NCBI GenBank assembly: GCA_902523515.1
Contig: CABYZT010000002.1
Span: forward strand, 124,001 to 188,000
Origin: an uncultured Pelagibacteraceae bacterium
GTDB taxonomy: Bacteria; Pseudomonadota; Alphaproteobacteria; Pelagibacterales; Pelagibacteraceae
Reading direction: 5' to 3'
Length of the DNA: 64,000 nt
Below are positions 1 through 64,000 of the stretch, piece after piece. How positions within the stretch are numbered: the first letter of the stretch is position 1; the number at the start of each line of letters is the position of its first letter. A model generated the notes under the pieces. That model ran no database searches. It was not told the origin of the DNA and saw nothing but the letters and a program-made list of their open reading frames with translations. The translations under genes were made by a program, and so were the position numbers.

Positions 1-2604
1 TTTATCACATCCAGCCTCATCGATCATGGTTTGTTTTTTGATTATTACTTCACCAGTTAAAGGATGTTTAATCTCATCAAATGTAACTCTACCAAGCGCT
101 CTTTCAGAAAGGCTTACTACTACATTACCACCTTCTAAAATTTCAGAGAGTTCGATAAATCCTGGATTTTTACAGTCACAAGCTTTTTTGGTAACAGTTA
201 AATCTTGAGCTACATCACAAAGTCTTCTCGTTAAATATCCAGAACTAGCTGTTTTAAGCGCTGTATCTGCTAAACCTTTTCTAGCTCCGTGTGTTGAGTT
301 GAAATACTCCAAAGCAGTTAATCCCTCTTTAAAGTTTGAGATAATTGGGCTTTCAATAATTTCACCTGAAGGTTTAGCAATCAAACCTCTCATACCAGCT
401 AATTGTTTCATTTGAGCAGCAGATCCTCTCGCTCCACTATCTGCCATCATAAATACAGAATTTATTTTCAATCCTTCATCAGTTTTTTCTGTAGCTGAAA
501 TTCCTTTCATCATTTCTCCAGCAACTTTATCTGTACACTTAGACCAAGCATCAACAACTTTGTTGTATTTTTCGCCTCTTGTAATTAAACCTTCAGCATA
601 TTGAGTTTCATAATCTGCAATTAATTTCTTAGTATCATCAATTAATTGAGTTTTATTTTCAGGGATTACAAGATCGTCTTTTCCAAACGAAATTCCTGCT
701 TTAAATGCGTGTTTAAATCCTAAATCTTTAAGCTTGTCACAGAAAATTACAGTTGTTTTTTGACCACAAAATCTAAAAACAACATCAATTATTTCTGAAA
801 CTACTTTTTTAGGTAATAATCTATCTACTAAAGAGAACTTAATGTTGCTATTTTTAGGTAATAAATTTGCTAATAAAAATCTTCCAGCTGTAGAAGTGTA
901 TTTTTCCATTTTTTTATTACCTTGATCATCTACAGTTTCAAATCTTGAAATGATAGTACTATGTACATTTATTTGGCCAGATGATAATGCAAATTCAATT
1001 TGATCTGAGTTTGTAAAGTATCCTGCTGGTTTATCGGATATAGGTTCTTGTGAAAGATAGTAAATTCCTAAAATCATATCCTGACTCGGAACAATAATTG
1101 GTTTACCATTTGATGGAGAAAGAATATTATTTGTAGATAACATTAATATTCTTGCTTCTAATTGAGCTTCTAAACTTAATGGAACGTGAACTGCCATTTG
1201 GTCACCATCAAAGTCAGCGTTAAATGCTGCACAAGTTAAAGGGTGTAATTCAATTGCATCTCCTTCAATTAATTTTGGCTCAAATGCTTGAACTCCAAGT
1301 CTATGAAGTGTTGGTGCTCTATTTAAAAGTACCGGATGCTCTCTAACTATCAATTCTAAAGCGTCCCAAACTGCATTTGTTTCTTTTTCAACTAATTTTT
1401 TAGCTTGTTTAATTGTTGAAGCTAAGCCTAATTTATTTAATCTTGCGTATAAAAATGGTTTAAATAACTCAAGAGCCATTTTTTTTGGTAAACCACACTC
1501 GTGTAGTTTCAAATCAGGTCCTACAACGATTACTGATCTTCCAGAATAATCAACTCGTTTACCTAATAAATTTTGTCTAAATCTTCCTTGTTTACCTTTT
1601 AACATTTCAGCAAGAGATTTAAGTGGTCGCTTACCTGTTCCTGTTATTACCCTGCCTCTTCTACCATTATCAAATAAAGCATCTACAGACTCTTGAAGCA
1701 TCCTTTTTTCATTTCTTACAATAATATCTGGAGCTTTAAGATCCATTAATCTTTTTAATCTGTTATTTCTGTTAATTACTCTTCTGTATAAATCGTTAAG
1801 ATCTGAAGTGGCAAATCTTCCACCGTCTAGAGGAACTAATGGTCTTAATTCTGGTGGTATAACTGGTACAACAGTCATAATCATCCACTCAGGTTTTTGA
1901 CCTGTTTCGATAAATGACTCTATTAATTTTAATCTTTTAATTGCTCTTTCTTCATTAACTTTTGATTTAGTTTCTTTAATAAAGCTAACAAGATTTTTTC
2001 TTTCTAATTCTAAATCTAAATTTTTCAGCATCTCAAGAACTGCTTCTGCTCCTATTCCCGCTGTAAAACTTTCTTCACCAAACTCATCCTGGTATTTTGC
2101 TAATTCTTCCTCATTTAAGAGTTGATTTTTTTGTAAACCAGTTAAACCAGGTTCTATTACTATAAAGTTTTCAAAATAAAGAACTCTCTCTATTTCTTTT
2201 AATTTCATGTCTACTGCCAAAGCAATTCTGCTTGGAAGAGACTTTAAGAACCAAATATGTGCTACCGGTGTAGCAAGATTAATGTGGCCCATTCTTTCTC
2301 TTCTTACATTTGATTTTGTAACCTCAACACCACATTTCTCACATATAATTCCTCTAAATTTCATTCGTTTATACTTACCGCATAAACACTCATAATCTTT
2401 TATTGGTCCAAAAATCCTTGCGCAGAACAAACCATCTTTTTCAGGTCTAAACGTTCTATAATTAATTGTTTCAGGCTTTTTAATTTCACCAAATGTCCAA
2501 GATTTAATTTTCTCTGGACTAGCAAGTGAAATTTTAATGCTATTAAAATTTTGAGCTTCTGAAATTTCGCTGCCCTTAAATAGATCTGTTAATTCTTTTT
2601 TCAT
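1..2604 (-). CDS. rpoC: RNA polymerase subunit beta' (partial, C-terminal part beyond window)
   Basis: This is the beta' subunit of RNA polymerase, forming the catalytic cleft with beta. The open frame runs 868 codons from the ATG at 2604-2602 to the left edge without a stop, so roughly the last third of the protein is missing. Visible landmarks are the N-terminal zinc ribbon (Cys73, Cys75, Cys88, Cys91) and the Mg-binding active-site motif NADFDGDQM at about residues 458-466. The start codon overlaps the rpoB stop by one base (TAATG), so translation is probably coupled to rpoB. There is no sign of a frame break. Confidence 0.98.
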
Positions 2605-5600
2605 TAATTAAGCTCCACATTTAATGCTAGTGATTTAATCTCTTTAACTAAAACGTTAAATGACTCTGGTATTCCAGACTCAAAGTTCTCTTCACCTTTA
2701 ACTATAGTCTCGTAAACTTTAACTCTTCCTGCAACGTCATCAGATTTAACAGTTAAAATTTCCTGTAATGTATATGATGCACCATATGCCTCAAGTGCCC
2801 AAACTTCCATTTCCCCAAATCTTTGACCACCTAATTGTGCTTTACCACCTAGTGGTTGTTGTGTAACCAAACTGTAAGGTCCTGTAGATCTTGCATGAAT
2901 TTTATCTTCAACTAAGTGATGAAGTTTTAGCATGTAGATTATTCCAACGGTAACTGGTCTATCAAATTTCTCTCCTGTTCTTCCATCCCATAAATAAGTT
3001 TGTCCAGATCCTGGTAAATTTGCTAGTTCAAGCATCTCAGTAACATTTTTTTCTTTAGCACCATCAAATACAGGCGTTGAGATTGCGATGCCATTTTGTA
3101 AATTTTCACAAAGATCTTTAAATTCACTTTTGCTTAATTTATCTACTTTTTCGTTAAAAATTTCTTCTCCATAAACAGATTTTAAGAATTTTTCGATTTT
3201 TTCTGTTCTTTCAATTTTTTTGTTATTTTCGTTAACTAGATTTTTGACTTGTTCACCAAATTCTTTACATGCCCAACCTAAATGTGTCTCTAAAATTTGT
3301 CCGACGTTCATCCTACTTGGAACACCCAGGGGATTTAATACAATATCAACTGGTCTACCATCTTCTCTATATGGCATATCTTCAACAGGTACAATTTTAC
3401 TTACAACACCTTTGTTTCCATGTCTTCCAGACATTTTATCACCAGGTCTTAATCGTCTTTTGATTGCAACGAATACTTTTACCATTTTCATAACACTTGG
3501 TAATAAATCATCACCACTTCTAATTTTTAAAACTTTATCTTCAAATCTCTCTGTTATGTCTTGTTTTGCTTTATTATATTGATCTTTTAATTGCGCTAAT
3601 GTTGCTTCGTCATTTACATTTCCTACTGTAATTTTGAAGACATCATTAATTGATAGTTTATTAATTGTATCAAAATCTAACTTAGTTCCTTCGGATAAAT
3701 CTTTTACTTTTTTAGTTAAAGATGATCCTGACAGGAATTGTGAAGCCCTTTGTTTAATACTTCTTTCTAATATTTCTTCCTCAACAATTTTGTCTTGTTG
3801 TACTTGTTCAATTTCAGCTCTTTCAATTGTTATTGATCTTTCGTCTTTCTCAATTCCATGTCTATTGAATACTCTTACATCGACTACCGTTCCACTTGAT
3901 CCTCTAGACATTCTTAAAGATGTATCTGTAACATCGATAGCTTTTTCTCCAAATATTGATCTTAGTAATTTTTCTTCAGGACCAGATGCTGAGTCACCTT
4001 TTGGAGTAACTTTACCAACCAAAATATCACCAGCATTAACCTCTGCACCAATATAAACTATTCCTGATTCATCAAGGTTTTTTAAAGCCTCTTCGTTTAC
4101 ATTTGGTATATCTCTAGTTATTTCTTCCTCACCAAGCTTTGTATCTCTTGCCATTATTTCGTATTCAACAATGTGAACAGATGTAAATACGTCATCTGTA
4201 ACACATCTTTCTGAAATAAGGATAGAATCTTCAAAGTTGTAACCTTGCCACGGCATGAATGCTACAGTAACATTCTTACCTAAAGCAAGTTCACCTAATT
4301 TTGTTGAAGGACCATCTGCAATAATATCTCCAGATTTAACTTTATCACCAACTCTAACTAATGGTCTTTGATTTATGCAAGTATTTTGATTTGATCTTTT
4401 AAATTTTTGAAGGTTGTAGATATCTACACCAGACTTACTAAAATCTGTTTCTTCTGTTACTTTTATAACAATTCTTTTACCATCTATTTTATCAACAATT
4501 CCATCACGCTTAGCAACAATGGTCACCCCAGAGTCTAAAGCAACATCACTTTCAATTCCTGTACCTACAAGTGGAGACTCAGGTTTTAATAATGGAACTG
4601 CTTGCCTCATCATGTTTGATCCCATTAAGGCTCTATTAGCATCATCATTTTCTAAAAATGGAATTAATGATGCAGCAACTGAAACTAATTGTTTTGGTGA
4701 TACGTCTATATAATCAATGGACTCAGGTTTTGCTAAAAGAAAGTTTAGATTTTGTCTGCATGAAACTAACTCTTCAGTAATTTTTCCATTTTTATCAAGT
4801 TTTGTGTTTGCTTGAGCAATAGTGAATTTTGTTTCTTCCATTGCTGACAAGTATTCGACTTTATCTTGAACAACACCATCTTTTACTTTTTTGTATGGAC
4901 TTTCAATAAAGCCATATTTATTAATTTTTGCATAAGTAGATAAACTATTAATCAAACCAATATTTGGACCCTCTGGCGTCTCAATTGGACAAATTCTTCC
5001 ATAGTGAGTTGGATGGACATCCCTAACTTCAAAACCTGCTCTTTCTCTTGTTAAACCACCCGGACCTAAAGCTGAAACTCTTCTTTTATGAGTAATTTCA
5101 GATAAAGGATTTGTTTGATCCATAAATTGAGATAGTTGTGAACTTGCAAAAAAATCTTTCAATGAAACTGTCAATGGTTTTGCATTAATTAGATCTTGTG
5201 GCATTGCTGACTCAACATCTAAAGTTGTCATTTTTTCTTTAATAGCCCTTTCCATTCTGTAAACACCAATTCTAGCCTGGTTCTCAACTAGCTCTCCAAC
5301 AGAACGAACTCTTCTATTTCCTAGGTGATCAATGTCATCAACATCATCTTTACCATCACGTAAGTCCAACATTTTATGAATAATTGCTATGATATCATCA
5401 TTTCTTAATATGGTAATTTTATCTGAACATTCTTGGTTTAATCTTGAGTTCATTTTAACTCTTCCGACATCAGACAAATCATATCTGTCTGAGCTAAAGA
5501 AAAGATTATTAAATATTTGAGTTGCTATCTCTATGGTTGGAGGTTCTCCAGGTCTTAACATTTTATAAATTTCCGTAATAGCTTCGTCTTTAGTATTATT

Positions 5601-6692
5601 TTTATCAGCTAAAATAGTTGTAAGTAGGTAAGGTCCTTTATTTATAGAATTTGTAACAGAAATTTGAAGTGTATGTATATTTGCATCTAAAATTTGTTGA
5701 ATTATTGTATCATTTAATTCTGTCCCAATTTTAAATACACCATCTTCTTCTTCATTAACTTTTACATCTCTGTGTAAAAATTTACCAAACAATGATTCTC
5801 TAGAAACTAGTATGTCTTTCAAACCATCATTAGCTAATTTTTTTGCATTTAAAAAATTAATCTTATCGCCTAATTTAATTACTACTTTGCCAGTTTTAGC
5901 ATCAATTACTTCTTCAGAGAAGTTTTTTGCCTTATAGTTTTCTGGATTAAATTTAGTTTTCCATTTTTCTGTTTTTGGATCAAAATTATATTGTTCACTT
6001 TCATAGAACTCATCTACTATTTCTGATTTTGTATATCCTAAGGCTAATAACAAAGTAGATGAAAAAATTTTCTTTTTTCTGTCAATCTTAAAATATAAAA
6101 AATCTTTAACATCATATTCAAAATCTAACCAAGAGCCTCTATTGGGTATCACTCTACAACTAAATAAAAGTTTTCCGCTTGCATGAGTTTTTCCTTTATC
6201 GTGATCAAAAAATACACCAGGACTTCTGTGCATTTGGTTGACTACAACTCTTTGAACACCATTAGTAATAAAAGTTCCACTATTAGTCATCATAGGAACT
6301 TCACCCATATAAACTTCTTGCTCTTTAGCTGATAAAATATCTTTGGTATTATTTTCTTGATCTATTTCATAAACTACTAATCTTAAAGTGCACTTAAGAG
6401 CCGATGAATACGTAAGACCTCTTGCTATACACTCTTCTACGTCAAATTTTGGCTTTTCTAATCTGTATGAAACATACTCTAAAGTTGCTTTATCATTTAA
6501 ATCTTCAATTGGAAAAATACTCTTAAAAACTCTATCGAAACCTTTAGTTAGTTCGGCTGCTTCAGGATTAAATTCTGTCAATTCATTGTAGGAATTTTTT
6601 TGTACTTCAATTAAGTTAGGTATAGATAAACTTTCTTTGAGTTTACCAAAACTTTTTCTTATATTTTTCTTTTCAGTAAAAGATAATTGCAT
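2604..6692 (-). CDS. rpoB: RNA polymerase subunit beta
   Basis: This is the beta subunit of RNA polymerase, 1362 residues, close to the usual proteobacterial length. It has the conserved N-terminal lobe, the rifampicin-region motif ([16 protein letters not shown]) near the middle, and C-terminal motifs such as [14 protein letters not shown] and [18 protein letters not shown]. It starts 56 bases after rplL, with a hairpin in the gap, and ends in a one-base overlap with rpoC. Long frames on the opposite strand inside it are shadows of biased codon use, not genes. Confidence 0.99.
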
Positions 6693-6702
6693 TTATGTTT
6701 AT

Positions 6703-6730
6703 AAATACTGATTAAAAATAACCAGTATTT
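6703..6730 (-). promoter_or_regulatory. rplL-rpoB intergenic hairpin (possible attenuator or processing site)
   Basis: An 8-bp perfect inverted repeat (AAATACTG at 6703-6710, CAGTATTT at 6723-6730) with a 12-base loop lies in the only untranslated gap between rplL and rpoB. No long U-run follows it on the minus strand, so a full terminator is unlikely. In other bacteria this junction carries a partial terminator or RNase III site that lowers rpoBC relative to L7/L12. That role here is inferred from position. Confidence 0.5.
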
Positions 6731-6748
6731 GAATTCTTTCTATTTAAT

Positions 6749-7114
6749 TTATTTAAGTTCTACTTTAGCGCCAGCAGCTTCTAACTTAGCTTTGATCTCT
6801 TCAGCATCTTTTTTGTTTACACCAGATTTGACTTCTTTTGGTGCTCCCTCTACAAGATCTTTGGCTTCTTTTAAACCTAATGAAGTAGCTGCTCTTACTT
6901 CTTTGATAACATTAATTTTTTTATCACCTGCAGAAACTAACATGATTGTAAAATCATCTTTGTCTTCAGCTGGAGCCGCACCACCTGCTGCTGCTGGAGC
7001 TGCTGCTGCCATTGGAGTTACACCCCATTTTTCTTCTAATTGTTTTGAAAGTTCAGCTGCCTCTGCAACAGTCAAACTTGATAAGTCTTCAATAATTTTG
7101 TTTAGGTCAGGCAT
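6749..7114 (-). CDS. rplL: Ribosomal protein L7/L12
   Basis: This is the stalk protein of the large ribosomal subunit, present in several copies bound to L10, and it recruits translation GTPases. The 121-residue length is typical. The N-terminal dimerisation domain is followed by an Ala/Pro/Gly-rich hinge (about residues 36-50) and the conserved C-terminal domain with the [12 protein letters not shown] motif. It begins five bases after the rplJ stop and is followed by the intergenic hairpin before rpoB. Confidence 0.98.
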
Positions 7115-7119
7115 ATGTA

Positions 7120-7641
7120 TTACTCTTTGGGTTGTGTTTCAGAATTTTCTGCCGACAAACTACTCATTTTTTCTGAATGTGCAAGCAAAATACTGATTAA
7201 TTTAGATGCAGAAGCGTTCAAAATACCCACAATATTGGCTCTTGCTTCATCTAATGTAGGTAAACTGGCTACATTTTGGACACCGGCCTGATCTAAGACC
7301 TCGTTATCCATAATTCCACCAATTAATTTTAAGTTTTCGTTATCTTTTGCAAATTTTGAGAGAATCCTTGCAGACATAATAGCGTCTTCTCCAAATGCAA
7401 CTGCAGTAGGACCAGAAAATAAATTTGATAAATCTTTACACTTTGTTTTTTCTATAGCTAATTTTGTAATTCTGTTTTTTGTTATTTTAAATATGATTCC
7501 ATGTTCTCTCATTTTGGCTCTTAATTCATCTAACTGAGTCATTGTTAAACCTTGGTAATGAGTAACCATAACAGCTTTGCTATTTTCAAACTTGCTTGTC
7601 ATTTCTTCAATGTAATTTTTCTTTTGTTCTTTGTTCATCAT
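7120..7641 (-). CDS. rplJ: Ribosomal protein L10
   Basis: L10 anchors the L7/L12 stalk on 23S rRNA. The 173-residue length and the N-terminal pattern ([17 protein letters not shown]) fit the family. Two adjacent ATG codons (7641 and 7638) are both possible starts. Only two bases separate it from the rplA stop, so there is no room for the untranslated L10-binding leader that controls this operon in many bacteria. If such control exists it must lie inside rplA. Confidence 0.97.
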
Positions 7642-7643
7642 AA

Positions 7644-8333
7644 CTATATCGATTTCTCTAATTTAATTTTATATGAAACACCCATTGTTGAAGTAGCAAA
7701 AACACCTCTAATTAAATCACCTTTTAAAATGTTGTTTGACTTCTCTTTTTCTAAAGCATCTAAAATTGCATTATAATTTTTTAGTAATTGATCATCATTA
7801 AAAGATTTTTTACCAATACTAACTCCAATGTTTCCATCTTTATCATTTCTAATTTCTACTTGACCAGATTTAGCATTAGTAACAGCTTCTTTAATATTTT
7901 CAGAAACTGAACCAAGTTTAGGATTAGGCATCAAACCTTTTGGTCCTAAAACTTTACCTAATTTAGAAAGTTTAATCATCATTCCTGGAGTACAAATTAA
8001 TTTTTCAAAATTTAATTCTCCACCTTTAATTTTTTCAACAAATTCATCTCCACCCACAATATCTGCACCAGCATCTTTTGCATCTTGTGCTTTATTATCT
8101 TCACAAACTACAGCAACTTTAATTTTCTTACCTGTACCACCAGGTAAATTAACCACTGTTCTAATATTAACTTCGCTTTTCTTTTGTTTGTTATTAATTT
8201 GAAAACTCAAATCTAAAGACTCATCAAATTTAGTTGTACAGTTTTTCTTAAGTTCAGGTAACAATTTTTCAATAGACTCTGCGCTTAAATCTTTAGTCTT
8301 TTCAGGTAATTTTTTATATCTTTTAGATGCCAT
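7644..8333 (-). CDS. rplA: Ribosomal protein L1
   Basis: L1 forms the mobile L1 stalk and helps release deacylated tRNA. The 229 residues match the family, with the signature PNPKLGSV following KVLGPKGLM near the middle and the final SYKIKLEKS. Its ATG overlaps the rplK stop by one base (TAATG). The order L11-L1-L10-L7/L12 is the usual one. Confidence 0.98.
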   Translation of the reverse strand: MASKRYKKLPEKTKDLSAESIEKLLPELKKNCTTKFDESLDLSFQINNKQKKSEVNIRTVVNLPGGTGKKIKVAVVCEDNKAQDAKDAGADIVGGDEFVEKIKGGELNFEKLICTPGMMIKLSKLGKVLGPKGLMPNPKLGSVSENIKEAVTNAKSGQVEIRNDKDGNIGVSIGKKSFNDDQLLKNYNAILDALEKEKSNNILKGDLIRGVFATSTMGVSYKIKLEKSI

Positions 8334-8758
8334 TATTCTTTTACCTCTATGCCCATTGATCTTGCTGATCCTGCGATAATTTTTATAGCTTCTTCAATAT
8401 CATGTGCATTTAAATCATTCATTTTTTCTTTTGCTATACTCTCTAATTGTTTTTTTGAAATTGAAGCAACAATATTTCTTCCTGGTTCTTTTGATCCACC
8501 TTTTAATTTTACTGCTTCTTTAATATAAAATGATGCCGGTGGTGATTTAATTTTAAAATCAAATTTTTTATCTTTATAAACAGTAATTTCAACTGGAACA
8601 GGCTTACCTGCCATTGATTTAGTTTTATCATTAAAGGCTTTACAAAACTCCATAATATTTACACCACGTTGACCTAATGCAGGACCAACTGGTGGAGCTG
8701 GATTTGCTTGACCACCTTTAATTTGTAATTTTATAAATCCACTTATTTCTTTTGCCAT
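8333..8758 (-). CDS. rplK: Ribosomal protein L11
   Basis: L11 forms part of the GTPase-associated centre of the large subunit. The protein has 141 residues with the family motifs [20 protein letters not shown] near the N terminus and the C-terminal [12 protein letters not shown]. Its start overlaps the nusG stop by one base, and its stop overlaps the rplA start, so no classical L1-binding untranslated leader is present upstream. Confidence 0.98.
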
Positions 8759-9288
8759 TAACTTACCTTCTCAACCTGATTATATTCTAAATCTACAGGT
8801 GTAGGACGACCAAATATAGAAACTGACACCTTAAGTCTAGCTTTTTCTTCATCAATTTCTTCAATCATTCCAGTAAATGATGCAAATGGACCATCTACTA
8901 CCTGAACTTTTTCTCCAACACTGTAATCAACACCAGATTTTGGCTGAGCAACACCATCTTTGATTTGACCTAAAATCTTTTCTACCTCTTTATCTGAAAC
9001 TGGCACTGGAATACCTTTAGTCCCCAGAAAACCACTTACTCTCTTTATATTTTTGATCATGTGGTAAATATTATTATCCATCTCACTCTTTATAAGTACA
9101 TATCCAGGAAAGTATTTCTTTTTTCTTTGAATCCTTTTACCTCTCTTAACCTCAGTAACATCATGAGTAGGCACAATAATCTCTTCAAACTTATCAGCGA
9201 TTTTGGCTTTATCCGCCTCTTCTTTTATTAGTGAGGCAACTTTATTTTCAAAACTAGAATGAGACTGAACTATGTACCAATTTTTCAT
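8758..9288 (-). CDS. nusG: Transcription termination/antitermination factor NusG
   Basis: NusG binds RNA polymerase and links it to Rho or to the leading ribosome. The 176 residues contain the NGN domain beginning [14 protein letters not shown], the conserved FPGYVLIK segment, and a C-terminal KOW domain ([17 protein letters not shown]). It overlaps secE upstream and rplK downstream by one base each, both as TAATG. Confidence 0.98.
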
Positions 9289-9479
9289 TAAATACTCACT
9301 TTAAGTAAGAGTTCTAAGAAAAATTTTAAAACCTGATCTAAAAGAAGAAAAAATAAAGACATAACAACTGCCATAACAAAAACCATTAAAGCACCTTGCA
9401 ATGTTTCTTTCCAAGTTGGCCAAGTGACTTTAAAAGCCTCTTGTTTTACCTCTTGTATAAATTTAATCGGGTTTCTCAT
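9288..9479 (-). CDS. secE: Preprotein translocase subunit SecE
   Basis: SecE is the small clamp of the SecYEG channel. The 63-residue form has an amphipathic N-terminal segment with the conserved EAFKVTWPTWKE motif and one transmembrane helix (about residues 32-55), the short type common outside the gammaproteobacteria. The ATG at 9479-9477 was chosen because the frame extending further upstream runs into tRNA-Trp. Only 17 bases separate the start from the tRNA 3' end. Confidence 0.95.
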   Translation of the reverse strand: MRNPIKFIQEVKQEAFKVTWPTWKETLQGALMVFVMAVVMSLFFLLLDQVLKFFLELLLKVSI

Positions 9480-9496
9480 AATATCTAAGCTCAAAT

Positions 9497-9572
9497 TGGC
9501 AGGAGCGGAGGGACTCGAACCCTCAGCCTCCGGTTTTGGAGACCGGCGCTCTACCAATTGAGCTACACTCCT
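9497..9572 (-). tRNA. trnW: tRNA-Trp (anticodon CCA)
   Basis: A 76-base cloverleaf with a 7-bp acceptor stem (AGGAGTG with CGCTCCT), D loop, anticodon loop CTCCAAA with anticodon CCA, T arm GGTTCGAGTCC and an encoded 3' CCA. It lies between tuf (10-base gap) and secE (17-base gap), so it is almost certainly processed out of the same transcript. Confidence 0.98.
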
Positions 9573-9582
9573 ATTTATAGAG

Positions 9583-10773
9583 TTACTCTATAATTTTAGT
9601 TACTACTCCTGCTCCAACAGTTCTTCCACCTTCTCTAATTGCAAAGTTTAATTTTTCTGCCATAGCAATTGGAGTAATTAGTTTAACAGTGAATTTAGCA
9701 TCATCACCTGGCATAACCATTTCTGTACCAGCTGGTAACTCTACTTCTCCTGTAACGTCTGTTGTTCTAAAATAAAACTGAGGTCTGTATTTAGTAAAGA
9801 AAGGAGTATGTCTTCCTCCCTCATCTTTTTTAAGTACATAAGCTTGAGCTTCAAATTTAGTGTGTGGAGTAATCGAACCAGGTTTACAAAGAACTTGACC
9901 TCTTTCAATGTCAGTTCTCTCAATACCTCTCAATAAAATTCCAACGTTATCACCAGCTTCACCAGAATCTAAAAGTTTTCTAAACATTTCAACTCCTGTA
10001 CAAACTGATTTTTTAGTTTCTCTAATTCCAACTATTTCAACTTCTTCACCAGTTTTTATTACACCAGACTCAACTCTTCCAGTTGCAACAGTTCCTCTTC
10101 CAGAAATTGAGAATACGTCCTCAACAGGCATCAAGAATGGTTTATCAACTTCTCTAGCAGGTTGCGGGATATGTTCATCAACAGCTTTCATTAACTCTAA
10201 AATTGAATTTTTTCCAATTTCATCATCTCTACCTTCAACTGCTGCTAAAGCCGAACCTTTAACAATTGGCGTTTTATCTCCAGGGTATTTGTATGAAGTT
10301 AAAAGTTCTCTAATCTCTTCTTCAACAAGTTCTATCATTTCTTTATCGTCTACTTGATCTACTTTATTTAAGTAGACAACAATTGCAGGAATACCAACTT
10401 GTCTTCCTAATAGAATATGCTCTCTTGTTTGTGGCATTGGACCATCAGCTGCATTAACAACTAGAATTGCTCCATCCATTTGTGCAGCACCAGTGATCAT
10501 ATTTTTAACATAGTCAGCGTGACCAGGACAATCTACGTGAGCATAGTGTCTTTTTTCAGTCTCATACTCAACGTGTGCTGTTGAAATTGTTATACCTCTC
10601 TCTTTTTCTTCAGGTGCTTTATCAATTTGATCATAAGCAACTGCAGTTCCGCCACCAGCTTGTGCTAATACATTTGTAATTGCAGCAGTAAGAGTTGTTT
10701 TACCATGGTCGACATGACCAATAGTCCCAATGTTACAGTGGGGTTTATTTCTTACAAATTTTTCTTTTGACAT
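9583..10773 (-). CDS. tuf: Elongation factor Tu
   Basis: EF-Tu delivers aminoacyl-tRNA to the ribosome. The protein has 396 residues with the P-loop [10 protein letters not shown] (residues 20-29), the switch [11 protein letters not shown], the guanine-binding NKVD, and the C-terminal [14 protein letters not shown]. It lies between tRNA-Gly and tRNA-Trp on the same strand, an arrangement known around tuf in many proteobacteria. Whether the genome has a second copy cannot be seen here. Confidence 0.99.
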
Positions 10774-10820
10774 TACTTTTTTACCTCAGTTTTTTTTTGT
10801 TTCTTCTAATTTTATTTTCT

Positions 10821-10894
10821 TGGAGCGGGTAAAGGGAATCGAACCCTTACATCCAGCTTGGAAGGCTAGCGTTCTACCATTGAACTACACCCGC
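10821..10894 (-). tRNA. trnG: tRNA-Gly (anticodon TCC)
   Basis: A 74-base cloverleaf beginning GCGGGTGTAG with a matching 3' acceptor strand, anticodon loop CTTCCAA (anticodon TCC), T arm GGGTTCGATTCCC, U discriminator and encoded CCA. It lies between tRNA-Tyr and tuf and is probably cotranscribed with both. Confidence 0.98.
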
Positions 10895-10938
10895 ACAACC
10901 CCAAGAGTAACACTCCATGTTATCCAAAATTTATTAAA

Positions 10939-11024
10939 TGGTGGAGGGGGAAAGATTCGAACTTTCGAAGACCGAAGTCAACGGGTTTACAGCCCGCCCC
11001 ATTTGACCGCTCTGGAACCCCTCC
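10939..11024 (-). tRNA. trnY: tRNA-Tyr (anticodon GTA)
   Basis: An 86-base class II tRNA with a long variable arm, acceptor GGAGGGG paired with CCCCTCC, anticodon loop CTGTAAA (anticodon GTA) and encoded CCA. It is the first gene of the leftward tRNA-tuf-secE-rpoBC transcription unit; a promoter-like sequence lies about 50 bases upstream. Confidence 0.98.
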
Positions 11025-11071
11025 TTTGGGGAAGTGTCCCCTTGTTCAATAAAGCTTCAAATAACAAGCGT

Positions 11072-11099
11072 TTTATATATTTTATTTATGCAAATGCAA
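11072..11099 (-). promoter_or_regulatory. Predicted promoter of the tRNA-Tyr/tuf operon
   Basis: On the minus strand TTGCAT (11099-11094), a 16-base spacer and TATAAA (11077-11072) resemble a sigma-70 promoter. It is followed by the GC-containing discriminator ACGC, which is common at stable-RNA promoters. TTGCAT is repeated directly downstream. The site lies in the 129-base gap between divergent tRNA-Tyr and rlmB. This is pattern matching only. Confidence 0.4.
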
Positions 11100-11153
11100 C
11101 ACGTGATTTAATAGGAAAATATTAAAAAAACCGTATAAAACAGATACTAATTT

Positions 11154-11897
11154 ATGAATAAATCATCATTTTTCATTGTTGGCCAACACGCAGTTATTGA
11201 AGCTCTTAGGAATCCTAAAAGAAAGGTTTTAAGAGTCTTTTTGACTGAGGAGTCTAAGAAAAATATTCATAGAAAAAATCCAAATAAAAATGTTTTGGAA
11301 GACGTAAAAGTTTACTTTAAGTCTAAAAAAGAATTAGACAAATATACTTCCAAAGAACAATTAATGCACAATGGTTATGTTGCAGAGGTTGAACATTTGG
11401 ATCAACCAGATATGAAACAATTTATAAAAGGTAAAAATAATTTAACATTTGTCTGTCTTGATAAAGTTACTGATCCAAGAAATATTGGTTCATTGATAAG
11501 AAGTGCAGCATCATTTGATATTGATGGATTGATAATTAAAGAGAGACATTTTCCTCGCGACAGTAAGTTAATGTATAAATCAGCAAGTGGTTGTATGGAA
11601 CATATGAATATATTCCAGGTATCAAACATTAATTCCACATTGAAAAATTTAAGAGAAAAAAACTTCTGGGTTTATGGTTTTGATGCAAAAGGTCAAAAAG
11701 ATTTCACAGATATAAAGTGGGAAGGAAACAAAATTCTTCTTTTTGGTTCAGAAGGATTTGGTATGAGAGAACATACAGGTAAATATGCTGATTTTTTTGT
11801 AAAAATTAATATTAATGAAGACATTGAAAGTTTAAATATCTCAAATAGTGCAGCAATTGTGTTTCATCACTTAAGTTATATAAAAAAAAAGAGTTGA
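11154..11897 (+). CDS. rlmB: 23S rRNA 2'-O-methyltransferase (RlmB/TrmH family)
   Basis: A SpoU-family knotted methyltransferase of 247 residues. The N-terminal substrate-binding domain contains the GQHAVIEAL motif (10-18). The catalytic domain has motif 1 (DPRNIGSLIRSA at 107-118), motif 2 (LFGSEGFGM near 198-206) and motif 3 (NISNSAAIVF near 228). This pattern fits RlmB, which methylates G2251 of 23S rRNA, better than TrmL or TrmH. It is divergent from the tRNA-Tyr operon and 33 bases upstream of tRNA-Thr. Confidence 0.9.
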   Translation: MNKSSFFIVGQHAVIEALRNPKRKVLRVFLTEESKKNIHRKNPNKNVLEDVKVYFKSKKELDKYTSKEQLMHNGYVAEVEHLDQPDMKQFIKGKNNLTFVCLDKVTDPRNIGSLIRSAASFDIDGLIIKERHFPRDSKLMYKSASGCMEHMNIFQVSNINSTLKNLREKNFWVYGFDAKGQKDFTDIKWEGNKILLFGSEGFGMREHTGKYADFFVKININEDIESLNISNSAAIVFHHLSYIKKKS

Positions 11898-11930
11898 TTA
11901 TTTAACAAATAGTTAATAATTATTGCGCAT

Positions 11931-12006
11931 GCCCTTGTAGCTCAGCTGGTAGAGCAATTGATTTGTAATCAATAGGTCCGCGGTTCGAATCCGTGCGGGG
12001 GCACCA
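11931..12006 (+). tRNA. trnT: tRNA-Thr (anticodon TGT)
   Basis: A 76-base cloverleaf with acceptor GCCCTTG paired (two G-U) to CGGGGGC, D arm AGCTCAGCTGGTAGAGCA, anticodon loop TTTGTAA (anticodon TGT), T arm CGGTTCGAATCCG and encoded CCA. It follows rlmB on the same strand and may be cotranscribed with it. Confidence 0.97.
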
Positions 12007-12098
12007 CTTCACTTACTTTTTAATCAAATCAATATCTGTAACAGCTATTCTTAAGACAATAAGTGTGAACAGATCTGTAGATCAATTAATTTGTCAAT

Positions 12099-12224
12099 TT
12101 AAAATCCACCTCTCCAGTTATCTTTATCTTCGAACCGCTCTTTCTCTTTTTTGGATGTAGGTCTGAATAAAAAATAAACTGCAAGAACAACAGTTAATAA
12201 AATTATAACAATCTCAAGTGTCAT
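12099..12224 (-). CDS. Small single-pass membrane protein (hypothetical)
   Basis: A 41-codon frame starts at the ATG at 12224-12222 and ends in TAA at 12101-12099. The product has an N-terminal hydrophobic helix (about residues 4-20) followed by a charged tail containing KKEKERFEDKD and ending WRGGF. I recognise no family. It follows another small membrane frame and nadK on the same strand. No convincing Shine-Dalgarno sequence is visible, so it rests on the clean hydrophobic-then-charged pattern. Confidence 0.45.
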   Translation of the reverse strand: MTLEIVIILLTVVLAVYFLFRPTSKKEKERFEDKDNWRGGF

Positions 12225-12263
12225 AACCAAAAACCACAATCTCTAAAAATTTTTTCATTTAAT

Positions 12264-12401
12264 CTACCAGGCTGTTAATTTCCAGCACTCATTAGCGTCT
12301 TCAATACGAACGTAACAACCAAGAAAAGACATAATTTTAAATGCACAAAAACCTCCAAGTAAAATAATGACTACGAGCACTATTGGATTAATTTTTTTCA
12401 T
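12264..12401 (-). CDS. Small membrane protein downstream of nadK (hypothetical)
   Basis: A 45-codon frame from ATG 12401-12399 to TAG 12266-12264. The product starts MKKINP, has one hydrophobic helix (about residues 7-27) and a short tail with cysteines at residues 19, 29 and 39. It begins four bases after the nadK stop, suggesting cotranscription. No family is recognised. Together with the 41-codon frame it fills most of the otherwise gene-free stretch between tRNA-Thr and nadK. Confidence 0.45.
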   Translation of the reverse strand: MKKINPIVLVVIILLGGFCAFKIMSFLGCYVRIEDANECWKLTAW

Positions 12402-12405
12402 TTAT

Positions 12406-13176
12406 CTAACTAGTCTCTCTTCTTATTTGCTCTATTTTAATCTTCTTTTGTAAACTTCTGTTTTTATCATAAAGAAGATTAAACTTTATTTTATTATTAG
12501 TTTTTACTGTGATTGATTGAGCATTTCTTACTTCTAAATTATCTGCAACAGCACTGATAGGTCTTTTAGCTGGGTTTAAGTTAGTTATTACTATTTTAGT
12601 TTTATCATTAACTATTTTGCCCTTCCATCTTCTTGGTCTAAAAGCACTTATTGGTGATATTGATAATTTTTTTGAATGTAGACTTAAAATAGGTCCATGA
12701 ACAGAAAGATTGTAGGCCGTACTTCCCGCTGGTGTTGATACTAACACACCGTCAGACACTAATTTTTTGATTATTTGTTTTGAACCTTGTTTAATAGATA
12801 ATGAGGCTGCCTGCCTACTTTGTCTTAGCACAGACACTTCATTTATAGCTATAGATCTCTTGATTTGATTGTTTTTATTTTTAACAATCATTTCTAATGG
12901 AGAAATTGAAACTATATTTGCTTTTGACAAGTTTTTTAAAATATCTTTTGGGGAAAATTTATTCATTAGGAAACCATAATTTCCAGAATTAATCCCATAA
13001 AAATGTTTTTTAGAATTTTTATTCTTTTTTAGTGTTTGAAGCATAAAACCATCACCACCTATGACTATTAAGAGATTTTCTTTTTTAAAATGATTTGTTT
13101 TTATTTTTTTTAATAACAAATTTTTAATATTTGATGATTTCTTGTTTTTATCTGAAATAATTTGAAGTTTACTCAT
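12406..13176 (-). CDS. nadK: NAD kinase
   Basis: NAD kinase phosphorylates NAD to NADP. The 256 residues contain GGDGF at 40-44 (the GGDG motif with its catalytic Asp), the NE motif at 112-113 and the family signature DGVLVSTPAGSTAYNLS at 142-158. The ATG is only four bases downstream of the CCA end of tRNA-Leu on the same strand. If the transcript starts at the tRNA promoter, 3' processing of the tRNA would leave a nearly leaderless nadK message. Confidence 0.95.
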   Translation of the reverse strand: MSKLQIISDKNKKSSNIKNLLLKKIKTNHFKKENLLIVIGGDGFMLQTLKKNKNSKKHFYGINSGNYGFLMNKFSPKDILKNLSKANIVSISPLEMIVKNKNNQIKRSIAINEVSVLRQSRQAASLSIKQGSKQIIKKLVSDGVLVSTPAGSTAYNLSVHGPILSLHSKKLSISPISAFRPRRWKGKIVNDKTKIVITNLNPAKRPISAVADNLEVRNAQSITVKTNNKIKFNLLYDKNRSLQKKIKIEQIRRETS

Positions 13177-13180
13177 TTAG

Positions 13181-13266
13181 TGGTGCCCTCGGCCAGACTC
13201 GAACTGGCACTCCGCAAGCGGCAAGGATTTTAAGTCCTTTGTGTCTACCAATTTCACCACGAGGGC
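13181..13266 (-). tRNA. trnL: tRNA-Leu (anticodon TAA)
   Basis: An 86-base class II tRNA with acceptor GCCCTCG/CGAGGGC, long variable arm, anticodon stem AAGGA/TCCTT, loop CTTAAAA (anticodon TAA) and encoded CCA. Nucleotides 1-43, together with the upstream flank, are duplicated at 15399-15490. The intact copy lies directly before nadK. Confidence 0.98.
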
Positions 13267-13314
13267 ATTTATGAATTTCATGAGTATTTATGCTAATATT
13301 TATAATTGAACAAG
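13223..13314. repeat. 92-bp direct repeat, copy 1 (tRNA-Leu 5' part plus promoter)
   Basis: This segment is repeated in the same orientation at 15399-15490 with two substitutions (13240 T against 15416 C; 13305 A against 15481 G). Weaker similarity (AGTAAAATT) continues to about 13330. It starts exactly at the last base of the anticodon stem (tRNA nucleotide 43), covers nucleotides 1-43 and then about 48 bases of upstream DNA. The two copies border a two-gene block. Confidence 0.95.
13285..13313 (-). promoter_or_regulatory. Predicted tRNA-Leu promoter
   Basis: On the minus strand TTGTTC (13313-13308), a 17-base spacer and TAAATA (13290-13285) would start transcription about 15-20 bases before the tRNA. 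The -10 match is poor, but both hexamers and the spacing are preserved exactly in the second repeat copy (15489-15461). Confidence 0.35.
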
Positions 13315-15398
13315 TCTAATTAGTAAAATTGTTATTTATTAGAATATTTTATAAATATCAATCAATGAAAAAAGCAATCAAAGTTTTGATATTTACTGAC
13401 CTAGACGGCTCTCTGCTTCATAGAGATACGTTTAAATTTGATGAAATAAAAGACTATTTAAAACAACTAATATCAAAAGGAGTTTTTATCATACCCAATA
13501 CTAGTAAAACTGAGAAAGAAATTTTACAATTTAATTACGAATTAGGATCAAATTTACCTTTTATTTCTGAAAATGGATCAGCTATTAATGGCTTAGAATT
13601 ACTGAATTCAGATTTACCTAAAGAATTAATTCTTAGCAGACAGAAAGATGATCTTTTAAATATTTTTAAAAATATTGTTCCAATAGATCTGCAAAATAAA
13701 TGTAAATGGGTTTCTGAAATGAATAAAAAAAAACAAAGTTTAATTTTTGGTTTAGAAGATAAAAAACTAAAGATGGCTTTAAATCGTAAATATACTATTC
13801 CATTTATATTTGAGGGAACCAAAAATCAAAGAAATGAACTATCTAAGATAATTAAAAATGAAAATCTTTATTTACAAGAAGGAGGAAGAGTTATTAATTT
13901 AACTGATAAGGTTAATAAAGCTAAAGCTCTTCAAATATTTGTAAGATTTTTAAAAAAAAATAATAAAAATATCAAGACAATAGCTGTTGGTGATAATTAC
14001 AATGATTTAGAAATGCTAAAAAAGACTGATTTTCCATGCTTAGTATTCAATGACAAATTCACTTTAGATGAAATTCCTATAAATAATTTAATTACAACAA
14101 ATAAGCCATCTCCAGAAGGCTGGGCAGATGTGATTAAAATAGCTCTAGTTAAAATAAATGAAAATTAATAAAATGAATTATGAGTGATTTTTTGCAAAAT
14201 GGTATTATTTCAACACTTCATGATTTTGGAACAAAATCAACAAAGCAAATAGAAAAAGAGCTTTTAAGTTTTTCAAAAGAGAGAAAAATGGAACTTATTT
14301 TACCTTGTCTTTATAGCGAATTAAATGGAGATGCGTTACCAAAAATTGTTTCTGAAATTGCTCAAACTAATTATCTACATCACATAATAATAGGACTAGA
14401 TCAAGCTAATGAAAAACAAGCCAGAAAGGCATGGACATTTTTTGAAAAACTAGAAACTCCATTTACAATACTTTGGAACGATGGTCCAAATTTAAAAAAA
14501 TTAGATAAAGAATTACAAAAAAAATCATTAGCACCGAATGAAAAAGGCAAAGGCAGAAATGTTTGGTACTGCATCGGAATGTCTATAGCAAGAAATAGTG
14601 CAAGATCTGTCGCTTTACATGATTGTGATATAAAAACATATGATCGAAGAATGTTAGCAAAATTATTTTATCCAGTAGTTAATCCATTGTTTAATTTTGA
14701 ATTTTGCAAAGGTTTCTATCCCCGGGTAGCAGATAACAAAATGAATGGAAGAGTAGCCAGGCTATTAGTTTTCCCGCTGTTAAACGCTTTAGAAAAAACC
14801 ATTGGTAAAAGTGAATATTTAGATTTTATGAAATCATTTAAATATCCACTAGCTGGAGAATTTTCTTTTAGGAGAAATATTCTCCCAGAGTTAAGAATTT
14901 CATCAGACTGGGGAATTGAAATTGGAATTTTGTCGGAAATGCAAAGAAACTTTTCTCCTCAAAATATTTGTCAGGTTGATTTAGCTGATACTTATGACCA
15001 TAAACATCAGGATTTATCTACTGATGATGAAAATAAAGGTCTTTCAAGAATGTCCATCGACATAATAAAAACTTTTATAAAAAAACTTGCTACACAAGGT
15101 CACTCATTTAGTAGAGAGCAATTAAGATCACTTAAAGCAACCTACTATAGGTCAGCACTTGATTTAATTGACGCTTATCGAGGTGATGCTGAAATGAATG
15201 GTTTGAAATTTGACTCTCATTATGAAGAAAAAGCTGTAGAATTATTTTCTAAAAATATAATTAAAGCAGGAGAAGATTTTTATTTAAATCCAATGGATGC
15301 TCCATTTATACCCACCTGGAGTAGAGTTAAAAGTGCTATACCAGATTTTCTAATAAGATTAGAAAAAGCTGTTAACGAGGATAATAAATTTTATCTTT
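13315..15398. other. Gene-gain block between tRNA-Leu direct repeats
   Basis: About 2.1 kb bounded by the 92-bp direct repeats, carrying only two cooperating genes for glucosylglycerate synthesis, both on the plus strand and opposite to tRNA-Leu and nadK. The repeat supplies the last two bases of the gpgS stop codon (TAA at 15398-15400), so the right junction is flush with the gene. No integrase, transposase or other mobility gene is present. I infer insertion at the tRNA; the mechanism is unknown. Confidence 0.65.
13365..14168 (+). CDS. Glucosyl/mannosyl-3-phosphoglycerate phosphatase (HAD superfamily)
   Basis: A HAD phosphatase of the MpgP type (267 residues). It has motif I TDLDGSLL at 11-18 with nucleophile Asp12 and acid/base Asp14, a Lys in KVNKAKAL near 182-189, and motif IV GDNYND at 209-214. 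It should remove phosphate from glucosyl-3-phosphoglycerate to give glucosylglycerate, because the next gene (11 bases downstream) is the matching synthase. The ATG at 13365 is preferred over a TTG at 13329. Very AT-rich. Mannosyl specificity cannot be excluded from sequence alone. Confidence 0.8.
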   Translation: MKKAIKVLIFTDLDGSLLHRDTFKFDEIKDYLKQLISKGVFIIPNTSKTEKEILQFNYELGSNLPFISENGSAINGLELLNSDLPKELILSRQKDDLLNIFKNIVPIDLQNKCKWVSEMNKKKQSLIFGLEDKKLKMALNRKYTIPFIFEGTKNQRNELSKIIKNENLYLQEGGRVINLTDKVNKAKALQIFVRFLKKNNKNIKTIAVGDNYNDLEMLKKTDFPCLVFNDKFTLDEIPINNLITTNKPSPEGWADVIKIALVKINEN

Positions 15399-15400
15399 AA
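14180..15400 (+). CDS. gpgS: Glucosyl-3-phosphoglycerate synthase (GT81 family)
   Basis: Transfers glucose from a nucleotide sugar to 3-phosphoglycerate, the first step of glucosylglycerate synthesis. The 406 residues have a GT-A fold pattern with the metal-binding DCD at 148-150, the family-typical LAGEFSF at 224-230, DWGIEIG at 243-249 and a metal-ligand-like YDHKHQ at 272-277. Together with the upstream phosphatase it forms a complete two-step pathway for a nitrogen-free compatible solute. The stop codon is completed by the repeat that follows. Confidence 0.85.
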   Translation: MSDFLQNGIISTLHDFGTKSTKQIEKELLSFSKERKMELILPCLYSELNGDALPKIVSEIAQTNYLHHIIIGLDQANEKQARKAWTFFEKLETPFTILWNDGPNLKKLDKELQKKSLAPNEKGKGRNVWYCIGMSIARNSARSVALHDCDIKTYDRRMLAKLFYPVVNPLFNFEFCKGFYPRVADNKMNGRVARLLVFPLLNALEKTIGKSEYLDFMKSFKYPLAGEFSFRRNILPELRISSDWGIEIGILSEMQRNFSPQNICQVDLADTYDHKHQDLSTDDENKGLSRMSIDIIKTFIKKLATQGHSFSREQLRSLKATYYRSALDLIDAYRGDAEMNGLKFDSHYEEKAVELFSKNIIKAGEDFYLNPMDAPFIPTWSRVKSAIPDFLIRLEKAVNEDNKFYL

Positions 15401-15490
15401 GGATTTTAAGTCCTTCGTGTCTACCAATTTCACCACGAGGGCATTTATGAATTTCATGAGTATTTATGCTAATATTTATAGTTGAACAAG
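15399..15490. repeat. 92-bp direct repeat, copy 2 (tRNA-Leu remnant plus duplicated promoter)
   Basis: This is the second copy of 13223-13314. It holds tRNA-Leu nucleotides 1-43 with A26 changed to G, and no 3' half, so it cannot fold into a tRNA. The duplicated promoter-like sequence (TTGTTC, 17 bases, TAAATA; 15489-15461, minus strand) points leftward into the 3' end of gpgS and could drive an antisense RNA. The rest of the 15401-15646 gap shows only AT-rich DNA. Confidence 0.93.
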
Positions 15491-15646
15491 CTTTAAAAGT
15501 AAAATTTTTTAATTCATTTGATGTTCAAATAAACAAATAATATGAATTTCAAGATTCAGGTATTTTTTTATCAAATATTCTTTAAAAAAAATTAATTATA
15601 TATAAATCTATATTTTTATATTTTTTTAAAATTTAATTTTTAAACT

Positions 15647-15940
15647 ATGAAAACAAAATATAAACTAAAAAACTCAATTAATAATGTTCCATTCAGAGAA
15701 TGGATAAGCGATAAGTATGAGGTTTACGTTTTCAAATATAACAATAGACTTCAAGCGATTAACGGTGTTTGTCCTCATTACTATGGTAAATTAGAATTAA
15801 ATAAAAATAAAAATCAAATTACGTGTAACTTTCATCACTTGAAAGTCTGTCCAAATAACTTAACAACAAATAATAAAAAATTTAAAAAAATACAAAGCTT
15901 TAAAATAGTATCAAATTCTCCAATAGTTATTGAGATTTAA
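15647..15940 (+). CDS. Rieske-type [2Fe-2S] ferredoxin-like protein
   Basis: A 97-residue protein with a Rieske cluster-binding pattern: Cys42-Pro-His44 in VCPHYYGKLEL and Cys60-x-x-His63 in CNFHHLKVCP. Spacing and order of the four ligands fit a stand-alone Rieske ferredoxin or the N-terminal domain of a Rieske oxygenase. It is shorter than most oxygenase components. The next gene begins directly after its stop, and the two probably act together. Confidence 0.75.
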   Translation: MKTKYKLKNSINNVPFREWISDKYEVYVFKYNNRLQAINGVCPHYYGKLELNKNKNQITCNFHHLKVCPNNLTTNNKKFKKIQSFKIVSNSPIVIEI

Positions 15941-16459
15941 ATGAAATTTTCGATAGATTATTCAAATTTTTCTAATTATGACAAAGATATACTGTGGTTT
16001 GTTAGTCAAGATATTGAGCATATAAAAACCTTACATTCAAAAACAAATAAAAATTTGAAAATTATTAAAATTTTTCAAAGTGAAAATACAGATCAATTAT
16101 ATAAACAAATAGAATACGTTACATGGAGGAAGGTTTTAAATTTTATAACAATTAAAGTCTATACAAAAAGAGAAGTTATTGATGATAAAATAATTTATAT
16201 TGAGCACCACCCTTATTTAAAGACAAAAATCAAAACTACTCATACAATAAAAAAAGATAATAATGTATTTATTTTGAATGACTTTTTGGAAATTAATGCT
16301 CCATTTATTATTTATTTATTTAAACCATTTTTAAAATTTTTAATATTAAGACATTTAAAAAGTCAATTTAAAGAGGATGAAATGTTTAGAAAAAGACTGC
16401 AAGAAATTAAAGATAAAGTTGGTAAATTAAAACAGTATAAATGGCTCGATATAGAATAA
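15941..16459 (+). CDS. Hypothetical protein, possibly SRPBCC-like partner of the Rieske protein
   Basis: A 172-residue protein whose ATG follows the Rieske gene stop with no gap. The segment DIEHIKTLHSKT (about 24-35) resembles the start of the catalytic SRPBCC domain of Rieske oxygenases, where Asp/His residues bind mononuclear iron, and the alternating beta-strand pattern that follows would suit that fold. The C terminus is a charged helix with EDEMFRKRLQE. A split oxygenase is an inference; I cannot point to a complete 2-His-1-carboxylate triad with confidence. Confidence 0.5.
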   Translation: MKFSIDYSNFSNYDKDILWFVSQDIEHIKTLHSKTNKNLKIIKIFQSENTDQLYKQIEYVTWRKVLNFITIKVYTKREVIDDKIIYIEHHPYLKTKIKTTHTIKKDNNVFILNDFLEINAPFIIYLFKPFLKFLILRHLKSQFKEDEMFRKRLQEIKDKVGKLKQYKWLDIE

Positions 16460-16461
16460 AT

Positions 16462-16489
16462 AATCATAAATAACTTAAATTTTATGATT
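16462..16489. terminator. Bidirectional terminator between convergent genes
   Basis: A perfect 9-bp inverted repeat (AATCATAAA at 16462-16470, TTTATGATT at 16481-16489) with a 10-base loop, followed on the plus strand by TATTTTTT. It sits between two convergent genes and its right arm touches the stop of the minus-strand gene. The stem is A/T-rich, so strength is uncertain. Confidence 0.5.
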
Positions 16490-18624
16490 TATTTTTTAAT
16501 ATTTCTGTAAAAAACAATTGAATAAAATATAATTATAAAAAAACCTAAAAAAATTATAAAATAAGTATAGATCATTAAATAAGTATTTTTATAAATTAAA
16601 TAAGTTTTGTCATTTCCATTGTTGTCACTGAGTAGAATAAATCCATTTAAATTTTCGGTTAAAAGTTTATTTTTATCATCATCATAGTATTCCCAGTTTG
16701 GAGAATAAGTTATTTTTGTTAAGATTTTATTTTGGTTTCTATTTTTTTTTATTAAATATTTTTCATTGTTAATACTTTCAAATAAAACCTTGTCATCATC
16801 AGAAAATATAGATGAAACTTTATAATCTTTATTTTTAATAGAAATGACATGGTTAAATTTAATATTATCATCAAGATTTGATCCAAATTTATATATAGAT
16901 TTATATTCTGGGTTAACTTTTAAATAATCTTGCCATTCACCATGATAAAATTTTTCACCTCCTCTAATTCTTAAAGCTTTAACAAGATTACATGGTTTGA
17001 AGTTGGTGTTGAGGAATAATTGTTGACCCCAAATCCAAATATCAGAAGTTAAATTTGGATAAACTTTTCCAATATCCTCTACTGATAAACAGTGTTCGAT
17101 TTTATAATTTATGTTATTTTTATAAGAATATTCATTTTCAAAATTATTTTTTGGAATATATACTAGATTGATAGAATAGTATATTAGACAACATATAAGC
17201 GTCATTAAAGTAAATGAAAATTGAAGATTATTTTTTTTACTTTTTTTTACATAATAAATAAATAATAAAAATAGACTAAATATTAAAATAAATGCAATAT
17301 ACGATCTCTTATTCACGAAGTTCATATTAGCTGTAAGCAAAAATTCGGTGTAAAGAATTAATACTAATGAAATAAAAATTATTAATTTTTTATTTGATTT
17401 AATAGTATTTAAAAAGAAAACTATATAGAAAATCATTATTAAAAATAAAGAATAACGAAAAGCATATAAAGAAAAGTTCAATTTTCTCACCTTGTCTATC
17501 ATGGGAAACTCATAAAAAATTTTTGAAAAGTAATTTTCATAAAAGTAAAAATTATGACCAAGACTTATATAAAGTATTATTATCGATAAAATTGAAATTG
17601 ATAGAAAACTACCCCTAACATTTTCAGATACCTCCAAAGAAAATTTATTAAAATTACAAAAATAATAAATTATAAATATGGGTCCTAAAATAGCATATTG
17701 AAGTGGAATTCTATCCCAATGATAAGTTCCGTATAAAAATGATTTAATTACAAAAGATATATTTTGAGTAGATGATTTTAACCATCCATCAAAAGGTATA
17801 TTCATAGCGTCTGGATCACGATAAGGTCCTAAAATGTAATAAAATTCTAACTCATAAAGAAGCAATTTATAAACTGTAAAAAAAACTATGAATAAAAAAA
17901 TAATATAAATTAAATATTTTTTTTTAAATTTTATATTTTTTAAATTTTTTTGAAAAAGTATTTTATAAGCTAAGCAAATTAAAAAATAAAATAATGGAAA
18001 ATAAAATACAAAAAGAATATTTAAATAGTGTGTAAAAGAAAAGATGAATAATATTGAAAATAATGCACACTTTATAAGTTCGACAAATTTTAGGCCTCTT
18101 AAAAAAAACTTTGTGATATAATAAATTGCACCTAAAAACCCTAAAGCACAAAACTGCTCAATAAAATACCAATTAAAATCAATTGAAAAGATGTTTATAA
18201 ACGAAAGACATATAAAAGCTTCTCTCCAATATCTTAAATTAAAAAGAGATATAATTTTATATATGACATAAAGAATTAATAAAAAAACAACTGAAGTATA
18301 TACAAGATATGCAAGATAGGGATTATTTAAAAAATTAAAAAATATTAAGAAAAAAAATATTATAGATCCTCCTTCATAATGAAGAGGTAAAATGCTTGGA
18401 TGTCCCCCATCTAAATAAGGTGTCCATAATGGAAAATACCCAAAATCGTTAAAATAATTATAATAATACTGAAAATAAAAAAAAGTACCTGTGTTATCTC
18501 CTGTAAGTTTGTAATTCAAAAAAAAATGTTCAAACCAAAGTTTTAAAATATATGTCGCTGATAATAAGAAAAATATATTGAAATCTATATTCTTACTTAA
18601 AATTTTTTTTAACTTTTCTTCCAT
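16489..18624 (-). CDS. Large multi-pass membrane protein, YfhO/GT-C-like
   Basis: A 711-residue polytopic inner-membrane protein with more than ten hydrophobic helices. After the first helix comes the acidic loop motif GDNTG (about 42-46), followed by PLWTPYLDGGHPSI, which resembles the first periplasmic loop of YfhO-type and other GT-C glycosyltransferases that use lipid-linked sugars. A soluble region (about 480-670) precedes the last helix. Extremely AT-rich with many Phe, Ile, Lys and Asn codons, consistent with accessory surface-polysaccharide genes. The exact sugar or acceptor is unknown. Confidence 0.55.
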   Translation of the reverse strand: MEEKLKKILSKNIDFNIFFLLSATYILKLWFEHFFLNYKLTGDNTGTFFYFQYYYNYFNDFGYFPLWTPYLDGGHPSILPLHYEGGSIIFFFLIFFNFLNNPYLAYLVYTSVVFLLILYVIYKIISLFNLRYWREAFICLSFINIFSIDFNWYFIEQFCALGFLGAIYYITKFFLRGLKFVELIKCALFSILFIFSFTHYLNILFVFYFPLFYFLICLAYKILFQKNLKNIKFKKKYLIYIIFLFIVFFTVYKLLLYELEFYYILGPYRDPDAMNIPFDGWLKSSTQNISFVIKSFLYGTYHWDRIPLQYAILGPIFIIYYFCNFNKFSLEVSENVRGSFLSISILSIIILYISLGHNFYFYENYFSKIFYEFPMIDKVRKLNFSLYAFRYSLFLIMIFYIVFFLNTIKSNKKLIIFISLVLILYTEFLLTANMNFVNKRSYIAFILIFSLFLLFIYYVKKSKKNNLQFSFTLMTLICCLIYYSINLVYIPKNNFENEYSYKNNINYKIEHCLSVEDIGKVYPNLTSDIWIWGQQLFLNTNFKPCNLVKALRIRGGEKFYHGEWQDYLKVNPEYKSIYKFGSNLDDNIKFNHVISIKNKDYKVSSIFSDDDKVLFESINNEKYLIKKNRNQNKILTKITYSPNWEYYDDDKNKLLTENLNGFILLSDNNGNDKTYLIYKNTYLMIYTYFIIFLGFFIIIFYSIVFYRNIKK

Positions 18625-18688
18625 TAATAATCTAATCTAGGATGTTCAGATTTTTAATTTTAATTTTTTTAGTTACAACTATTATATT

Positions 18689-19090
18689 TTAAGATTTTAG
18701 TGCATTAATCAAAAATGTTTGATCAATTTCACAGTCTCTATAACCCTTTTTAACTATATTTAGGTATCTTTCAGTGGGAAATGCAAAGGATGTTTTTTTA
18801 ACCATGGTATAGGTCATGACTTTTTTTCCATAATAATAAAAATAATGTTTTTTATATAAATTTGGAAAATCTTCATAAACATCTAATTTTTTCTCATCAC
18901 TTTTAGAAATTTCAAATAAAGCACCTGGAACAATAGAATTTTTTTTAGGTTCAATATCTGCTGCTCTATATTTGCTTCTAAATGTTAATCTAAAATTCTT
19001 TAAATTTATTTTTTTTAAAAAAATACTATCTTTGCATCTTCGTTTCATTTGAAAATGATGAAGATTACTACCATATGCAAAATATAACAT
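18689..19090 (-). CDS. Gamma-glutamylcyclotransferase-like (GGCT/AIG2) protein
   Basis: A 133-residue protein with the N-terminal YGSN substrate-binding motif (residues 5-8 of MLYFAYGSNL, shifted by one or two) and the conserved acidic residue in VYEDFP that acts as general base in the family. Members form 5-oxoproline from gamma-glutamyl groups, but the substrate here is not known. Its start codon overlaps, as TAATG, a short remnant resembling the 3' end of the CinA-like gene 1.4 kb away. Confidence 0.8.
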   Translation of the reverse strand: MLYFAYGSNLHHFQMKRRCKDSIFLKKINLKNFRLTFRSKYRAADIEPKKNSIVPGALFEISKSDEKKLDVYEDFPNLYKKHYFYYYGKKVMTYTMVKKTSFAFPTERYLNIVKKGYRDCEIDQTFLINALKS

Positions 19091-19124
19091 TAGCTCTCAA
19101 CTACCTCAATTTTTTTTCATTTAT
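19088..19124. repeat. Remnant of CinA-like gene 3' end (copy B)
   Basis: On the plus strand the segment starting CATTAGCTCTC matches 20515-20551 (CATTAGCGCTT onward): 20 of 22 bases, then a T-run of 8 against 9, then CATTTA. The remnant ends in TAATG at the start of the GGCT-like gene, just as the original ends in TAATG at the start of the SGNH gene. It has an in-frame stop and is not coding. Confidence 0.8.
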
Positions 19125-19149
19125 AATCTAATAATTTGTTATTAATTTT

Positions 19150-20517
19150 TTATTTATCATTTATTTTATCAAAAATTTTTTCTGAAACAAAAGTAAGACC
19201 TTCTAAATTAAAGTGTCCGTAAAGTCCAAATGGAAAGTATGCATTTGGATTTTTTTTCATCAAATCAGACATATCCATAATCTCAAAATATTTACTTGCT
19301 ATGCCTATAATATTTTTTTTATAAGAAAGTTGCTTTGATTGATATCCGTAATAATTATTATATCTTAACCAGCTTGGAAGGTATACAAATATAACTCTTA
19401 TATTTTCTTTGTTTGTTATTCTATTTATACGAAATAACATATTGTTAAATTCTTGAATGTTAAATTCGGGCAATGTTAGATTGTGAATACCTATTAACTT
19501 TCTTAATTTTTGAAGTTTAATAAAAGATATAATTGTATATTTTTGATCTTCTCTAACTTTAACTGACTTTTTTTTTTTAGTTTTTTCAAATAAAGTTTTA
19601 AACCTTTTCTTTTGATACAATTCAATCAACTCTTTTGAGTTTTCATTATTTTTAATTAGGTTTTGTTTTATACCTTCAAGATATTTTAATAAAAATTTTT
19701 CTTTTAATTCATTAGTAAGTTCTGGTAAGTCATTTCCCTCATAATAAAACAAAATAATATTTTTTGGTTTCAACTCAATTGCATACTCTTGAATTACAGA
19801 ATAATGACTTAAAAAAGAAGTACCAACCAAACCAAAATTTAGTGAATTTAAATTGTATTTATTCGTTAATTGACCGGCTATATCATCATTATTATCATAA
19901 CTTCCAGCGTAAACAAAAGAATCTCCAATAAGAATTGTGTCTATATCACTTTCATATCTTGAATTTGGATTTTTAAATCCATATTTGTCATGTTTGTAAT
20001 ATTTATAAACACCATCTTCATTGCCAGATACTATAATTTTATTCATTGGACCTGTTAAGGGAATTAATTTAGTTTTTAATTCTTTCTGTGCGATCAAAAA
20101 CTCTTGTCTATTTTTTAACAACCAATTAAATCCAAGTCTTATATCTTTATTTTGGTTTCTTGCGTTTTGAATTAATTCGTAAATGTTTGTATTGTCAAAA
20201 GTTTTTCCTGATTTTTTTGCTGCTTCCATTCTAAGTTTCAATATATTTTTTGTGTTAACTACCTGTATGTTTTTTTGTTTATAAAACAGATATAGTTCAA
20301 CTAAGCATAATGTAAAAAAAACAGCTAAGTTTAATAAAATAAATTCATATATTTTTTTTTTAAAAAGAAAAAAAATAAAAATGAAAAAATGAAAAAATAT
20401 TATTAAAATAATTGCATTGTAATTTACCTGATCTCCTAATACAGAGCTTTTTCTAAATAAATAAAATATAATTATTAAATAAAAAAAAAATATTAATATC
20501 TTAAACCAATTTTTCAT
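19150..20517 (-). CDS. Membrane-anchored SGNH/GDSL-like hydrolase
   Basis: A 455-residue protein with two or three N-terminal transmembrane helices (within residues 5-80) and a soluble domain of SGNH type: block I GDSF at 198-201 with Ser200 as likely nucleophile, block II FGLVG at 228-232, block III GND at 261-263, and His435 in LYGHFNLEG. The Asp usually three residues before that His is not evident. Such proteins modify cell-surface polysaccharides by adding or removing acyl groups. Its ATG overlaps the CinA-like stop by one base. Confidence 0.65.
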   Translation of the reverse strand: MKNWFKILIFFFYLIIIFYLFRKSSVLGDQVNYNAIILIIFFHFFIFIFFLFKKKIYEFILLNLAVFFTLCLVELYLFYKQKNIQVVNTKNILKLRMEAAKKSGKTFDNTNIYELIQNARNQNKDIRLGFNWLLKNRQEFLIAQKELKTKLIPLTGPMNKIIVSGNEDGVYKYYKHDKYGFKNPNSRYESDIDTILIGDSFVYAGSYDNNDDIAGQLTNKYNLNSLNFGLVGTSFLSHYSVIQEYAIELKPKNIILFYYEGNDLPELTNELKEKFLLKYLEGIKQNLIKNNENSKELIELYQKKRFKTLFEKTKKKKSVKVREDQKYTIISFIKLQKLRKLIGIHNLTLPEFNIQEFNNMLFRINRITNKENIRVIFVYLPSWLRYNNYYGYQSKQLSYKKNIIGIASKYFEIMDMSDLMKKNPNAYFPFGLYGHFNLEGLTFVSEKIFDKINDK

Positions 20518-20551
20518 TAGCGCTTAACTACCTCAATTTTTTTTTCATTTA
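20515..20551. repeat. CinA-like gene 3' end, original copy of short repeat (copy A)
   Basis: This coding segment (the codons for NEKKIEVVKR, the stop, and the overlapping ATG of the next gene) is duplicated at 19088-19124, on the other side of the SGNH gene. The pair brackets exactly one gene, 19150-20517. Confidence 0.8.
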
Positions 20552-21266
20552 CAAATTTTAAAATTTGAGAATTGCAGTCATCAATTTTATTTTGATCTTC
20601 GGATCTAATAACTATCGATACCCCAAGCTTTCCAGCATGAAAAAATGGATAGCTACCAATCTCTACATCTGAATTATTATTTTGTACTTTTGTTAATGAA
20701 CTGGCAATTTCACTTTCAACTGTTCTCAAACTTATGGTTAAACTTTTTATTGGTTCACCACCAACTATATAATTTGTTAATCCACCTAGCATAGATTTTA
20801 ATATGGAAGGAACTCCTGGTAATGAATAAACATTTTCAACATTAAATCCTGGGGCACCACTTGTTGGATTTAAAATTAATTTTGCATTCTCTGGCATCCA
20901 TGCCATTTTTTGTCTACCTTGATTGAATTCACCTGGTTGATAATAAGCTTTTAGAATTTTAAAAGCTTCTTTATGAACTTCATATTTAATTCCGAATGCT
21001 TTTGAAACTGATTGAGCGGTAATATCATCATGAGTAGGTCCAATACCACCGGTTGTAAAAACATAATCATATGTGGATCTAAGTAAATTTAACGTTTTCA
21101 CAATAGTCTCTTCAACATCGGGTATTATTCTAACTTCTGCTACATTTACTCCAATTGAATTTAGCCAAATTGCTAAAGTTGATGTATTGGTATCTTGGGT
21201 TCTTCCAGATAATATTTCATTCCCAATTATTAAAATTGATGCATTAACTTTTACTTTTTTATTCAT
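20517..21266 (-). CDS. CinA-like molybdopterin-binding domain protein
   Basis: A 249-residue protein of the MoCF/CinA N-terminal family. It starts the domain with ILIIGNEILSG (11-21), has the GGIGPTHDD motif at 73-81 and the GAPGF/SLPGVPS region near 160-175. It lacks the C-terminal nicotinamide-nucleotide amidase domain of full CinA. Stand-alone forms are linked to ADP-ribose or cofactor repair, but the reaction is not certain. It is divergent from sfsA, with 20 bases between the start codons. Confidence 0.8.
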   Translation of the reverse strand: MNKKVKVNASILIIGNEILSGRTQDTNTSTLAIWLNSIGVNVAEVRIIPDVEETIVKTLNLLRSTYDYVFTTGGIGPTHDDITAQSVSKAFGIKYEVHKEAFKILKAYYQPGEFNQGRQKMAWMPENAKLILNPTSGAPGFNVENVYSLPGVPSILKSMLGGLTNYIVGGEPIKSLTISLRTVESEIASSLTKVQNNNSDVEIGSYPFFHAGKLGVSIVIRSEDQNKIDDCNSQILKFVNEKKIEVVKR

Positions 21267-21286
21267 ATGAAATATATAATTTAGTA

Positions 21287-21985
21287 ATGGAATTTACCAA
21301 GTCTTTAATAAAAGGCAAATTAATCAAACGCTATAAAAGGTTTTTTACTGACGTTAAGCTCGGTAAAGAAATTGTCACAGCTCATTGTCCTAACACAGGA
21401 TCAATGAAAGGTTTATTAGATGAAGATAATGAAGTTTATTTACTTCCCAATAATGATCCAAAACGAAAGCTAAAATATGGATTGGAAATTATTAAATCTA
21501 GAAAAAATTTAGTTGGGGTGAATACTCACATGGCAAATAGAATAGTTGAACATGGGCTTAATAACAATCTTATAAATGAACTTAAAAATAATGACTCAAT
21601 AAAACCAGAGGTTTTTTTTAATAAGGAAACTAGATTTGATTTTTTATTGGAAAAAAAGACAAAAAAAACCTTTGTTGAGGTAAAAAATGTTACATTATTT
21701 AGAAATAAAGACACAGCAGAATTTCCAGATGCACCAACAGCAAGAGGAATTAAGCATTTATTAACACTTATTGATGCCATAAAAAAAAGTTATAAAACAT
21801 ACTTAATATTTTTAGTTCAAATCCAAAATATGAAATATTTTAAAATAGCTAAAGATATAGATGGAGAATATTACAAAGCCTACCTAAAAGCTAAAAAAGC
21901 TGGTGTTAATTTTTTAGCTTATAGATGTGATATGAGCTCTAAAAGAATTTTTATAGACAAAAAATTAAAAATTATTGATGACTGA
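21287..21985 (+). CDS. sfsA: Sugar fermentation stimulation protein homolog
   Basis: A 232-residue SfsA family protein, with the N-terminal OB-like segment (HCPNTGSM near 37-44) and the C-terminal nuclease-like core (FDFLLE, VEVKNVTL, FPDAPTARG). It was described as a DNA-binding regulator of maltose genes in E. coli, though the fold suggests a nuclease, so function is open. Its stop overlaps the start of map. Confidence 0.92.
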   Translation: MEFTKSLIKGKLIKRYKRFFTDVKLGKEIVTAHCPNTGSMKGLLDEDNEVYLLPNNDPKRKLKYGLEIIKSRKNLVGVNTHMANRIVEHGLNNNLINELKNNDSIKPEVFFNKETRFDFLLEKKTKKTFVEVKNVTLFRNKDTAEFPDAPTARGIKHLLTLIDAIKKSYKTYLIFLVQIQNMKYFKIAKDIDGEYYKAYLKAKKAGVNFLAYRCDMSSKRIFIDKKLKIIDD

Positions 21986-22748
21986 TTATAAAGAGAAATT
22001 TGAAAAAATGAGAGTTGCAGGAAATTTAGCTGCAAGAACTTTAGATATGTTAACTGAAAATATTAAGGAAGGCATCTCAACTGATTATATTGATAAGTTA
22101 GGGTATGAATTTATAAGAGATAATGGTGGCTACTCTGCGCCACTATATTATAGAGGGTTTACAAAATCTTTATGTACATCTTTAAACCATGTGGTGTGTC
22201 ATGGAATACCTTCTGATAGAATTTTACAAGAAGGTGACGCTGTAAATGTAGATGTGACAGCAATTGTTGATGAACACTATGGTGACACGAGTAGAATATT
22301 TTGTATAGGAAAAACTCCAGTAAAGTTAAATAATCTTATTGAAACAACTTACGAGTCTATGATGAGAGCAATTAGAATTTTAAAACCAGGAATTAAATTG
22401 GGAGATATTGGTTATGAAATTCAATCTTTTGTAGAAGAAAAAGGATTTTCAGTTGTCAGAGATTTTTGTGGTCACGGAATAAGTACAACATTTCATGAAC
22501 CACCAAACATTTTACACTATGGTAAAAAAAATACAGGTATGGAATTAAGACCTGGTATGACATTTACTATAGAACCAATGATAAACGCAGGTAAATACGA
22601 TGTAAAAATGTTGAATGATGGTTGGACAGCAGTTACAAAAGATAAATCTTTATCTGCACAATTTGAACATACGTTAGGAATTACTGAAAATGGTTATGAA
22701 ATCTTTACAGAATCTGTTAAAGGTTATTCAAAGCCTCCATACTTATAA
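21978..22748 (+). CDS. map: Methionine aminopeptidase, type I
   Basis: Removes the initiator methionine from nascent proteins. About 256 residues, with metal ligands in VDVTAIVDEHYGDTS (two Asp), GHGIS (His), TIEPM (Glu) and QFEHTLG (Glu). The ATG at 21978 is chosen over an adjacent TTG at 21975. It overlaps the sfsA stop by eight bases and is followed three bases later by purB, so it is the lead-in to the purine operon. Confidence 0.96.
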   Translation: MTDYKEKFEKMRVAGNLAARTLDMLTENIKEGISTDYIDKLGYEFIRDNGGYSAPLYYRGFTKSLCTSLNHVVCHGIPSDRILQEGDAVNVDVTAIVDEHYGDTSRIFCIGKTPVKLNNLIETTYESMMRAIRILKPGIKLGDIGYEIQSFVEEKGFSVVRDFCGHGISTTFHEPPNILHYGKKNTGMELRPGMTFTIEPMINAGKYDVKMLNDGWTAVTKDKSLSAQFEHTLGITENGYEIFTESVKGYSKPPYL

Positions 22749-22751
22749 TTA

Positions 22752-24044
22752 ATGATTAAAAGATACTCGCGAAAAGAATTAACTGATATTTGGTCAGAAG
22801 AAAATAAATATAAAATTTGGTTAAATGTAGAAGTTTCAGCTGCTGAGGCAATGGAAAAACTTGGACAAATTCCAAGAGGTGTTGCTTCAATTGTAAGAAA
22901 AAAAGCTAGAATTAATGTAAACAGAATTCATAAAATAGAAACTGAGGTAAAACACGATGTAATAGCTTTTCTAACTTCTGTTACTGAAAAAGCTGGAATT
23001 AAAGCTAGATACCTTCATCAAGGTATGACCTCATCTGATGTTCTAGATACTAGTTTTAATATTCAGTTGGTCCAATCAGGTAAAATCATTTTAAAAGATA
23101 TAGATCAAATTTTAAAAGTTTTAAAAAAACAAGCCAAAAAATATAAATTTACACCATGTATGGGAAGAAGCCACGGTATCCATGCTGAGCCAATTACTTT
23201 TGGGTTAAAATTGGCTTCATTCTATGAGGAATTTAAAAGAAATAGAAAAAGACTAAAAGATGCTGTTGAGGAAGTATCAACTTGTGCAATTTCTGGGGCT
23301 GTTGGTACATTTGCCAACATTGATCCAAACGTTGAAAAACATGTTGCCAAAAAATTAGGTCTAAAAGTTGAGCCAATATCTACACAAGTAATTCCAAGAG
23401 ACAGACATGCATTTTATTTTTCTGTTTTAGGAATTATTGCAGGTTCAATAGAGAGAGTAGCAGTTGAAATAAGACACCTACAAAGAACTGAGGTTTATGA
23501 ACTACAAGAATATTTCTCTAAAAATCAAAAAGGATCCTCCGCAATGCCTCATAAAAAAAATCCTATCTTAAGTGAGAATCTTACTGGTTTAGCTAGAATG
23601 GTTAGAAGTGCAGTTGTGCCAGCACTTGAAAACATTGCTCTTTGGCATGAAAGAGATATTTCTCATTCAAGTGTTGAAAGAAATATCGGACCAGATGCTA
23701 ATATAACAATCGATTTTGCATTAGTTAGACTTACAAATATTTTAGATAATATGATTGTTTATCCGAAAAAAATGTTGGAAAACTTAAATTTAACAAAAGG
23801 TTTAATTTTTTCTCAAGAAGTTATGTTGAAATTAACTAAAACAGGATTAAGTAGAGAAAAATCTTACAGACTGGTTCAATCTTATGCAAAAAAATGTTTT
23901 GCAGAAAATTTAAATTTAATTGACGTCATTTCATCAGATAAATTTATAAAAAGTAAAATTTCGCCAAAAAAACTAAAATCTATATTTAATTATTCTAAAC
24001 ACTTTAAAAATGTAAATTTTATCTTTAGAAGAGTTTTTAAATAA
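22752..24044 (+). CDS. purB: Adenylosuccinate lyase
   Basis: Catalyses two fumarate-releasing steps, SAICAR to AICAR and adenylosuccinate to AMP. The 430 residues contain the TSSDVLDT segment, the SHGIHAEP His motif, and the flexible signature loop [11 protein letters not shown] with the catalytic Ser. Its stop overlaps the purC start by one base, which is the usual coupling within this cluster. Confidence 0.97.
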
Positions 24045-24829
24045 TGAAAAAAGGTAAAAAATTATACGAAGGAAAAGCTAAAATCATTTATACAACAAAT
24101 GATAAAAACTTAGTTATTCAATATTTTAAAGATGATGCAACTGCATTTAATAATCAAAAAAAAACTACAATTGAGGGTAAAGGTGTTCTAAACAATAGAA
24201 TTTCAGAACATATACTTTCTAACCTTTCTCAAATAGGTATCAAAAATCATTTAGTTAAAAGATTAAATATGCGTGAGCAAATTATAAAGCTTGTAGAAAT
24301 AATTCCAATAGAATTCATTGTGAGAAATGTTGCAACAGGCTCTATTACTAAAAGATTAGGAATTGAAGATGGTACTGTATTAAAAGAACCTCTTATTGAA
24401 TACTGCTTAAAGGATGACAAGCTTGGAGATCCATTAATATCTGAAGAACATATTTTAGCATTTGATTGGGCATCAAAAATAGAAATAGATAAAGTTAAAA
24501 AAATGATTTTAAGAATTAATGATTTTATGATTGGGATGTTTAGAGGTGTTGGGATCAAACTCATAGATTTTAAATTAGAATTTGGAAGAATTAAAATTGA
24601 TGGAAAAAATGAAGTTATTTTAGCAGATGAAATTAGTCCTGATACCTGCAGGTTATGGGACAGTATTACAGAAAAAAAATTAGATAAAGATCGATTTAGA
24701 AAAGATCTGGGTGATTTAATTCCAGCCTATACTGAAGTTGCTAAAAGATTGGGTATACTTCATGAACAATCTAATGTTTCAGCAGTAAATGTAACTAAAT
24801 TATCCTCAGTTAAAAGAAAGAAAAAATGA
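24044..24829 (+). CDS. purC: SAICAR synthetase
   Basis: Joins aspartate to CAIR in purine synthesis, using ATP. The 261 residues include the N-terminal [10 protein letters not shown], the central [13 protein letters not shown], and [12 protein letters not shown]. It overlaps purS by four bases (ATGA). Confidence 0.97.
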
Positions 24830-25068
24830 AAATTTCTGTAATCATCACTCTAAAAAAGGATGTACTTGATCCACAAGGAAAAGTTATTCATCAAACTCTG
24901 GATGGAATGGGTTTTCAGGATATCAATGAAGTTAGACAAGGTAAATATTTTGAAATAGACACTACAGAAACTGATAACAAAAAAGCAAAAGCAAAAGTTG
25001 AAGAAATGTGTAAAAAACTTTTGGCAAATCTTGTAATTGAAAACTATAAAATTATTGATCCTAAGTAA
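24826..25068 (+). CDS. purS: FGAM synthetase subunit PurS
   Basis: An 80-residue bridging subunit of the three-part formylglycinamidine ribonucleotide synthetase (PurSQL). The pattern [15 protein letters not shown] followed by [10 protein letters not shown] is typical. Its presence agrees with the small-type PurL found downstream. Confidence 0.95.
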
Positions 25069-25071
25069 TTA

Positions 25072-25755
25072 ATGAAATCATCAGTTATTACTTTTCCAGG
25101 TTCAAATTGTGACAGAGACATGGATGTTGCTCTAAAAAAATTTGGATTTAAAAATAAAATGGTTTGGCATGCTGATGCTGAATTACCAAAAAGTGATTTG
25201 GTTGTATTGCCAGGTGGTTTTTCATATGGGGACTACCTAAGATGTGGAAGTATGGCATCAAAATCAAAAATAATGCAGTCGGTAATTAATTTTGCAAGTT
25301 CAGGAGGTATGGTTCTGGGTATCTGTAATGGGTTTCAAATATTGGTAGAAACAGGTTTGGTTCCGGGTGTTTTGCTTAGAAATAAATATTTAGAATTTAT
25401 CTGTAAAAATGTTTTTGTGAAAATTAACGATAAAAAAAACAAATATTTTAAAAATGTGGATAACGAAGTTTTAGAATTTCATATAGCTCATAATGAGGGA
25501 AATTATTTTTGTACCAATGATCAATTAAAAGAAATTGAAGACAATAATCAAATAGCTATTAACTATTGTGATAAAAATGGAAAAATAGAAGATCAGTTTA
25601 ATCCTAATGGATCTATAAAAAATATTGCTGGTATATTTAATAGAGAAAAAAATGTTCTAGGGATGATGCCCCACCCTGAAAGAATGATTGATACATCTTT
25701 ATCTGGTGAGGATGGGTCGTTATTTTTTAAAAACTTAATAAACAACTTAAAATGA
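25072..25755 (+). CDS. purQ: FGAM synthetase glutaminase subunit PurQ
   Basis: Class I glutamine amidotransferase subunit of 227 residues that supplies ammonia to PurL. It has the oxyanion segment LPGGFSYGDYLR, the nucleophile elbow GICNGFQ with catalytic Cys, and the C-terminal HPERMID with the catalytic His/Glu. It overlaps purL by four bases. Confidence 0.97.
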   Translation: MKSSVITFPGSNCDRDMDVALKKFGFKNKMVWHADAELPKSDLVVLPGGFSYGDYLRCGSMASKSKIMQSVINFASSGGMVLGICNGFQILVETGLVPGVLLRNKYLEFICKNVFVKINDKKNKYFKNVDNEVLEFHIAHNEGNYFCTNDQLKEIEDNNQIAINYCDKNGKIEDQFNPNGSIKNIAGIFNREKNVLGMMPHPERMIDTSLSGEDGSLFFKNLINNLK

Positions 25756-27944
25756 TTGTAAACGAACAAGTAGCAGTTGATCATGGTTTAAAAAAAGATG
25801 AATACGCTAAAATTTGTGAGTTATTAAAAAGGACACCAAACATTACAGAACTAGGGATTTTTTCTGCAATGTGGAATGAGCATTGCTCATATAAATCATC
25901 AAGATTACATTTAAAAAAACTACCTACTAAAGGAAAGAAAGTTATTCAAGGTCCTGGTGAAAACGCTGGTGTTATCGACATTGAAGATAATGATGCAATA
26001 GTGTTTAAAATAGAAAGTCACAATCACCCTTCATTTATAGAACCTTACCAGGGTGCTGCAACTGGGGTTGGTGGAATAATGAGAGATGTATTTACAATGG
26101 GTGCAAGACCAATAGCTAACTTAAACTCAATACATTTTGGATCACCACAACATAAAAAAACTAAAAATTTATTAAGAGGTGTTGTTCATGGCATAGGCGG
26201 TTATGGAAACTGCATGGGTGTTCCAACAATCGCTGGTCAAACAAGCTTTGATAGTTCATATAACGGAAATATTTTGGTTAACGCTATGACATTGGGATTA
26301 GTCAAAAAAGATAAGATTTTTTATTCTAAAGCTGCAGGCTTAAATAAACCAGTTATTTATGTTGGATCGAAAACTGGAAGAGATGGAATACATGGTGCAA
26401 GCATGGCTTCAGCTAGTTTCGATGAAAAAATTGAGGAAAAAAAACCAACAGTCCAAGTTGGAGACCCTTTTACTGAAAAACTTTTACTTGAAGCTTGTTT
26501 AGAGTTAATGGCTGGCGACTCTATTATAGCTATTCAAGATATGGGTGCTGCTGGATTAACCTCTTCAAGTATTGAAATGGCTTCAAAAGGAAACCTTGGA
26601 ATTGAAATCAATTTAAACAAAGTACCATGCAGAGAAACTAAAATGACACCTTACGAAATTATGCTCTCTGAGAGCCAAGAAAGAATGTTGATTGTTTTAG
26701 AAAACGGCAAAGAAGAACAAGCAAAAAAAATATTTGATAAATGGAACTTAGATTTTGCAGTGATTGGAAAAACTACTAAATCTAAAAAAATAGAACTTTA
26801 TTTTGATGAAGGAAAAGTTGCAGACATTCCAGTTAATACCTTGGTTGAAAACTCTCCTATGTACGATCGAAAATGGAAAAAAGCAAAACTTCCTAAAAAA
26901 AATAAGATTAAAAAAGAAGATATTAAACATTTAAAAGTTATTGATGTTTTAAAAAAAATTTTAGCAAATCCAAATGTATGCAGCAAAGAATGGATTTGGC
27001 GACAATATGATCATACTGTAATGGGAGATACTATACAGAAGCCAGGCGGAGATGCAGGGGTTGTAAGAGTTCATGGTACAGATAAAGCTGTTGCTGCTTC
27101 AGTAGATTCTTCTGCTGTTTATTGTTGGGCTCACCCTTTAACTGGTGGAAAGCAAGTAGTTTGTGAAAGTTTTAGAAATCTTATATCTGTTGGTGCAAAA
27201 CCAATTGCTATAACTAACTGTTTAAATTTTGGTAGTCCTGAAAATGAAGAAAACATGGGTGAGTTTGTTGAATGTGTTCAAGGTATTGCTGAAGCGAGCG
27301 AATATTTAAAATTCCCAGTAGTTTCTGGAAATGTATCTTTCTACAATCAAACAAAAGAGGAAGGTATAAAACCTACGCCTGCAATTGGTGGAGTTGGGTT
27401 AATCAAGGATTATAAGAATATGATCACTATGGAGTTTAAAGATGTTGATAATTTAGTTTTAGTGATTGGAAAAACCGAAGGACATATTGATCAAAGTTTG
27501 TTTGCAAGAAATATTTTAGATGAAAAAAATGGACCTCCACCCGAGGTAAATCTATTTAATGAAAAAAATAACGGAGAAACTTTACTCAAATTGATTGATA
27601 ATAATTTAATAAAAAGTGCCCATGACGTTTCTTTAGGAGGCATAATTACTGCGGTATCAAAAATGTGTATTAAAGGAAAAAAAGGAATAAATATTAAAAA
27701 ACCTAAATATCTAATTAATGAAATAGAATACTTTTTTGCTGAAGATCAAGGTAGATATATTATAGAAATAAACAAAAAAGATTTTAAAAAAGTAGCTGAT
27801 ATATTGTACAAAAATGCAGTTCATTTCGATGAACTTGGTACAATTAATGAAAATGAACTATATATTAATGATAAGACAAAAGTTACAATTGACGAATTAT
27901 CAACTTTTAATAAAAGTTGGCTTACAAACTATATGAGTAAATAA
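25752..27944 (+). CDS. purL: FGAM synthetase catalytic subunit PurL (small type)
   Basis: The ATP-dependent synthetase subunit, 730 residues, the length expected for the form that works with separate PurS and PurQ. Motifs include ELGIFSAMWNEHCSYKSS near the N terminus, ESHNHPS with the nucleotide-binding His, and GGVGLI in the second half. It overlaps purQ by four bases at the start and the BolA gene by one base at the end. Confidence 0.97.
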   Translation: MIVNEQVAVDHGLKKDEYAKICELLKRTPNITELGIFSAMWNEHCSYKSSRLHLKKLPTKGKKVIQGPGENAGVIDIEDNDAIVFKIESHNHPSFIEPYQGAATGVGGIMRDVFTMGARPIANLNSIHFGSPQHKKTKNLLRGVVHGIGGYGNCMGVPTIAGQTSFDSSYNGNILVNAMTLGLVKKDKIFYSKAAGLNKPVIYVGSKTGRDGIHGASMASASFDEKIEEKKPTVQVGDPFTEKLLLEACLELMAGDSIIAIQDMGAAGLTSSSIEMASKGNLGIEINLNKVPCRETKMTPYEIMLSESQERMLIVLENGKEEQAKKIFDKWNLDFAVIGKTTKSKKIELYFDEGKVADIPVNTLVENSPMYDRKWKKAKLPKKNKIKKEDIKHLKVIDVLKKILANPNVCSKEWIWRQYDHTVMGDTIQKPGGDAGVVRVHGTDKAVAASVDSSAVYCWAHPLTGGKQVVCESFRNLISVGAKPIAITNCLNFGSPENEENMGEFVECVQGIAEASEYLKFPVVSGNVSFYNQTKEEGIKPTPAIGGVGLIKDYKNMITMEFKDVDNLVLVIGKTEGHIDQSLFARNILDEKNGPPPEVNLFNEKNNGETLLKLIDNNLIKSAHDVSLGGIITAVSKMCIKGKKGINIKKPKYLINEIEYFFAEDQGRYIIEINKKDFKKVADILYKNAVHFDELGTINENELYINDKTKVTIDELSTFNKSWLTNYMSK

Positions 27945-28174
27945 TGGCTATGGATTTAAAAGAAATTGAGAATTTTATAAAAGAGGCAATGCCAGATGCA
28001 ATTGTTGAAATACAAGATTTAGCGGGTGATGGAAATCATTATTCAGCTACAGTTACCTCGTCTCAATTTTCAGGAAAAAGTAAAATTGAGCAACATAAAA
28101 TGGTTTACAACTCATTAAAAGGTAGAATGGGCAATGAACTTCATGCATTAGCAATTAAAACAAAGGAGAGTTAA
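27944..28174 (+). CDS. BolA/IbaG family protein
   Basis: A 76-residue BolA-fold protein. It has the family pattern EIQDLAGDGNHYSATVTSSQFSG in its first half (shown here in short pieces: GDGNHY, FSGKS) and the conserved QHKMVYNSL helix with the His used for cluster binding. BolA proteins bind [2Fe-2S] clusters together with CGFS glutaredoxins, and such a glutaredoxin follows two bases later. The ATG overlaps the purL stop; a second ATG lies two codons on. Confidence 0.92.
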   Translation: MAMDLKEIENFIKEAMPDAIVEIQDLAGDGNHYSATVTSSQFSGKSKIEQHKMVYNSLKGRMGNELHALAIKTKES

Positions 28175-28175
28175 A

Positions 28176-28514
28176 ATGGATCAACAAACAAATGATTTAA
28201 TAAAAAATGAAATTGAAAACAACGAAGTATGTTTGTTTATGAAAGGTACACCTGACGCTCCACAATGTGGATTTTCAATGGCAACTTCAAATATTTTAAA
28301 AATCTTAGAAGTAAATTTTAAAGGTATTAATGTTTTAGAAAATCAAAATTTAAGAGAAGGTATTAAAGTTTTTAGTGACTGGCCAACAATACCACAACTC
28401 TATGTTAAAAATGAATTTATTGGTGGATGCGATATTGTTAAAGAAATGTATGAAAGTGGTGAATTAGCAAAACTTTTTGAAAGCAAAAATATAAATTTTA
28501 AGGCTAAAAGTTAA
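28176..28514 (+). CDS. grxD: Monothiol CGFS glutaredoxin
   Basis: A 112-residue monothiol glutaredoxin with the CGFS active site in APQCGFSMA (about residues 31-34 for CGFS) and the FSDWPTIPQLYV and GGCDIV segments that hold glutathione. It carries or transfers [2Fe-2S] clusters, normally with BolA as partner. A strong Shine-Dalgarno (AAGGAGAG) precedes the ATG. Its stop abuts the convergent rpsD stop with no gap. Confidence 0.95.
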   Translation: MDQQTNDLIKNEIENNEVCLFMKGTPDAPQCGFSMATSNILKILEVNFKGINVLENQNLREGIKVFSDWPTIPQLYVKNEFIGGCDIVKEMYESGELAKLFESKNINFKAKS

Positions 28515-29132
28515 TTATCTAGAATAATATTCAATCACCAGATTAGGCTCCATAACAATTGGATATGGAACTTCTTCAAACTTTGGAACTCTAACAAACT
28601 TTAATTTTTTGTTTTTTTCATCCATCTGAATATATTCTGGAGTTTCTCTTTCTTTATTTGCAAGAGCAATATCGATTATTGCAAGTTGTTTAGATTTATC
28701 TCTTATTTCAATTGTATCTTCTTCTCTAACTAAATAGCTTCCAATATTCACTTTTTTACCATTTACTTTTACATGGCCATGATTGATTAATTGTCTAGCT
28801 GAAAAAATTGTTGTTGCAAATTTTGCTCTGTAAATAACGGCATCTAACCTTCTTTCAAGAAGACCAATTAAATTTTCTCCAGTATCACCTTTAAGCATTA
28901 CTGCTTTTTTGTAAATATTTCTAAATTGTCTCTCGTTAATGTTGCCATAATAGGCTTTTAATTTTTGTTTAGCTTGAAGCTGTATTCCATAATCAGATGG
29001 CTTTGATGTTTTTGTTTGACCATGTTGTCCTGGTCCATATGCTCTAGTATTAAAAGGACTTTTAGGTCTTCCCCAAAGGTTAACTTTTAATCTTCTGTCT
29101 ACTTTATGTTTAGAGTTTAATCTTTTTGTCAT
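28515..29132 (-). CDS. rpsD: Ribosomal protein S4
   Basis: A primary 16S rRNA-binding protein of the small subunit and, in other bacteria, an autogenous regulator. The 205 residues have the N-terminal segment [16 protein letters not shown]-like PYGPGQHGQ region and the S4 RNA-binding domain ([14 protein letters not shown]). It is monocistronic here, convergent with grxD, and 40 bases downstream of trmJ on the same strand. Confidence 0.98.
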
Positions 29133-29172
29133 TTGATAGTGGGCTTTATAAACTTACTCATCATTTTGTCAA

Positions 29173-29886
29173 TCAACGTTTTTTACCTAAACTTGCAAAT
29201 ACCCCTGATAAAATACGTGTTTCCTTAGTTGATAATTCCATCCTATAAAAAATATTCCTCAAGTTTTCAAGCATTATTGGTTTCTTCTCTTTTGATTTAA
29301 AAAAATTAATCTCTTCAAGATTATGTATACAAAGGTTTGACATAGCAATTATCTCTCTTTTAGATGCTGATTTAACTTTATTTGATTTCTTAAACGAAGA
29401 TGCTTTTGAATTAATTATGCTTGATAGATATTGAGCAATTATTATTAGGCTGTGAGATAGATTTAATGATTTAAAATCAGGATTAGTCGGAATTTGAAGA
29501 GTATAATTGGCATAACTTATTTCATTATTTGATAGACCAGATGCTTCTGAGCCAAATAAAAAAGCTATTTTCTTTTTATAATTTATTTTTTTTAAATCTT
29601 CTAATTGGATATGTTTAATATTTTTATTTCTAAATCGTGCTGATGTTGCAATTACAATATCAATATTTTTTAAAGGTTTTTCTAAATTTTTAAAATTTTT
29701 TGCCTTATTAATTATATTTTTTGCTCCTACTGAGGTTGCTAAAATTTTATCATTTGGAAATATTGGTTTAGGATCAATAACAATAAGTTTATTAAAATTA
29801 AAATTTTTCATTCCTCTTGCACATGCCCCTATATTTTCTGAGAGTTGAGGTTTGTGTAAAATGAAAGAAATATTATTAACAGACAT
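29173..29886 (-). CDS. trmJ: tRNA 2'-O-methyltransferase TrmJ-like (SpoU family)
   Basis: A 237-residue SPOUT methyltransferase. It has the N-terminal motif FILHKPQLSENIGACARGMKNF (in two parts: SENIGACAR, FNFNKLIVIDP), FGSEASGLSNNE and IPTNPDFKSLNLSHS, which match TrmJ/LasT proteins that methylate nucleotide 32 of tRNA. Substrate choice is inferred from the family. Its ATG overlaps the preceding gene's stop by one base. Confidence 0.85.
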   Translation of the reverse strand: MSVNNISFILHKPQLSENIGACARGMKNFNFNKLIVIDPKPIFPNDKILATSVGAKNIINKAKNFKNLEKPLKNIDIVIATSARFRNKNIKHIQLEDLKKINYKKKIAFLFGSEASGLSNNEISYANYTLQIPTNPDFKSLNLSHSLIIIAQYLSSIINSKASSFKKSNKVKSASKREIIAMSNLCIHNLEEINFFKSKEKKPIMLENLRNIFYRMELSTKETRILSGVFASLGKKR

Positions 29887-30749
29887 TAATCTATGCCATG
29901 ATTTCTGTTATAATTGGAAATAGCTGATGGTTTAATATCATTTAGATATTTTGGATCTACAGTCCAAATAGAAACTCTTAATGGATAACATTTTGCAACA
30001 TCAGATGAGTGTTCAGATCCACAATCACCCCCTGGGCAGGCAGAAAGAGCACCCAACAAGTCTGTTTCAGCAAAAAATTCTAAATAATCACCAGGTCTTA
30101 CAGGGCTTGCTTTCATAAAATATTGTTTAGTATCATTGGTAAATCCAGTTAACATAAAAACATTTAATACATCATGAACTATTTTTTCTGCTTGATCTAA
30201 TTGAACATTTTTTTCTTTAACCAAAGCTCTAGTTAAATTTGAATGACAACAATAATGATAATCGTTATCACTCAAAAGTTTTGATGTATATGGATCGCAT
30301 CTTGTACCAATTACATCATGAACAGATCCTCCATCTTTATCATAATCATACCAATCTAATGTATCCCAAGTTATTGTTGCTAAAGATCTAAGATAGGGAA
30401 AACTACTAAACATTTTATCACCTACTGAAAGGTGTGTACCATAAAGAGCTCTTGTTTTTCCTGAGTAGAATTTTTCCTCTAAATTATTCAAATTAAATAA
30501 ATTTAAATCACCTACTTGAGGTCCCTCTACACTTTCAATTCTAAAAAACTCACCAAATTTAACTTCAAAAGTTTTTGCATCTCTTGGAGGAATAATAAGT
30601 TCCTCTTTTTTAACCAAGTGATCTCGAGCAGAATGTAAAATACTTAAATTTTTTTCTTCAATATTGGTATTTGGGTAACAAACTATTGGTTTGGCTCCTA
30701 TTCTATATTTTAGATCAGATGGTTTTTTTGAAAATTTTTTAATTTTCAT
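29886..30749 (-). CDS. DUF1989 (urea carboxylase-associated) family protein
   Basis: A 287-residue protein of the DUF1989 family, recognised from the segments EGPQVGDLNLFNLNN, RALYGTHLSVGD, and CSHS-like His/Cys pattern YHYCCHSNL followed by CPGGDC. Such proteins often accompany urea amidolyase or carboxylase genes. None is nearby here; instead it lies between cimA and trmJ. Its biochemical activity is not established, so the metabolic role is open. Confidence 0.75.
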   Translation of the reverse strand: MKIKKFSKKPSDLKYRIGAKPIVCYPNTNIEEKNLSILHSARDHLVKKEELIIPPRDAKTFEVKFGEFFRIESVEGPQVGDLNLFNLNNLEEKFYSGKTRALYGTHLSVGDKMFSSFPYLRSLATITWDTLDWYDYDKDGGSVHDVIGTRCDPYTSKLLSDNDYHYCCHSNLTRALVKEKNVQLDQAEKIVHDVLNVFMLTGFTNDTKQYFMKASPVRPGDYLEFFAETDLLGALSACPGGDCGSEHSSDVAKCYPLRVSIWTVDPKYLNDIKPSAISNYNRNHGID

Positions 30750-30751
30750 TC

Positions 30752-32353
30752 TTACGAACTTCCAGGAGCTTTATCCTTAAATAATTTATAATCTAAACTA
30801 TCTATTAAAGCTTTAAAAGATGCATCAATGATATTTGGTGATACTCCAATAGTAAACCAGTTAACATTCTTCGAATCTGTACTTTCAATACTAACTCTAG
30901 TAACAGCTTCAGTACCAGTATTTAAAATTCTAACTTTATAATCAACAAGTCTTAAATCTTTTAAATATTCTGAATATTTAGCAAGCTTGTTAACATTCTT
31001 TCTAATTGCATTATCTAGAGCGTTAACAGGTCCATTCCCTTGCCCTTCACACAAAATTTTATCTCCATCTACTTCTAATTGAGCTTTTGCATATGAAACA
31101 ATTTCTCCTGCATTATCTTTCTTTACTGAAACATCATATTCATTAATAGAAATATACCTTGGTATCTCCCCCATTAATCTTCGAGCTAACAGCTCAAAGG
31201 ATGCGTCAGCACCATCATAACTATAACCAATAAATTCTCGATCTTTCACTTCATCTAAAAGTTTTTTAATCTTTGGATCGCTTTTCTCAACTTTAATTCC
31301 TATTGAATTCAATCTTGACATAATATTTGATTGACCAGATTGATCTGAAACTACAATATTTCTAGAATTTCCAACTTCTTCAGGGTTAATATGCTCATAG
31401 GTTTTGGGATCTTTTTGAACTGCTGAAACATGCATTCCGCCCTTGTGAGAAAAAGCGGAAGCTCCAACATAAGGTAAATGTTTATTTGGTTTCCTATTTA
31501 ATATCTCATCTAATAATCTTGAGCATTGAGTTAAATTTTTTAAATTTTCTCTTTTAATATTTAATTCAAACTTATCTGAAAAATCTTTCTTTAAAAAAAA
31601 TGAAGGAATTAATGACATTAAATTAGCATTTCCACATCTTTCACCCAAACCATTGATTGTGCCCTGCACTTGTCTAACACCTGCTTGAACTGCTACAAGA
31701 CTATTGGCTACTGCATTTTCGGTATCATTATGAGCATGTATTCCTAAGTTTTTTCCTGGAATTTGCTTGCTTACTTTAGATACAATTTCTGTTATCTCGT
31801 GTGGAAGTGTACCGCCGTTAGTATCACATAATACAATCCATCTAGCACCATTATCAAAAGCAGCTTTTAAACATGACATTGCATATTCTGAATTAGCTTT
31901 ATATCCATCAAAAAAATGTTCGGCATCAAACATGAACTCTTTTCCAGATTTAACGATATGTTTTGTGCTTTCACTTATATTCATTAAATTCTGCTCTTTA
32001 CTTATTCCTAAAGCGACATCCACTTGAAAATCCCATGATTTTCCAAATAAGCAAACGGAAGAACTTTTTGAATTAATTAATGATGAAAGCATAGGGTCAT
32101 TTTCTGCACTGTGTTCAGATTTTTTGGTCATTCCAAATGCAGTTAATTTCGTTGATTTAAAATTATGATCTTTGTTGAAAAACTCAGTATCAGTTGGATT
32201 TGCACCTGGCCAACCTCCTTCAACATAATCCACACCTAATTTATCTAATGCTGATGAGATTTTTTCTTTATCATCAATTGAAAAATCTACACCTTGAGTT
32301 TGCGCACCATCACGCAGTGTTGTGTCAAATATATAAAGTTGTTCTTTACTCAT
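30752..32353 (-). CDS. cimA: (R)-citramalate synthase (CimA-type)
   Basis: A 533-residue protein of the isopropylmalate/citramalate synthase family, with the catalytic DTTLRDG motif at 10-16, the metal-binding HAHNDTENAVANS motif near 200-212, and a C-terminal LeuA-like regulatory domain. The early GVDFSIDDK and overall pattern are those of CimA, which makes citramalate from pyruvate and acetyl-CoA for isoleucine synthesis that bypasses threonine. Homocitrate or isopropylmalate activity is less likely. It overlaps cysS by four bases. Confidence 0.85.
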   Translation of the reverse strand: MSKEQLYIFDTTLRDGAQTQGVDFSIDDKEKISSALDKLGVDYVEGGWPGANPTDTEFFNKDHNFKSTKLTAFGMTKKSEHSAENDPMLSSLINSKSSSVCLFGKSWDFQVDVALGISKEQNLMNISESTKHIVKSGKEFMFDAEHFFDGYKANSEYAMSCLKAAFDNGARWIVLCDTNGGTLPHEITEIVSKVSKQIPGKNLGIHAHNDTENAVANSLVAVQAGVRQVQGTINGLGERCGNANLMSLIPSFFLKKDFSDKFELNIKRENLKNLTQCSRLLDEILNRKPNKHLPYVGASAFSHKGGMHVSAVQKDPKTYEHINPEEVGNSRNIVVSDQSGQSNIMSRLNSIGIKVEKSDPKIKKLLDEVKDREFIGYSYDGADASFELLARRLMGEIPRYISINEYDVSVKKDNAGEIVSYAKAQLEVDGDKILCEGQGNGPVNALDNAIRKNVNKLAKYSEYLKDLRLVDYKVRILNTGTEAVTRVSIESTDSKNVNWFTIGVSPNIIDASFKALIDSLDYKLFKDKAPGSS

Positions 32354-33705
32354 TTAAATTTCCAAGTGGTTTTACCATCTTTATCTTCTATTAAAACACC
32401 TTTGTCTAATAGCTCATCTCTTATTTTGTCAGCTTCCTTATAATTTTTATTAACTCTAGCTTCATTTCTCTGATTAATTTTAATTAAAATTTCATTTTCA
32501 GAAATTGATACCTTGTTTTTCTTGAATTTAAGCCAATCCTCTTTAGTTTCATTTAACAATCCAATAAAATTGCAGGCAGAAATAAATAATATTTTATCTT
32601 CATCAGAACCCTTCGCTGCTTTCTCATATAGTTTATGTAAATTAGCAATATAGCCTGGAGTATTTAAATCATCGAGAAGAGGTTTAAGAATTTCATCTGA
32701 AATTTTTAATTTTGTTTTTATGTTAAAGTAAACATTGTACCATTTATTAATTGTATTTTCACATTCCTCTAAAAGCTTATCATTCCAATCAAGTGGCTGT
32801 CGATAATGTGCACTCATCAAAGCCATTCTTAAAACTTGACCACTTTTATTATTTCTAAAATCTTTAATTTTTAAAATATTACCCTGTGATTTTGCCATTT
32901 TTTCATTGGACATTGTGATAAATGCATTATGTAACCAATAATTTGCAAACGTCTTACTATCATTTGCACATCTTGATTGAGCTATTTCATTTTCATGATG
33001 TGGAAATAACAAATCAACGCCTCCTCCATGAACATCAAATTCGTTTCCTAAATATTTTTTAGACATTGCCGAACATTCTAAATGCCAACCAGGTCTACCT
33101 TTTCCCCAAGGTGAGTCCCATGAAGGTTCATCTGTTTCTGATGGTTTCCATAAAACAAAATCTTCAGGATTTTTTTTATTATCACTTACTTCAATTCTTG
33201 ATCCTGCAACTAATTCATCTAGCTTTTTGTTTGATAACTGCCCATAATCTTTAAATTTATTTACTTCAAAATAAACATGCTTGTTATTTTCGTAAGCAAA
33301 TCCTTTTTTAATTAATTCAGAAATCATTTCTATCATTTCTGAAATATGCTCAGTTGCTTTTGGCTCATGATTTGGTTGTTCACAATTTAGATAGATACAA
33401 TCTTCGTTAAAACTTTGAGTAATTTTTTTTGTAAGCTCTGAAATTGAAATATTATTTTCCTTTGAGGATTTTATTATTTTATCATCTACATCTGTAATAT
33501 TTCTTACATAAGTTACTTTAGGAAATTTATTTTTTAAAATTTTAAATAGAATATCAAATACAATTACTGGTCTAGCATTACCAATATGAGGATCATCATA
33601 AACAGTTGGACCACAAACATACATTCTCACATTATTTTTATCTTTGGGAATAAATTTTTCTTTTTTGTTAGTAAGATTATTTGTTAAAAAAATATCTAAA
33701 CTCAT
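32350..33705 (-). CDS. cysS: Cysteinyl-tRNA synthetase
   Basis: Class I aminoacyl-tRNA synthetase of 451 residues. It has YVCGPTVYDDPHIGNAR (in pieces: CGPTVYD, HIGNAR, the HIGH-type motif), zinc-ligand residues around ECSAM and HHENE, and the KMAKSQGN signature (KMSKS). The C-terminal region is short. It is followed directly by cimA with a four-base overlap. Confidence 0.97.
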   Translation of the reverse strand: MSLDIFLTNNLTNKKEKFIPKDKNNVRMYVCGPTVYDDPHIGNARPVIVFDILFKILKNKFPKVTYVRNITDVDDKIIKSSKENNISISELTKKITQSFNEDCIYLNCEQPNHEPKATEHISEMIEMISELIKKGFAYENNKHVYFEVNKFKDYGQLSNKKLDELVAGSRIEVSDNKKNPEDFVLWKPSETDEPSWDSPWGKGRPGWHLECSAMSKKYLGNEFDVHGGGVDLLFPHHENEIAQSRCANDSKTFANYWLHNAFITMSNEKMAKSQGNILKIKDFRNNKSGQVLRMALMSAHYRQPLDWNDKLLEECENTINKWYNVYFNIKTKLKISDEILKPLLDDLNTPGYIANLHKLYEKAAKGSDEDKILFISACNFIGLLNETKEDWLKFKKNKVSISENEILIKINQRNEARVNKNYKEADKIRDELLDKGVLIEDKDGKTTWKFK

Positions 33706-33728
33706 AGTTGAAGAAATATACTTAAATT

Positions 33729-33746
33729 ATAGATTTGTGAATCTAT
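33729..33746. terminator. Intergenic hairpin between nadE and cysS
   Basis: A perfect 7-bp stem (ATAGATT, loop TGTG, AATCTAT) lies in the 45-base gap just after the nadE stop on the minus strand. The sequence after it on that strand (AATTTAAG) has only a weak U-run, so it could be a weak terminator or an mRNA-stabilising hairpin. Confidence 0.35.
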
Positions 33747-33750
33747 TTGA

Positions 33751-34488
33751 TTAATTTGGAATTATGCATACAGGAATTGGCTCCATTTTATGCATATTTT
33801 GTTTTCTGATAATTTCGTATTTTGCACGATTCGGAGAATTTGGATTCTCCATTGCTTCTTCTAATTCATTATATTTTAAACCAAGTTGACCTTCATCAGT
33901 TCTACCGTCATCCCATAAACCATCAGTTGGAGGTGCATCAATAATCTCTTGCAGAATTCCTAGCTCTTTTCCTAATTCCCAGACCTGTGTTTTGTTACAA
34001 TCAGCTATTGGTGAAATATCTACTCCACCATCTCCATACTTCGTATAAAATCCAACACCAAAATCCTCAACTTTGTTTCCTGTTCCTACAACAATTCCTT
34101 TATTCGCTGCTGCTACCTGATAAAGAGTGGTCATTCTTAGTCTAGCTCTAGAATTAGCCATACCATGTTCATTATCAAATTTTGATAAGCTTGCATTAAA
34201 TGCTAAAAATAACTCGTCTAAATTAATTGTATGCGCTTCAACATTTTTGAAATTTTTTACTAACCATTCTTGATGTTTTAAACTTAAATCATGTTGATGT
34301 GATTTCTGTTTGATTGGCATAGATAAAACAATAGTTTTTATTCCAGTCATGGCACTAAGTGTGCTCGATACTGATGAGTCAATTCCTCCAGAAATACCTA
34401 TAACTAATGACTCTGCCTTACTTGGCATATTATCTACATAGTTTTTAATCCAATTAGAAATAAATTTAACTTTTTCTGTAGGTGTCAT
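33751..34488 (-). CDS. nadE: NH3-dependent NAD synthetase
   Basis: Makes NAD from deamido-NAD, ATP and ammonia. The 245-residue length shows only the synthetase domain with the SGGIDSS P-loop near residues 35-41 and the conserved GTGNKVED and KYGDGGVD motifs. There is no nitrilase-like glutaminase domain, so ammonia rather than glutamine is the expected nitrogen donor. Confidence 0.93.
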   Translation of the reverse strand: MTPTEKVKFISNWIKNYVDNMPSKAESLVIGISGGIDSSVSSTLSAMTGIKTIVLSMPIKQKSHQHDLSLKHQEWLVKNFKNVEAHTINLDELFLAFNASLSKFDNEHGMANSRARLRMTTLYQVAAANKGIVVGTGNKVEDFGVGFYTKYGDGGVDISPIADCNKTQVWELGKELGILQEIIDAPPTDGLWDDGRTDEGQLGLKYNELEEAMENPNSPNRAKYEIIRKQNMHKMEPIPVCIIPN

Positions 34489-34526
34489 AATTAAAAACTA
34501 TTTATTATTTATAATTTTACAATGTA

Positions 34527-35912
34527 TTAAGATGCCGCTCTGTCTGCATTTTTTGAATACGAGCTATTCTTTTTAATCTCATCTGAAATCAAGAAAGCTA
34601 ATTCTAAAGCTTGATTTCCATTAAGTCTTGGATCGCAGTGAGTGTGGTATCTAGAAGATAAATCTTTTTCAGATATTTTTTGAGCACCTCCTATACATTC
34701 AGTTACATCTTGACCAGTTAATTCGATATGTAGACCGCCTGCATAACTTCCCTCACTTTGGTGGCATGCAAAAACCTCTTTTACTTCTTTTAAAACACTG
34801 TTGAATGGTCTTGTTTTGAAACCTGTTGCAGCTTTGATTGTATTACCATGACAAGGATCACACGACCAAATTACATTTAAACCTTCTTTTTTTATTGCCC
34901 TAATTAATTTTGGTAAAAATTTTGATACATTATCTGCTCCAAATCTTGATATTAGAGTGATTTTACCTTTTTCATTCTTAGGGTTTATTTTGTTACAAAG
35001 ATTAATTAAATCATCAGCCTTTAAGGTTGGTCCACATTTAATTCCAATTGGATTTTCTATACCTCTACAAAATTCGACATGTCCTCCGTCTAATTGTCTA
35101 GTTCTGTCACCTATCCAAACAAAATGAGCAGATGTATCATGATTTTCACCAGTGGTAGAGTCTGTTCTGGTCATTGACTCCTCGAAAGGTAATAGTAAAG
35201 CTTCATGTGATGTCCAAAAATTTACTGTGTACAATCTATTATTAAAATCTGAAGTAATTCCACATGCTCTCATAAAAGCAATAGCATCAGCAATTTTATC
35301 TTCAAGATCCTTGAATTTTTTAGCTTGTGGGCTTTGTTTAATGTAATCTAAATTCCATAAGTGAACTTTATTTAAATCTGCAAAGCCTCCTTTTGAAAAA
35401 GCTCTAATAAGATTAAGGGTTGCTGCTGATTGAGAATAAGCTTTAAATAATCTTTTAGGATCTGGAACTCTAGCTTTTTCAGTGAATTCCATAGCATTAA
35501 TGTTGTCTCCTAAATAACTTGGAAGCTCTACCCCATCTTTTATTTCTGTTGGTGCGCTTCTAGGTTTTGAAAATTGACCAGCTATTCTTCCAACTTTTAC
35601 TACTGGTAATGAAGCTGAGTAAGTTAAAACTAATGACATTTGCAACATTAGTTTGAATGTATCTCTTATATTATCTGGATTAAATTCTGCAAAACTTTCA
35701 GCACAATCTCCACCCTGAAGTAAAAATGCTTTTCCATCTACGACATCTGCTAACTGACTTTTAAGATGTCTAGTTTCTCCAGCAAATACTAAAGGAGGAA
35801 ATGTTCCTATCTTATCCAAAACTTTATCCAATTCTTTTTTATCTGGATATTCTGGAATATGTTTTACAGGATATTTTCTCCAACTATTTTTTTTCCAACT
35901 TTTCATATTCAA
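34527..35912 (-). CDS. 3-deoxy-7-phosphoheptulonate (DAHP) synthase, class II
   Basis: First enzyme of the shikimate pathway, joining phosphoenolpyruvate and erythrose 4-phosphate. The 461-residue protein shows the class II (plant/actinobacterial) pattern: LQGGDCAESF, RIAGQFSKPRS, GPT, and the C-terminal THCDPRLN metal site. The start (MNMKSW) could use either of two closely spaced ATGs. Nothing in the immediate neighbourhood belongs to the same pathway. Confidence 0.93.
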   Translation of the reverse strand: MNMKSWKKNSWRKYPVKHIPEYPDKKELDKVLDKIGTFPPLVFAGETRHLKSQLADVVDGKAFLLQGGDCAESFAEFNPDNIRDTFKLMLQMSLVLTYSASLPVVKVGRIAGQFSKPRSAPTEIKDGVELPSYLGDNINAMEFTEKARVPDPKRLFKAYSQSAATLNLIRAFSKGGFADLNKVHLWNLDYIKQSPQAKKFKDLEDKIADAIAFMRACGITSDFNNRLYTVNFWTSHEALLLPFEESMTRTDSTTGENHDTSAHFVWIGDRTRQLDGGHVEFCRGIENPIGIKCGPTLKADDLINLCNKINPKNEKGKITLISRFGADNVSKFLPKLIRAIKKEGLNVIWSCDPCHGNTIKAATGFKTRPFNSVLKEVKEVFACHQSEGSYAGGLHIELTGQDVTECIGGAQKISEKDLSSRYHTHCDPRLNGNQALELAFLISDEIKKNSSYSKNADRAAS

Positions 35913-35987
35913 CCTTGAGGTGTTTTAACAGAGTTTTAACTTTATTCAACAGTGACAGATTTAGCCTGATTTACTGAATTAACAACG

Positions 35988-36344
35988 TTAGAATTTAATA
36001 TCTTTGGGATTTTCACAATCAACAGGAGCTATAAATTCATTAAATATTTCATTGCTTACTTCTGGGGTTGGTAAAAGTGTTGAAAGAGTTTCTTCACTCA
36101 TTGCGAGGCCTTTATATGGTTTCAAAGCTTCTTTGTAATTTGCATTATGAAATTTTTCTCTATCATACCATTTTTTTGTTTTTAAAAATGATAGCATCGG
36201 TTGTTTTTTTAAAATTCTATACTTATCTTTAGAACAATTATATTCTGAAACACCATAAATATTAACTATCACATCAGCAAATGCAGAAGATGTAATTATT
36301 AATGCAAGTGTTAAAGATAACAAAAAATTTTTTAAATTATTCAT
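35988..36344 (-). CDS. Small secreted protein (hypothetical)
   Basis: A 118-residue protein with a clear N-terminal signal peptide (hydrophobic core about 6-20, likely cleavage after SAFA near residue 23). The mature part has two Cys residues, one near each end (in EYNCSKDK and VDCENPK), which could form a disulfide in the periplasm. No family is recognised. It lies 20 bases upstream of the glmS end on the same strand. Confidence 0.7.
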   Translation of the reverse strand: MNNLKNFLLSLTLALIITSSAFADVIVNIYGVSEYNCSKDKYRILKKQPMLSFLKTKKWYDREKFHNANYKEALKPYKGLAMSEETLSTLLPTPEVSNEIFNEFIAPVDCENPKDIKF

Positions 36345-36364
36345 AAATTCATTGTAACAAAAAT

Positions 36365-38185
36365 CTACTCAACAGTTACTGATTTTGCTAAATTTCTTGG
36401 TTTATCTATATCATAACCTTTTTTAAGAGCAGAGTAATACGCAAGTTTTTGCAATGGAATTGTTAAAAGAAATGGAAGTAAATCATCGTTTGTGTTCTCT
36501 ACTTCAATAGTTTCCCAAATATTTTCTGAAACAACTTCATCTTTACTTTTATTTGTAATCAATAATACCTTTGCTCCTCTTGCTATAACCTCCTGCATAT
36601 TAGAGATTGTTTTTTTGTAATAATTATCTCTCGGGGCCAAAACAACTACTGGCATGCCCTCTTCAATTAAGGCCAAAGGTCCATGTTTCATTTCTCCCGC
36701 TGGATATCCTTCAGCATGAACATATGAAAGTTCTTTAAGTTTTAATGCACCTTCTAAAGCTATTGGATATGAATACCCTCTTCCTAAAAACATTGAACCT
36801 TTGGCTTCATTAAATGTTGAGGATATTGCCTGGATATCATTATCATGAAGCAATGTTTTCTCTATTAAGCCAGGCAAAGCTTTTAAATCTTTAATCTTTT
36901 CTTGATATTCTCTTTTTTCAATTTCATTTCTCATTGATCCAAGTTTTAAAGCTAAAATATATAAAACAAGAATTTGACCTAGAAATGCTTTTGTTGATGC
37001 AACTCCAATTTCAGGACCACAATGAATTGGTAAAACAAAATTAGAATCTCTTGCTATTGAGCTTTCGATTACATTAACAACAGAACATGTTTTCATGCTG
37101 TTTTTGTTACATAAATCTAAAGCTGCATAAGTATCTGCTGTTTCTCCAGACTGTGAAACAAAGACATATAAAGTGTTTTTTTTAAATCTATTTTTTCTAT
37201 ATCTAAATTCTGACGCTATATCTATGTTAACATCTAAATTTGTAAGTTCTTCAAACCAATATTTAGCCATTAAACAAGAGTGATAAGCTGTTCCACATCC
37301 TATTAAGGTGATTGAATTAATCTCTTCTATTTTCCAAGGAAAATTAAAAATATTTATATCTTTATTTACATTATCTACATATTCTTTAATTCCAGTTTTA
37401 ATTGTCATTGGTTGCTCTTCAATTTCTTTTGCCATGAAATGTTTAAAGTCACCTTTATCGTAATTTGCTTGATCTGATGATAGTTCTAATATTTTTTTAT
37501 TAACTTTTTTTCCTTCTTCGTTAAAAAAAAGGACTTGATCTTTTTTAACAATGCAAAATTCACCATCATCAAGATAAGTAATTTTATTTGTCATAGATTT
37601 TAAAGCATAAGAATCTGATCCTAGATAGTTTTCATTTGGACCATAACCAACAGCTAAGGGTGACCCTCTTCTAGCACCAACTATTATGTCTGGTATATCT
37701 TTAAAAACAATTCCAAGAGCAAAACTACCATGAAGTTGTTTTAAAGTTTTTGTAATGGCTTCTTCTAATTCTGAAGTCTTTAAATGTTCTGTTATTAAAT
37801 GAACAATTACCTCTGTATCTGTCTGTGATTTGAAGTTATGACCTTTGTTAATTAAATGTTTTTTTAATATTGTAGAATTTTCAATAATACCATTATGAAC
37901 TACAGATACGTTATGAGAAGAATGAGGATGAGCATTTAAACTATTTGGAATTCCATGAGTTGCCCATCTTACATGACCTATACCAATATTTCCTGTTAAG
38001 TTTTTTAAATCAAAATTATTTTCTAAGTTATCAACTCTTCCCTCTGATTTTACTTCATTGATTTCACCATCTGAAAGTGTGGCTATTCCTGCAGAGTCAT
38101 ACCCTCTGTACTCTAATTTTTTTAATGAATTAATTATATTTGCAGAAACAGGTTTGTTACTTGATATTCCAATAATTCCACACAT
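36365..38185 (-). CDS. glmS: Glucosamine-6-phosphate synthase
   Basis: Converts fructose 6-phosphate and glutamine to glucosamine 6-phosphate for peptidoglycan and lipid A. The 606 residues begin MCGIIG with the N-terminal nucleophile Cys2, followed by the glutaminase domain (HVRWATHG) and two SIS sugar-isomerase domains (CGTAYHSC, SQSGETADT). It follows the GlmU-like gene by three bases, so the two UDP-GlcNAc steps are coexpressed. No glmS ribozyme leader can fit in that gap. Confidence 0.97.
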   Translation of the reverse strand: MCGIIGISSNKPVSANIINSLKKLEYRGYDSAGIATLSDGEINEVKSEGRVDNLENNFDLKNLTGNIGIGHVRWATHGIPNSLNAHPHSSHNVSVVHNGIIENSTILKKHLINKGHNFKSQTDTEVIVHLITEHLKTSELEEAITKTLKQLHGSFALGIVFKDIPDIIVGARRGSPLAVGYGPNENYLGSDSYALKSMTNKITYLDDGEFCIVKKDQVLFFNEEGKKVNKKILELSSDQANYDKGDFKHFMAKEIEEQPMTIKTGIKEYVDNVNKDINIFNFPWKIEEINSITLIGCGTAYHSCLMAKYWFEELTNLDVNIDIASEFRYRKNRFKKNTLYVFVSQSGETADTYAALDLCNKNSMKTCSVVNVIESSIARDSNFVLPIHCGPEIGVASTKAFLGQILVLYILALKLGSMRNEIEKREYQEKIKDLKALPGLIEKTLLHDNDIQAISSTFNEAKGSMFLGRGYSYPIALEGALKLKELSYVHAEGYPAGEMKHGPLALIEEGMPVVVLAPRDNYYKKTISNMQEVIARGAKVLLITNKSKDEVVSENIWETIEVENTNDDLLPFLLTIPLQKLAYYSALKKGYDIDKPRNLAKSVTVE

Positions 38186-38188
38186 AAA

Positions 38189-38800
38189 TTATTTTTTCTT
38201 TCTTTTGTAATTCTTAACTTCTAATTGTGGCGATCTTGTTAGTGCTAAAGATTTTTTTTTAACATTCTTTGTTATTACTGATCCAGCTCCAACAATACTA
38301 TCTTTATTTATAGTAATTGGAGCAACTAAAGAAGAGTTTGAGCCTATAAATACTTTGTCTTTAATTTTTGTCTTATTTTTATTTACTCCATCATAATTAC
38401 AAGTAATTGTGCCTGCTCCAATATTTACTGATTTTCCAATTTCTGTATCCCCCACATAAGATAAATGGTTTACTTTTGATTTATTTCCTAAAATACTTTT
38501 TTTAATCTCTACAAAATTACCTACTTTAGATCCTTCTCTTAAAATTGTATTTGGTCTTATTCTAGCATAAGGACCAATCTCAACTTTATTTTCAATTTTA
38601 CAAGATTCTAAATGTGAAAAAGATTTTATAATTACATTATTTCCAATTTTGACATTAGAGCCAATAACTACATAAGGTTCTATAGTTACGTTACTTCCAA
38701 TCTTTGTATCTTTTGAAAAAAAAATAGTTTCAGGACCTATCATCTTTACACCTGACTTAATAAATTTTTCTCTAAGTTTTTTTTGATTTAAAACTTCCAT
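38189..38800 (-). CDS. glmU: GlmU C-terminal acetyltransferase domain (stand-alone)
   Basis: A 203-residue left-handed beta-helix protein that matches only the acetyltransferase half of bifunctional GlmU. It begins at the interdomain linker helix (LREKFIKSGVKMIGPET) and keeps the catalytic-site segment NHLSYVGD and the signature NIGAGTITCNYDG. The N-terminal uridylyltransferase domain is absent and nothing upstream encodes it; the next gene is divergent. The protein should acetylate glucosamine 1-phosphate, with the uridylyl transfer done by a separate enzyme elsewhere. Confidence 0.88.
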   Translation of the reverse strand: MEVLNQKKLREKFIKSGVKMIGPETIFFSKDTKIGSNVTIEPYVVIGSNVKIGNNVIIKSFSHLESCKIENKVEIGPYARIRPNTILREGSKVGNFVEIKKSILGNKSKVNHLSYVGDTEIGKSVNIGAGTITCNYDGVNKNKTKIKDKVFIGSNSSLVAPITINKDSIVGAGSVITKNVKKKSLALTRSPQLEVKNYKRKKK

Positions 38801-38869
38801 TTAGAATTGATTTACATTAAGTATATATATTGATTAATTCACAATTTATTTCTTTAAAATACTTTTAAA

Positions 38870-39553
38870 ATGAAACAAAAATTTACAATTTTATTCGATT
38901 TAGATGGAACATTAGTTGATACAGCCCCAGACTTAATGAGAGCTCATAATCATGTTATGAAGAAATTTGGCTACCCAACCAAATCAACTGAAGAAATCAG
39001 GAATCTTGTCGGTAAGGGTGCTGGAGCAATGATTGGTAGATCTATATGGGGTCAAGCAAAAAAAGAATTTGGAAAAGTAAATGATGAAAAAGTAAAAAAA
39101 GAAATGGTTACTGAGTTTGTTGATTTTTATGGAAAGAATATAATAAACGAAAGCACACTTATTAAAGGTGTAAAAGAATTTTTAAATTGGTGCAAAGATC
39201 AAAGCATATCCATGGCTGTTTGTACAAATAAGCAAGAACATTTATCAAATGATCTTTTAAAAAAAATTGGTATCTATGATTATTTTGAATATGTAGCTGG
39301 GTCAGATACTTTTGATTATTGTAAACCAGATCCAAGGCATCTTACCTCTGTGGTTGAAATATTAGATGGAGATATAAAAAAAACGATAATGATAGGTGAT
39401 AGTGAAACTGATGCAAATGCTGCGAAGGCAGCTGAAATACCAATTATTTTATTAGAGGACGGATATACTGAAAAAAATAAAGACGAAATTTATCACAATC
39501 ACTTAATAAAAGACTTTATAGGTATCGAAAAAATAATATCTGAATATCTTTAA
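38870..39553 (+). CDS. gph: Phosphoglycolate phosphatase (HAD family)
   Basis: A 227-residue HAD phosphatase with motif I FDLDGTLVDT (8-17), a C1 cap (residues about 18-85), motif II VCTNKQ, and motif IV GDSETD. It matches Gph, which hydrolyses 2-phosphoglycolate arising from DNA repair or oxygenase activity. A different phosphoester substrate is possible. It precedes the prp operon on the same strand with a 53-base gap. Confidence 0.85.
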   Translation: MKQKFTILFDLDGTLVDTAPDLMRAHNHVMKKFGYPTKSTEEIRNLVGKGAGAMIGRSIWGQAKKEFGKVNDEKVKKEMVTEFVDFYGKNIINESTLIKGVKEFLNWCKDQSISMAVCTNKQEHLSNDLLKKIGIYDYFEYVAGSDTFDYCKPDPRHLTSVVEILDGDIKKTIMIGDSETDANAAKAAEIPIILLEDGYTEKNKDEIYHNHLIKDFIGIEKIISEYL

Positions 39554-39596
39554 TATTGATTAATTTATTTTAACTATTAAAACAAATTCACAAATT

Positions 39597-39609
39597 AGGA
39601 GTTATTTTG
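39597..39609 (+). promoter_or_regulatory. Shine-Dalgarno and TTG start of prpD
   Basis: AGGAG at 39597-39601 sits five bases before the TTG at 39607-39609. No in-frame ATG exists in the first conserved part of the protein, so this ribosome-binding site supports a TTG start. Confidence 0.7.
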
Positions 39610-41109
39610 TTATTACATACAGTTAAAGTATATCCATCAAAAATTAATCTTCCAAAGAAGAAACAGCTCGCATGGAAGATAGCTGAGATAGCAAGTGATA
39701 ATGCAAAATTAAATAAAGATGCTATTGAAATGGTTATCAACAGAATAATTGATAACGCTTCAGTTGCTATTGCTTCCTTAAATAGAAAGCCAGTAATCTC
39801 ATCTAGAGAGATGGCATTAAAGCATTCTAGAAAAAATGGTGCTACTATATTTGGTGTAAACTCAAAATTAAAATTTGATTGTGAATGGGCAGCTTGGTCT
39901 AATGGAACCGCAGTTAGAGAATTAGATTTTCATGACACTTTTTTAGCTGCAGATTATAGTCATCCTGGTGACAACATACCTCCGCTTATAAGTGTTGCAC
40001 AACAAAATAAAAAAAGTGGATTGGATTTACTAAGAGGAATAATTACTGCATACGAAGTTCAAGTAAATTTAGTTAAAGGTATTTGTTTACACAAACATAA
40101 AGTTGATCACATTGCTCATTTAGGACCTAGCGTAGCTGCTGGATTAGGAACAATGTTAAAATTAAATACTGAAACTATTTATCAGGCTGTTCAACAGTCA
40201 CTACATACAACAATTTCTACAAGACAATCAAGAAAAGGAGAAATTTCAAGTTGGAAAGCTTATGCTCCAGCACATGCAGGCAAGCTTGCGATAGAAGCTG
40301 TAGATAGAGCTATGCGAGGTGAAGGAGCGCCTAGTCCAATTTATGAGGGTGAGGATAGTGTAATAGCAAGAATATTGGATGGTAAAAAAGCTAACTATAA
40401 AGTCCCATTAACAAAAAAAGGTGAAAGCAAAAAAGCTATTTTAGAGACATATACAAAAGAATATTCTGCTGAATATCAATCTCAAGCATTAATAGATCTG
40501 GCTAAAAAGTTAAAAACAAAAATTTCAAATTTAAATCAAATTAAAAAAATTGATATATTCACTAGCCACCACACACATTATGTTATTGGTACAGGCGCTA
40601 ATGACCCTCAAAAAATGGATCCTAATGCCAGCAGAGAAACATTAGATCATTCTATTATGTATATTTTTGCCGTGGCCTTGGAAGACGGAGATTGGCATCA
40701 TATTAAATCTTATACTAAAGCTAGGGCAAATAGAAAAAGTACAATTAAAATTTGGAGATCAATTAAAACATATGAAGATAAAAAATGGACAAAGAAATAT
40801 CATGATCCAAATCCAAAAAATAAAGCATTTGGTGCTAAAGTGGTAGTAACACTTAATAATGGAAAAAAAATAACAGAGGAATTAGATAGAGCAGATGCAC
40901 ATCCATATGGGGCTAGACCATTTAAAAGGCAAAATTATATAAATAAATTTTTAACTTTAACTGATGGTATTTTAGATAAAAAAGAGAGTGATCGTTTTTT
41001 AAAAACAGTGCAAAATTTAAAAAATTTAAAACCTGGTCAACTTCATAAATTAAATATTGAAGTAAAAAAAAATAAGTTGAAACAAAATAATAAAAGAGGA
41101 ATTTTTTAA
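39607..41109 (+). CDS. prpD: 2-methylcitrate dehydratase
   Basis: MmgE/PrpD family protein of 500 residues that dehydrates 2-methylcitrate in propionate breakdown. Recognisable segments are the N-terminal [11 protein letters not shown], the central [10 protein letters not shown] followed by DYSHPGDN, and [11 protein letters not shown]. It starts with TTG behind a good Shine-Dalgarno and ends in a one-base overlap with prpB, forming a compact prpDBC operon. Confidence 0.94.
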
Positions 41110-42005
41110 TGCACTTTGTTGAAAAAGAGCCAAGTCAAAAAAGATTAGATTTTGATCTAAAACTAAAATCAAATAAAATATTGAGAGTTCCGGGTGCATA
41201 CAATCCTCTAACAGCTAAATTAATAGAAGAAATTGGATATGATGCGGTTTATGTATCTGGTGGAGTAATGGCTAATGATCTTGGTTTTCCAGATATTGGT
41301 TTAACAACACTGCAAGATGTTAGTACTAGATCTTATTTAATTTCTAGAGTTACAAATCTTCCAACAATCGTTGATATAGATACAGGATTTAAATCTTGTA
41401 AAGAAACTATCGAAACGTTTGAAGAATTTGGAATAACAGGTGTTCATCTAGAAGATCAGATCGAGAGAAAAAGATGTGGACATCTTGATAACAAAGAACT
41501 TATTTCAACTGAAGCTATGGTTAAAAAAATTAAAGAATGTGTTGAAGCAAAAAAAGATCAAAATTTTAAAATTATTGCACGTTCAGATGCTAAAAGCGTT
41601 GAAGGTCTCGACAAAATGATTGAAAGATGTAAAGCATACATTGATGCTGGTGCTGAAATTATATTCCCAGAAGCTCTTCAAGATGAGAAAGATTTTGAAA
41701 AAGTTCGTAAAGAATTAAATGGTTATTTATTAGCTAATATGACTGAATTTGGTAAATCAAAATTATTTAATTACAAAGAATTAGAAAATTTTGGATATAA
41801 TATAGTGATTTATCCTGTAACCACTCAAAGATTGGCAATGAAGAATGTTGAAGATGGATTAAGAGACATTTATGCAAATGGACATCAAAATAATATTATT
41901 GATAAGATGCAAACTAGAAAAAGACTCTATGAGTTGGTTGATTACGAAAAATATAATTCTTTAGATGAAAAAATTTATAATTTTAGTACGGAAGGACATG
42001 AATAA
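41109..42005 (+). CDS. prpB: 2-methylisocitrate lyase
   Basis: Splits methylisocitrate to pyruvate and succinate. The 298 residues carry the ICL/PEPM barrel motifs YVSGGVMAND, DIDTGF and the catalytic loop KRCGH with the active Cys. It overlaps both neighbours by one base. Confidence 0.94.
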   Translation: MHFVEKEPSQKRLDFDLKLKSNKILRVPGAYNPLTAKLIEEIGYDAVYVSGGVMANDLGFPDIGLTTLQDVSTRSYLISRVTNLPTIVDIDTGFKSCKETIETFEEFGITGVHLEDQIERKRCGHLDNKELISTEAMVKKIKECVEAKKDQNFKIIARSDAKSVEGLDKMIERCKAYIDAGAEIIFPEALQDEKDFEKVRKELNGYLLANMTEFGKSKLFNYKELENFGYNIVIYPVTTQRLAMKNVEDGLRDIYANGHQNNIIDKMQTRKRLYELVDYEKYNSLDEKIYNFSTEGHE

Positions 42006-43129
42006 TGAGCGATGATATTAAAAAAGGCTTACTAGGTATCGTTGTAGATGAAACAGAAGTTTCGAAAGTAATGCCAGAAATAAATTCTCTTACTTATAGA
42101 GGGTATGCAGCTCAAGATTTATGTGAATATTGTAGATTTGAGGAAGTTGCATATCTTATTCTTAATAAAGATCTTCCTAATACTATCCAACTTAGACAAT
42201 TTGAAAAAGAAGAAAGAAACAACAGAGAGCTAACAAAAAATTTATATGAAATAATCAAACATATGCCAAAGAAATCTCATCCAATGGATGTTGCAAGAAC
42301 AGCTGTGAGTGTAATGGGATTAGAAGATAAAGAAACTACAGACTCTTCACCAGAAGCAAATATGAGAAAAGCTTTAAGAATTTTTGCAAAAACTCCAACC
42401 GCATTAGCTGCTTTTTACAGAATTAGAAAAGGTAAAAAAATTATTAAACCAAAAAAAACATTAACTTTTGCTGAAAACTTTTTCTACATGTGTTTTGGTA
42501 AAGTACCTCAAAAAGAGATAGTTAAAGCATTTGATGTATCTCTGATTTTATATGCTGAGCATAGTTTTAATGTTTCAACATTCACTGCAAGAACCATTAC
42601 AAGTAGTTTATCTGACATTCATGGTGCAATTACAGGGGCTATAGCAAGCCTAAAAGGTCCACTACATGGTGGAGCAAATGAAGAAGTAATGCATATGATG
42701 AATAAAATTAAAAAACCAGAAAATGCATTAAAATGGATAAATAACGCTCTTAAAAATAAAGAGGTTGTTATGGGGTTTGGTCACAGAGTTTACAAGTCAG
42801 GTGACTCAAGAGTTCCCACAATGAGAGAATATTTTGGGAAGGTCGCTAAAATCAAAAAAGATAAAAAGTTTGAAAAAATTTATGACATTGTAGAAAAAGT
42901 GATGATTAAAGAAAAAAACATCTATCCAAATGTTGATTATCCTACAGGTCCAACTTATCACTTAATGGGATTTGATACTGATTTCTTTACTCCTATTTTC
43001 GTTATCTCTAGGATAACTGGTTGGTCTGCCCATATTATGGAGCAACATGCTGCTAATAAACTTATTAGACCTCTAGCTAGCTACAAAGGCAACAAGCATA
43101 GAAAAGTAATGCAATTAAACCAGAGATAA
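42005..43129 (+). CDS. prpC: 2-methylcitrate synthase
   Basis: Condenses propionyl-CoA with oxaloacetate. It is a citrate-synthase family protein of 374 residues with the catalytic His regions AEHSFNVSTF and GFGHRVYK. The length and the prpD/prpB operon context favour methylcitrate synthase over the TCA citrate synthase, although such enzymes may use acetyl-CoA weakly. Confidence 0.93.
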   Translation: MSDDIKKGLLGIVVDETEVSKVMPEINSLTYRGYAAQDLCEYCRFEEVAYLILNKDLPNTIQLRQFEKEERNNRELTKNLYEIIKHMPKKSHPMDVARTAVSVMGLEDKETTDSSPEANMRKALRIFAKTPTALAAFYRIRKGKKIIKPKKTLTFAENFFYMCFGKVPQKEIVKAFDVSLILYAEHSFNVSTFTARTITSSLSDIHGAITGAIASLKGPLHGGANEEVMHMMNKIKKPENALKWINNALKNKEVVMGFGHRVYKSGDSRVPTMREYFGKVAKIKKDKKFEKIYDIVEKVMIKEKNIYPNVDYPTGPTYHLMGFDTDFFTPIFVISRITGWSAHIMEQHAANKLIRPLASYKGNKHRKVMQLNQR

Positions 43130-43130
43130 C

Positions 43131-43760
43131 TTAATTTTTTTCTATTTTAGCAAATCTATTATTACATATAATTGAGCATCTTAATCCATGCTCTAATGAG
43201 AATTCGTCTATAGCTTTCTTAACACCTGGCGCATATGATAAATCGTAGTCATCGCAAAGAACAGTACCACCATTAATAATAACTTCTCTACAACAATTTA
43301 AGTCATTTTTTACTGTTTGATATTCATGACCTCCATCAAGAAAAACATAATCTATTTTAGACATATCAATTTTTTTCAATACTATGTTTGAGTTTCCTTT
43401 AATTAATGATGCATTGTCTTTAAATTTTTTTATAAGATCATTAACAGCCTCTAAACTGTATGGATTTTGTCTTTTTATATAATTGAAATAAAAATTTTTG
43501 ATAGGATTAGAAAATTTAGTGTTAGGTATTACTTCATTTTGATTTTCTAAAGTTTCTTCAAATAAATCCAATCCTACATATCTAAAATCTTTTCCATGCA
43601 TTTTATAAAGTAGCTCACAGACATTTCGAGCAGTAACTCCATGAAAAACACCAACTTCAAGAAATACTTTAGGATTTTTTTCAGCTACTTCTTTTAAAAA
43701 AAAGTCACCAACACCCTTTTGTTTTAAGCTAGTTTTTCGAAAATATTTTTTGTATTTCAA
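43131..43760 (-). CDS. Class I SAM-dependent methyltransferase
   Basis: A 209-residue protein with the SAM-binding glycine loop LEVGVFHGVTA (about 34-44), an acidic motif YVGLDLFEE and the later FLDGGHEYQTVKNDL, the pattern of the Methyltransf_24 type found with sugar and small-molecule O-methyltransferases. The substrate cannot be read from sequence. It is convergent with prpC and lies directly after nrdB. Confidence 0.8.
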   Translation of the reverse strand: MKYKKYFRKTSLKQKGVGDFFLKEVAEKNPKVFLEVGVFHGVTARNVCELLYKMHGKDFRYVGLDLFEETLENQNEVIPNTKFSNPIKNFYFNYIKRQNPYSLEAVNDLIKKFKDNASLIKGNSNIVLKKIDMSKIDYVFLDGGHEYQTVKNDLNCCREVIINGGTVLCDDYDLSYAPGVKKAIDEFSLEHGLRCSIICNNRFAKIEKN

Positions 43761-44768
43761 TTAACTAAATGCTTCTGCCCAAGTACCCTGGGTTGATGCT
43801 TTAGAATATTCAGTAGCTCTTCCTTCAAAGAAATTCATATGCTCAACTGCATTAAGCATTGTATCTAACCAAGTTAGTGGATTTTTTTGAACATCATAAA
43901 TTGGTTCTAATCCTAATTGAATAAGTCGTCTATTCGCAATAAACCTAATATAATCTTTAACTTCTTGAGCAGTTAAACCTTCCATTGGACCCATTTCAAA
44001 AGCTAAATCAATAAAAGCGTCTTCATGCTCAACAATTATTCTGCAAGCTTCATAAAGTTCTTTTTTAAGTTTAGGTGTCCAGATTTCAGGGTTTTCTTTT
44101 ATAAACTCCTTAAAAATTCTGATCATAGAATTACAATGAAGTGTTTCATCTCTTACAGACCAAGTTACTATCTGTCCCATTCCTTTCATTTTATTGTGTC
44201 TTGGAAAATTCAATAAAATAGCAAAACTAGCAAACAATTGTAATCCTTCTGTAAAAGCACTAAATACCGCAACTGTTTTTGCAATGTCCTCTTTAGAATT
44301 TACATTGAAACCCTGCATGTAATCGTACTTGTCTTTCATCTCTTTGTATTTCATGAAAGCTGAGTATTCAGACTCGGGCATGCCAATAGTATCTAAAAGA
44401 TGAGAATAAGCAGCTACATGAACTGTTTCCATTGCAGCAAACGCTGTCATCATCATTAATACCTCTGTTGGTTTAAATACAGTTGTGTAATGTCTTAGAT
44501 AACAATTATTAACTTCTACATCGGCTTGAGTAAAAAATCTAAAAATTTGTGTTAATAGATTTTTTTCTGGTTGAGACAAGTTTTTTTGCCAATCTCTAAC
44601 ATCATCTCCCAAAGGTACTTCTTCTGGTAACCAATGAATTCTTTGTTGAGTTAACCATGCATCGTAACACCATGGATATCTAAAAGGTTTGTACACAGGG
44701 TTTTCTACTAATAGACCCATCTTTTTTGGTTGAATAATTTCCTTATTAATTTTTTCTGCTACTGACAT
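43761..44768 (-). CDS. nrdB: Ribonucleotide reductase class I, beta subunit
   Basis: The radical-bearing subunit of aerobic ribonucleotide reductase. About 335 residues from the ATG at 44768; a GTG three codons upstream is a less likely start. Glu114, His117 and Tyr121 in METVHVAAYSH match the iron ligands and radical tyrosine of class Ia proteins. The start lies inside the end of nrdA (10-base overlap), so translation is coupled. Confidence 0.95.
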   Translation of the reverse strand: MSVAEKINKEIIQPKKMGLLVENPVYKPFRYPWCYDAWLTQQRIHWLPEEVPLGDDVRDWQKNLSQPEKNLLTQIFRFFTQADVEVNNCYLRHYTTVFKPTEVLMMMTAFAAMETVHVAAYSHLLDTIGMPESEYSAFMKYKEMKDKYDYMQGFNVNSKEDIAKTVAVFSAFTEGLQLFASFAILLNFPRHNKMKGMGQIVTWSVRDETLHCNSMIRIFKEFIKENPEIWTPKLKKELYEACRIIVEHEDAFIDLAFEMGPMEGLTAQEVKDYIRFIANRRLIQLGLEPIYDVQKNPLTWLDTMLNAVEHMNFFEGRATEYSKASTQGTWAEAFS

Positions 44769-46699
44769 GATAAACACTCCTCGTACTCTGGCTGCTCGTT
44801 AGATTGTTGATTATTAGATTTATAAACATTTGCTGTAATATCAGTTGATTTAGCATCATTGATATTTTCAGCTCTTTGAATTGATTTTGATCTACAGTAA
44901 TAAAGGCTTTTTAGGCCTTTCTTCCAAGCATCAAAATGAATTTTATGTAATTCTTTCTTATGAACATCAGCTGGCAAAAATAAATTTACTGACTGTGCTT
45001 GTGAAATAAATGGTGTTCTGTCACCACTTAATTCAATTATCCAATTTTGGTTCAGCTCAAATGCGGTTTTGAATACATCTTTTTCTAAATCAGTTAGGAA
45101 ATCTAGATGATTAACAGATCCTTGATTAGTAGTAATGGTAGACCAAGTTTCATCATCATTTTTTCCATGAGATTGAAGAATTTCTTCTAAATATCTATTT
45201 CTTACATTGAAAGATCCTGAAAGAGTTTTGTGTGTGTAACTGTTTGCAGCAATTGGCTCTACCCCTGGTGATGCTCCTCCACAAATAATTGAAATTGATG
45301 CTGTTGGAGCGATTGCTGTCTTGTTAGAAAATCTTTCTTTATAACCATATTCCGCTGCATCTGGACATGCACCTCTCTCTTCAGCCAAATCTTTAGAAGC
45401 TTGATTTACTTTTTCATGAATATTTTTAAATATTTTTTTATTCCATGACTTTGCCATTACAGACTCAAGTGGAATTCTATTTTTTTGTAAAAATGAATGA
45501 AAGCCCATCACACCTAATCCAACACTTCTTTCTCTTTCAGCAGAATATTTAGCATCTTTAAATTGATCTGGTGCTTTATTAATAAAATCAGATAAAACGT
45601 TATCTAAAAATCTCATAACATCACTAATCATGTCTGGATCATCTTTCCACTCATCATATTTTTCTAAATTTAACGAAGACAAACAACATACTGCTGTTCT
45701 ATCTCTTCCATCTTTATCAATTCCTGTTGGTAAAGTTATTTCACTACATAAATTAGAAGTTTTAACTGTTAGGTTTGCTAACTTATGATGTTGAGGAATT
45801 TGTCTATTAACTGTATCAATATAAATTATATATGGCTCACCTGTTTCAATTCTTGCAGTTAATAATCTTATCCATAAATTTCTTGCTGAAATAGTTTGTT
45901 GAACACTACCATCTACTGGACTCTTCAATGCCCACTGCTCGTCAGTTTCTACAGCTCTCATAAATGCATCAGAAACTAAAACACCATGATGTAAATTTAA
46001 TGCTTTTCTGTTCGGATCACCGCCTGTTGGTCTTCTCATTTCAATAAACTCTTCTATCTCGGGATGATCAATTGGAAGATAGCATGCTGCAGAACCTCTT
46101 CTTAATGAACCTTGGCTAATTGCCATAGTTAAAGAGTCCATAACTTTAATAAAAGGAATTATTCCTGAAGTTTTTCCAACTCTTCCTATTTTTTCACCAA
46201 TAGATCTTAAGTTACCCCAGTAACTTCCAATTCCTCCGCCTTTCGCTGCCAACCAAACATTCTCACTCCATAAATCAAGGATACCTCCTAAGCTATCAGA
46301 TGCTTCATTTAAAAAACATGAAATAGGTAATCCTCTTTTTGTACCACCATTTGATAAAACTGGTGTTGCTGGCATAAACCAAAGATTACTTATGTAATTA
46401 TAAATTCTTTGAGCGTGCAAATTATCATCTGCATATGTGCTTGCTACTCTTGCGAATAAATCTTGAAAAGATTCGTTTAAACCCAAGTATCTGTCTTTTA
46501 AAGTTGCTTTACCAAAATCTGTAAGATTTGCATCTTTCGAACGATCAATTTTAATTATAATGCCTTTGTCATTTTGAAATAATTCAGTTTCATTATTTAA
46601 TGAGAAAAGATCAGGTTTATTTATTTTAGAAACTTCCTTAACTTCTGGGCTATATTCAGAGACAGCTTTTTTGAGGGCTTGAGAAAGAATCTTATTCAT
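44759..46699 (-). CDS. nrdA: Ribonucleotide reductase class I, alpha subunit
   Basis: The catalytic subunit that reduces ribonucleoside diphosphates. It has the substrate-site Cys in SNLCSEI, the second Cys region CCLSSLNLEKY, NTxSI-type phosphate site APTASISI, and the C-terminal redox pair CLSCQ. With 646 residues it is much shorter than E. coli NrdA; the short N-terminal region does not look like a complete ATP-cone, suggesting loss of dATP feedback control. Two NrdR-like boxes lie upstream. Confidence 0.95.
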   Translation of the reverse strand: MNKILSQALKKAVSEYSPEVKEVSKINKPDLFSLNNETELFQNDKGIIIKIDRSKDANLTDFGKATLKDRYLGLNESFQDLFARVASTYADDNLHAQRIYNYISNLWFMPATPVLSNGGTKRGLPISCFLNEASDSLGGILDLWSENVWLAAKGGGIGSYWGNLRSIGEKIGRVGKTSGIIPFIKVMDSLTMAISQGSLRRGSAACYLPIDHPEIEEFIEMRRPTGGDPNRKALNLHHGVLVSDAFMRAVETDEQWALKSPVDGSVQQTISARNLWIRLLTARIETGEPYIIYIDTVNRQIPQHHKLANLTVKTSNLCSEITLPTGIDKDGRDRTAVCCLSSLNLEKYDEWKDDPDMISDVMRFLDNVLSDFINKAPDQFKDAKYSAERERSVGLGVMGFHSFLQKNRIPLESVMAKSWNKKIFKNIHEKVNQASKDLAEERGACPDAAEYGYKERFSNKTAIAPTASISIICGGASPGVEPIAANSYTHKTLSGSFNVRNRYLEEILQSHGKNDDETWSTITTNQGSVNHLDFLTDLEKDVFKTAFELNQNWIIELSGDRTPFISQAQSVNLFLPADVHKKELHKIHFDAWKKGLKSLYYCRSKSIQRAENINDAKSTDITANVYKSNNQQSNEQPEYEECLSCQ

Positions 46700-46732
46700 A
46701 AATTTTAATTATATTTTGTTATTAGTACGAAA

Positions 46733-46747
46733 ACAACTATATGTTGT
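46733..46747. promoter_or_regulatory. NrdR-like box 1
   Basis: The palindrome ACAACTATATGTTGT (arms ACAAC/GTTGT) resembles the NrdR operator consensus, ACAC-ATATA-TTGT in other bacteria. It lies 34 bases before the nrdA start codon, in the 181-base divergent gap shared with the phosphohexomutase gene. Confidence 0.6.
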
Positions 46748-46763
46748 AGGCGTTTATCGTAAA

Positions 46764-46778
46764 TATACTATATAAACT
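46764..46778. promoter_or_regulatory. NrdR-like box 2
   Basis: The weaker box TATACTATATAAACT has its CTATAT core exactly 31 bases from the CTATAT core of box 1. NrdR boxes occur in tandem 31-32 bases apart, on the same DNA face, so the spacing supports the pair as an operator even though this copy is degenerate. Confidence 0.5.
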
Positions 46779-46880
46779 TTTGTACAATAGAACATTTATA
46801 GAACGCGACAATATGATAATCAATAAAAAAATAAATTTTTTTGCACGAAATTAACATAATAAACAGTAAGTAAATAACCA

Positions 46881-48335
46881 ATGAGCCAAAATATAAAAAT
46901 AGATCCCTATGGTTTTAGAGAATATGACGCCCGATGGTTGTATGAGAAAGATATAAATCAATCCGGAATAGAGAATCTCGGAAAAGGGCTTGGAACACAG
47001 ATAAAAATACATACTAAAAAAGATAATCCCAGAATCGTAGTTGGGCATGATTATCGTTCTTATAGTGAAGAAATAAAAACAGCTCTTAAAAAGGGATTAT
47101 TATCTACAGGATGCAATATAGAGGATATTGGCCTGTCGTTATCACCAATGGTTTATTTTGCACAATTTAATTTAGATGCAGATGCAGTCGCTATGGTTAC
47201 AGCTAGTCATAATGAAAATGGTTGGACTGGTGTGAAAATGGGAATCAAAAAAGGATTAACTCATGCACCTGAGGAAATGAAAGAATTAAAAGAAATTACC
47301 TTAAATAAAAAGTTCACAAAAGGCGAAGGTAGTGAAAAACAAATAAAAGATTTTGATAAAATTTATAAAAAAAACCTAATTAGTAAAAACAAAATTAAAA
47401 AAAAAATTAAAGCTGTGGTTGCTTGTGGAAATGGAACAGCGGGTGTTTTTGCCCCAGACATTCTAAGAGGTATTGGATGTGAAGTTATTGAGTTGGATTG
47501 TAACCTAGATTGGAATTTTCCTAAATACAATCCAAATCCTGAAGATTTAGAAATGCTTCATGAGATCGCAAAAGTAGTTAAAGAAAATAATGCTGATATA
47601 GGTTTTGGATTTGATGGTGATGGAGATAGGGTTGGTGTTATTGATGAAAATGGTAATGAAATATTTTCAGACAAAATAGGTCTCCTAATAGCTAGAAATT
47701 TATCAGGTAAGCATAAAAATTCAAAATTTGTAGTAGATGTAAAATCAACAGGTTTATACTCAAAAGATAAAATCTTATTAGAAAACAATTGTGAAACAAT
47801 TTATTGGAAAACAGGTCATTCTCATATTAAAAGAAAAGTGAACACTGAAAAAGCATTAGCAGGCTTTGAAAAAAGTGGTCATTTCTTTTTTAATAAACCT
47901 TTAGGATATGGTTATGATGATGGAATTAACTCAGCAATTCAAGTTTGTCACTTATTAGATAATCAAAATAAAAAAATAAGTGAAGTTATTAGTGAATTAC
48001 CTAACACATTTCAAACACCAACAATGGCACCATTTTGCAAAGATGAAGAGAAGTATATTGTTGTTGAAGAGCTAGTTAAACAAATTAAAAAATTAAAAGA
48101 AAATAAAACAGAAATAGATGGCCAAATTATTAATGATATTTTAACTGTTAATGGAGTTAGATTTTCATTTGAAGATGGTTCTTGGGGACTTATAAGAGCA
48201 TCTTCAAACAAACCATCTTTAGTTATTGTAACTGAAAGCCCAACATCAGATGAAAGAAAGAGAAAAATCTTTGATTTTATTGACGATTTGTTACAAAAAA
48301 CAGGTAAGGTCGGTGAATATGATCAGAAAATTTAA
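46881..48335 (+). CDS. Phosphomannomutase/phosphoglucomutase
   Basis: An alpha-D-phosphohexomutase of 484 residues. It contains the phosphoserine loop TASHNENGWTG (Ser is the phosphate carrier), the Mg site DGDGDRVGV, and the sugar-binding GFEKSGHFFF. It interconverts hexose 1- and 6-phosphates for cell-envelope sugars and nucleotide sugars. Length and motifs fit the ManB/AlgC-like group; preference between glucose and mannose is not clear. It is divergent from nrdA. Confidence 0.9.
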   Translation: MSQNIKIDPYGFREYDARWLYEKDINQSGIENLGKGLGTQIKIHTKKDNPRIVVGHDYRSYSEEIKTALKKGLLSTGCNIEDIGLSLSPMVYFAQFNLDADAVAMVTASHNENGWTGVKMGIKKGLTHAPEEMKELKEITLNKKFTKGEGSEKQIKDFDKIYKKNLISKNKIKKKIKAVVACGNGTAGVFAPDILRGIGCEVIELDCNLDWNFPKYNPNPEDLEMLHEIAKVVKENNADIGFGFDGDGDRVGVIDENGNEIFSDKIGLLIARNLSGKHKNSKFVVDVKSTGLYSKDKILLENNCETIYWKTGHSHIKRKVNTEKALAGFEKSGHFFFNKPLGYGYDDGINSAIQVCHLLDNQNKKISEVISELPNTFQTPTMAPFCKDEEKYIVVEELVKQIKKLKENKTEIDGQIINDILTVNGVRFSFEDGSWGLIRASSNKPSLVIVTESPTSDERKRKIFDFIDDLLQKTGKVGEYDQKI

Positions 48336-49462
48336 TTTTTAAAATTATCTTCGTCGTTTTTATTTTCTAAATTATCGTTATCAGCTTTAGTTTCTAAATT
48401 ATCGTTATTAACTTTAGTTTCTAAATTATCGCCATCCCGTTTGTTTTCTTGTTCAGGAGTTTCATCGCTATAAAACTTTCTAACTAATTCCTCCTCTTTT
48501 AGTCGTTGTTCTTCATCAAATTTTTTCTCCCATTCTTTCATACGCCTGTTTTCCTCATCTTCTCTCTCTTTTTGAGCAATTTCAGCTAATCTAATTCTCT
48601 CGTTTTCTTCATCAATTCTTTTTTGTCTTTCCTCCTCTATTTTCAATTCTCTTTCTCTTTGACGTCTTTCATTTTCTTTATTTATTCTCTCACGTTCAGC
48701 TTCTTTAAGTTCTTTTTCTTTATTTCTTAATTCCTCTTCTTTCGCTCTTTGCTCAGCCTCTTCTTTTAAAATTTGTCTTTGAATTTCTTGTTGTCTTTCA
48801 GTTTCTAGATCTCTTAATCTTTCTTCCATTTCTTTAAGTTTTTCTTGCTCATATTTCAGCTTCCTAGCTGCCTCTCTTAATCTTTGTTCTTCCTCAAGTC
48901 TATTTTTCCTTTCAATTTCTTTTAATCTTATTTTTTCTTGTCTTTCTTTTTCTTTTTCATCTCTTTTCTTTTGAGCTTCAATTTCTTTATTTTTTAATTG
49001 TTCCTCTTTAATTTTTATATTTTCTTCTCTAATTCTTTGTCTCTCTAACATTTTAAGCCTTAAATCTTCTTCTTTAAGCTTTCTGGCTTCCTCTCTAAGT
49101 TTTCTAGTTTCTTCGTCTTTAATTTTTTTCTGTTCTATTTTAATTCTTTGAACTTCTATCTTTTGTCTTTTTTCTTCATTCTTTTTTTCTTGTTTTTCAT
49201 TTTCAATGATTAATTTTTTTTGAAAAAGAAGCTTCTTTCTTTCTTCTTTAAGTTCGTCTTGTTTAGCTTTTTTCGCTAATTTTTTTTCTAAAATTAATTC
49301 TCTTTTCTTCTCTTTCTCTAATTGTTTTTGTAATGCTAAATCTTTTTTAACTTTGTTTTTTTTAAAATCTTTTAAAAGCGAGGAAAACTTATTTTTAGCT
49401 TTATCTATTGGATCAAATAAATTATTTTTAATATTTTTATTAATGTTTTTTATTGAAACCAT
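48332..49462 (-). CDS. Highly charged coiled-coil protein (hypothetical)
   Basis: A 376-residue protein from the ATG at 49462 (a TTG at 49477 is less likely). Almost the whole length is an alternating Glu/Lys/Arg-rich helix with regular hydrophobic positions, suggesting a long coiled coil or single alpha-helix. There is no signal peptide or membrane helix. The C terminus has nine-residue repeats (NLETKADND type). No family is recognised; low complexity would make similarity searches unreliable. It overlaps the convergent phosphohexomutase stop by four bases. Confidence 0.75.
   Translation of the reverse strand: MVSIKNINKNIKNNLFDPIDKAKNKFSSLLKDFKKNKVKKDLALQKQLEKEKKRELILEKKLAKKAKQDELKEERKKLLFQKKLIIENEKQEKKNEEKRQKIEVQRIKIEQKKIKDEETRKLREEARKLKEEDLRLKMLERQRIREENIKIKEEQLKNKEIEAQKKRDEKEKERQEKIRLKEIERKNRLEEEQRLREAARKLKYEQEKLKEMEERLRDLETERQQEIQRQILKEEAEQRAKEEELRNKEKELKEAERERINKENERRQRERELKIEEERQKRIDEENERIRLAEIAQKEREDEENRRMKEWEKKFDEEQRLKEEELVRKFYSDETPEQENKRDGDNLETKVNNDNLETKADNDNLENKNDEDNFKN
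48364..48436. repeat. 27-bp tandem repeat in coiled-coil gene
   Basis: About 2.7 copies of a 27-base unit starting TTTCTAAATTATCG on the plus strand (units at 48364, 48391 and 48418). In frame on the minus strand this encodes nine-residue units ending in NLET or NLEN. In-frame unit length implies copy number can vary without breaking the gene. Confidence 0.85.
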
Positions 49463-49513
49463 TTTTAAAAGTATCAATTAGAATAATAACACTAAATATT
49501 ATGTATGGCTAAA

Positions 49514-49542
49514 TTGAGTTTTTTTTTCAGACTAAATACAAC
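49514..49542 (+). promoter_or_regulatory. Predicted promoter for candidate small RNA
   Basis: TTGAGT (49514-49519), a 17-base spacer and TACAAC (49537-49542) form a sigma-70-like promoter on the plus strand in the gap between two minus-strand genes. It would start a transcript near 49549. The -10 matches four of six consensus bases. Confidence 0.4.
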
Positions 49543-49548
49543 TTAAGA

Positions 49549-49674
49549 TTGTTTGGGTTTAAATTAGTTGATAAATTGCATTTTCAACTATTAAGTGTTC
49601 ATAAGTATTTAAAGAATCACTTAGTTTGTATTAGTGAGGTGATGGAGGGAGACTGAAGTCACCTCTTTTTTTTT
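49549..49674 (+). ncRNA. Candidate structured small RNA (about 126 nt)
   Basis: Three successive hairpins lie in the gap between two minus-strand genes: SL1 TAGTTGA/TCAACTA (49565-49571, 49584-49590), SL2 TAAGTG/CACTTA (49592-49597, 49618-49623, extendable by a G-U and an A-U pair) and SL3 GAGGTGA/TCACCTC (49636-49642, 49659-49665) followed by nine T. SL3 plus the T-run is a strong intrinsic terminator that works only on the plus strand, while both neighbours are on the minus strand and the last plus-strand gene ends 1.2 kb away. There is no open frame of note. I do not recognise the family. Confidence 0.6.
49636..49674 (+). terminator. Rho-independent terminator on plus strand
   Basis: A 7-bp GC-containing perfect stem (GAGGTGA with TCACCTC), 16-base loop containing GGAGGGAG, and nine consecutive T. 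It is the strongest intrinsic terminator in the window. Its orientation does not serve either neighbouring gene. Confidence 0.8.
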
Positions 49675-49679
49675 GCTTG

Positions 49680-50465
49680 TTATAATTTTAAGTATTCGTA
49701 AAAAAATTTAATCGAAACCACTAAAAGAAAAATTCCAAAAAACTTACTAATTTTATTCTTATCAATGCTGTGTACTGTTTTAGCTCCTATCCGAGCCATG
49801 AAAGTTGTAATTGGTATAAATATTAAAAAGGCTGGTATGTTTATAAAACCAATACTTAGTGGAAGACTAGAATTTAAATAATTTCCTGAAAGAAGAAATC
49901 CTATTGCTCCAAATAGAGCAATTAGAAAACCTATGGCTGCAGCACTTCCTATAGCTTTATTTATTGAATAACCAAAAAACTTAAGGATAGGTACATTCAT
50001 TACAGCACCTCCTATACCCATAGGAGCAGATATAAACCCAACAAGAAAACCAAGAATTACTTTTAAATGTAGTTTCATTTTAACAATTATGTTTTGCTCT
50101 TTTTCTTTTATTAAAAGTAAGTAAATTCCTAAAAATAAAATCATTATAGAAAAAAATAAAACCAAAGATTTGGTTTTTAGAGAAGCTGCAAAAACAGTTC
50201 CAACAATCACTCCTAGTACAACAAAAACACCGTAATTCTTTACAATATCAAAATCAACTGCTTTAAATTTGTGATGTGTTAAAACTGAAACTGTAGAAGT
50301 TGGTATTATAATTGCAAAAGAAGTTCCAACAGCAAGGTGCATAACATATTCAGGATCGATTTCTAAAGAACCAAAAATAAAATATAAAAAAGGAACAGTT
50401 ATCAACCCTCCGCCTATACCAAATAATCCTGCAACAAAACCAACTGGTATTGCTGTTAAGGCCAT
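49680..50465 (-). CDS. TauE/SafE family anion exporter
   Basis: A 261-residue polytopic membrane protein (about eight helices) with the repeated family motif GLFGIGGGLITVP (about 15-27) and APMGIGGAVMNVP (about 145-157), showing internal duplication. Members export sulfite, sulfoacetate or related organosulfur anions; the substrate here is unknown. Its 3' end lies just after the small-RNA terminator. Confidence 0.85.
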   Translation of the reverse strand: MALTAIPVGFVAGLFGIGGGLITVPFLYFIFGSLEIDPEYVMHLAVGTSFAIIIPTSTVSVLTHHKFKAVDFDIVKNYGVFVVLGVIVGTVFAASLKTKSLVLFFSIMILFLGIYLLLIKEKEQNIIVKMKLHLKVILGFLVGFISAPMGIGGAVMNVPILKFFGYSINKAIGSAAAIGFLIALFGAIGFLLSGNYLNSSLPLSIGFINIPAFLIFIPITTFMARIGAKTVHSIDKNKISKFFGIFLLVVSIKFFYEYLKL

Positions 50466-50505
50466 TAATAAAATAATATAACTATATTCGTTTGTTAGAA
50501 TTGAA

Positions 50506-51498
50506 TTAAGCAGACTGCCCTACTCTAGTATCTACATTATTGTATTTAATTTTATCCATAATGTGATCAATTTTTTTCACATCAGCATCTCTTACACACA
50601 TGTTTTCACTTAAATATCTTTTCCAATAACTTGCACCTGTCTGGCCATGAAATAAACCAAGAGTATGTCTCATGATTTGATTTAATCTTGTTCCCTTTTT
50701 TAATTCTTCTTTAACATAAGGAATGAGTTGTTCAATTACATCTTGTCTACTTGGAACATCGTCATTATTAAATATTTCTCTTTCAATATCTGCTAATAAA
50801 TAAGGGGTGTGATACGCAGCTCTTCCTATCATTACACCATCTGTTTTTTCTAAATGAGGTTTTATTTCATCTACTGAAGTTATTCCCCCATTAATAATAA
50901 TCTCTTCATTTGGAAAATCTTTTTTTAATTTATAAACATATTCGTATTTTAAAGGAGGAATATTTAAATTTTGCTTAGGTGTAAATTTACCTAACATTGC
51001 TTTTCTTGCATGAATGATGAAAGTTTTAACTCCAGTTGCTTTTAGAGTAAAAATAAAATTATGTAAATTTTCATAATCTTCTACATCATCGTAACCAATT
51101 CTTGTTTTTATAGTTACTGGTAGTTTTGTAACTGATTGCATTTTACTTAAACAATCTGCCACTAAATTTGGCTCTTTCATTAAACAAGCACCAAATCTAT
51201 TTTTTTCAACTTTTTTACTAGGACAACCTAAGTTTAGATTAATTTCATCATAACCAAAATCTTCGCCTACTTTAGTGGCTTCAGCTAAAAGTTTTGGAGA
51301 AGAGCCTCCTAATTGAAGTGCTACAGGTTTCTCATTAATATTAAACTCTAATAACTTTTTTTTATCTCCTCTATTTATAGCTTCATCAACTACCATCTCA
51401 GTATAAAGCAGAGTATTTTTGGATATTAATCTAAGAAAAAATCTTTCATGACGATCTGTGCAATCCATCATAGGAGCAACTGATACTTTCCTATTCAT
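50506..51498 (-). CDS. dusA: tRNA-dihydrouridine synthase A
   Basis: Flavin enzyme that reduces uridines in the tRNA D loop. The 330 residues have the barrel start VAPMMDCTDRHERFFLRL, LNLGCPSKKV, the catalytic Cys in RFGACLM and the phosphate-binding INGGI. The N-terminal TDRH pattern is specific to DusA among Dus enzymes. Confidence 0.93.
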   Translation of the reverse strand: MNRKVSVAPMMDCTDRHERFFLRLISKNTLLYTEMVVDEAINRGDKKKLLEFNINEKPVALQLGGSSPKLLAEATKVGEDFGYDEINLNLGCPSKKVEKNRFGACLMKEPNLVADCLSKMQSVTKLPVTIKTRIGYDDVEDYENLHNFIFTLKATGVKTFIIHARKAMLGKFTPKQNLNIPPLKYEYVYKLKKDFPNEEIIINGGITSVDEIKPHLEKTDGVMIGRAAYHTPYLLADIEREIFNNDDVPSRQDVIEQLIPYVKEELKKGTRLNQIMRHTLGLFHGQTGASYWKRYLSENMCVRDADVKKIDHIMDKIKYNNVDTRVGQSA

Positions 51499-51520
51499 GG
51501 TATAACTTTATATTATTTTT

Positions 51521-52057
51521 TTATGAGTTTGAAGCTTCAGTATCATCTGAAGATACGTCTGCTTCTTGATTTTCTGATTCTGATACTTCATCTAAAGAAA
51601 CTTCACCTTGCTCATTCATAGTTTCTTCCCCTACTGAATTATCAACTTCTGCTGTAGCTGTTTCAGATAACTCAGCCAAATCTTCTTTTGTTACTTGAAT
51701 TTTTTCTGGAGTTTTTCTTGCTCTTTTAGATGGTAAAATTGGAGTACCACTTTTTGAAATTTCACCTTTGTAAAGATTTTCAAAATCATCACCTATTTCT
51801 TCATCATCCTCAGCAGTATCGTCAACTTGTTCGACATGTTTTCTAAGTTTGTAAACTGCGCTATCAGCTAAATCTGAAACTTTAATTTTTTCTTCGGCAA
51901 TTTCTCTTAATGAAATAACTGTATTTTTATCGTTATCTCTATCAATTGTTGGTTCTATTCCTGCATTAAGTTGAGTAGCTCTCTCTTTAGCAACAAGTAC
52001 TAATTCATAAGGACTCTCTACTTTATCTATACAGTCTTCTACAGTAACTCTAGCCAT
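51521..52057 (-). CDS. rpoZ: RNA polymerase omega subunit with acidic C-terminal extension
   Basis: The first 70 or so residues match RpoZ (MARVTVEDCIDKVESPYELV, given in part: VTVEDC, PYELVLVAKERA, and VISLREIAEEKI), which helps assemble RNA polymerase around beta'. The full 178 residues are nearly twice the usual length; the remainder is rich in Glu, Asp, Ser and Thr and looks disordered. The acidic tail may be lineage-specific. Confidence 0.88.
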   Translation of the reverse strand: MARVTVEDCIDKVESPYELVLVAKERATQLNAGIEPTIDRDNDKNTVISLREIAEEKIKVSDLADSAVYKLRKHVEQVDDTAEDDEEIGDDFENLYKGEISKSGTPILPSKRARKTPEKIQVTKEDLAELSETATAEVDNSVGEETMNEQGEVSLDEVSESENQEADVSSDDTEASNS

Positions 52058-52101
52058 GCGGAGTATCTACACAGTGAGTCTTTAAAAATCAAGGCCTATT
52101 T

Positions 52102-53307
52102 TTATAAATAATGAGGATTTAACTTATTTTTAACTAAATTAAGAAGAATAATTGATCCAAAGATATAAGTTCCTGAAACAAATGCTATGTCTTCAATTGA
52201 AAAACCAATATCAATCAGAAAGCCAAATAGAGCTGTACCAAATGCTGTTGAAAATACCATCAATGCAGTTGTTAAGGCTTTTATAGATCCAATATATTTA
52301 ACACCATAAATCTCAGCCCAAGTTGAGGAACCAAGTACGTTTGCCAAACCATTGGTGACACCAACTAAACCAAAAAATACAAAAGAAGAAATCGGTGCAT
52401 TAAAATAGTAAAGAACTATAGTACCAAAAAGAAGTGGGATATTCATATAGATTAATAATTTTCTACTTGAAAATTTATCAATTAAAAAACCAGATATAAA
52501 AAGAGTAATTACTGATAAAATAGAGTAAGCCATAAATGATTGTGCAATCACATAAGGTCCCCACTCTTTAGAAGAGGATATAAATGACTGATAAACAAAA
52601 GATCCTGTTGCAATCCATGGCATTGCTAACATCGTCATACAAATGATATAAAATCTATAATCTTTTAAAACTTCTGTTCTTTTCCATTGTTTAATTTCTT
52701 TATTATTCTCTTCAATTTTAGATTCTTCTCTAGTATCAAGCTTAACGTCTTTAACTAAAAGAAAAGTTGCAACAGGTAAAATAAGTATAACTAAAATAGA
52801 TATTGAGACCCAAATATCTCTCCATTCTATAAAAGTTAATAAAAAAACAATTAAAACTGGCATTATAAATTCAGCCAATGACAATCCTAACCAACCTGTA
52901 CTTAAAGCCCTACCTCTATTTTTTTCAAAAAAACGAGATATGGTTGTTGTTGCTGTATGGCTTGATAAACCTTGTCCAGCTAATCGCATTAAAAAAATTC
53001 CCACAAATAAAAAAATAATAGATGAAATTTTTGAAAATATAAAACAAGAAGCAGATAGAAAAATTATTACATAAGAAGCAAACTTTAATATGTTTACGTC
53101 ATCAATTTTTTTTCCAATCCAAACTAAAACAATGCTACTTAATAAAGTGGCTGATGCATAAATTGAGCCAAATTGTCCATGTGTAATTGACAAAGCGTCT
53201 CTAATACTAGAATTAAATAAGCCAAGAAAAAAACTCTGTCCAAAACTTGAAAAAAATGTAAAAATAAATCCAAATACAATTACTTTTAAACTTAAACTTT
53301 TAAACAT
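52102..53307 (-). CDS. Major facilitator superfamily transporter
   Basis: A 401-residue protein with about twelve transmembrane helices and a central charged loop (DTREESKIEENNKE near 195-208). The motif WIGKKIDD in the loop between helices 2 and 3 is a weak version of the MFS signature. The substrate cannot be predicted. It is divergent from the following dehydrogenase gene with only 11 bases between the starts. Confidence 0.85.
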   Translation of the reverse strand: MFKSLSLKVIVFGFIFTFFSSFGQSFFLGLFNSSIRDALSITHGQFGSIYASATLLSSIVLVWIGKKIDDVNILKFASYVIIFLSASCFIFSKISSIIFLFVGIFLMRLAGQGLSSHTATTTISRFFEKNRGRALSTGWLGLSLAEFIMPVLIVFLLTFIEWRDIWVSISILVILILPVATFLLVKDVKLDTREESKIEENNKEIKQWKRTEVLKDYRFYIICMTMLAMPWIATGSFVYQSFISSSKEWGPYVIAQSFMAYSILSVITLFISGFLIDKFSSRKLLIYMNIPLLFGTIVLYYFNAPISSFVFFGLVGVTNGLANVLGSSTWAEIYGVKYIGSIKALTTALMVFSTAFGTALFGFLIDIGFSIEDIAFVSGTYIFGSIILLNLVKNKLNPHYL

Positions 53308-53318
53308 AGAAAAAAATT

Positions 53319-54194
53319 ATGACTTGTAATGTTGCTTTCATAGGTCTTGGGGTTATGGGCTACCCAATGGCTGGATATATATCAAAAGCCGGACATAATG
53401 TAACTGTTTTTAATAGAACTAAATCTAAAGCTGAAAAATGGATTGGTGAATATAAAGGTAAAATGGCCAATACACCTGCGGAAGCTGCAGATGGTGCTGA
53501 TTTTATTTTTACATGTGTTGGTAATGATGATGATTTAAGAGAAGTAGCGACTGGAGAAAATGGATTATTTAACACAGCAAAAGCTGGGTCTATTTTTATT
53601 GATAACTCAACTGTATCTGCAGAAGTATCAAGAGAATTAAATAAAAAAGCAAATGATAAAGGGTTTAGTTTTTTAGATGCCCCTATTTCTGGTGGACAAG
53701 CTGGTGCTGAGGGCGGAATACTAACAGTAATGGTTGGTGGTGATGAAGAAGTGTTTAAAAAGGCTGAGCCTGTAATTGATTGTTATAGCAAAAAAGTAAA
53801 ATTAATTGGTCCTTGTGGAAGCGGGCAGTTGACAAAAATGATGAACCAAATGTGTATTGCTGGAACAGTCCAAGGTTTATCAGAAGCAATTAATTTTGGA
53901 ATAAACGCGGGTTTAGATATGGATAAAGTTATGGAAACAATATCTAAAGGTGCAGCACAATCTTGGCAAATGGAAAATAGATATCGAACTATGACTGATG
54001 ATAAATTTGACTATGGTTTTGCTATTGATTGGATGAGAAAAGATTTAAAAATTGCAATTGAAGAAGCAAAAAAAAATGGTTCACCTGTGCCTATAACAGA
54101 AATTATTGATGGCTATTATGCTGAGGTTCAAGAAATGGGTGGAAATCGTTGGGATAGCTCAGGTTTGATTGCTCGATTAAAAAAGAAAAAATAA
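53319..54194 (+). CDS. Beta-hydroxyacid dehydrogenase (3-hydroxyisobutyrate dehydrogenase family)
   Basis: A 291-residue NAD(P)-dependent dehydrogenase with the Rossmann motif GLGVMG at 9-14, the substrate-binding segment DAPISGGQAGAEGG at 120-133 and the catalytic Lys173 in GSGQLTKMMNQ. FNRTKSK after beta-strand 2 may favour NADP. The family includes 3-hydroxyisobutyrate and tartronate-semialdehyde enzymes; the exact substrate is uncertain. Confidence 0.88.
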   Translation: MTCNVAFIGLGVMGYPMAGYISKAGHNVTVFNRTKSKAEKWIGEYKGKMANTPAEAADGADFIFTCVGNDDDLREVATGENGLFNTAKAGSIFIDNSTVSAEVSRELNKKANDKGFSFLDAPISGGQAGAEGGILTVMVGGDEEVFKKAEPVIDCYSKKVKLIGPCGSGQLTKMMNQMCIAGTVQGLSEAINFGINAGLDMDKVMETISKGAAQSWQMENRYRTMTDDKFDYGFAIDWMRKDLKIAIEEAKKNGSPVPITEIIDGYYAEVQEMGGNRWDSSGLIARLKKKK

Positions 54195-54199
54195 TATTT

Positions 54200-54805
54200 G
54201 TGACGGATACAGTTCCTTATTACGAGGACTTTGCAGAGATCAAAAAGAAAATTTGGTCGATGTTAGATAATGCTGTTAGAGACAGAGGTTCCCCTTTTCG
54301 AATACCAGTTTTTATTTGTGGTAATCAATCAGACTTTGATGGAAGAATTGTAGTCTTAAGAAAATCTGATCAATCAAATAATCTTGTCCAATATCATAGT
54401 GATATCAGGTCAGATAAAATTGAAAAATTGAAAGCGAATAAAAATGCTGCAATGTTGTTTTACGATAAAGATGAAAAAATACAGGTAAGATTAAAAGTTG
54501 AATGTACGATTAATCACAATAATGATGTAACAAAAGAATCTTGGTCTAGAACCCAACATATTAGTAGAAAATGTTATTTAGTAGATAATGGTCCTGGAAC
54601 TGAATCAGATTTACCAACCTCTGGACTAAAACCAGAATTAGATAATTTTGATTACACTAAAGAACAAAGTGAGGAAGGTTACAAAAACTTTACTGTCATT
54701 CAATGTAAAATTAAAACTATGGAATGGCTTTATTTAGCAGCTAAAGGACATCGAAGAGCTAAGTTTAATTTGGAAAATAATAAAGATACCTGGTTAGTTC
54801 CATAG
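54200..54805 (+). CDS. Pyridoxamine 5'-phosphate oxidase-like FMN-binding protein
   Basis: A 201-residue split-barrel flavin protein starting at GTG (54200-54202), six bases after the dehydrogenase. RIVVLRKSD and the DIRSDKIEKLK segment match the PNPOx-like family, and WLYLAAKGHRRAKF resembles its C-terminal part. Whether it makes pyridoxal phosphate or acts on another substrate is unknown. Confidence 0.75.
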   Translation: MTDTVPYYEDFAEIKKKIWSMLDNAVRDRGSPFRIPVFICGNQSDFDGRIVVLRKSDQSNNLVQYHSDIRSDKIEKLKANKNAAMLFYDKDEKIQVRLKVECTINHNNDVTKESWSRTQHISRKCYLVDNGPGTESDLPTSGLKPELDNFDYTKEQSEEGYKNFTVIQCKIKTMEWLYLAAKGHRRAKFNLENNKDTWLVP

Positions 54806-55009
54806 ATGGTTACTGGATATATATTTACAGCATTTCTTATAATTTTAGGATTAGCTGTAATGAGATTTGGGAGTATTCATTTTAAAAAATTTAAAGAGGG
54901 CAAAACCAAAATTAAATCTAAGTTAAGTGGGCAATTATCTTTCTTAATTTTGTTTATAGTAATAATTGGATTGATCATTTACTCAGTGAACGATCTATTA
55001 TTTAATTAA
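54806..55009 (+). CDS. Small two-helix membrane protein (hypothetical)
   Basis: A 67-residue protein with a hydrophobic helix at about 3-21, a Lys-rich loop (28-40) and a second helix at about 44-62. Its ATG follows the preceding stop with no gap, so it is probably cotranslated. No family is recognised. Confidence 0.65.
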   Translation: MVTGYIFTAFLIILGLAVMRFGSIHFKKFKEGKTKIKSKLSGQLSFLILFIVIIGLIIYSVNDLLFN

Positions 55010-55022
55010 ACCAATTATTCTT

Positions 55023-55313
55023 TCAAATACCTTTAATAATTATATTTGTACCTTCGGAATTATCTAATCTTATTTGTTTTATTGGTTTGTATTCTTCAGA
55101 ATTGTACCATTCTAATGCTTTTTCATATGTAGGAAATTTAAGAACAATAATTCTAGGAAAATTTGTTTCACCATCAAAAATTTGAAATTCGCCACCTCTT
55201 ACCAAAAATTCTCCACCAAATTTTTTTACAATTGGATTAACTTTTTCAACATATTCTTTATAGTTTTCAGGATTGGTTATTTTCAATTGTGCAATTACAT
55301 ATCCTGCCGACAT
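55023..55313 (-). CDS. DUF1330 family protein
   Basis: A 96-residue protein of the dimeric alpha/beta-barrel DUF1330 type, recognised from YVIAQLKITNPENYKEY near the start, the central GGEFLVRGG and the FPTYEKALEWYNSEEY segment. Function is unknown; related folds bind small molecules or act as monooxygenases. Confidence 0.85.
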   Translation of the reverse strand: MSAGYVIAQLKITNPENYKEYVEKVNPIVKKFGGEFLVRGGEFQIFDGETNFPRIIVLKFPTYEKALEWYNSEEYKPIKQIRLDNSEGTNIIIKGI

Positions 55314-55322
55314 TTAACTCCT

Positions 55323-55835
55323 TTAAAAAATTGATTTCGAATATTTTTTCCAATTATCTTGATAATGTTTTGTGTTTTCAAATACTGCTTTTTTTTCTTC
55401 CTCTGAAACTTCTCTAATAACTTTACCTGGTGAACCAACAACCAGAGAGTTATCTGGTATGATTTTGTTTTCTGTTATCAAAGCTTTAGCTCCAATAATA
55501 CAATTCTTTCCAATATTAGCTTTATTTAAGATAACAGCTCCAATCCCAATTAAACTATTATCTCCAATAGTACATCCATGAAGCATAACTAAATGTCCAA
55601 CAGTAACATTTTTTCCTACCTTTAAAGGACATCCAGGATCTGTGTGTAATACGCTTCCATCTTGTACATTAGATCCTTCACCAATATGAATATTTTCAAT
55701 ATCTCCTCTAAGCACTGCATTAAACCAAATACTTGTATTTTTTTCTAAAGTAACATCTCCTATTATTGTAGCATTCGGAGCTACCCAATTTTCGCCAGAG
55801 TTTTTTGGTTTTTTATCTTTTAAATCATAAAACAT
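55323..55835 (-). CDS. Gamma-class carbonic anhydrase-like protein
   Basis: A 170-residue left-handed beta-helix protein of the gamma-carbonic anhydrase/YrdA group. The three metal-binding histidines are His64 (VLHTD), His81 (GHLVM) and His86 (LHGC). Members bind zinc or iron, but the catalytic acid of the archetype is often missing, so carbonic anhydrase activity is not certain. It is 9 bases upstream of the DUF1330 gene on the same strand. Confidence 0.88.
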   Translation of the reverse strand: MFYDLKDKKPKNSGENWVAPNATIIGDVTLEKNTSIWFNAVLRGDIENIHIGEGSNVQDGSVLHTDPGCPLKVGKNVTVGHLVMLHGCTIGDNSLIGIGAVILNKANIGKNCIIGAKALITENKIIPDNSLVVGSPGKVIREVSEEEKKAVFENTKHYQDNWKKYSKSIF

Positions 55836-55854
55836 AATCTATATATTTTACATT

Positions 55855-56409
55855 ATGCCTATACAAACTCCAATATGTGATTTTGGTCAAAAAGCTATTC
55901 CATTTGAATTAAAATCTACTGATAATAAAGTTCTGTCTTTAAATGATATCAAAGGTGAAAGTGGAACTTTGATAATGTTTATTTGTAATCATTGTCCATA
56001 TGTAAAAGCTATTACAAAAGAATTAGTTGACGATTGTAGTGAATTAAAAAAAATTGGTATCAACTCTGTTGCTATCTGCTCAAATGACTTTGTTAATTAT
56101 CCAGACGACTCATTTGATAACATGATCAAGTTTTCAAATGAAAATCATTTCAATTTTCCTTATTTACATGATGAAACTCAAGAAATTGCTAAAGCATATG
56201 ATGCTGTATGTACTCCAGATTTCTTTGGCTACAATAAAAATCTAGAACTTCAATACAGAGGACGATTAAGAGAACTTAAAAAGTTTATTCCGGTTAAAGA
56301 CGGAGAAAGTGATCTGCTAACAGCTATGAGACAAATAGCTGAAACTGGAAAAGGTCCTGAGGATCAAATACCGAGTGCAGGCTGTGGTATTAAATGGAAG
56401 TATGATTAA
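55855..56409 (+). CDS. Thioredoxin-fold peroxiredoxin-like protein
   Basis: A 184-residue AhpC/TSA-fold protein with CNHCPYV (Cys44, Cys47) at the position of the active-site pair. Further signs are VAICSNDFVNYPDDS and the cis-Pro region CTPDFFGY. The CNHCPY form is typical of a group of thioredoxin-like proteins in marine bacteria with unproved redox function. Its stop overlaps the next ATG. Confidence 0.82.
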   Translation: MPIQTPICDFGQKAIPFELKSTDNKVLSLNDIKGESGTLIMFICNHCPYVKAITKELVDDCSELKKIGINSVAICSNDFVNYPDDSFDNMIKFSNENHFNFPYLHDETQEIAKAYDAVCTPDFFGYNKNLELQYRGRLRELKKFIPVKDGESDLLTAMRQIAETGKGPEDQIPSAGCGIKWKYD

Positions 56410-57491
56410 TGTATCTAATTATAACTAGATCATTCCCACCTGAACTTGGTGGTATGCAAAATCTAATGTGGGGCCTTTCAAGAGAACTGTCTAAAAACTT
56501 TATGATAAAAGTTTTTGCAGATCATATAGAAGGTCATAAAGAATTTGATGAGCAAGCCTCTTTTTCGATCGAAAGAGTTGGAGGAATTAAACTACTTAGA
56601 AAATATAGAAAAGCACAATTAATTAATGAATATATCAAAGAAAATAAAATAGATGGAATTATTGCTGATCATTGGAAAAGTTTAGAGCTTATTAAAACTT
56701 CTAAGAAAAAGTATTGTTTAATTCATAGTAAAGAAATCAACCATCCCAAAGGTTCTAGTCAAAATAAAAGAGTAGTTAGCATTTTAAATAATGTTGAAAA
56801 AGTTATAGCAAATTCTCAGTTTACAAAAAATCTAGCAATAGAACTTGGTGTTAATGAAAATAAAGTAATTGTAATAAATCCAGGCGTGGATCCTGCTGAA
56901 GAATTAAATAAAAAAACTTTAGATAAAGTTGAAAGTATACTTAAAGTTAAAAATCCAAGACTAATTACAGTTTCAAGATTTGATAAGCGTAAAAATCATG
57001 AAAAAATAGTTATGGCTTTGAGAAATTTGAAACAAATATATCCTGACATCGTTTACATATGTGTTGGATATGGAGGAGAAGAAGAAAATATTAAGAAACT
57101 AGTAAAAGAGCTAGATCTTGAAGCACAAGTTATGTTTTTTAAAGATATTAGTAATGATTTAAAAAATGCTTTAGTTTCAAAATCAAATATATTTGTAATG
57201 CCATCTATAATTTATAAAAAATCAGTTGAGGGTTTTGGTATAGCGTATGTTGAGGCTGCACAATACAGTATCCCTTCAATTGGTGGTAAGGATGGCGGTG
57301 CAGCAGATGCAATTATTCATGAAAAGACTGGCTTGATATGTGATGGAAATAATCTTGATGACATTTATTCTTCTATAAATTCAATATTGGAAAATAAAAA
57401 ATATTTAGAGCTTGGAAAAAATGCGAAAGAATTTGTGAATAAATTTCAATGGTCAAAAATAATTGAAGAATACAAAAAGATATTAAATTGA
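56409..57491 (+). CDS. Glycosyltransferase family 4
   Basis: A 360-residue GT-B glycosyltransferase. The N-terminal half has SFPPELGGMQNLMWGL (8-23), and the C-terminal half has the nucleotide-sugar site VSRFDKRKNHEK and the EX7E-type motif KSVEGFGIAYVEA. It probably acts on cell-envelope sugars. Sugar donor and acceptor are unknown. Confidence 0.88.
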   Translation: MYLIITRSFPPELGGMQNLMWGLSRELSKNFMIKVFADHIEGHKEFDEQASFSIERVGGIKLLRKYRKAQLINEYIKENKIDGIIADHWKSLELIKTSKKKYCLIHSKEINHPKGSSQNKRVVSILNNVEKVIANSQFTKNLAIELGVNENKVIVINPGVDPAEELNKKTLDKVESILKVKNPRLITVSRFDKRKNHEKIVMALRNLKQIYPDIVYICVGYGGEEENIKKLVKELDLEAQVMFFKDISNDLKNALVSKSNIFVMPSIIYKKSVEGFGIAYVEAAQYSIPSIGGKDGGAADAIIHEKTGLICDGNNLDDIYSSINSILENKKYLELGKNAKEFVNKFQWSKIIEEYKKILN

Positions 57492-58378
57492 TTTCAAATA
57501 ATAAATTAGCAATTTTTTTAATTATAATCTCAGTTTTTTGTGGAACATTAATGTTAACCTTTTTAAAATTAGCACAAGAAGAAATTAATGTTTATGTTGC
57601 TGGATTTTTTAGATTTTTGTTTGGCTTCCTAATTATTTTTCCTTATATGTTAAAATCTAAATTTACAGTTTTTAAAACTAATCATCATAAAAAACATTTT
57701 TTAAGAGCAGTTTTAAATTTACCTTCAATGCTATTATATTTCTCAGCTTTAGTAATGATGCCTATTGAAAAAGCTACAGCTATATCTTTTGTGGTTCCTT
57801 TCATAGTAACAATATTGGCAGTTCTATTTCTAGGAGAAAAAATTTACATATACAGGAGTTTTGCACTGGTTTTAGGATTTATAGGAATGTTAATAATTTT
57901 AAGACCAGGAATAATTGAAATCTCTCTTGGAGTTTATATGGCACTGGCATCGTCTTTTATGTGGTCAATAGTAATTATAATTACAAAAACTATCGCAAAA
58001 GATGACAGTTCGATTACGATTTTATCTTATGGATACACGTATATGACAATTTTTAGTTTCATTATTGCGTTGTTTTATTGGCAAACACCTAGTTTTCAAA
58101 CTTTGATTTATTTATTTTTTGCAGGTTTGTTTGGTACATTGTTACATCTTTGCATAAATCACGCATACAAATTAGTAGATGTTAGTATGACACAACCATA
58201 CTCGTTTCTAAGTTTAGTGTTTGCTTCTTTAATTGGCTATTATGTTTTTAGTGAAACACCTGATCTATTCACTTGGATTGGTGCTAGTGTTATATTTTTA
58301 GGTGTTTTAATCATGTCATATCGTGAAATGAAGCTTGATAAAGAAATTATAAGAAAACGAATAGATATTAAATCTTAA
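57488..58378 (+). CDS. EamA-family (DMT) transporter
   Basis: A 296-residue inner-membrane transporter with ten hydrophobic helices arranged as two EamA repeats. It starts with TTG (57488-57490) overlapping the glycosyltransferase stop. The N-terminal repeat ends near LRPGIIEIS and the second repeat begins after it. Substrates of the family are varied metabolites. Its end overlaps the convergent tctA by four bases. Confidence 0.85.
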   Translation: MISNNKLAIFLIIISVFCGTLMLTFLKLAQEEINVYVAGFFRFLFGFLIIFPYMLKSKFTVFKTNHHKKHFLRAVLNLPSMLLYFSALVMMPIEKATAISFVVPFIVTILAVLFLGEKIYIYRSFALVLGFIGMLIILRPGIIEISLGVYMALASSFMWSIVIIITKTIAKDDSSITILSYGYTYMTIFSFIIALFYWQTPSFQTLIYLFFAGLFGTLLHLCINHAYKLVDVSMTQPYSFLSLVFASLIGYYVFSETPDLFTWIGASVIFLGVLIMSYREMKLDKEIIRKRIDIKS

Positions 58379-59874
58379 TTTTTCTTCTTAAAAGTTTTGT
58401 AGATATGCCAAACTACAATTAAAATTGTAGTTGCTAAGATACATGCAGTTAATGTTCTGTCCCACAAAAATTCCCATGAACCATTACTTAATAATAAAGA
58501 CCTTCTAAGATTTTCCTCCATCAATCCACCTAAAACGAAAGCTAATATTAAAGGTGGCATTGGAAAATCATATAATCTTAAAAAAGTTGCAACTACAGCA
58601 ATCCCAATCATTAAATAAATATCAAAATTATTAAATGACATTACGTAAATCCCAGTAATGGAGAAAAATAAAATAAGAGGAATTAAATAATTTTTAGGAA
58701 CAGCAAGAATTCTAGCTATATAAGGGATTAGTGGTAAGTTTAATATCAGCAAAATTACCATTCCAATATACATAGACATAATTATTGACCAAAAAATCTC
58801 TGGATTAGTCATGTAAAGTCTAGGACCGGGCTGAACCCCAAAACCTAAAAGAGCCCCTAGCATTACAGCTGTAGTTCCACTTCCAGGAATTCCCAAAGTA
58901 AGCATTGGTACAAAAGAACCTGAGCAAGCTGCATTATTTGCAGTTTCTGGTGCGGATAAACCATTTACACTGCCTTTACCAAATTTTTCCTTTTCTTCAT
59001 CACTAACTACGTTTCGTTCCATTCCATAAGCTAAAAAAGATGCAATTGTTGCACCAGCTCCAGGTAAAACACCAATTAAAAAACCAATTACTGATGATCT
59101 TGGAATTGTTTTATACATTTTAGTTCGTTCTTCTTTATTAATCTTAATCGAGCCTAATTCAGTTAAAGAAACTTGTTTAGCAGCACTGGTTGGGTCATTT
59201 CTTTTTAAAATAATTGTTAACGCTTCACTCATTGCAAATGTTGCCATGACAACAAGTACGAAACTAATACCATCAGTCAAGTTCATATTATTAAATGTAA
59301 ATCTTGTAATATCAGATAAACTATCTTGGCCAACTGATGCTAACATCAATCCAAGTACTACCATCATCATTGCTTTTAAAAATTGTCCTTTAGAAGAAAA
59401 AGCAGCAATCGCTGTTAAACCTAAAATCATTAAAGCAAAGTAATCTGGTGATCTAAAAGATAAACTTACTTTTGATAAACTTGGAGCCATGAATAACAAA
59501 TAAATTGCAGATAATGTTCCACCTGCAAACGAACTCCATGCTGCAATCGCTAAAGCCTTACCCGCCTTACCTTGTTGTGCCATAGGATAACCATCAAATG
59601 AAGTTGCAACTGTTCCAGGAACACCGGGTGCATTTAATAATATAGAAGAAGTAGAACCACCAAATACTGCTCCATAATAAACACCGGCCATTAAAATTAA
59701 TCCTGTTGCAGGATCGAAACCATATGTAATTGGTATCATCAATGCTATAGCTGTCATTGGCCCAAGACCAGGAAGCATTCCAATAATTGTTCCAAAAAAA
59801 CAACCAACCATAACCATTAATATGTTCTGAAAAGTAAGTGCTGTTGTTAATCCAATTAATATTCCTTCAATCAT
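58375..59874 (-). CDS. tctA: Tripartite tricarboxylate transporter, large membrane subunit
   Basis: A 499-residue TctA-type permease with about a dozen helices and the internally repeated motif GMLPGLGPMTA (32-42) and GVLPGAGATIA (about 267-277). It forms the channel of a secondary, binding-protein-dependent transporter for carboxylates or related solutes. It overlaps tctB by four bases. The substrate is not known. Confidence 0.93.
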   Translation of the reverse strand: MIEGILIGLTTALTFQNILMVMVGCFFGTIIGMLPGLGPMTAIALMIPITYGFDPATGLILMAGVYYGAVFGGSTSSILLNAPGVPGTVATSFDGYPMAQQGKAGKALAIAAWSSFAGGTLSAIYLLFMAPSLSKVSLSFRSPDYFALMILGLTAIAAFSSKGQFLKAMMMVVLGLMLASVGQDSLSDITRFTFNNMNLTDGISFVLVVMATFAMSEALTIILKRNDPTSAAKQVSLTELGSIKINKEERTKMYKTIPRSSVIGFLIGVLPGAGATIASFLAYGMERNVVSDEEKEKFGKGSVNGLSAPETANNAACSGSFVPMLTLGIPGSGTTAVMLGALLGFGVQPGPRLYMTNPEIFWSIIMSMYIGMVILLILNLPLIPYIARILAVPKNYLIPLILFFSITGIYVMSFNNFDIYLMIGIAVVATFLRLYDFPMPPLILAFVLGGLMEENLRRSLLLSNGSWEFLWDRTLTACILATTILIVVWHIYKTFKKKN

Positions 59875-60341
59875 CCCATAACTCCTATTGATTGTAAGAA
59901 TGGATCTCTCAAATATATATCAAGAATACCGTGCAGAAGATACATAAAGGCAGCTACAAATGGAAATGATAATAAAAACATTAAAATCCATCTTCGTTCT
60001 CCTAAAAAATAATATGAAGCAAATAAAAATAAAGACGTAGTTAGAAAATATCCTACTTTTAAAATTGTAGCTCCATAAATAATTGCAATCAGTATAAGTA
60101 TACCTGTTTTTTTATACTCTAAGCTTTTATGTTCTACTTTAATCGTATTTGGATCTGGTAAAATAAGTTTTAATCCAGAAAAAAATAATCCTGCATAACC
60201 TAAATAAATTGGAAATGTTCGTGCATTAAATGGTGCATTTTCATCAAATGCAAAAACTTGAATTTGGTAAGCAGTATATAAATAAAATGCTGAAAAAATA
60301 AAAAAGAGCAGTGATATAATTTTTGTAGTATTTATATTCAC
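59871..60341 (-). CDS. tctB: Tripartite tricarboxylate transporter, small membrane subunit
   Basis: A 156-residue protein with four hydrophobic helices, the layout of TctB (DUF1468). Family-level matches include the FPIYLGYAG segment after the first helix. It lies between tctC (27 bases) and tctA (four-base overlap). Confidence 0.88.
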   Translation of the reverse strand: MNINTTKIISLLFFIFSAFYLYTAYQIQVFAFDENAPFNARTFPIYLGYAGLFFSGLKLILPDPNTIKVEHKSLEYKKTGILILIAIIYGATILKVGYFLTTSLFLFASYYFLGERRWILMFLLSFPFVAAFMYLLHGILDIYLRDPFLQSIGVMG

Positions 60342-60368
60342 TGCTCTAATTTTAAATAACCCTAAGGA

Positions 60369-61349
60369 TTATATCACACCTAGTTTTTTCATAAGAGCTG
60401 TCATTTCTTGAGTTTGTTTTTCTAAGAAAGAAACAAACTTGCCTTCTGGATTATAAATATTAACCCAAGCATTTCTTGCTCTGACAGTTTCCCATTCAGG
60501 AGTTTTTTGTACATCGCCAAGCATTTTTGCAATAGCTGATCTATCAGCATTGCTCATACCTGGAGGGCCAAAGAAACCTCTCCAGTTAACAAATTGCACA
60601 TCATATCCTTGTTCTTTAAGAGTTGGTGCATCTGGTGCATCAGAAACTCTTGAAGGAGCAGTAATACCAATAATTCTCACTTGGTCTCTTGCGCCCATCA
60701 ATTCACCTAAACCAGTTGAAATGATTTGAGTTTCTCCAGATAAAAGTCCAGCCAAAGCTTTTCCACCAGCATCGTAAGGAATGTATTGAACAGCATTTGG
60801 ATCTGCGCCTGCAGCTTGGAAAGCTAAAGCACCAATTAAATGGTCCATACTTCCTCTTACAGATCCTCCAGCCATTTTAACTGAATTTGGATCTTTTTTG
60901 TAAGCATCAACTACATCTTTAAAGTTTTTAAAAGATGAACTTTTTGCAACTGCGATAGCACCATAGTCACCAATTACACCAGCGATTGGCACAACATCTT
61001 TATAAGATAAAGTTCCACTACCTTTTACATAACCTTTGTGTCTAGTAATTGATCTTAATACTAATGGTGTTGATTGAACTAAAACTGTATTAGCAGGTTT
61101 AGTATTAATCATGTAAGCTAAAGCTTTACCACCACCACCACCTGACATATTTTCAAATGATGCACTACTTAACATTCCAGCTTTAGTCAAAGCTTCTCCA
61201 GTACCTCTAGCAGTTCCATCCCAACCACCACCAGCACCACCACCAATTACAAAGTGCAATTTGTCAATTGCTACCGAACTTGTAGTTGTTGCTGAGAATA
61301 ATAGGATTGCTGAGAATAATACTGAAACTATTTTTTTTAAGTTTTTCAT
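60369..61349 (-). CDS. tctC: Tripartite tricarboxylate transporter, periplasmic binding protein
   Basis: A 326-residue TctC/Bug-family binding protein with an N-terminal signal peptide (hydrophobic core about 8-20, likely cleavage near SSVA at 27) and a Gly-rich N-terminal lobe (IGGGAGGGWDGTARG at 36-50). The DAPDAPTLKEQG segment is characteristic. A clear Shine-Dalgarno (GAGAGGGA) precedes the start. First gene of the leftward tctCBA operon. Confidence 0.93.
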   Translation of the reverse strand: MKNLKKIVSVLFSAILLFSATTTSSVAIDKLHFVIGGGAGGGWDGTARGTGEALTKAGMLSSASFENMSGGGGGKALAYMINTKPANTVLVQSTPLVLRSITRHKGYVKGSGTLSYKDVVPIAGVIGDYGAIAVAKSSSFKNFKDVVDAYKKDPNSVKMAGGSVRGSMDHLIGALAFQAAGADPNAVQYIPYDAGGKALAGLLSGETQIISTGLGELMGARDQVRIIGITAPSRVSDAPDAPTLKEQGYDVQFVNWRGFFGPPGMSNADRSAIAKMLGDVQKTPEWETVRARNAWVNIYNPEGKFVSFLEKQTQEMTALMKKLGVI

Positions 61350-61571
61350 TATTTATCCCTCTCTAATTTAAAAACGTTAGTTAATTATAGTCTTAATGTT
61401 TATTCAACCTGTAATTAAGTAACACAACTTTTAATTGAAACTACTTTAGCAAAAAAAATATCAATCTAATATGATGTTTTATTTTTTTTACAGATTAAAG
61501 TTTCACTTAATTCACTAGTTTTAATTTCTTTTTTCTTATCTTTTAAAAAGTTGATGATAGAAGCTTAATGA
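61350..61571. promoter_or_regulatory. Divergent intergenic region, tctC / AbrB-like gene
   Basis: A 222-base AT-rich gap with several T-runs and weak promoter-like hexamers for both directions. It must contain the promoters of the leftward tct operon and the rightward AbrB-like gene. I see no clear operator, riboswitch or terminator in it. Confidence 0.4.
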
Positions 61572-62648
61572 ATGATTAAACATCAAATCAAATCTTATCT
61601 TGAAAATACTAAACAAGTATTTTCAATTAAATTTATTTCTGTTCTGATAATTTCTTTTCCTAGCGCAATCATTGCTGACTATTTTAATATTCCTCTTGCT
61701 TGGTTTTTGGGTCCAATGATTATCACATCAATTGCTGCTTTATCAGGTCTTAAAATTATTATGCCAAAAATTGTATTAAGTTTTATCTTGATAATTTTGG
61801 GTTTGCATATTGGAAATTACATAGACCAAAATCTATTTAATCAAATGCTTGATTGGATTTGGACTTCATTAATCATGTTAATCTACATAATTATTTGTAT
61901 TTTAGTTGTTGCTAAATACCTTCAAAAATTTGCAAGTTATGAAGAAAAAGCCTCAATCTTTTCAGCAGCTCCTGGCGCATTGGGTCCTTTAATGATTTTA
62001 GCTGAAAATGAAAAAACTGATTTATCCCAAGTTGCAACTTCTCACTTAATTAGATTAATCATCATTATTACTGTCATTCCATTTATTATAGTTAATAATA
62101 CTGACGGCAATGTTTTGTTAAATGATGACTTCAGTTATTTGGCTCAAAATCATTTAAATTTAATTTTACTTATTATTGCATCTTTGTTTTTTATTTTTGT
62201 TTTTGATAAAATTAGAATTCCTGCTGCTTTACTATCTGGAACATTATTTGCGAGTGGTTTGTTGCAAGTTACAGATATAGCTTCATATAAATTACCAGAT
62301 GAAACAGTAAATTTTTGTCTGCTAATTCTTGGTTCTTCAGTTGGTTGTAGGTTTGCTGAAAAAACAATTAAAGAGATAGCTAATAATTCTCTTCATAGTA
62401 TTGTAGCTACTACTATTTTAGTAGTATTAGGTTTAGGTGCAGCCTATGTTGCAAAATTTTTTGTTGAGACAAACATTTTAACTCTAATTTTATCTTTTAG
62501 CCCTGGTGGAATTTATGAAGTTGCAGTTATAGCAATTGCTTTTGATTTAGACCCTGATTTTGTTGCTTTTCACCATATAATAAGATTACTTTTCATACTT
62601 TTCACGGTTCCAATATTTTTAAGAGTAATTGAAAAAATTAAGAAATAA
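61572..62648 (+). CDS. AbrB-family integral membrane protein
   Basis: A 358-residue protein with about ten helices and two copies of the AbrB duplication pattern: PLAWFLGPM with PGALGPLM in the first half and PAALLSGTLF with SPGGIYEVAVIA in the second. The name refers to an E. coli membrane protein, not to the Bacillus transcription factor; it is not a DNA-binding regulator. It is divergent from tctC, suggesting a functional link to carboxylate uptake. Its end overlaps the convergent GT9 gene. Confidence 0.8.
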   Translation: MIKHQIKSYLENTKQVFSIKFISVLIISFPSAIIADYFNIPLAWFLGPMIITSIAALSGLKIIMPKIVLSFILIILGLHIGNYIDQNLFNQMLDWIWTSLIMLIYIIICILVVAKYLQKFASYEEKASIFSAAPGALGPLMILAENEKTDLSQVATSHLIRLIIIITVIPFIIVNNTDGNVLLNDDFSYLAQNHLNLILLIIASLFFIFVFDKIRIPAALLSGTLFASGLLQVTDIASYKLPDETVNFCLLILGSSVGCRFAEKTIKEIANNSLHSIVATTILVVLGLGAAYVAKFFVETNILTLILSFSPGGIYEVAVIAIAFDLDPDFVAFHHIIRLLFILFTVPIFLRVIEKIKK

Positions 62649-63579
62649 TTCCAGAAAGTCTTTCAAAAACTTTTTCTACTGAAAGTTTAGACAATTCAGG
62701 GGCTTGTATTGCTTTAAAATTTTCCCTTTCGATACTTACTTTAAAAGGAGTTGTATGAGATCCAAATAAAGCGATTCCCTTTGAACCTAAATGTGCTGTC
62801 ATATGTGCTGGTCCAGTATCATTTGCAATAACAAATGAACTATCTTTAATTAATGTTGCTAACTGAGAAATATCTAAAGCTTTACCATTATCTAAAACAC
62901 AGAGTGCATTAATTTTTGATGCTTCTTTAATTTCACTCGGTCCAGGTGCAATTACTACTTTAAATTTGTTATCTGACTTTTCGTTAATCATAGCAATTAA
63001 GTCATTATAATAAGGCCATTTCTTTGAAGTTAAATGAGGAGAACAAAAAGGAAAAAGGAGAATATATTTATCTAATTGATGGTGATTTTTTATTTGAGAT
63101 ATGTCTGTTGTGCTCCAAGAAAAATCAGGGTTTAAAGTATGATTTGTATTTATGCCTGAACTTTTTAATTGATAATCAAATCTAGATAGAACGGAGTCTT
63201 TATCAAAATCTTCTTTTGTAGTTCCTACGGGTAATGTTGTGTCAGTAGAAGACCAGATATCTTTTGTTGCTTTTGGAAATAAAATTTTTTTATAAAAAGC
63301 TGTTCTACTTGAGTTTTGAAGATCGTAAACTTTAGAGAAATTATATTTTTTTATGTTTTTCATTAAGGAATATAAATAAATCAGGTTTAGTCTTGATAAT
63401 CGCTTATCTAAAATAAGATCAGAGATATGTGGATTTTTTTTAAATAAATCAAAATATGGTTTAGTTGTTAACAAATAAATTTCATCTCCTTTATGATTCT
63501 CAGAAATATCTTGAATTGCACCACAAGCTTGAGCTATATCACCCAAAGATCCATGTTTAATGATTAAAATATTAGACAT
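62638..63579 (-). CDS. Glycosyltransferase family 9 (heptosyltransferase-like)
   Basis: A 313-residue protein with the N-terminal motif IIKHGSLGDIAQACGAI and the C-terminal NDTGPAHMTAHLG, both diagnostic of GT9. These transfer ADP-heptose or related sugars to the lipopolysaccharide core. The acceptor is unknown. It is divergent from the DUF6165 gene, which often accompanies GT9 genes. Confidence 0.88.
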   Translation of the reverse strand: MSNILIIKHGSLGDIAQACGAIQDISENHKGDEIYLLTTKPYFDLFKKNPHISDLILDKRLSRLNLIYLYSLMKNIKKYNFSKVYDLQNSSRTAFYKKILFPKATKDIWSSTDTTLPVGTTKEDFDKDSVLSRFDYQLKSSGINTNHTLNPDFSWSTTDISQIKNHHQLDKYILLFPFCSPHLTSKKWPYYNDLIAMINEKSDNKFKVVIAPGPSEIKEASKINALCVLDNGKALDISQLATLIKDSSFVIANDTGPAHMTAHLGSKGIALFGSHTTPFKVSIERENFKAIQAPELSKLSVEKVFERLSGIIS

Positions 63580-63611
63580 ATTTTTAACAATTTAACATAG
63601 TATAAAATTTA

Positions 63612-64000
63612 ATGAATAAAATTATAGTAGAAGTATCGGTTGGTGAGCTTTTAGACAAAATTTCAATCTTAGAAATTAAAAAAGAAAAAATCAAAGATCC
63701 TGAAAAACTAAAATTTATATCAAATGAACATTCGATTCTCAAAGATCAGTTAGAAAAAAATGTTAAATCTGATGATAAACTAAATAAATTATTCCAAGAT
63801 TTAAAAGAAATTAATGCTAAACTTTGGGTTATTGAGGATGACAAAAGAGATTGTGAAAAAAATAAAGACTTTGGAGATAAATTTATAAAATTATCTAGAG
63901 ATGTCCATTTTCTAAATGATGACCGAGCAAAAATTAAATTAGAAATGAATAATCATACTGGTTCAAGTATTAAAGAAATTAAAGAATATACTAGCTACTA
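63612..64000 (+). CDS. DUF6165 family protein (stop codon cut by window edge)
   Basis: A frame of 129 codons starts at the ATG at 63612 and ends with the bases TA at the last position of the window. The product begins VEVSVGELLDKISILEIK (in part) and ends SIKEIKEYTSY, and has repeated Lys/Glu helices with HFLNDDRAKIKLEMN. DUF6165 proteins are about 130 residues long and usually end in a similar Tyr, so the stop is most likely TAA or TAG with its last base just outside. Function is unknown. Confidence 0.75.
   Translation, partial: MNKIIVEVSVGELLDKISILEIKKEKIKDPEKLKFISNEHSILKDQLEKNVKSDDKLNKLFQDLKEINAKLWVIEDDKRDCEKNKDFGDKFIKLSRDVHFLNDDRAKIKLEMNNHTGSSIKEIKEYTSY

Follow-up and report, generated by a model that had tools for sequence, protein, structure and literature searches.

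RNAs of the CsrB/RsmZ type sequester proteins, and the AGGGA of the element described below matches the CsrA-type motif ANGGA. Phages encode mimics of host RNAs, of which RNA anti-CRISPRs and ToxI mimics are examples. In SAR11 strain HIMB5, one sRNA and several protein-binding candidate motifs were described in the accessible part of PMC6429828 (Stav et al., 2019), and our element may be among these candidates. Table 1 of PMC2704228 (Meyer et al., 2009), the part of that paper covered here, contains no row naming a pgm or TauE neighbour; rows labelled 'hyp. protein' or 'transporter' could hide the element. A Red Sea TSS study (PMC5069720) includes a SAR11 TSS list according to the part covered, and the main text of a pelagiphage transcriptome study (PMC12753301), which has RNA-seq data for HTCC1062 infected with HTVC022P and HTVC027P, does not use the terms small RNA, non-coding, intergenic, hairpin or terminator. 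A library of open-licence papers yielded no occurrence of the literal GGGAGACUGAA and, among the papers listed, no account of such a pelagiphage hairpin or noncoding RNA.

Here we describe a short SAR11 cassette in a 64,000-nt stretch of a Pelagibacteraceae contig (called the window for simplicity). In the reading that we favour, at a probability of about 45%, promoter-like DNA followed by a covarying hairpin gives rise to a predicted RNA of ~40 nt, which likely acts in trans by presenting the AGGGAGACUGA loop to a putative SAR11 RNA-binding protein. Such a hairpin, common to the host chromosome and several pelagiphage groups, points to an RNA-binding factor in the interaction between SAR11 and its phages.

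Genomic context and anatomy of the cassette

The element lies in a gap whose two flanks, both on the minus strand, are a coiled-coil-like ORF (48332-49477) and a TauE-like gene (49680-50465). The ORFs of the window bear out the first-pass annotation on the strand of these neighbours and on the closest plus-strand gene upstream, read here as pgm, which ends at 48335; the names pgm and tauE combine our own reading with that annotation and are putative. The long charged coiled-coil-like gene between pgm and the element is present in some genomes and has no match in others, and two loci (L005, L009) carry additional sequence at its position. A DNA search of 61 genomes gave a match in each at a lax cut-off, and the first 20 loci (L001-L020, E<=1.6e-4) were taken as real. 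All 20 contain the loop and have pgm and/or tauE adjoining the element, which has the same orientation as pgm and converges with tauE in those stretches that include both genes. In several loci (e.g. L010, L013-L016) the coiled-coil-like gene is unmatched and pgm ends directly at the element.

The cassette comprises ~95 bp and consists of a 17-nt block, a GAATC site and a TAnnnT element, with the hairpin following directly (Table 1). Its spacing was determined in a larger member set: 185 distinct loop matches had GAATC upstream, excluding the 49 that lack a 5-bp stem gave 136 members, and removing two more for spacing gave 134. These members were picked by a pattern requiring GAATC and GGGAGACT, so that the frequency of either within the set is no evidence; the 20 BLAST loci are free of this selection. 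GAATC follows the start of [T/A]CAA by 30 nt in 101 of the 136 members and by 31 nt in 26.

Table 1. Features of the cassette in the window, with the support for each.
Feature	Position	Strand	Support
Conserved upstream block TTCAACTATTAAGTGTT, likely regulator-binding promoter part (predicted)	49583..49599	+	Alignment of 20 BLAST-chosen relatives
GAATC (a GANTC site)	49614..49618	+	Invariant, 20/20 in the BLAST-chosen alignment
Predicted -10 element TAGTTT (family pattern TAnnnT)	49622..49627	+	TA in 20/20 BLAST-chosen relatives
Predicted small RNA, ~40 nt, start inferred from -10 position	about 49633..49674	+	-10 position; fold z -2.80
Hairpin with covarying stem, arms 49636-49643 and 49658-49665	49636..49665	+	Three top-ranked covarying pairs of about 5,050; pair counts
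Loop core AGGGAGACTGA, common to pelagiphages	49646..49656	+	Relatives' alignment and phage sequences
U-tract, intrinsic terminator in the window genome, not in all members	49666..49674	+	Nine T

TAnnnT is the most conserved part of sigma-70 -10 elements. The -10-like element starts 8 bases past the start of GAATC, leaving a gap of 3 nt, and among the 134 aligned members T is found in 132, A in 133 and the last T in 107, with three variable positions between; the complete pattern occurs in 106 of these members, and 13 of the 20 BLAST-chosen loci have it. The distance from TA to the hairpin ranges from 11 to 16 nt (13-16 nt in 132 of 134), while the length of the upstream block stays constant. 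No -35 element is conserved in the family. A transcription start ~7 bases past the -10 element would fall 0-3 nt before the hairpin, and the simplest reading of the anatomy is that the upstream block represents the promoter and that the RNA consists of the hairpin plus its tail.

The GAATC site belongs to the class GANTC, which we take to be the CcrM methylation motif. The GcrA family was detected in 14 of 16 genomes, the window's own included. According to the accessible part of PMC7987155, GcrA stimulates sigma-70 at promoters with an adjacent methylated GANTC; the cassette's GAATC does not match the extended GcrA motif YGAKTCK quoted in that part. Use of the upstream block as a general promoter was rejected, as its exact pattern occurred in 10 of 41 genomes, once each and always at the element, in a weak test that misses known carriers.

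Covariation supports a single hairpin

The terminator hairpin, a loop containing GGAGGGAG (49644-49651) and nine T, as listed in the first-pass annotation, are all present in the window. That annotation had placed the hairpin at the end of an sRNA of ~126 nt with three tandem hairpins and a promoter at 49514-49542. The three hairpins do appear in the minimum-energy fold (about 49540-49559, 49565-49590 and 49591-49624), but are not supported as conserved structure. For hairpin 3, compensatory changes were not found among the 20 relatives: 70.5% of cells were paired versus 70.1% after shuffling, and the covariation score did not reach the mean of the shuffles. Most of hairpins 1 and 2 falls upstream of the region alignable beyond the nearest relative, and in relatives whose pgm ends directly at the element the upstream part, including the proposed promoter, is coding sequence. 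A consensus scan did not return this promoter either, which says little, as the terminator, with a loop larger than the scan allows, is overlooked too. The region 49540-49680 (141 nt, all four predicted hairpins) did not stand out in stability, 25 of 200 shuffles folding equally well (z -1.26), and the 42-nt piece 49633-49674 was more stable than its shuffles (z -2.80, 2 of 200 as good). We consider the 126-nt architecture very improbable and predict a transcript at about 49634-49674, ~40 nt long.

The same covariation test, applied to the terminator hairpin, was passed strongly. In the 134-sequence alignment the three strongest covarying column pairs among about 5,050 are pairs of its stem (U-A/C-G, G-C/A-U and A-U/G-C), each of which is paired in 98-99% of members, and no helix in the upstream block was ranked. 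In the 20-sequence alignment the hairpin had 93.8% of cells paired versus 89.9% shuffled and 16 double-change cells versus 8.3; two of five covariation measures did not exceed the shuffles. Pairs changed on both sides numbered 3 versus 2.3 in these 20 host sequences (190 of 500 shuffles as high), and further pair types 7 versus 7.9. The loop AGGGAGACU is invariant in all 20 BLAST-chosen relatives. A loop-tail pseudoknot, prompted by GGAGAC/GUCUCC in L010, was inconsistent across members by eye and showed no covariation. Exact GGGAGACT occurs at five places in the own genome and forms the hairpin at the element; the other four are not hairpins.

The designation as a terminator applies to the window but not as a general trait. 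A G+C-rich hairpin followed by a U-tract, as in an intrinsic terminator, is found in the window and in the 84 of 136 members in which a 7-bp stem is followed by 7 or more T within 9 positions; the U-tract is missing in the other 52.

Distribution in SAR11 and behaviour as a unit

The covariance model R1, whose sole paired part is the 3' hairpin, gave matches in 231 of 399 genomes of the genus, many of which are incomplete, and in 39 of the 57 that are at least 90% complete. Across the order, matches were found in 161 of 297 genomes, in the genera g1 and g8; a third genus gave one weak match (E 0.06) without the loop. A pattern scan of named genomes returned at least 120 stretches, and among the 80 tested with R1 (L082-L161) the clear matches were Pelagibacteraceae, Pelagibacterales or Candidatus Pelagibacter. 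When 22 R1-negative genomes (>=92% complete) were searched with laxer filters, 8 gave weak matches, at 10 places, none with the loop. As these near-complete genomes have no acceptable match, the cassette is dispensable. In 9 cassette-less genomes (tauE query, 21 genomes) the pgm-tauE junction was readable and the element was cleanly missing, with the pgm stop codon at or within about 17 bases of the tauE end. The remaining cassette-less genomes have different neighbours or reach a contig end (G472, G467). Some cassette-less genomes (L475-L479, L487-L489) carry two tandem tauE copies, about 50% and 55-59% identical to that of the window.

In the sister genus g8 a related block and hairpin occupy another locus, and pgm, tauE and dus had no match in the g8-type stretches compared. 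A tRNA 3' end lies at most 60 nt upstream in 18 of 28 g8-type loci, and ARAGORN identified tRNA-Ser(gga) in 5 of the 7 loci tested, abutting the element in L267, L279 and L281 and further upstream in two. The tRNA-Ser lies about 0.9 kb upstream of the element in L274 and about 1.4 kb upstream in L269; in L274 the tRNA 3' end is repeated beside the element, as if something had inserted between. G405 contig 12 carries two tandem cassettes 480 bases apart (L266:1508-1606 and 1988-2086) with an open frame between them. Given the clean absence, the different locus in g8 and the two copies in L266, block and hairpin travel together as a discrete unit.

In g8 the block opens with a DnaA box of the TTATCCACA type, which reads ATCCACA in 27 of 28 loci (e.g. 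L267:1495-1620, L279, L281), and g8-type loci often have a second GANTC (GAGTC). The GAATC sites and this DnaA box would fit an element acting as DNA, i.e. an origin, a terminus, a recombination site or a hairpin in single-stranded DNA. We give this reading very little credence: in the complete genome G012 the element lies at 401 kb inside positive GC skew and not at a sign change (sampled windows at 335-623 kb all positive; a noisy sample of 400 of 1,343 kb), and the phage copies described below are in sense orientation at gene junctions. A replication origin or terminus, hinted at by the g8 DnaA box, found no support in this coarse skew sample of G012.

Known RNA families and candidate partners

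The claim that no known RNA family matches was borne out: with Rfam release 15, five tRNAs were the only matches above gathering in the whole window, the best match in 49400-49750 was AniS (24.3 bits versus a gathering cut-off of 50), the 6S model (RF00013) was unmatched in the gap, and in 12 viral and 12 mixed loci tRNA alone exceeded gathering. The existence of a new plus-strand RNA gene opposite both neighbours, as first proposed, is supported by conservation, covariation and clean presence or absence. Its anatomy was revised to promoter-like elements at 49583-49627, one hairpin and a predicted length of ~40 nt.

Hfq (PF17209) and CsrA (PF02599) were detected in none of 21 Pelagibacterales genomes, with 5 and 3 of 14 control genomes positive, respectively, and 6S RNA (RF00013) in none of 16 Pelagibacterales genomes. 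With CsrA, Hfq and 6S not found in the genomes searched, a CsrA-sequestering RNA, an Hfq-dependent trans-acting sRNA and a 6S RNA were rejected. A base-pairing sRNA whose Shine-Dalgarno-like loop binds C/U-rich targets or the 16S 3' end would agree with the predicted fold, which leaves the purine-rich loop mostly unpaired; we regard it as quite unlikely, because the single site of the ten-base loop complement TCAGTCTCCC in the own genome is the antisense strand of the element, one-mismatch sites number 6 further ones versus 14 for a reversed-pattern control, the invariant part reaches beyond the Shine-Dalgarno-like letters, and phages carry the loop in sense and not its complement. Within the own genome, a partner antisense to the loop was accordingly discarded, the opposite strand of the element being the one exact site. 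No second exact copy of the hairpin was found in an mRNA of the own genome, so that a host decoy would be left without a visible host target. Since no base-pairing partner is evident and Hfq, CsrA and 6S were not found, a protein was chosen as the putative ligand; the cold-shock RNA-binding proteins of Pelagibacter treated in the accessible part of PMC2864753 are possible ligands of the hairpin.

The hairpin in pelagiphages

The window by itself gave no sign of a link to phages. Two viral contigs among chance matches carried the hairpin without the block. A stem-loop pattern with fixed loop returned at least 120 viral-contig stretches, and two patterns with scrambled loops and the same stem returned 0 and 0. 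In 37 distinct phage hairpins 98.3% of cells were paired versus 81.1% shuffled, with 66 double-change cells versus 25.2 (0 of 500 shuffles as high); as the contigs were picked by the exact loop and by purine/pyrimidine complementarity of the stem, loop invariance is by construction and the paired percentage is inflated, and the shuffle control retains this purine/pyrimidine make-up. A GAATC-based pattern yielded 64 viral stretches, 4 of which reached E<=1 with R1. In host and phage the loop is kept while the stem changes, which points to a partner, common to both, that recognises the loop.

Named phages with matches below E 1e-4 were all Pelagibacter phages plus one uncultured marine phage; weaker named matches at E 3-9 (Vibrio, Curtobacterium, Bacillus and others) appear to be due to chance. 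Seven named isolates carry the exact loop core (HTVC019P, HTVC022P, HTVC131P, HTVC201P, HTVC031P, Jormungand and Ran, the last two identical in the fetched stretch), and in HTVC142P, HTVC304P and HTVC027P one loop base is changed. A variant of the hairpin with the loop GGGAGACU is found in 9 viral contigs and in HTVC011P, where it lies between the genes for capsid and tail tubular protein A. At two mismatches no hairpin was found in the whole records of HTVC010P and HTVC008M or in the fetched stretches of HTVC023P and 023Pt_psg01.

The hairpin occurs in at least 119 viral contigs, and 119 hairpins among the matches listed were parsed for their gene junction. The next gene was a T7-type primase in 42 (estimated start 25-180 nt downstream) and an HTVC027P-type primase in 43 (3-51 nt; four checked in PHROGs, phrog_21866), i.e. 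a primase of either type in 85; in 27 it was tail tubular protein A (24-29 nt), with the capsid gene upstream. Thus, 112 of the 119 listed lie at the same three gene junctions, all with the downstream gene on the hairpin strand, and 7 are followed by none of these genes. The records of HTVC022P, Jormungand, Ran and HTVC304P (Pelagivirus) annotate a small ORF separating the hairpin from the primase gene. Contigs with the HTVC027P-type primase (e.g. L313, L330, L346, L363, L374) show a second short hairpin of the UUUCC..GGAAA type directly before the shared one. A phage promoter directly before the hairpin was rejected: TAYTTATRG occurs at 4 places in HTVC019P and 6 in HTVC031P, with no repeated promoter at the gaps. 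The phage junctions suggest control where an abundantly expressed gene adjoins a sparingly expressed one.

The genes before the hairpin in the 119 listed are lysozyme (42), a phrog_2402-like gene (42) and capsid (27), and in several host relatives pgm lies directly upstream. Together with the U-tract in 84 of 136 host copies, this would suit an element that serves 3' ends only, terminating or stabilising the mRNA of pgm in hosts and those of lysozyme or capsid in phages. We hold this to be rather unlikely, given that 52 of 136 members lack the U-tract, that the upstream gene in the window is on the opposite strand, and that a terminator has no need of a conserved loop or of promoter-like DNA attached to it.

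Alternatively, the cassette could be a host decoy copied from phages. The hairpin would then have its regulatory role in the phage, ahead of primase or after capsid, and the free host copy would titrate a phage-encoded regulator as a small defence element. The identical loop in phage groups with different primases, the patchy presence and clean absence in hosts and the cassette's own promoter-like block speak for such a decoy; it would require a binding protein common to T7-like and HTVC023P-type phages, and the related block at different loci in two host genera suggests old host ownership, making this origin unlikely in our view.

Proposed mechanism and comparison with known systems

The sequences themselves show the cassette, its conservation, its clean absence, the other locus in g8, the covariation of the stem and the sense orientation of phage hairpins at junctions. 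In the reading that we favour, the promoter-like block (upstream block, GAATC and TAnnnT) directly before the hairpin would drive the ~40-nt hairpin RNA, possibly regulated via the methylated GAATC and GcrA. The loop would bind a SAR11 protein, with the RNA acting in trans in a decoy-like manner. Phage mRNAs would hold the hairpin in cis to use or titrate the same host factor, and host RNA and phage mRNAs may compete for it as CsrB competes with mRNA leaders for CsrA. Counting against this reading are the missing -35 element, the mismatch of GAATC to YGAKTCK, the covariation measures that stay within the shuffles in the 20 host sequences, Hfq and CsrA found in none of 21 genomes, the lack of a second exact hairpin in a host mRNA, the dispensability of the cassette and the missing hairpin in HTVC010P and HTVC008M. 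The best reading is thus a minimal protein-binding RNA with a ligand common to pelagiphage mRNAs, which suggests that host and virus likely use the hairpin to bind the same cell component.

More tentatively, SAR11 and its phages may share the hairpin with loop AGGGAGACUGA as an RNA 'password', made by the host as a free ~40-nt RNA from a cell-cycle-type (GANTC) promoter and placed by unrelated pelagiphages before primase or behind capsid; the free RNA and the phage mRNAs would compete for a putative protein that determines what becomes of phage replication mRNA. The hairpin is a ready bait for finding its RNA-binding factor and may serve as a sequence tag for pelagiphages in metagenomes.

Compared with known systems, the element resembles the SAR11 RNAs of PMC2704228 and PMC6429828, to the extent that these papers were covered, in being a SAR11-specific intergenic RNA. 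It shares with intrinsic (Rho-independent) terminators the G+C-rich hairpin followed by U in the window genome and differs from them in its conserved loop, the attached promoter-like block and the U-tract missing in 52 of 136 members. Like the phage mimics of host RNAs (RNA anti-CRISPRs, ToxI mimics), it has a phage copy of a host RNA element; unlike them, the phage copy is embedded between genes, and no such defence partner was recognised beside the element. The CsrB/RsmZ-type RNAs have many hairpins where the element has one, and their protein CsrA was found in 0 of the 21 genomes searched, but they share with it a hairpin with a GGA-containing purine loop and the recurrence of the same hairpin in mRNAs, here those of phages.
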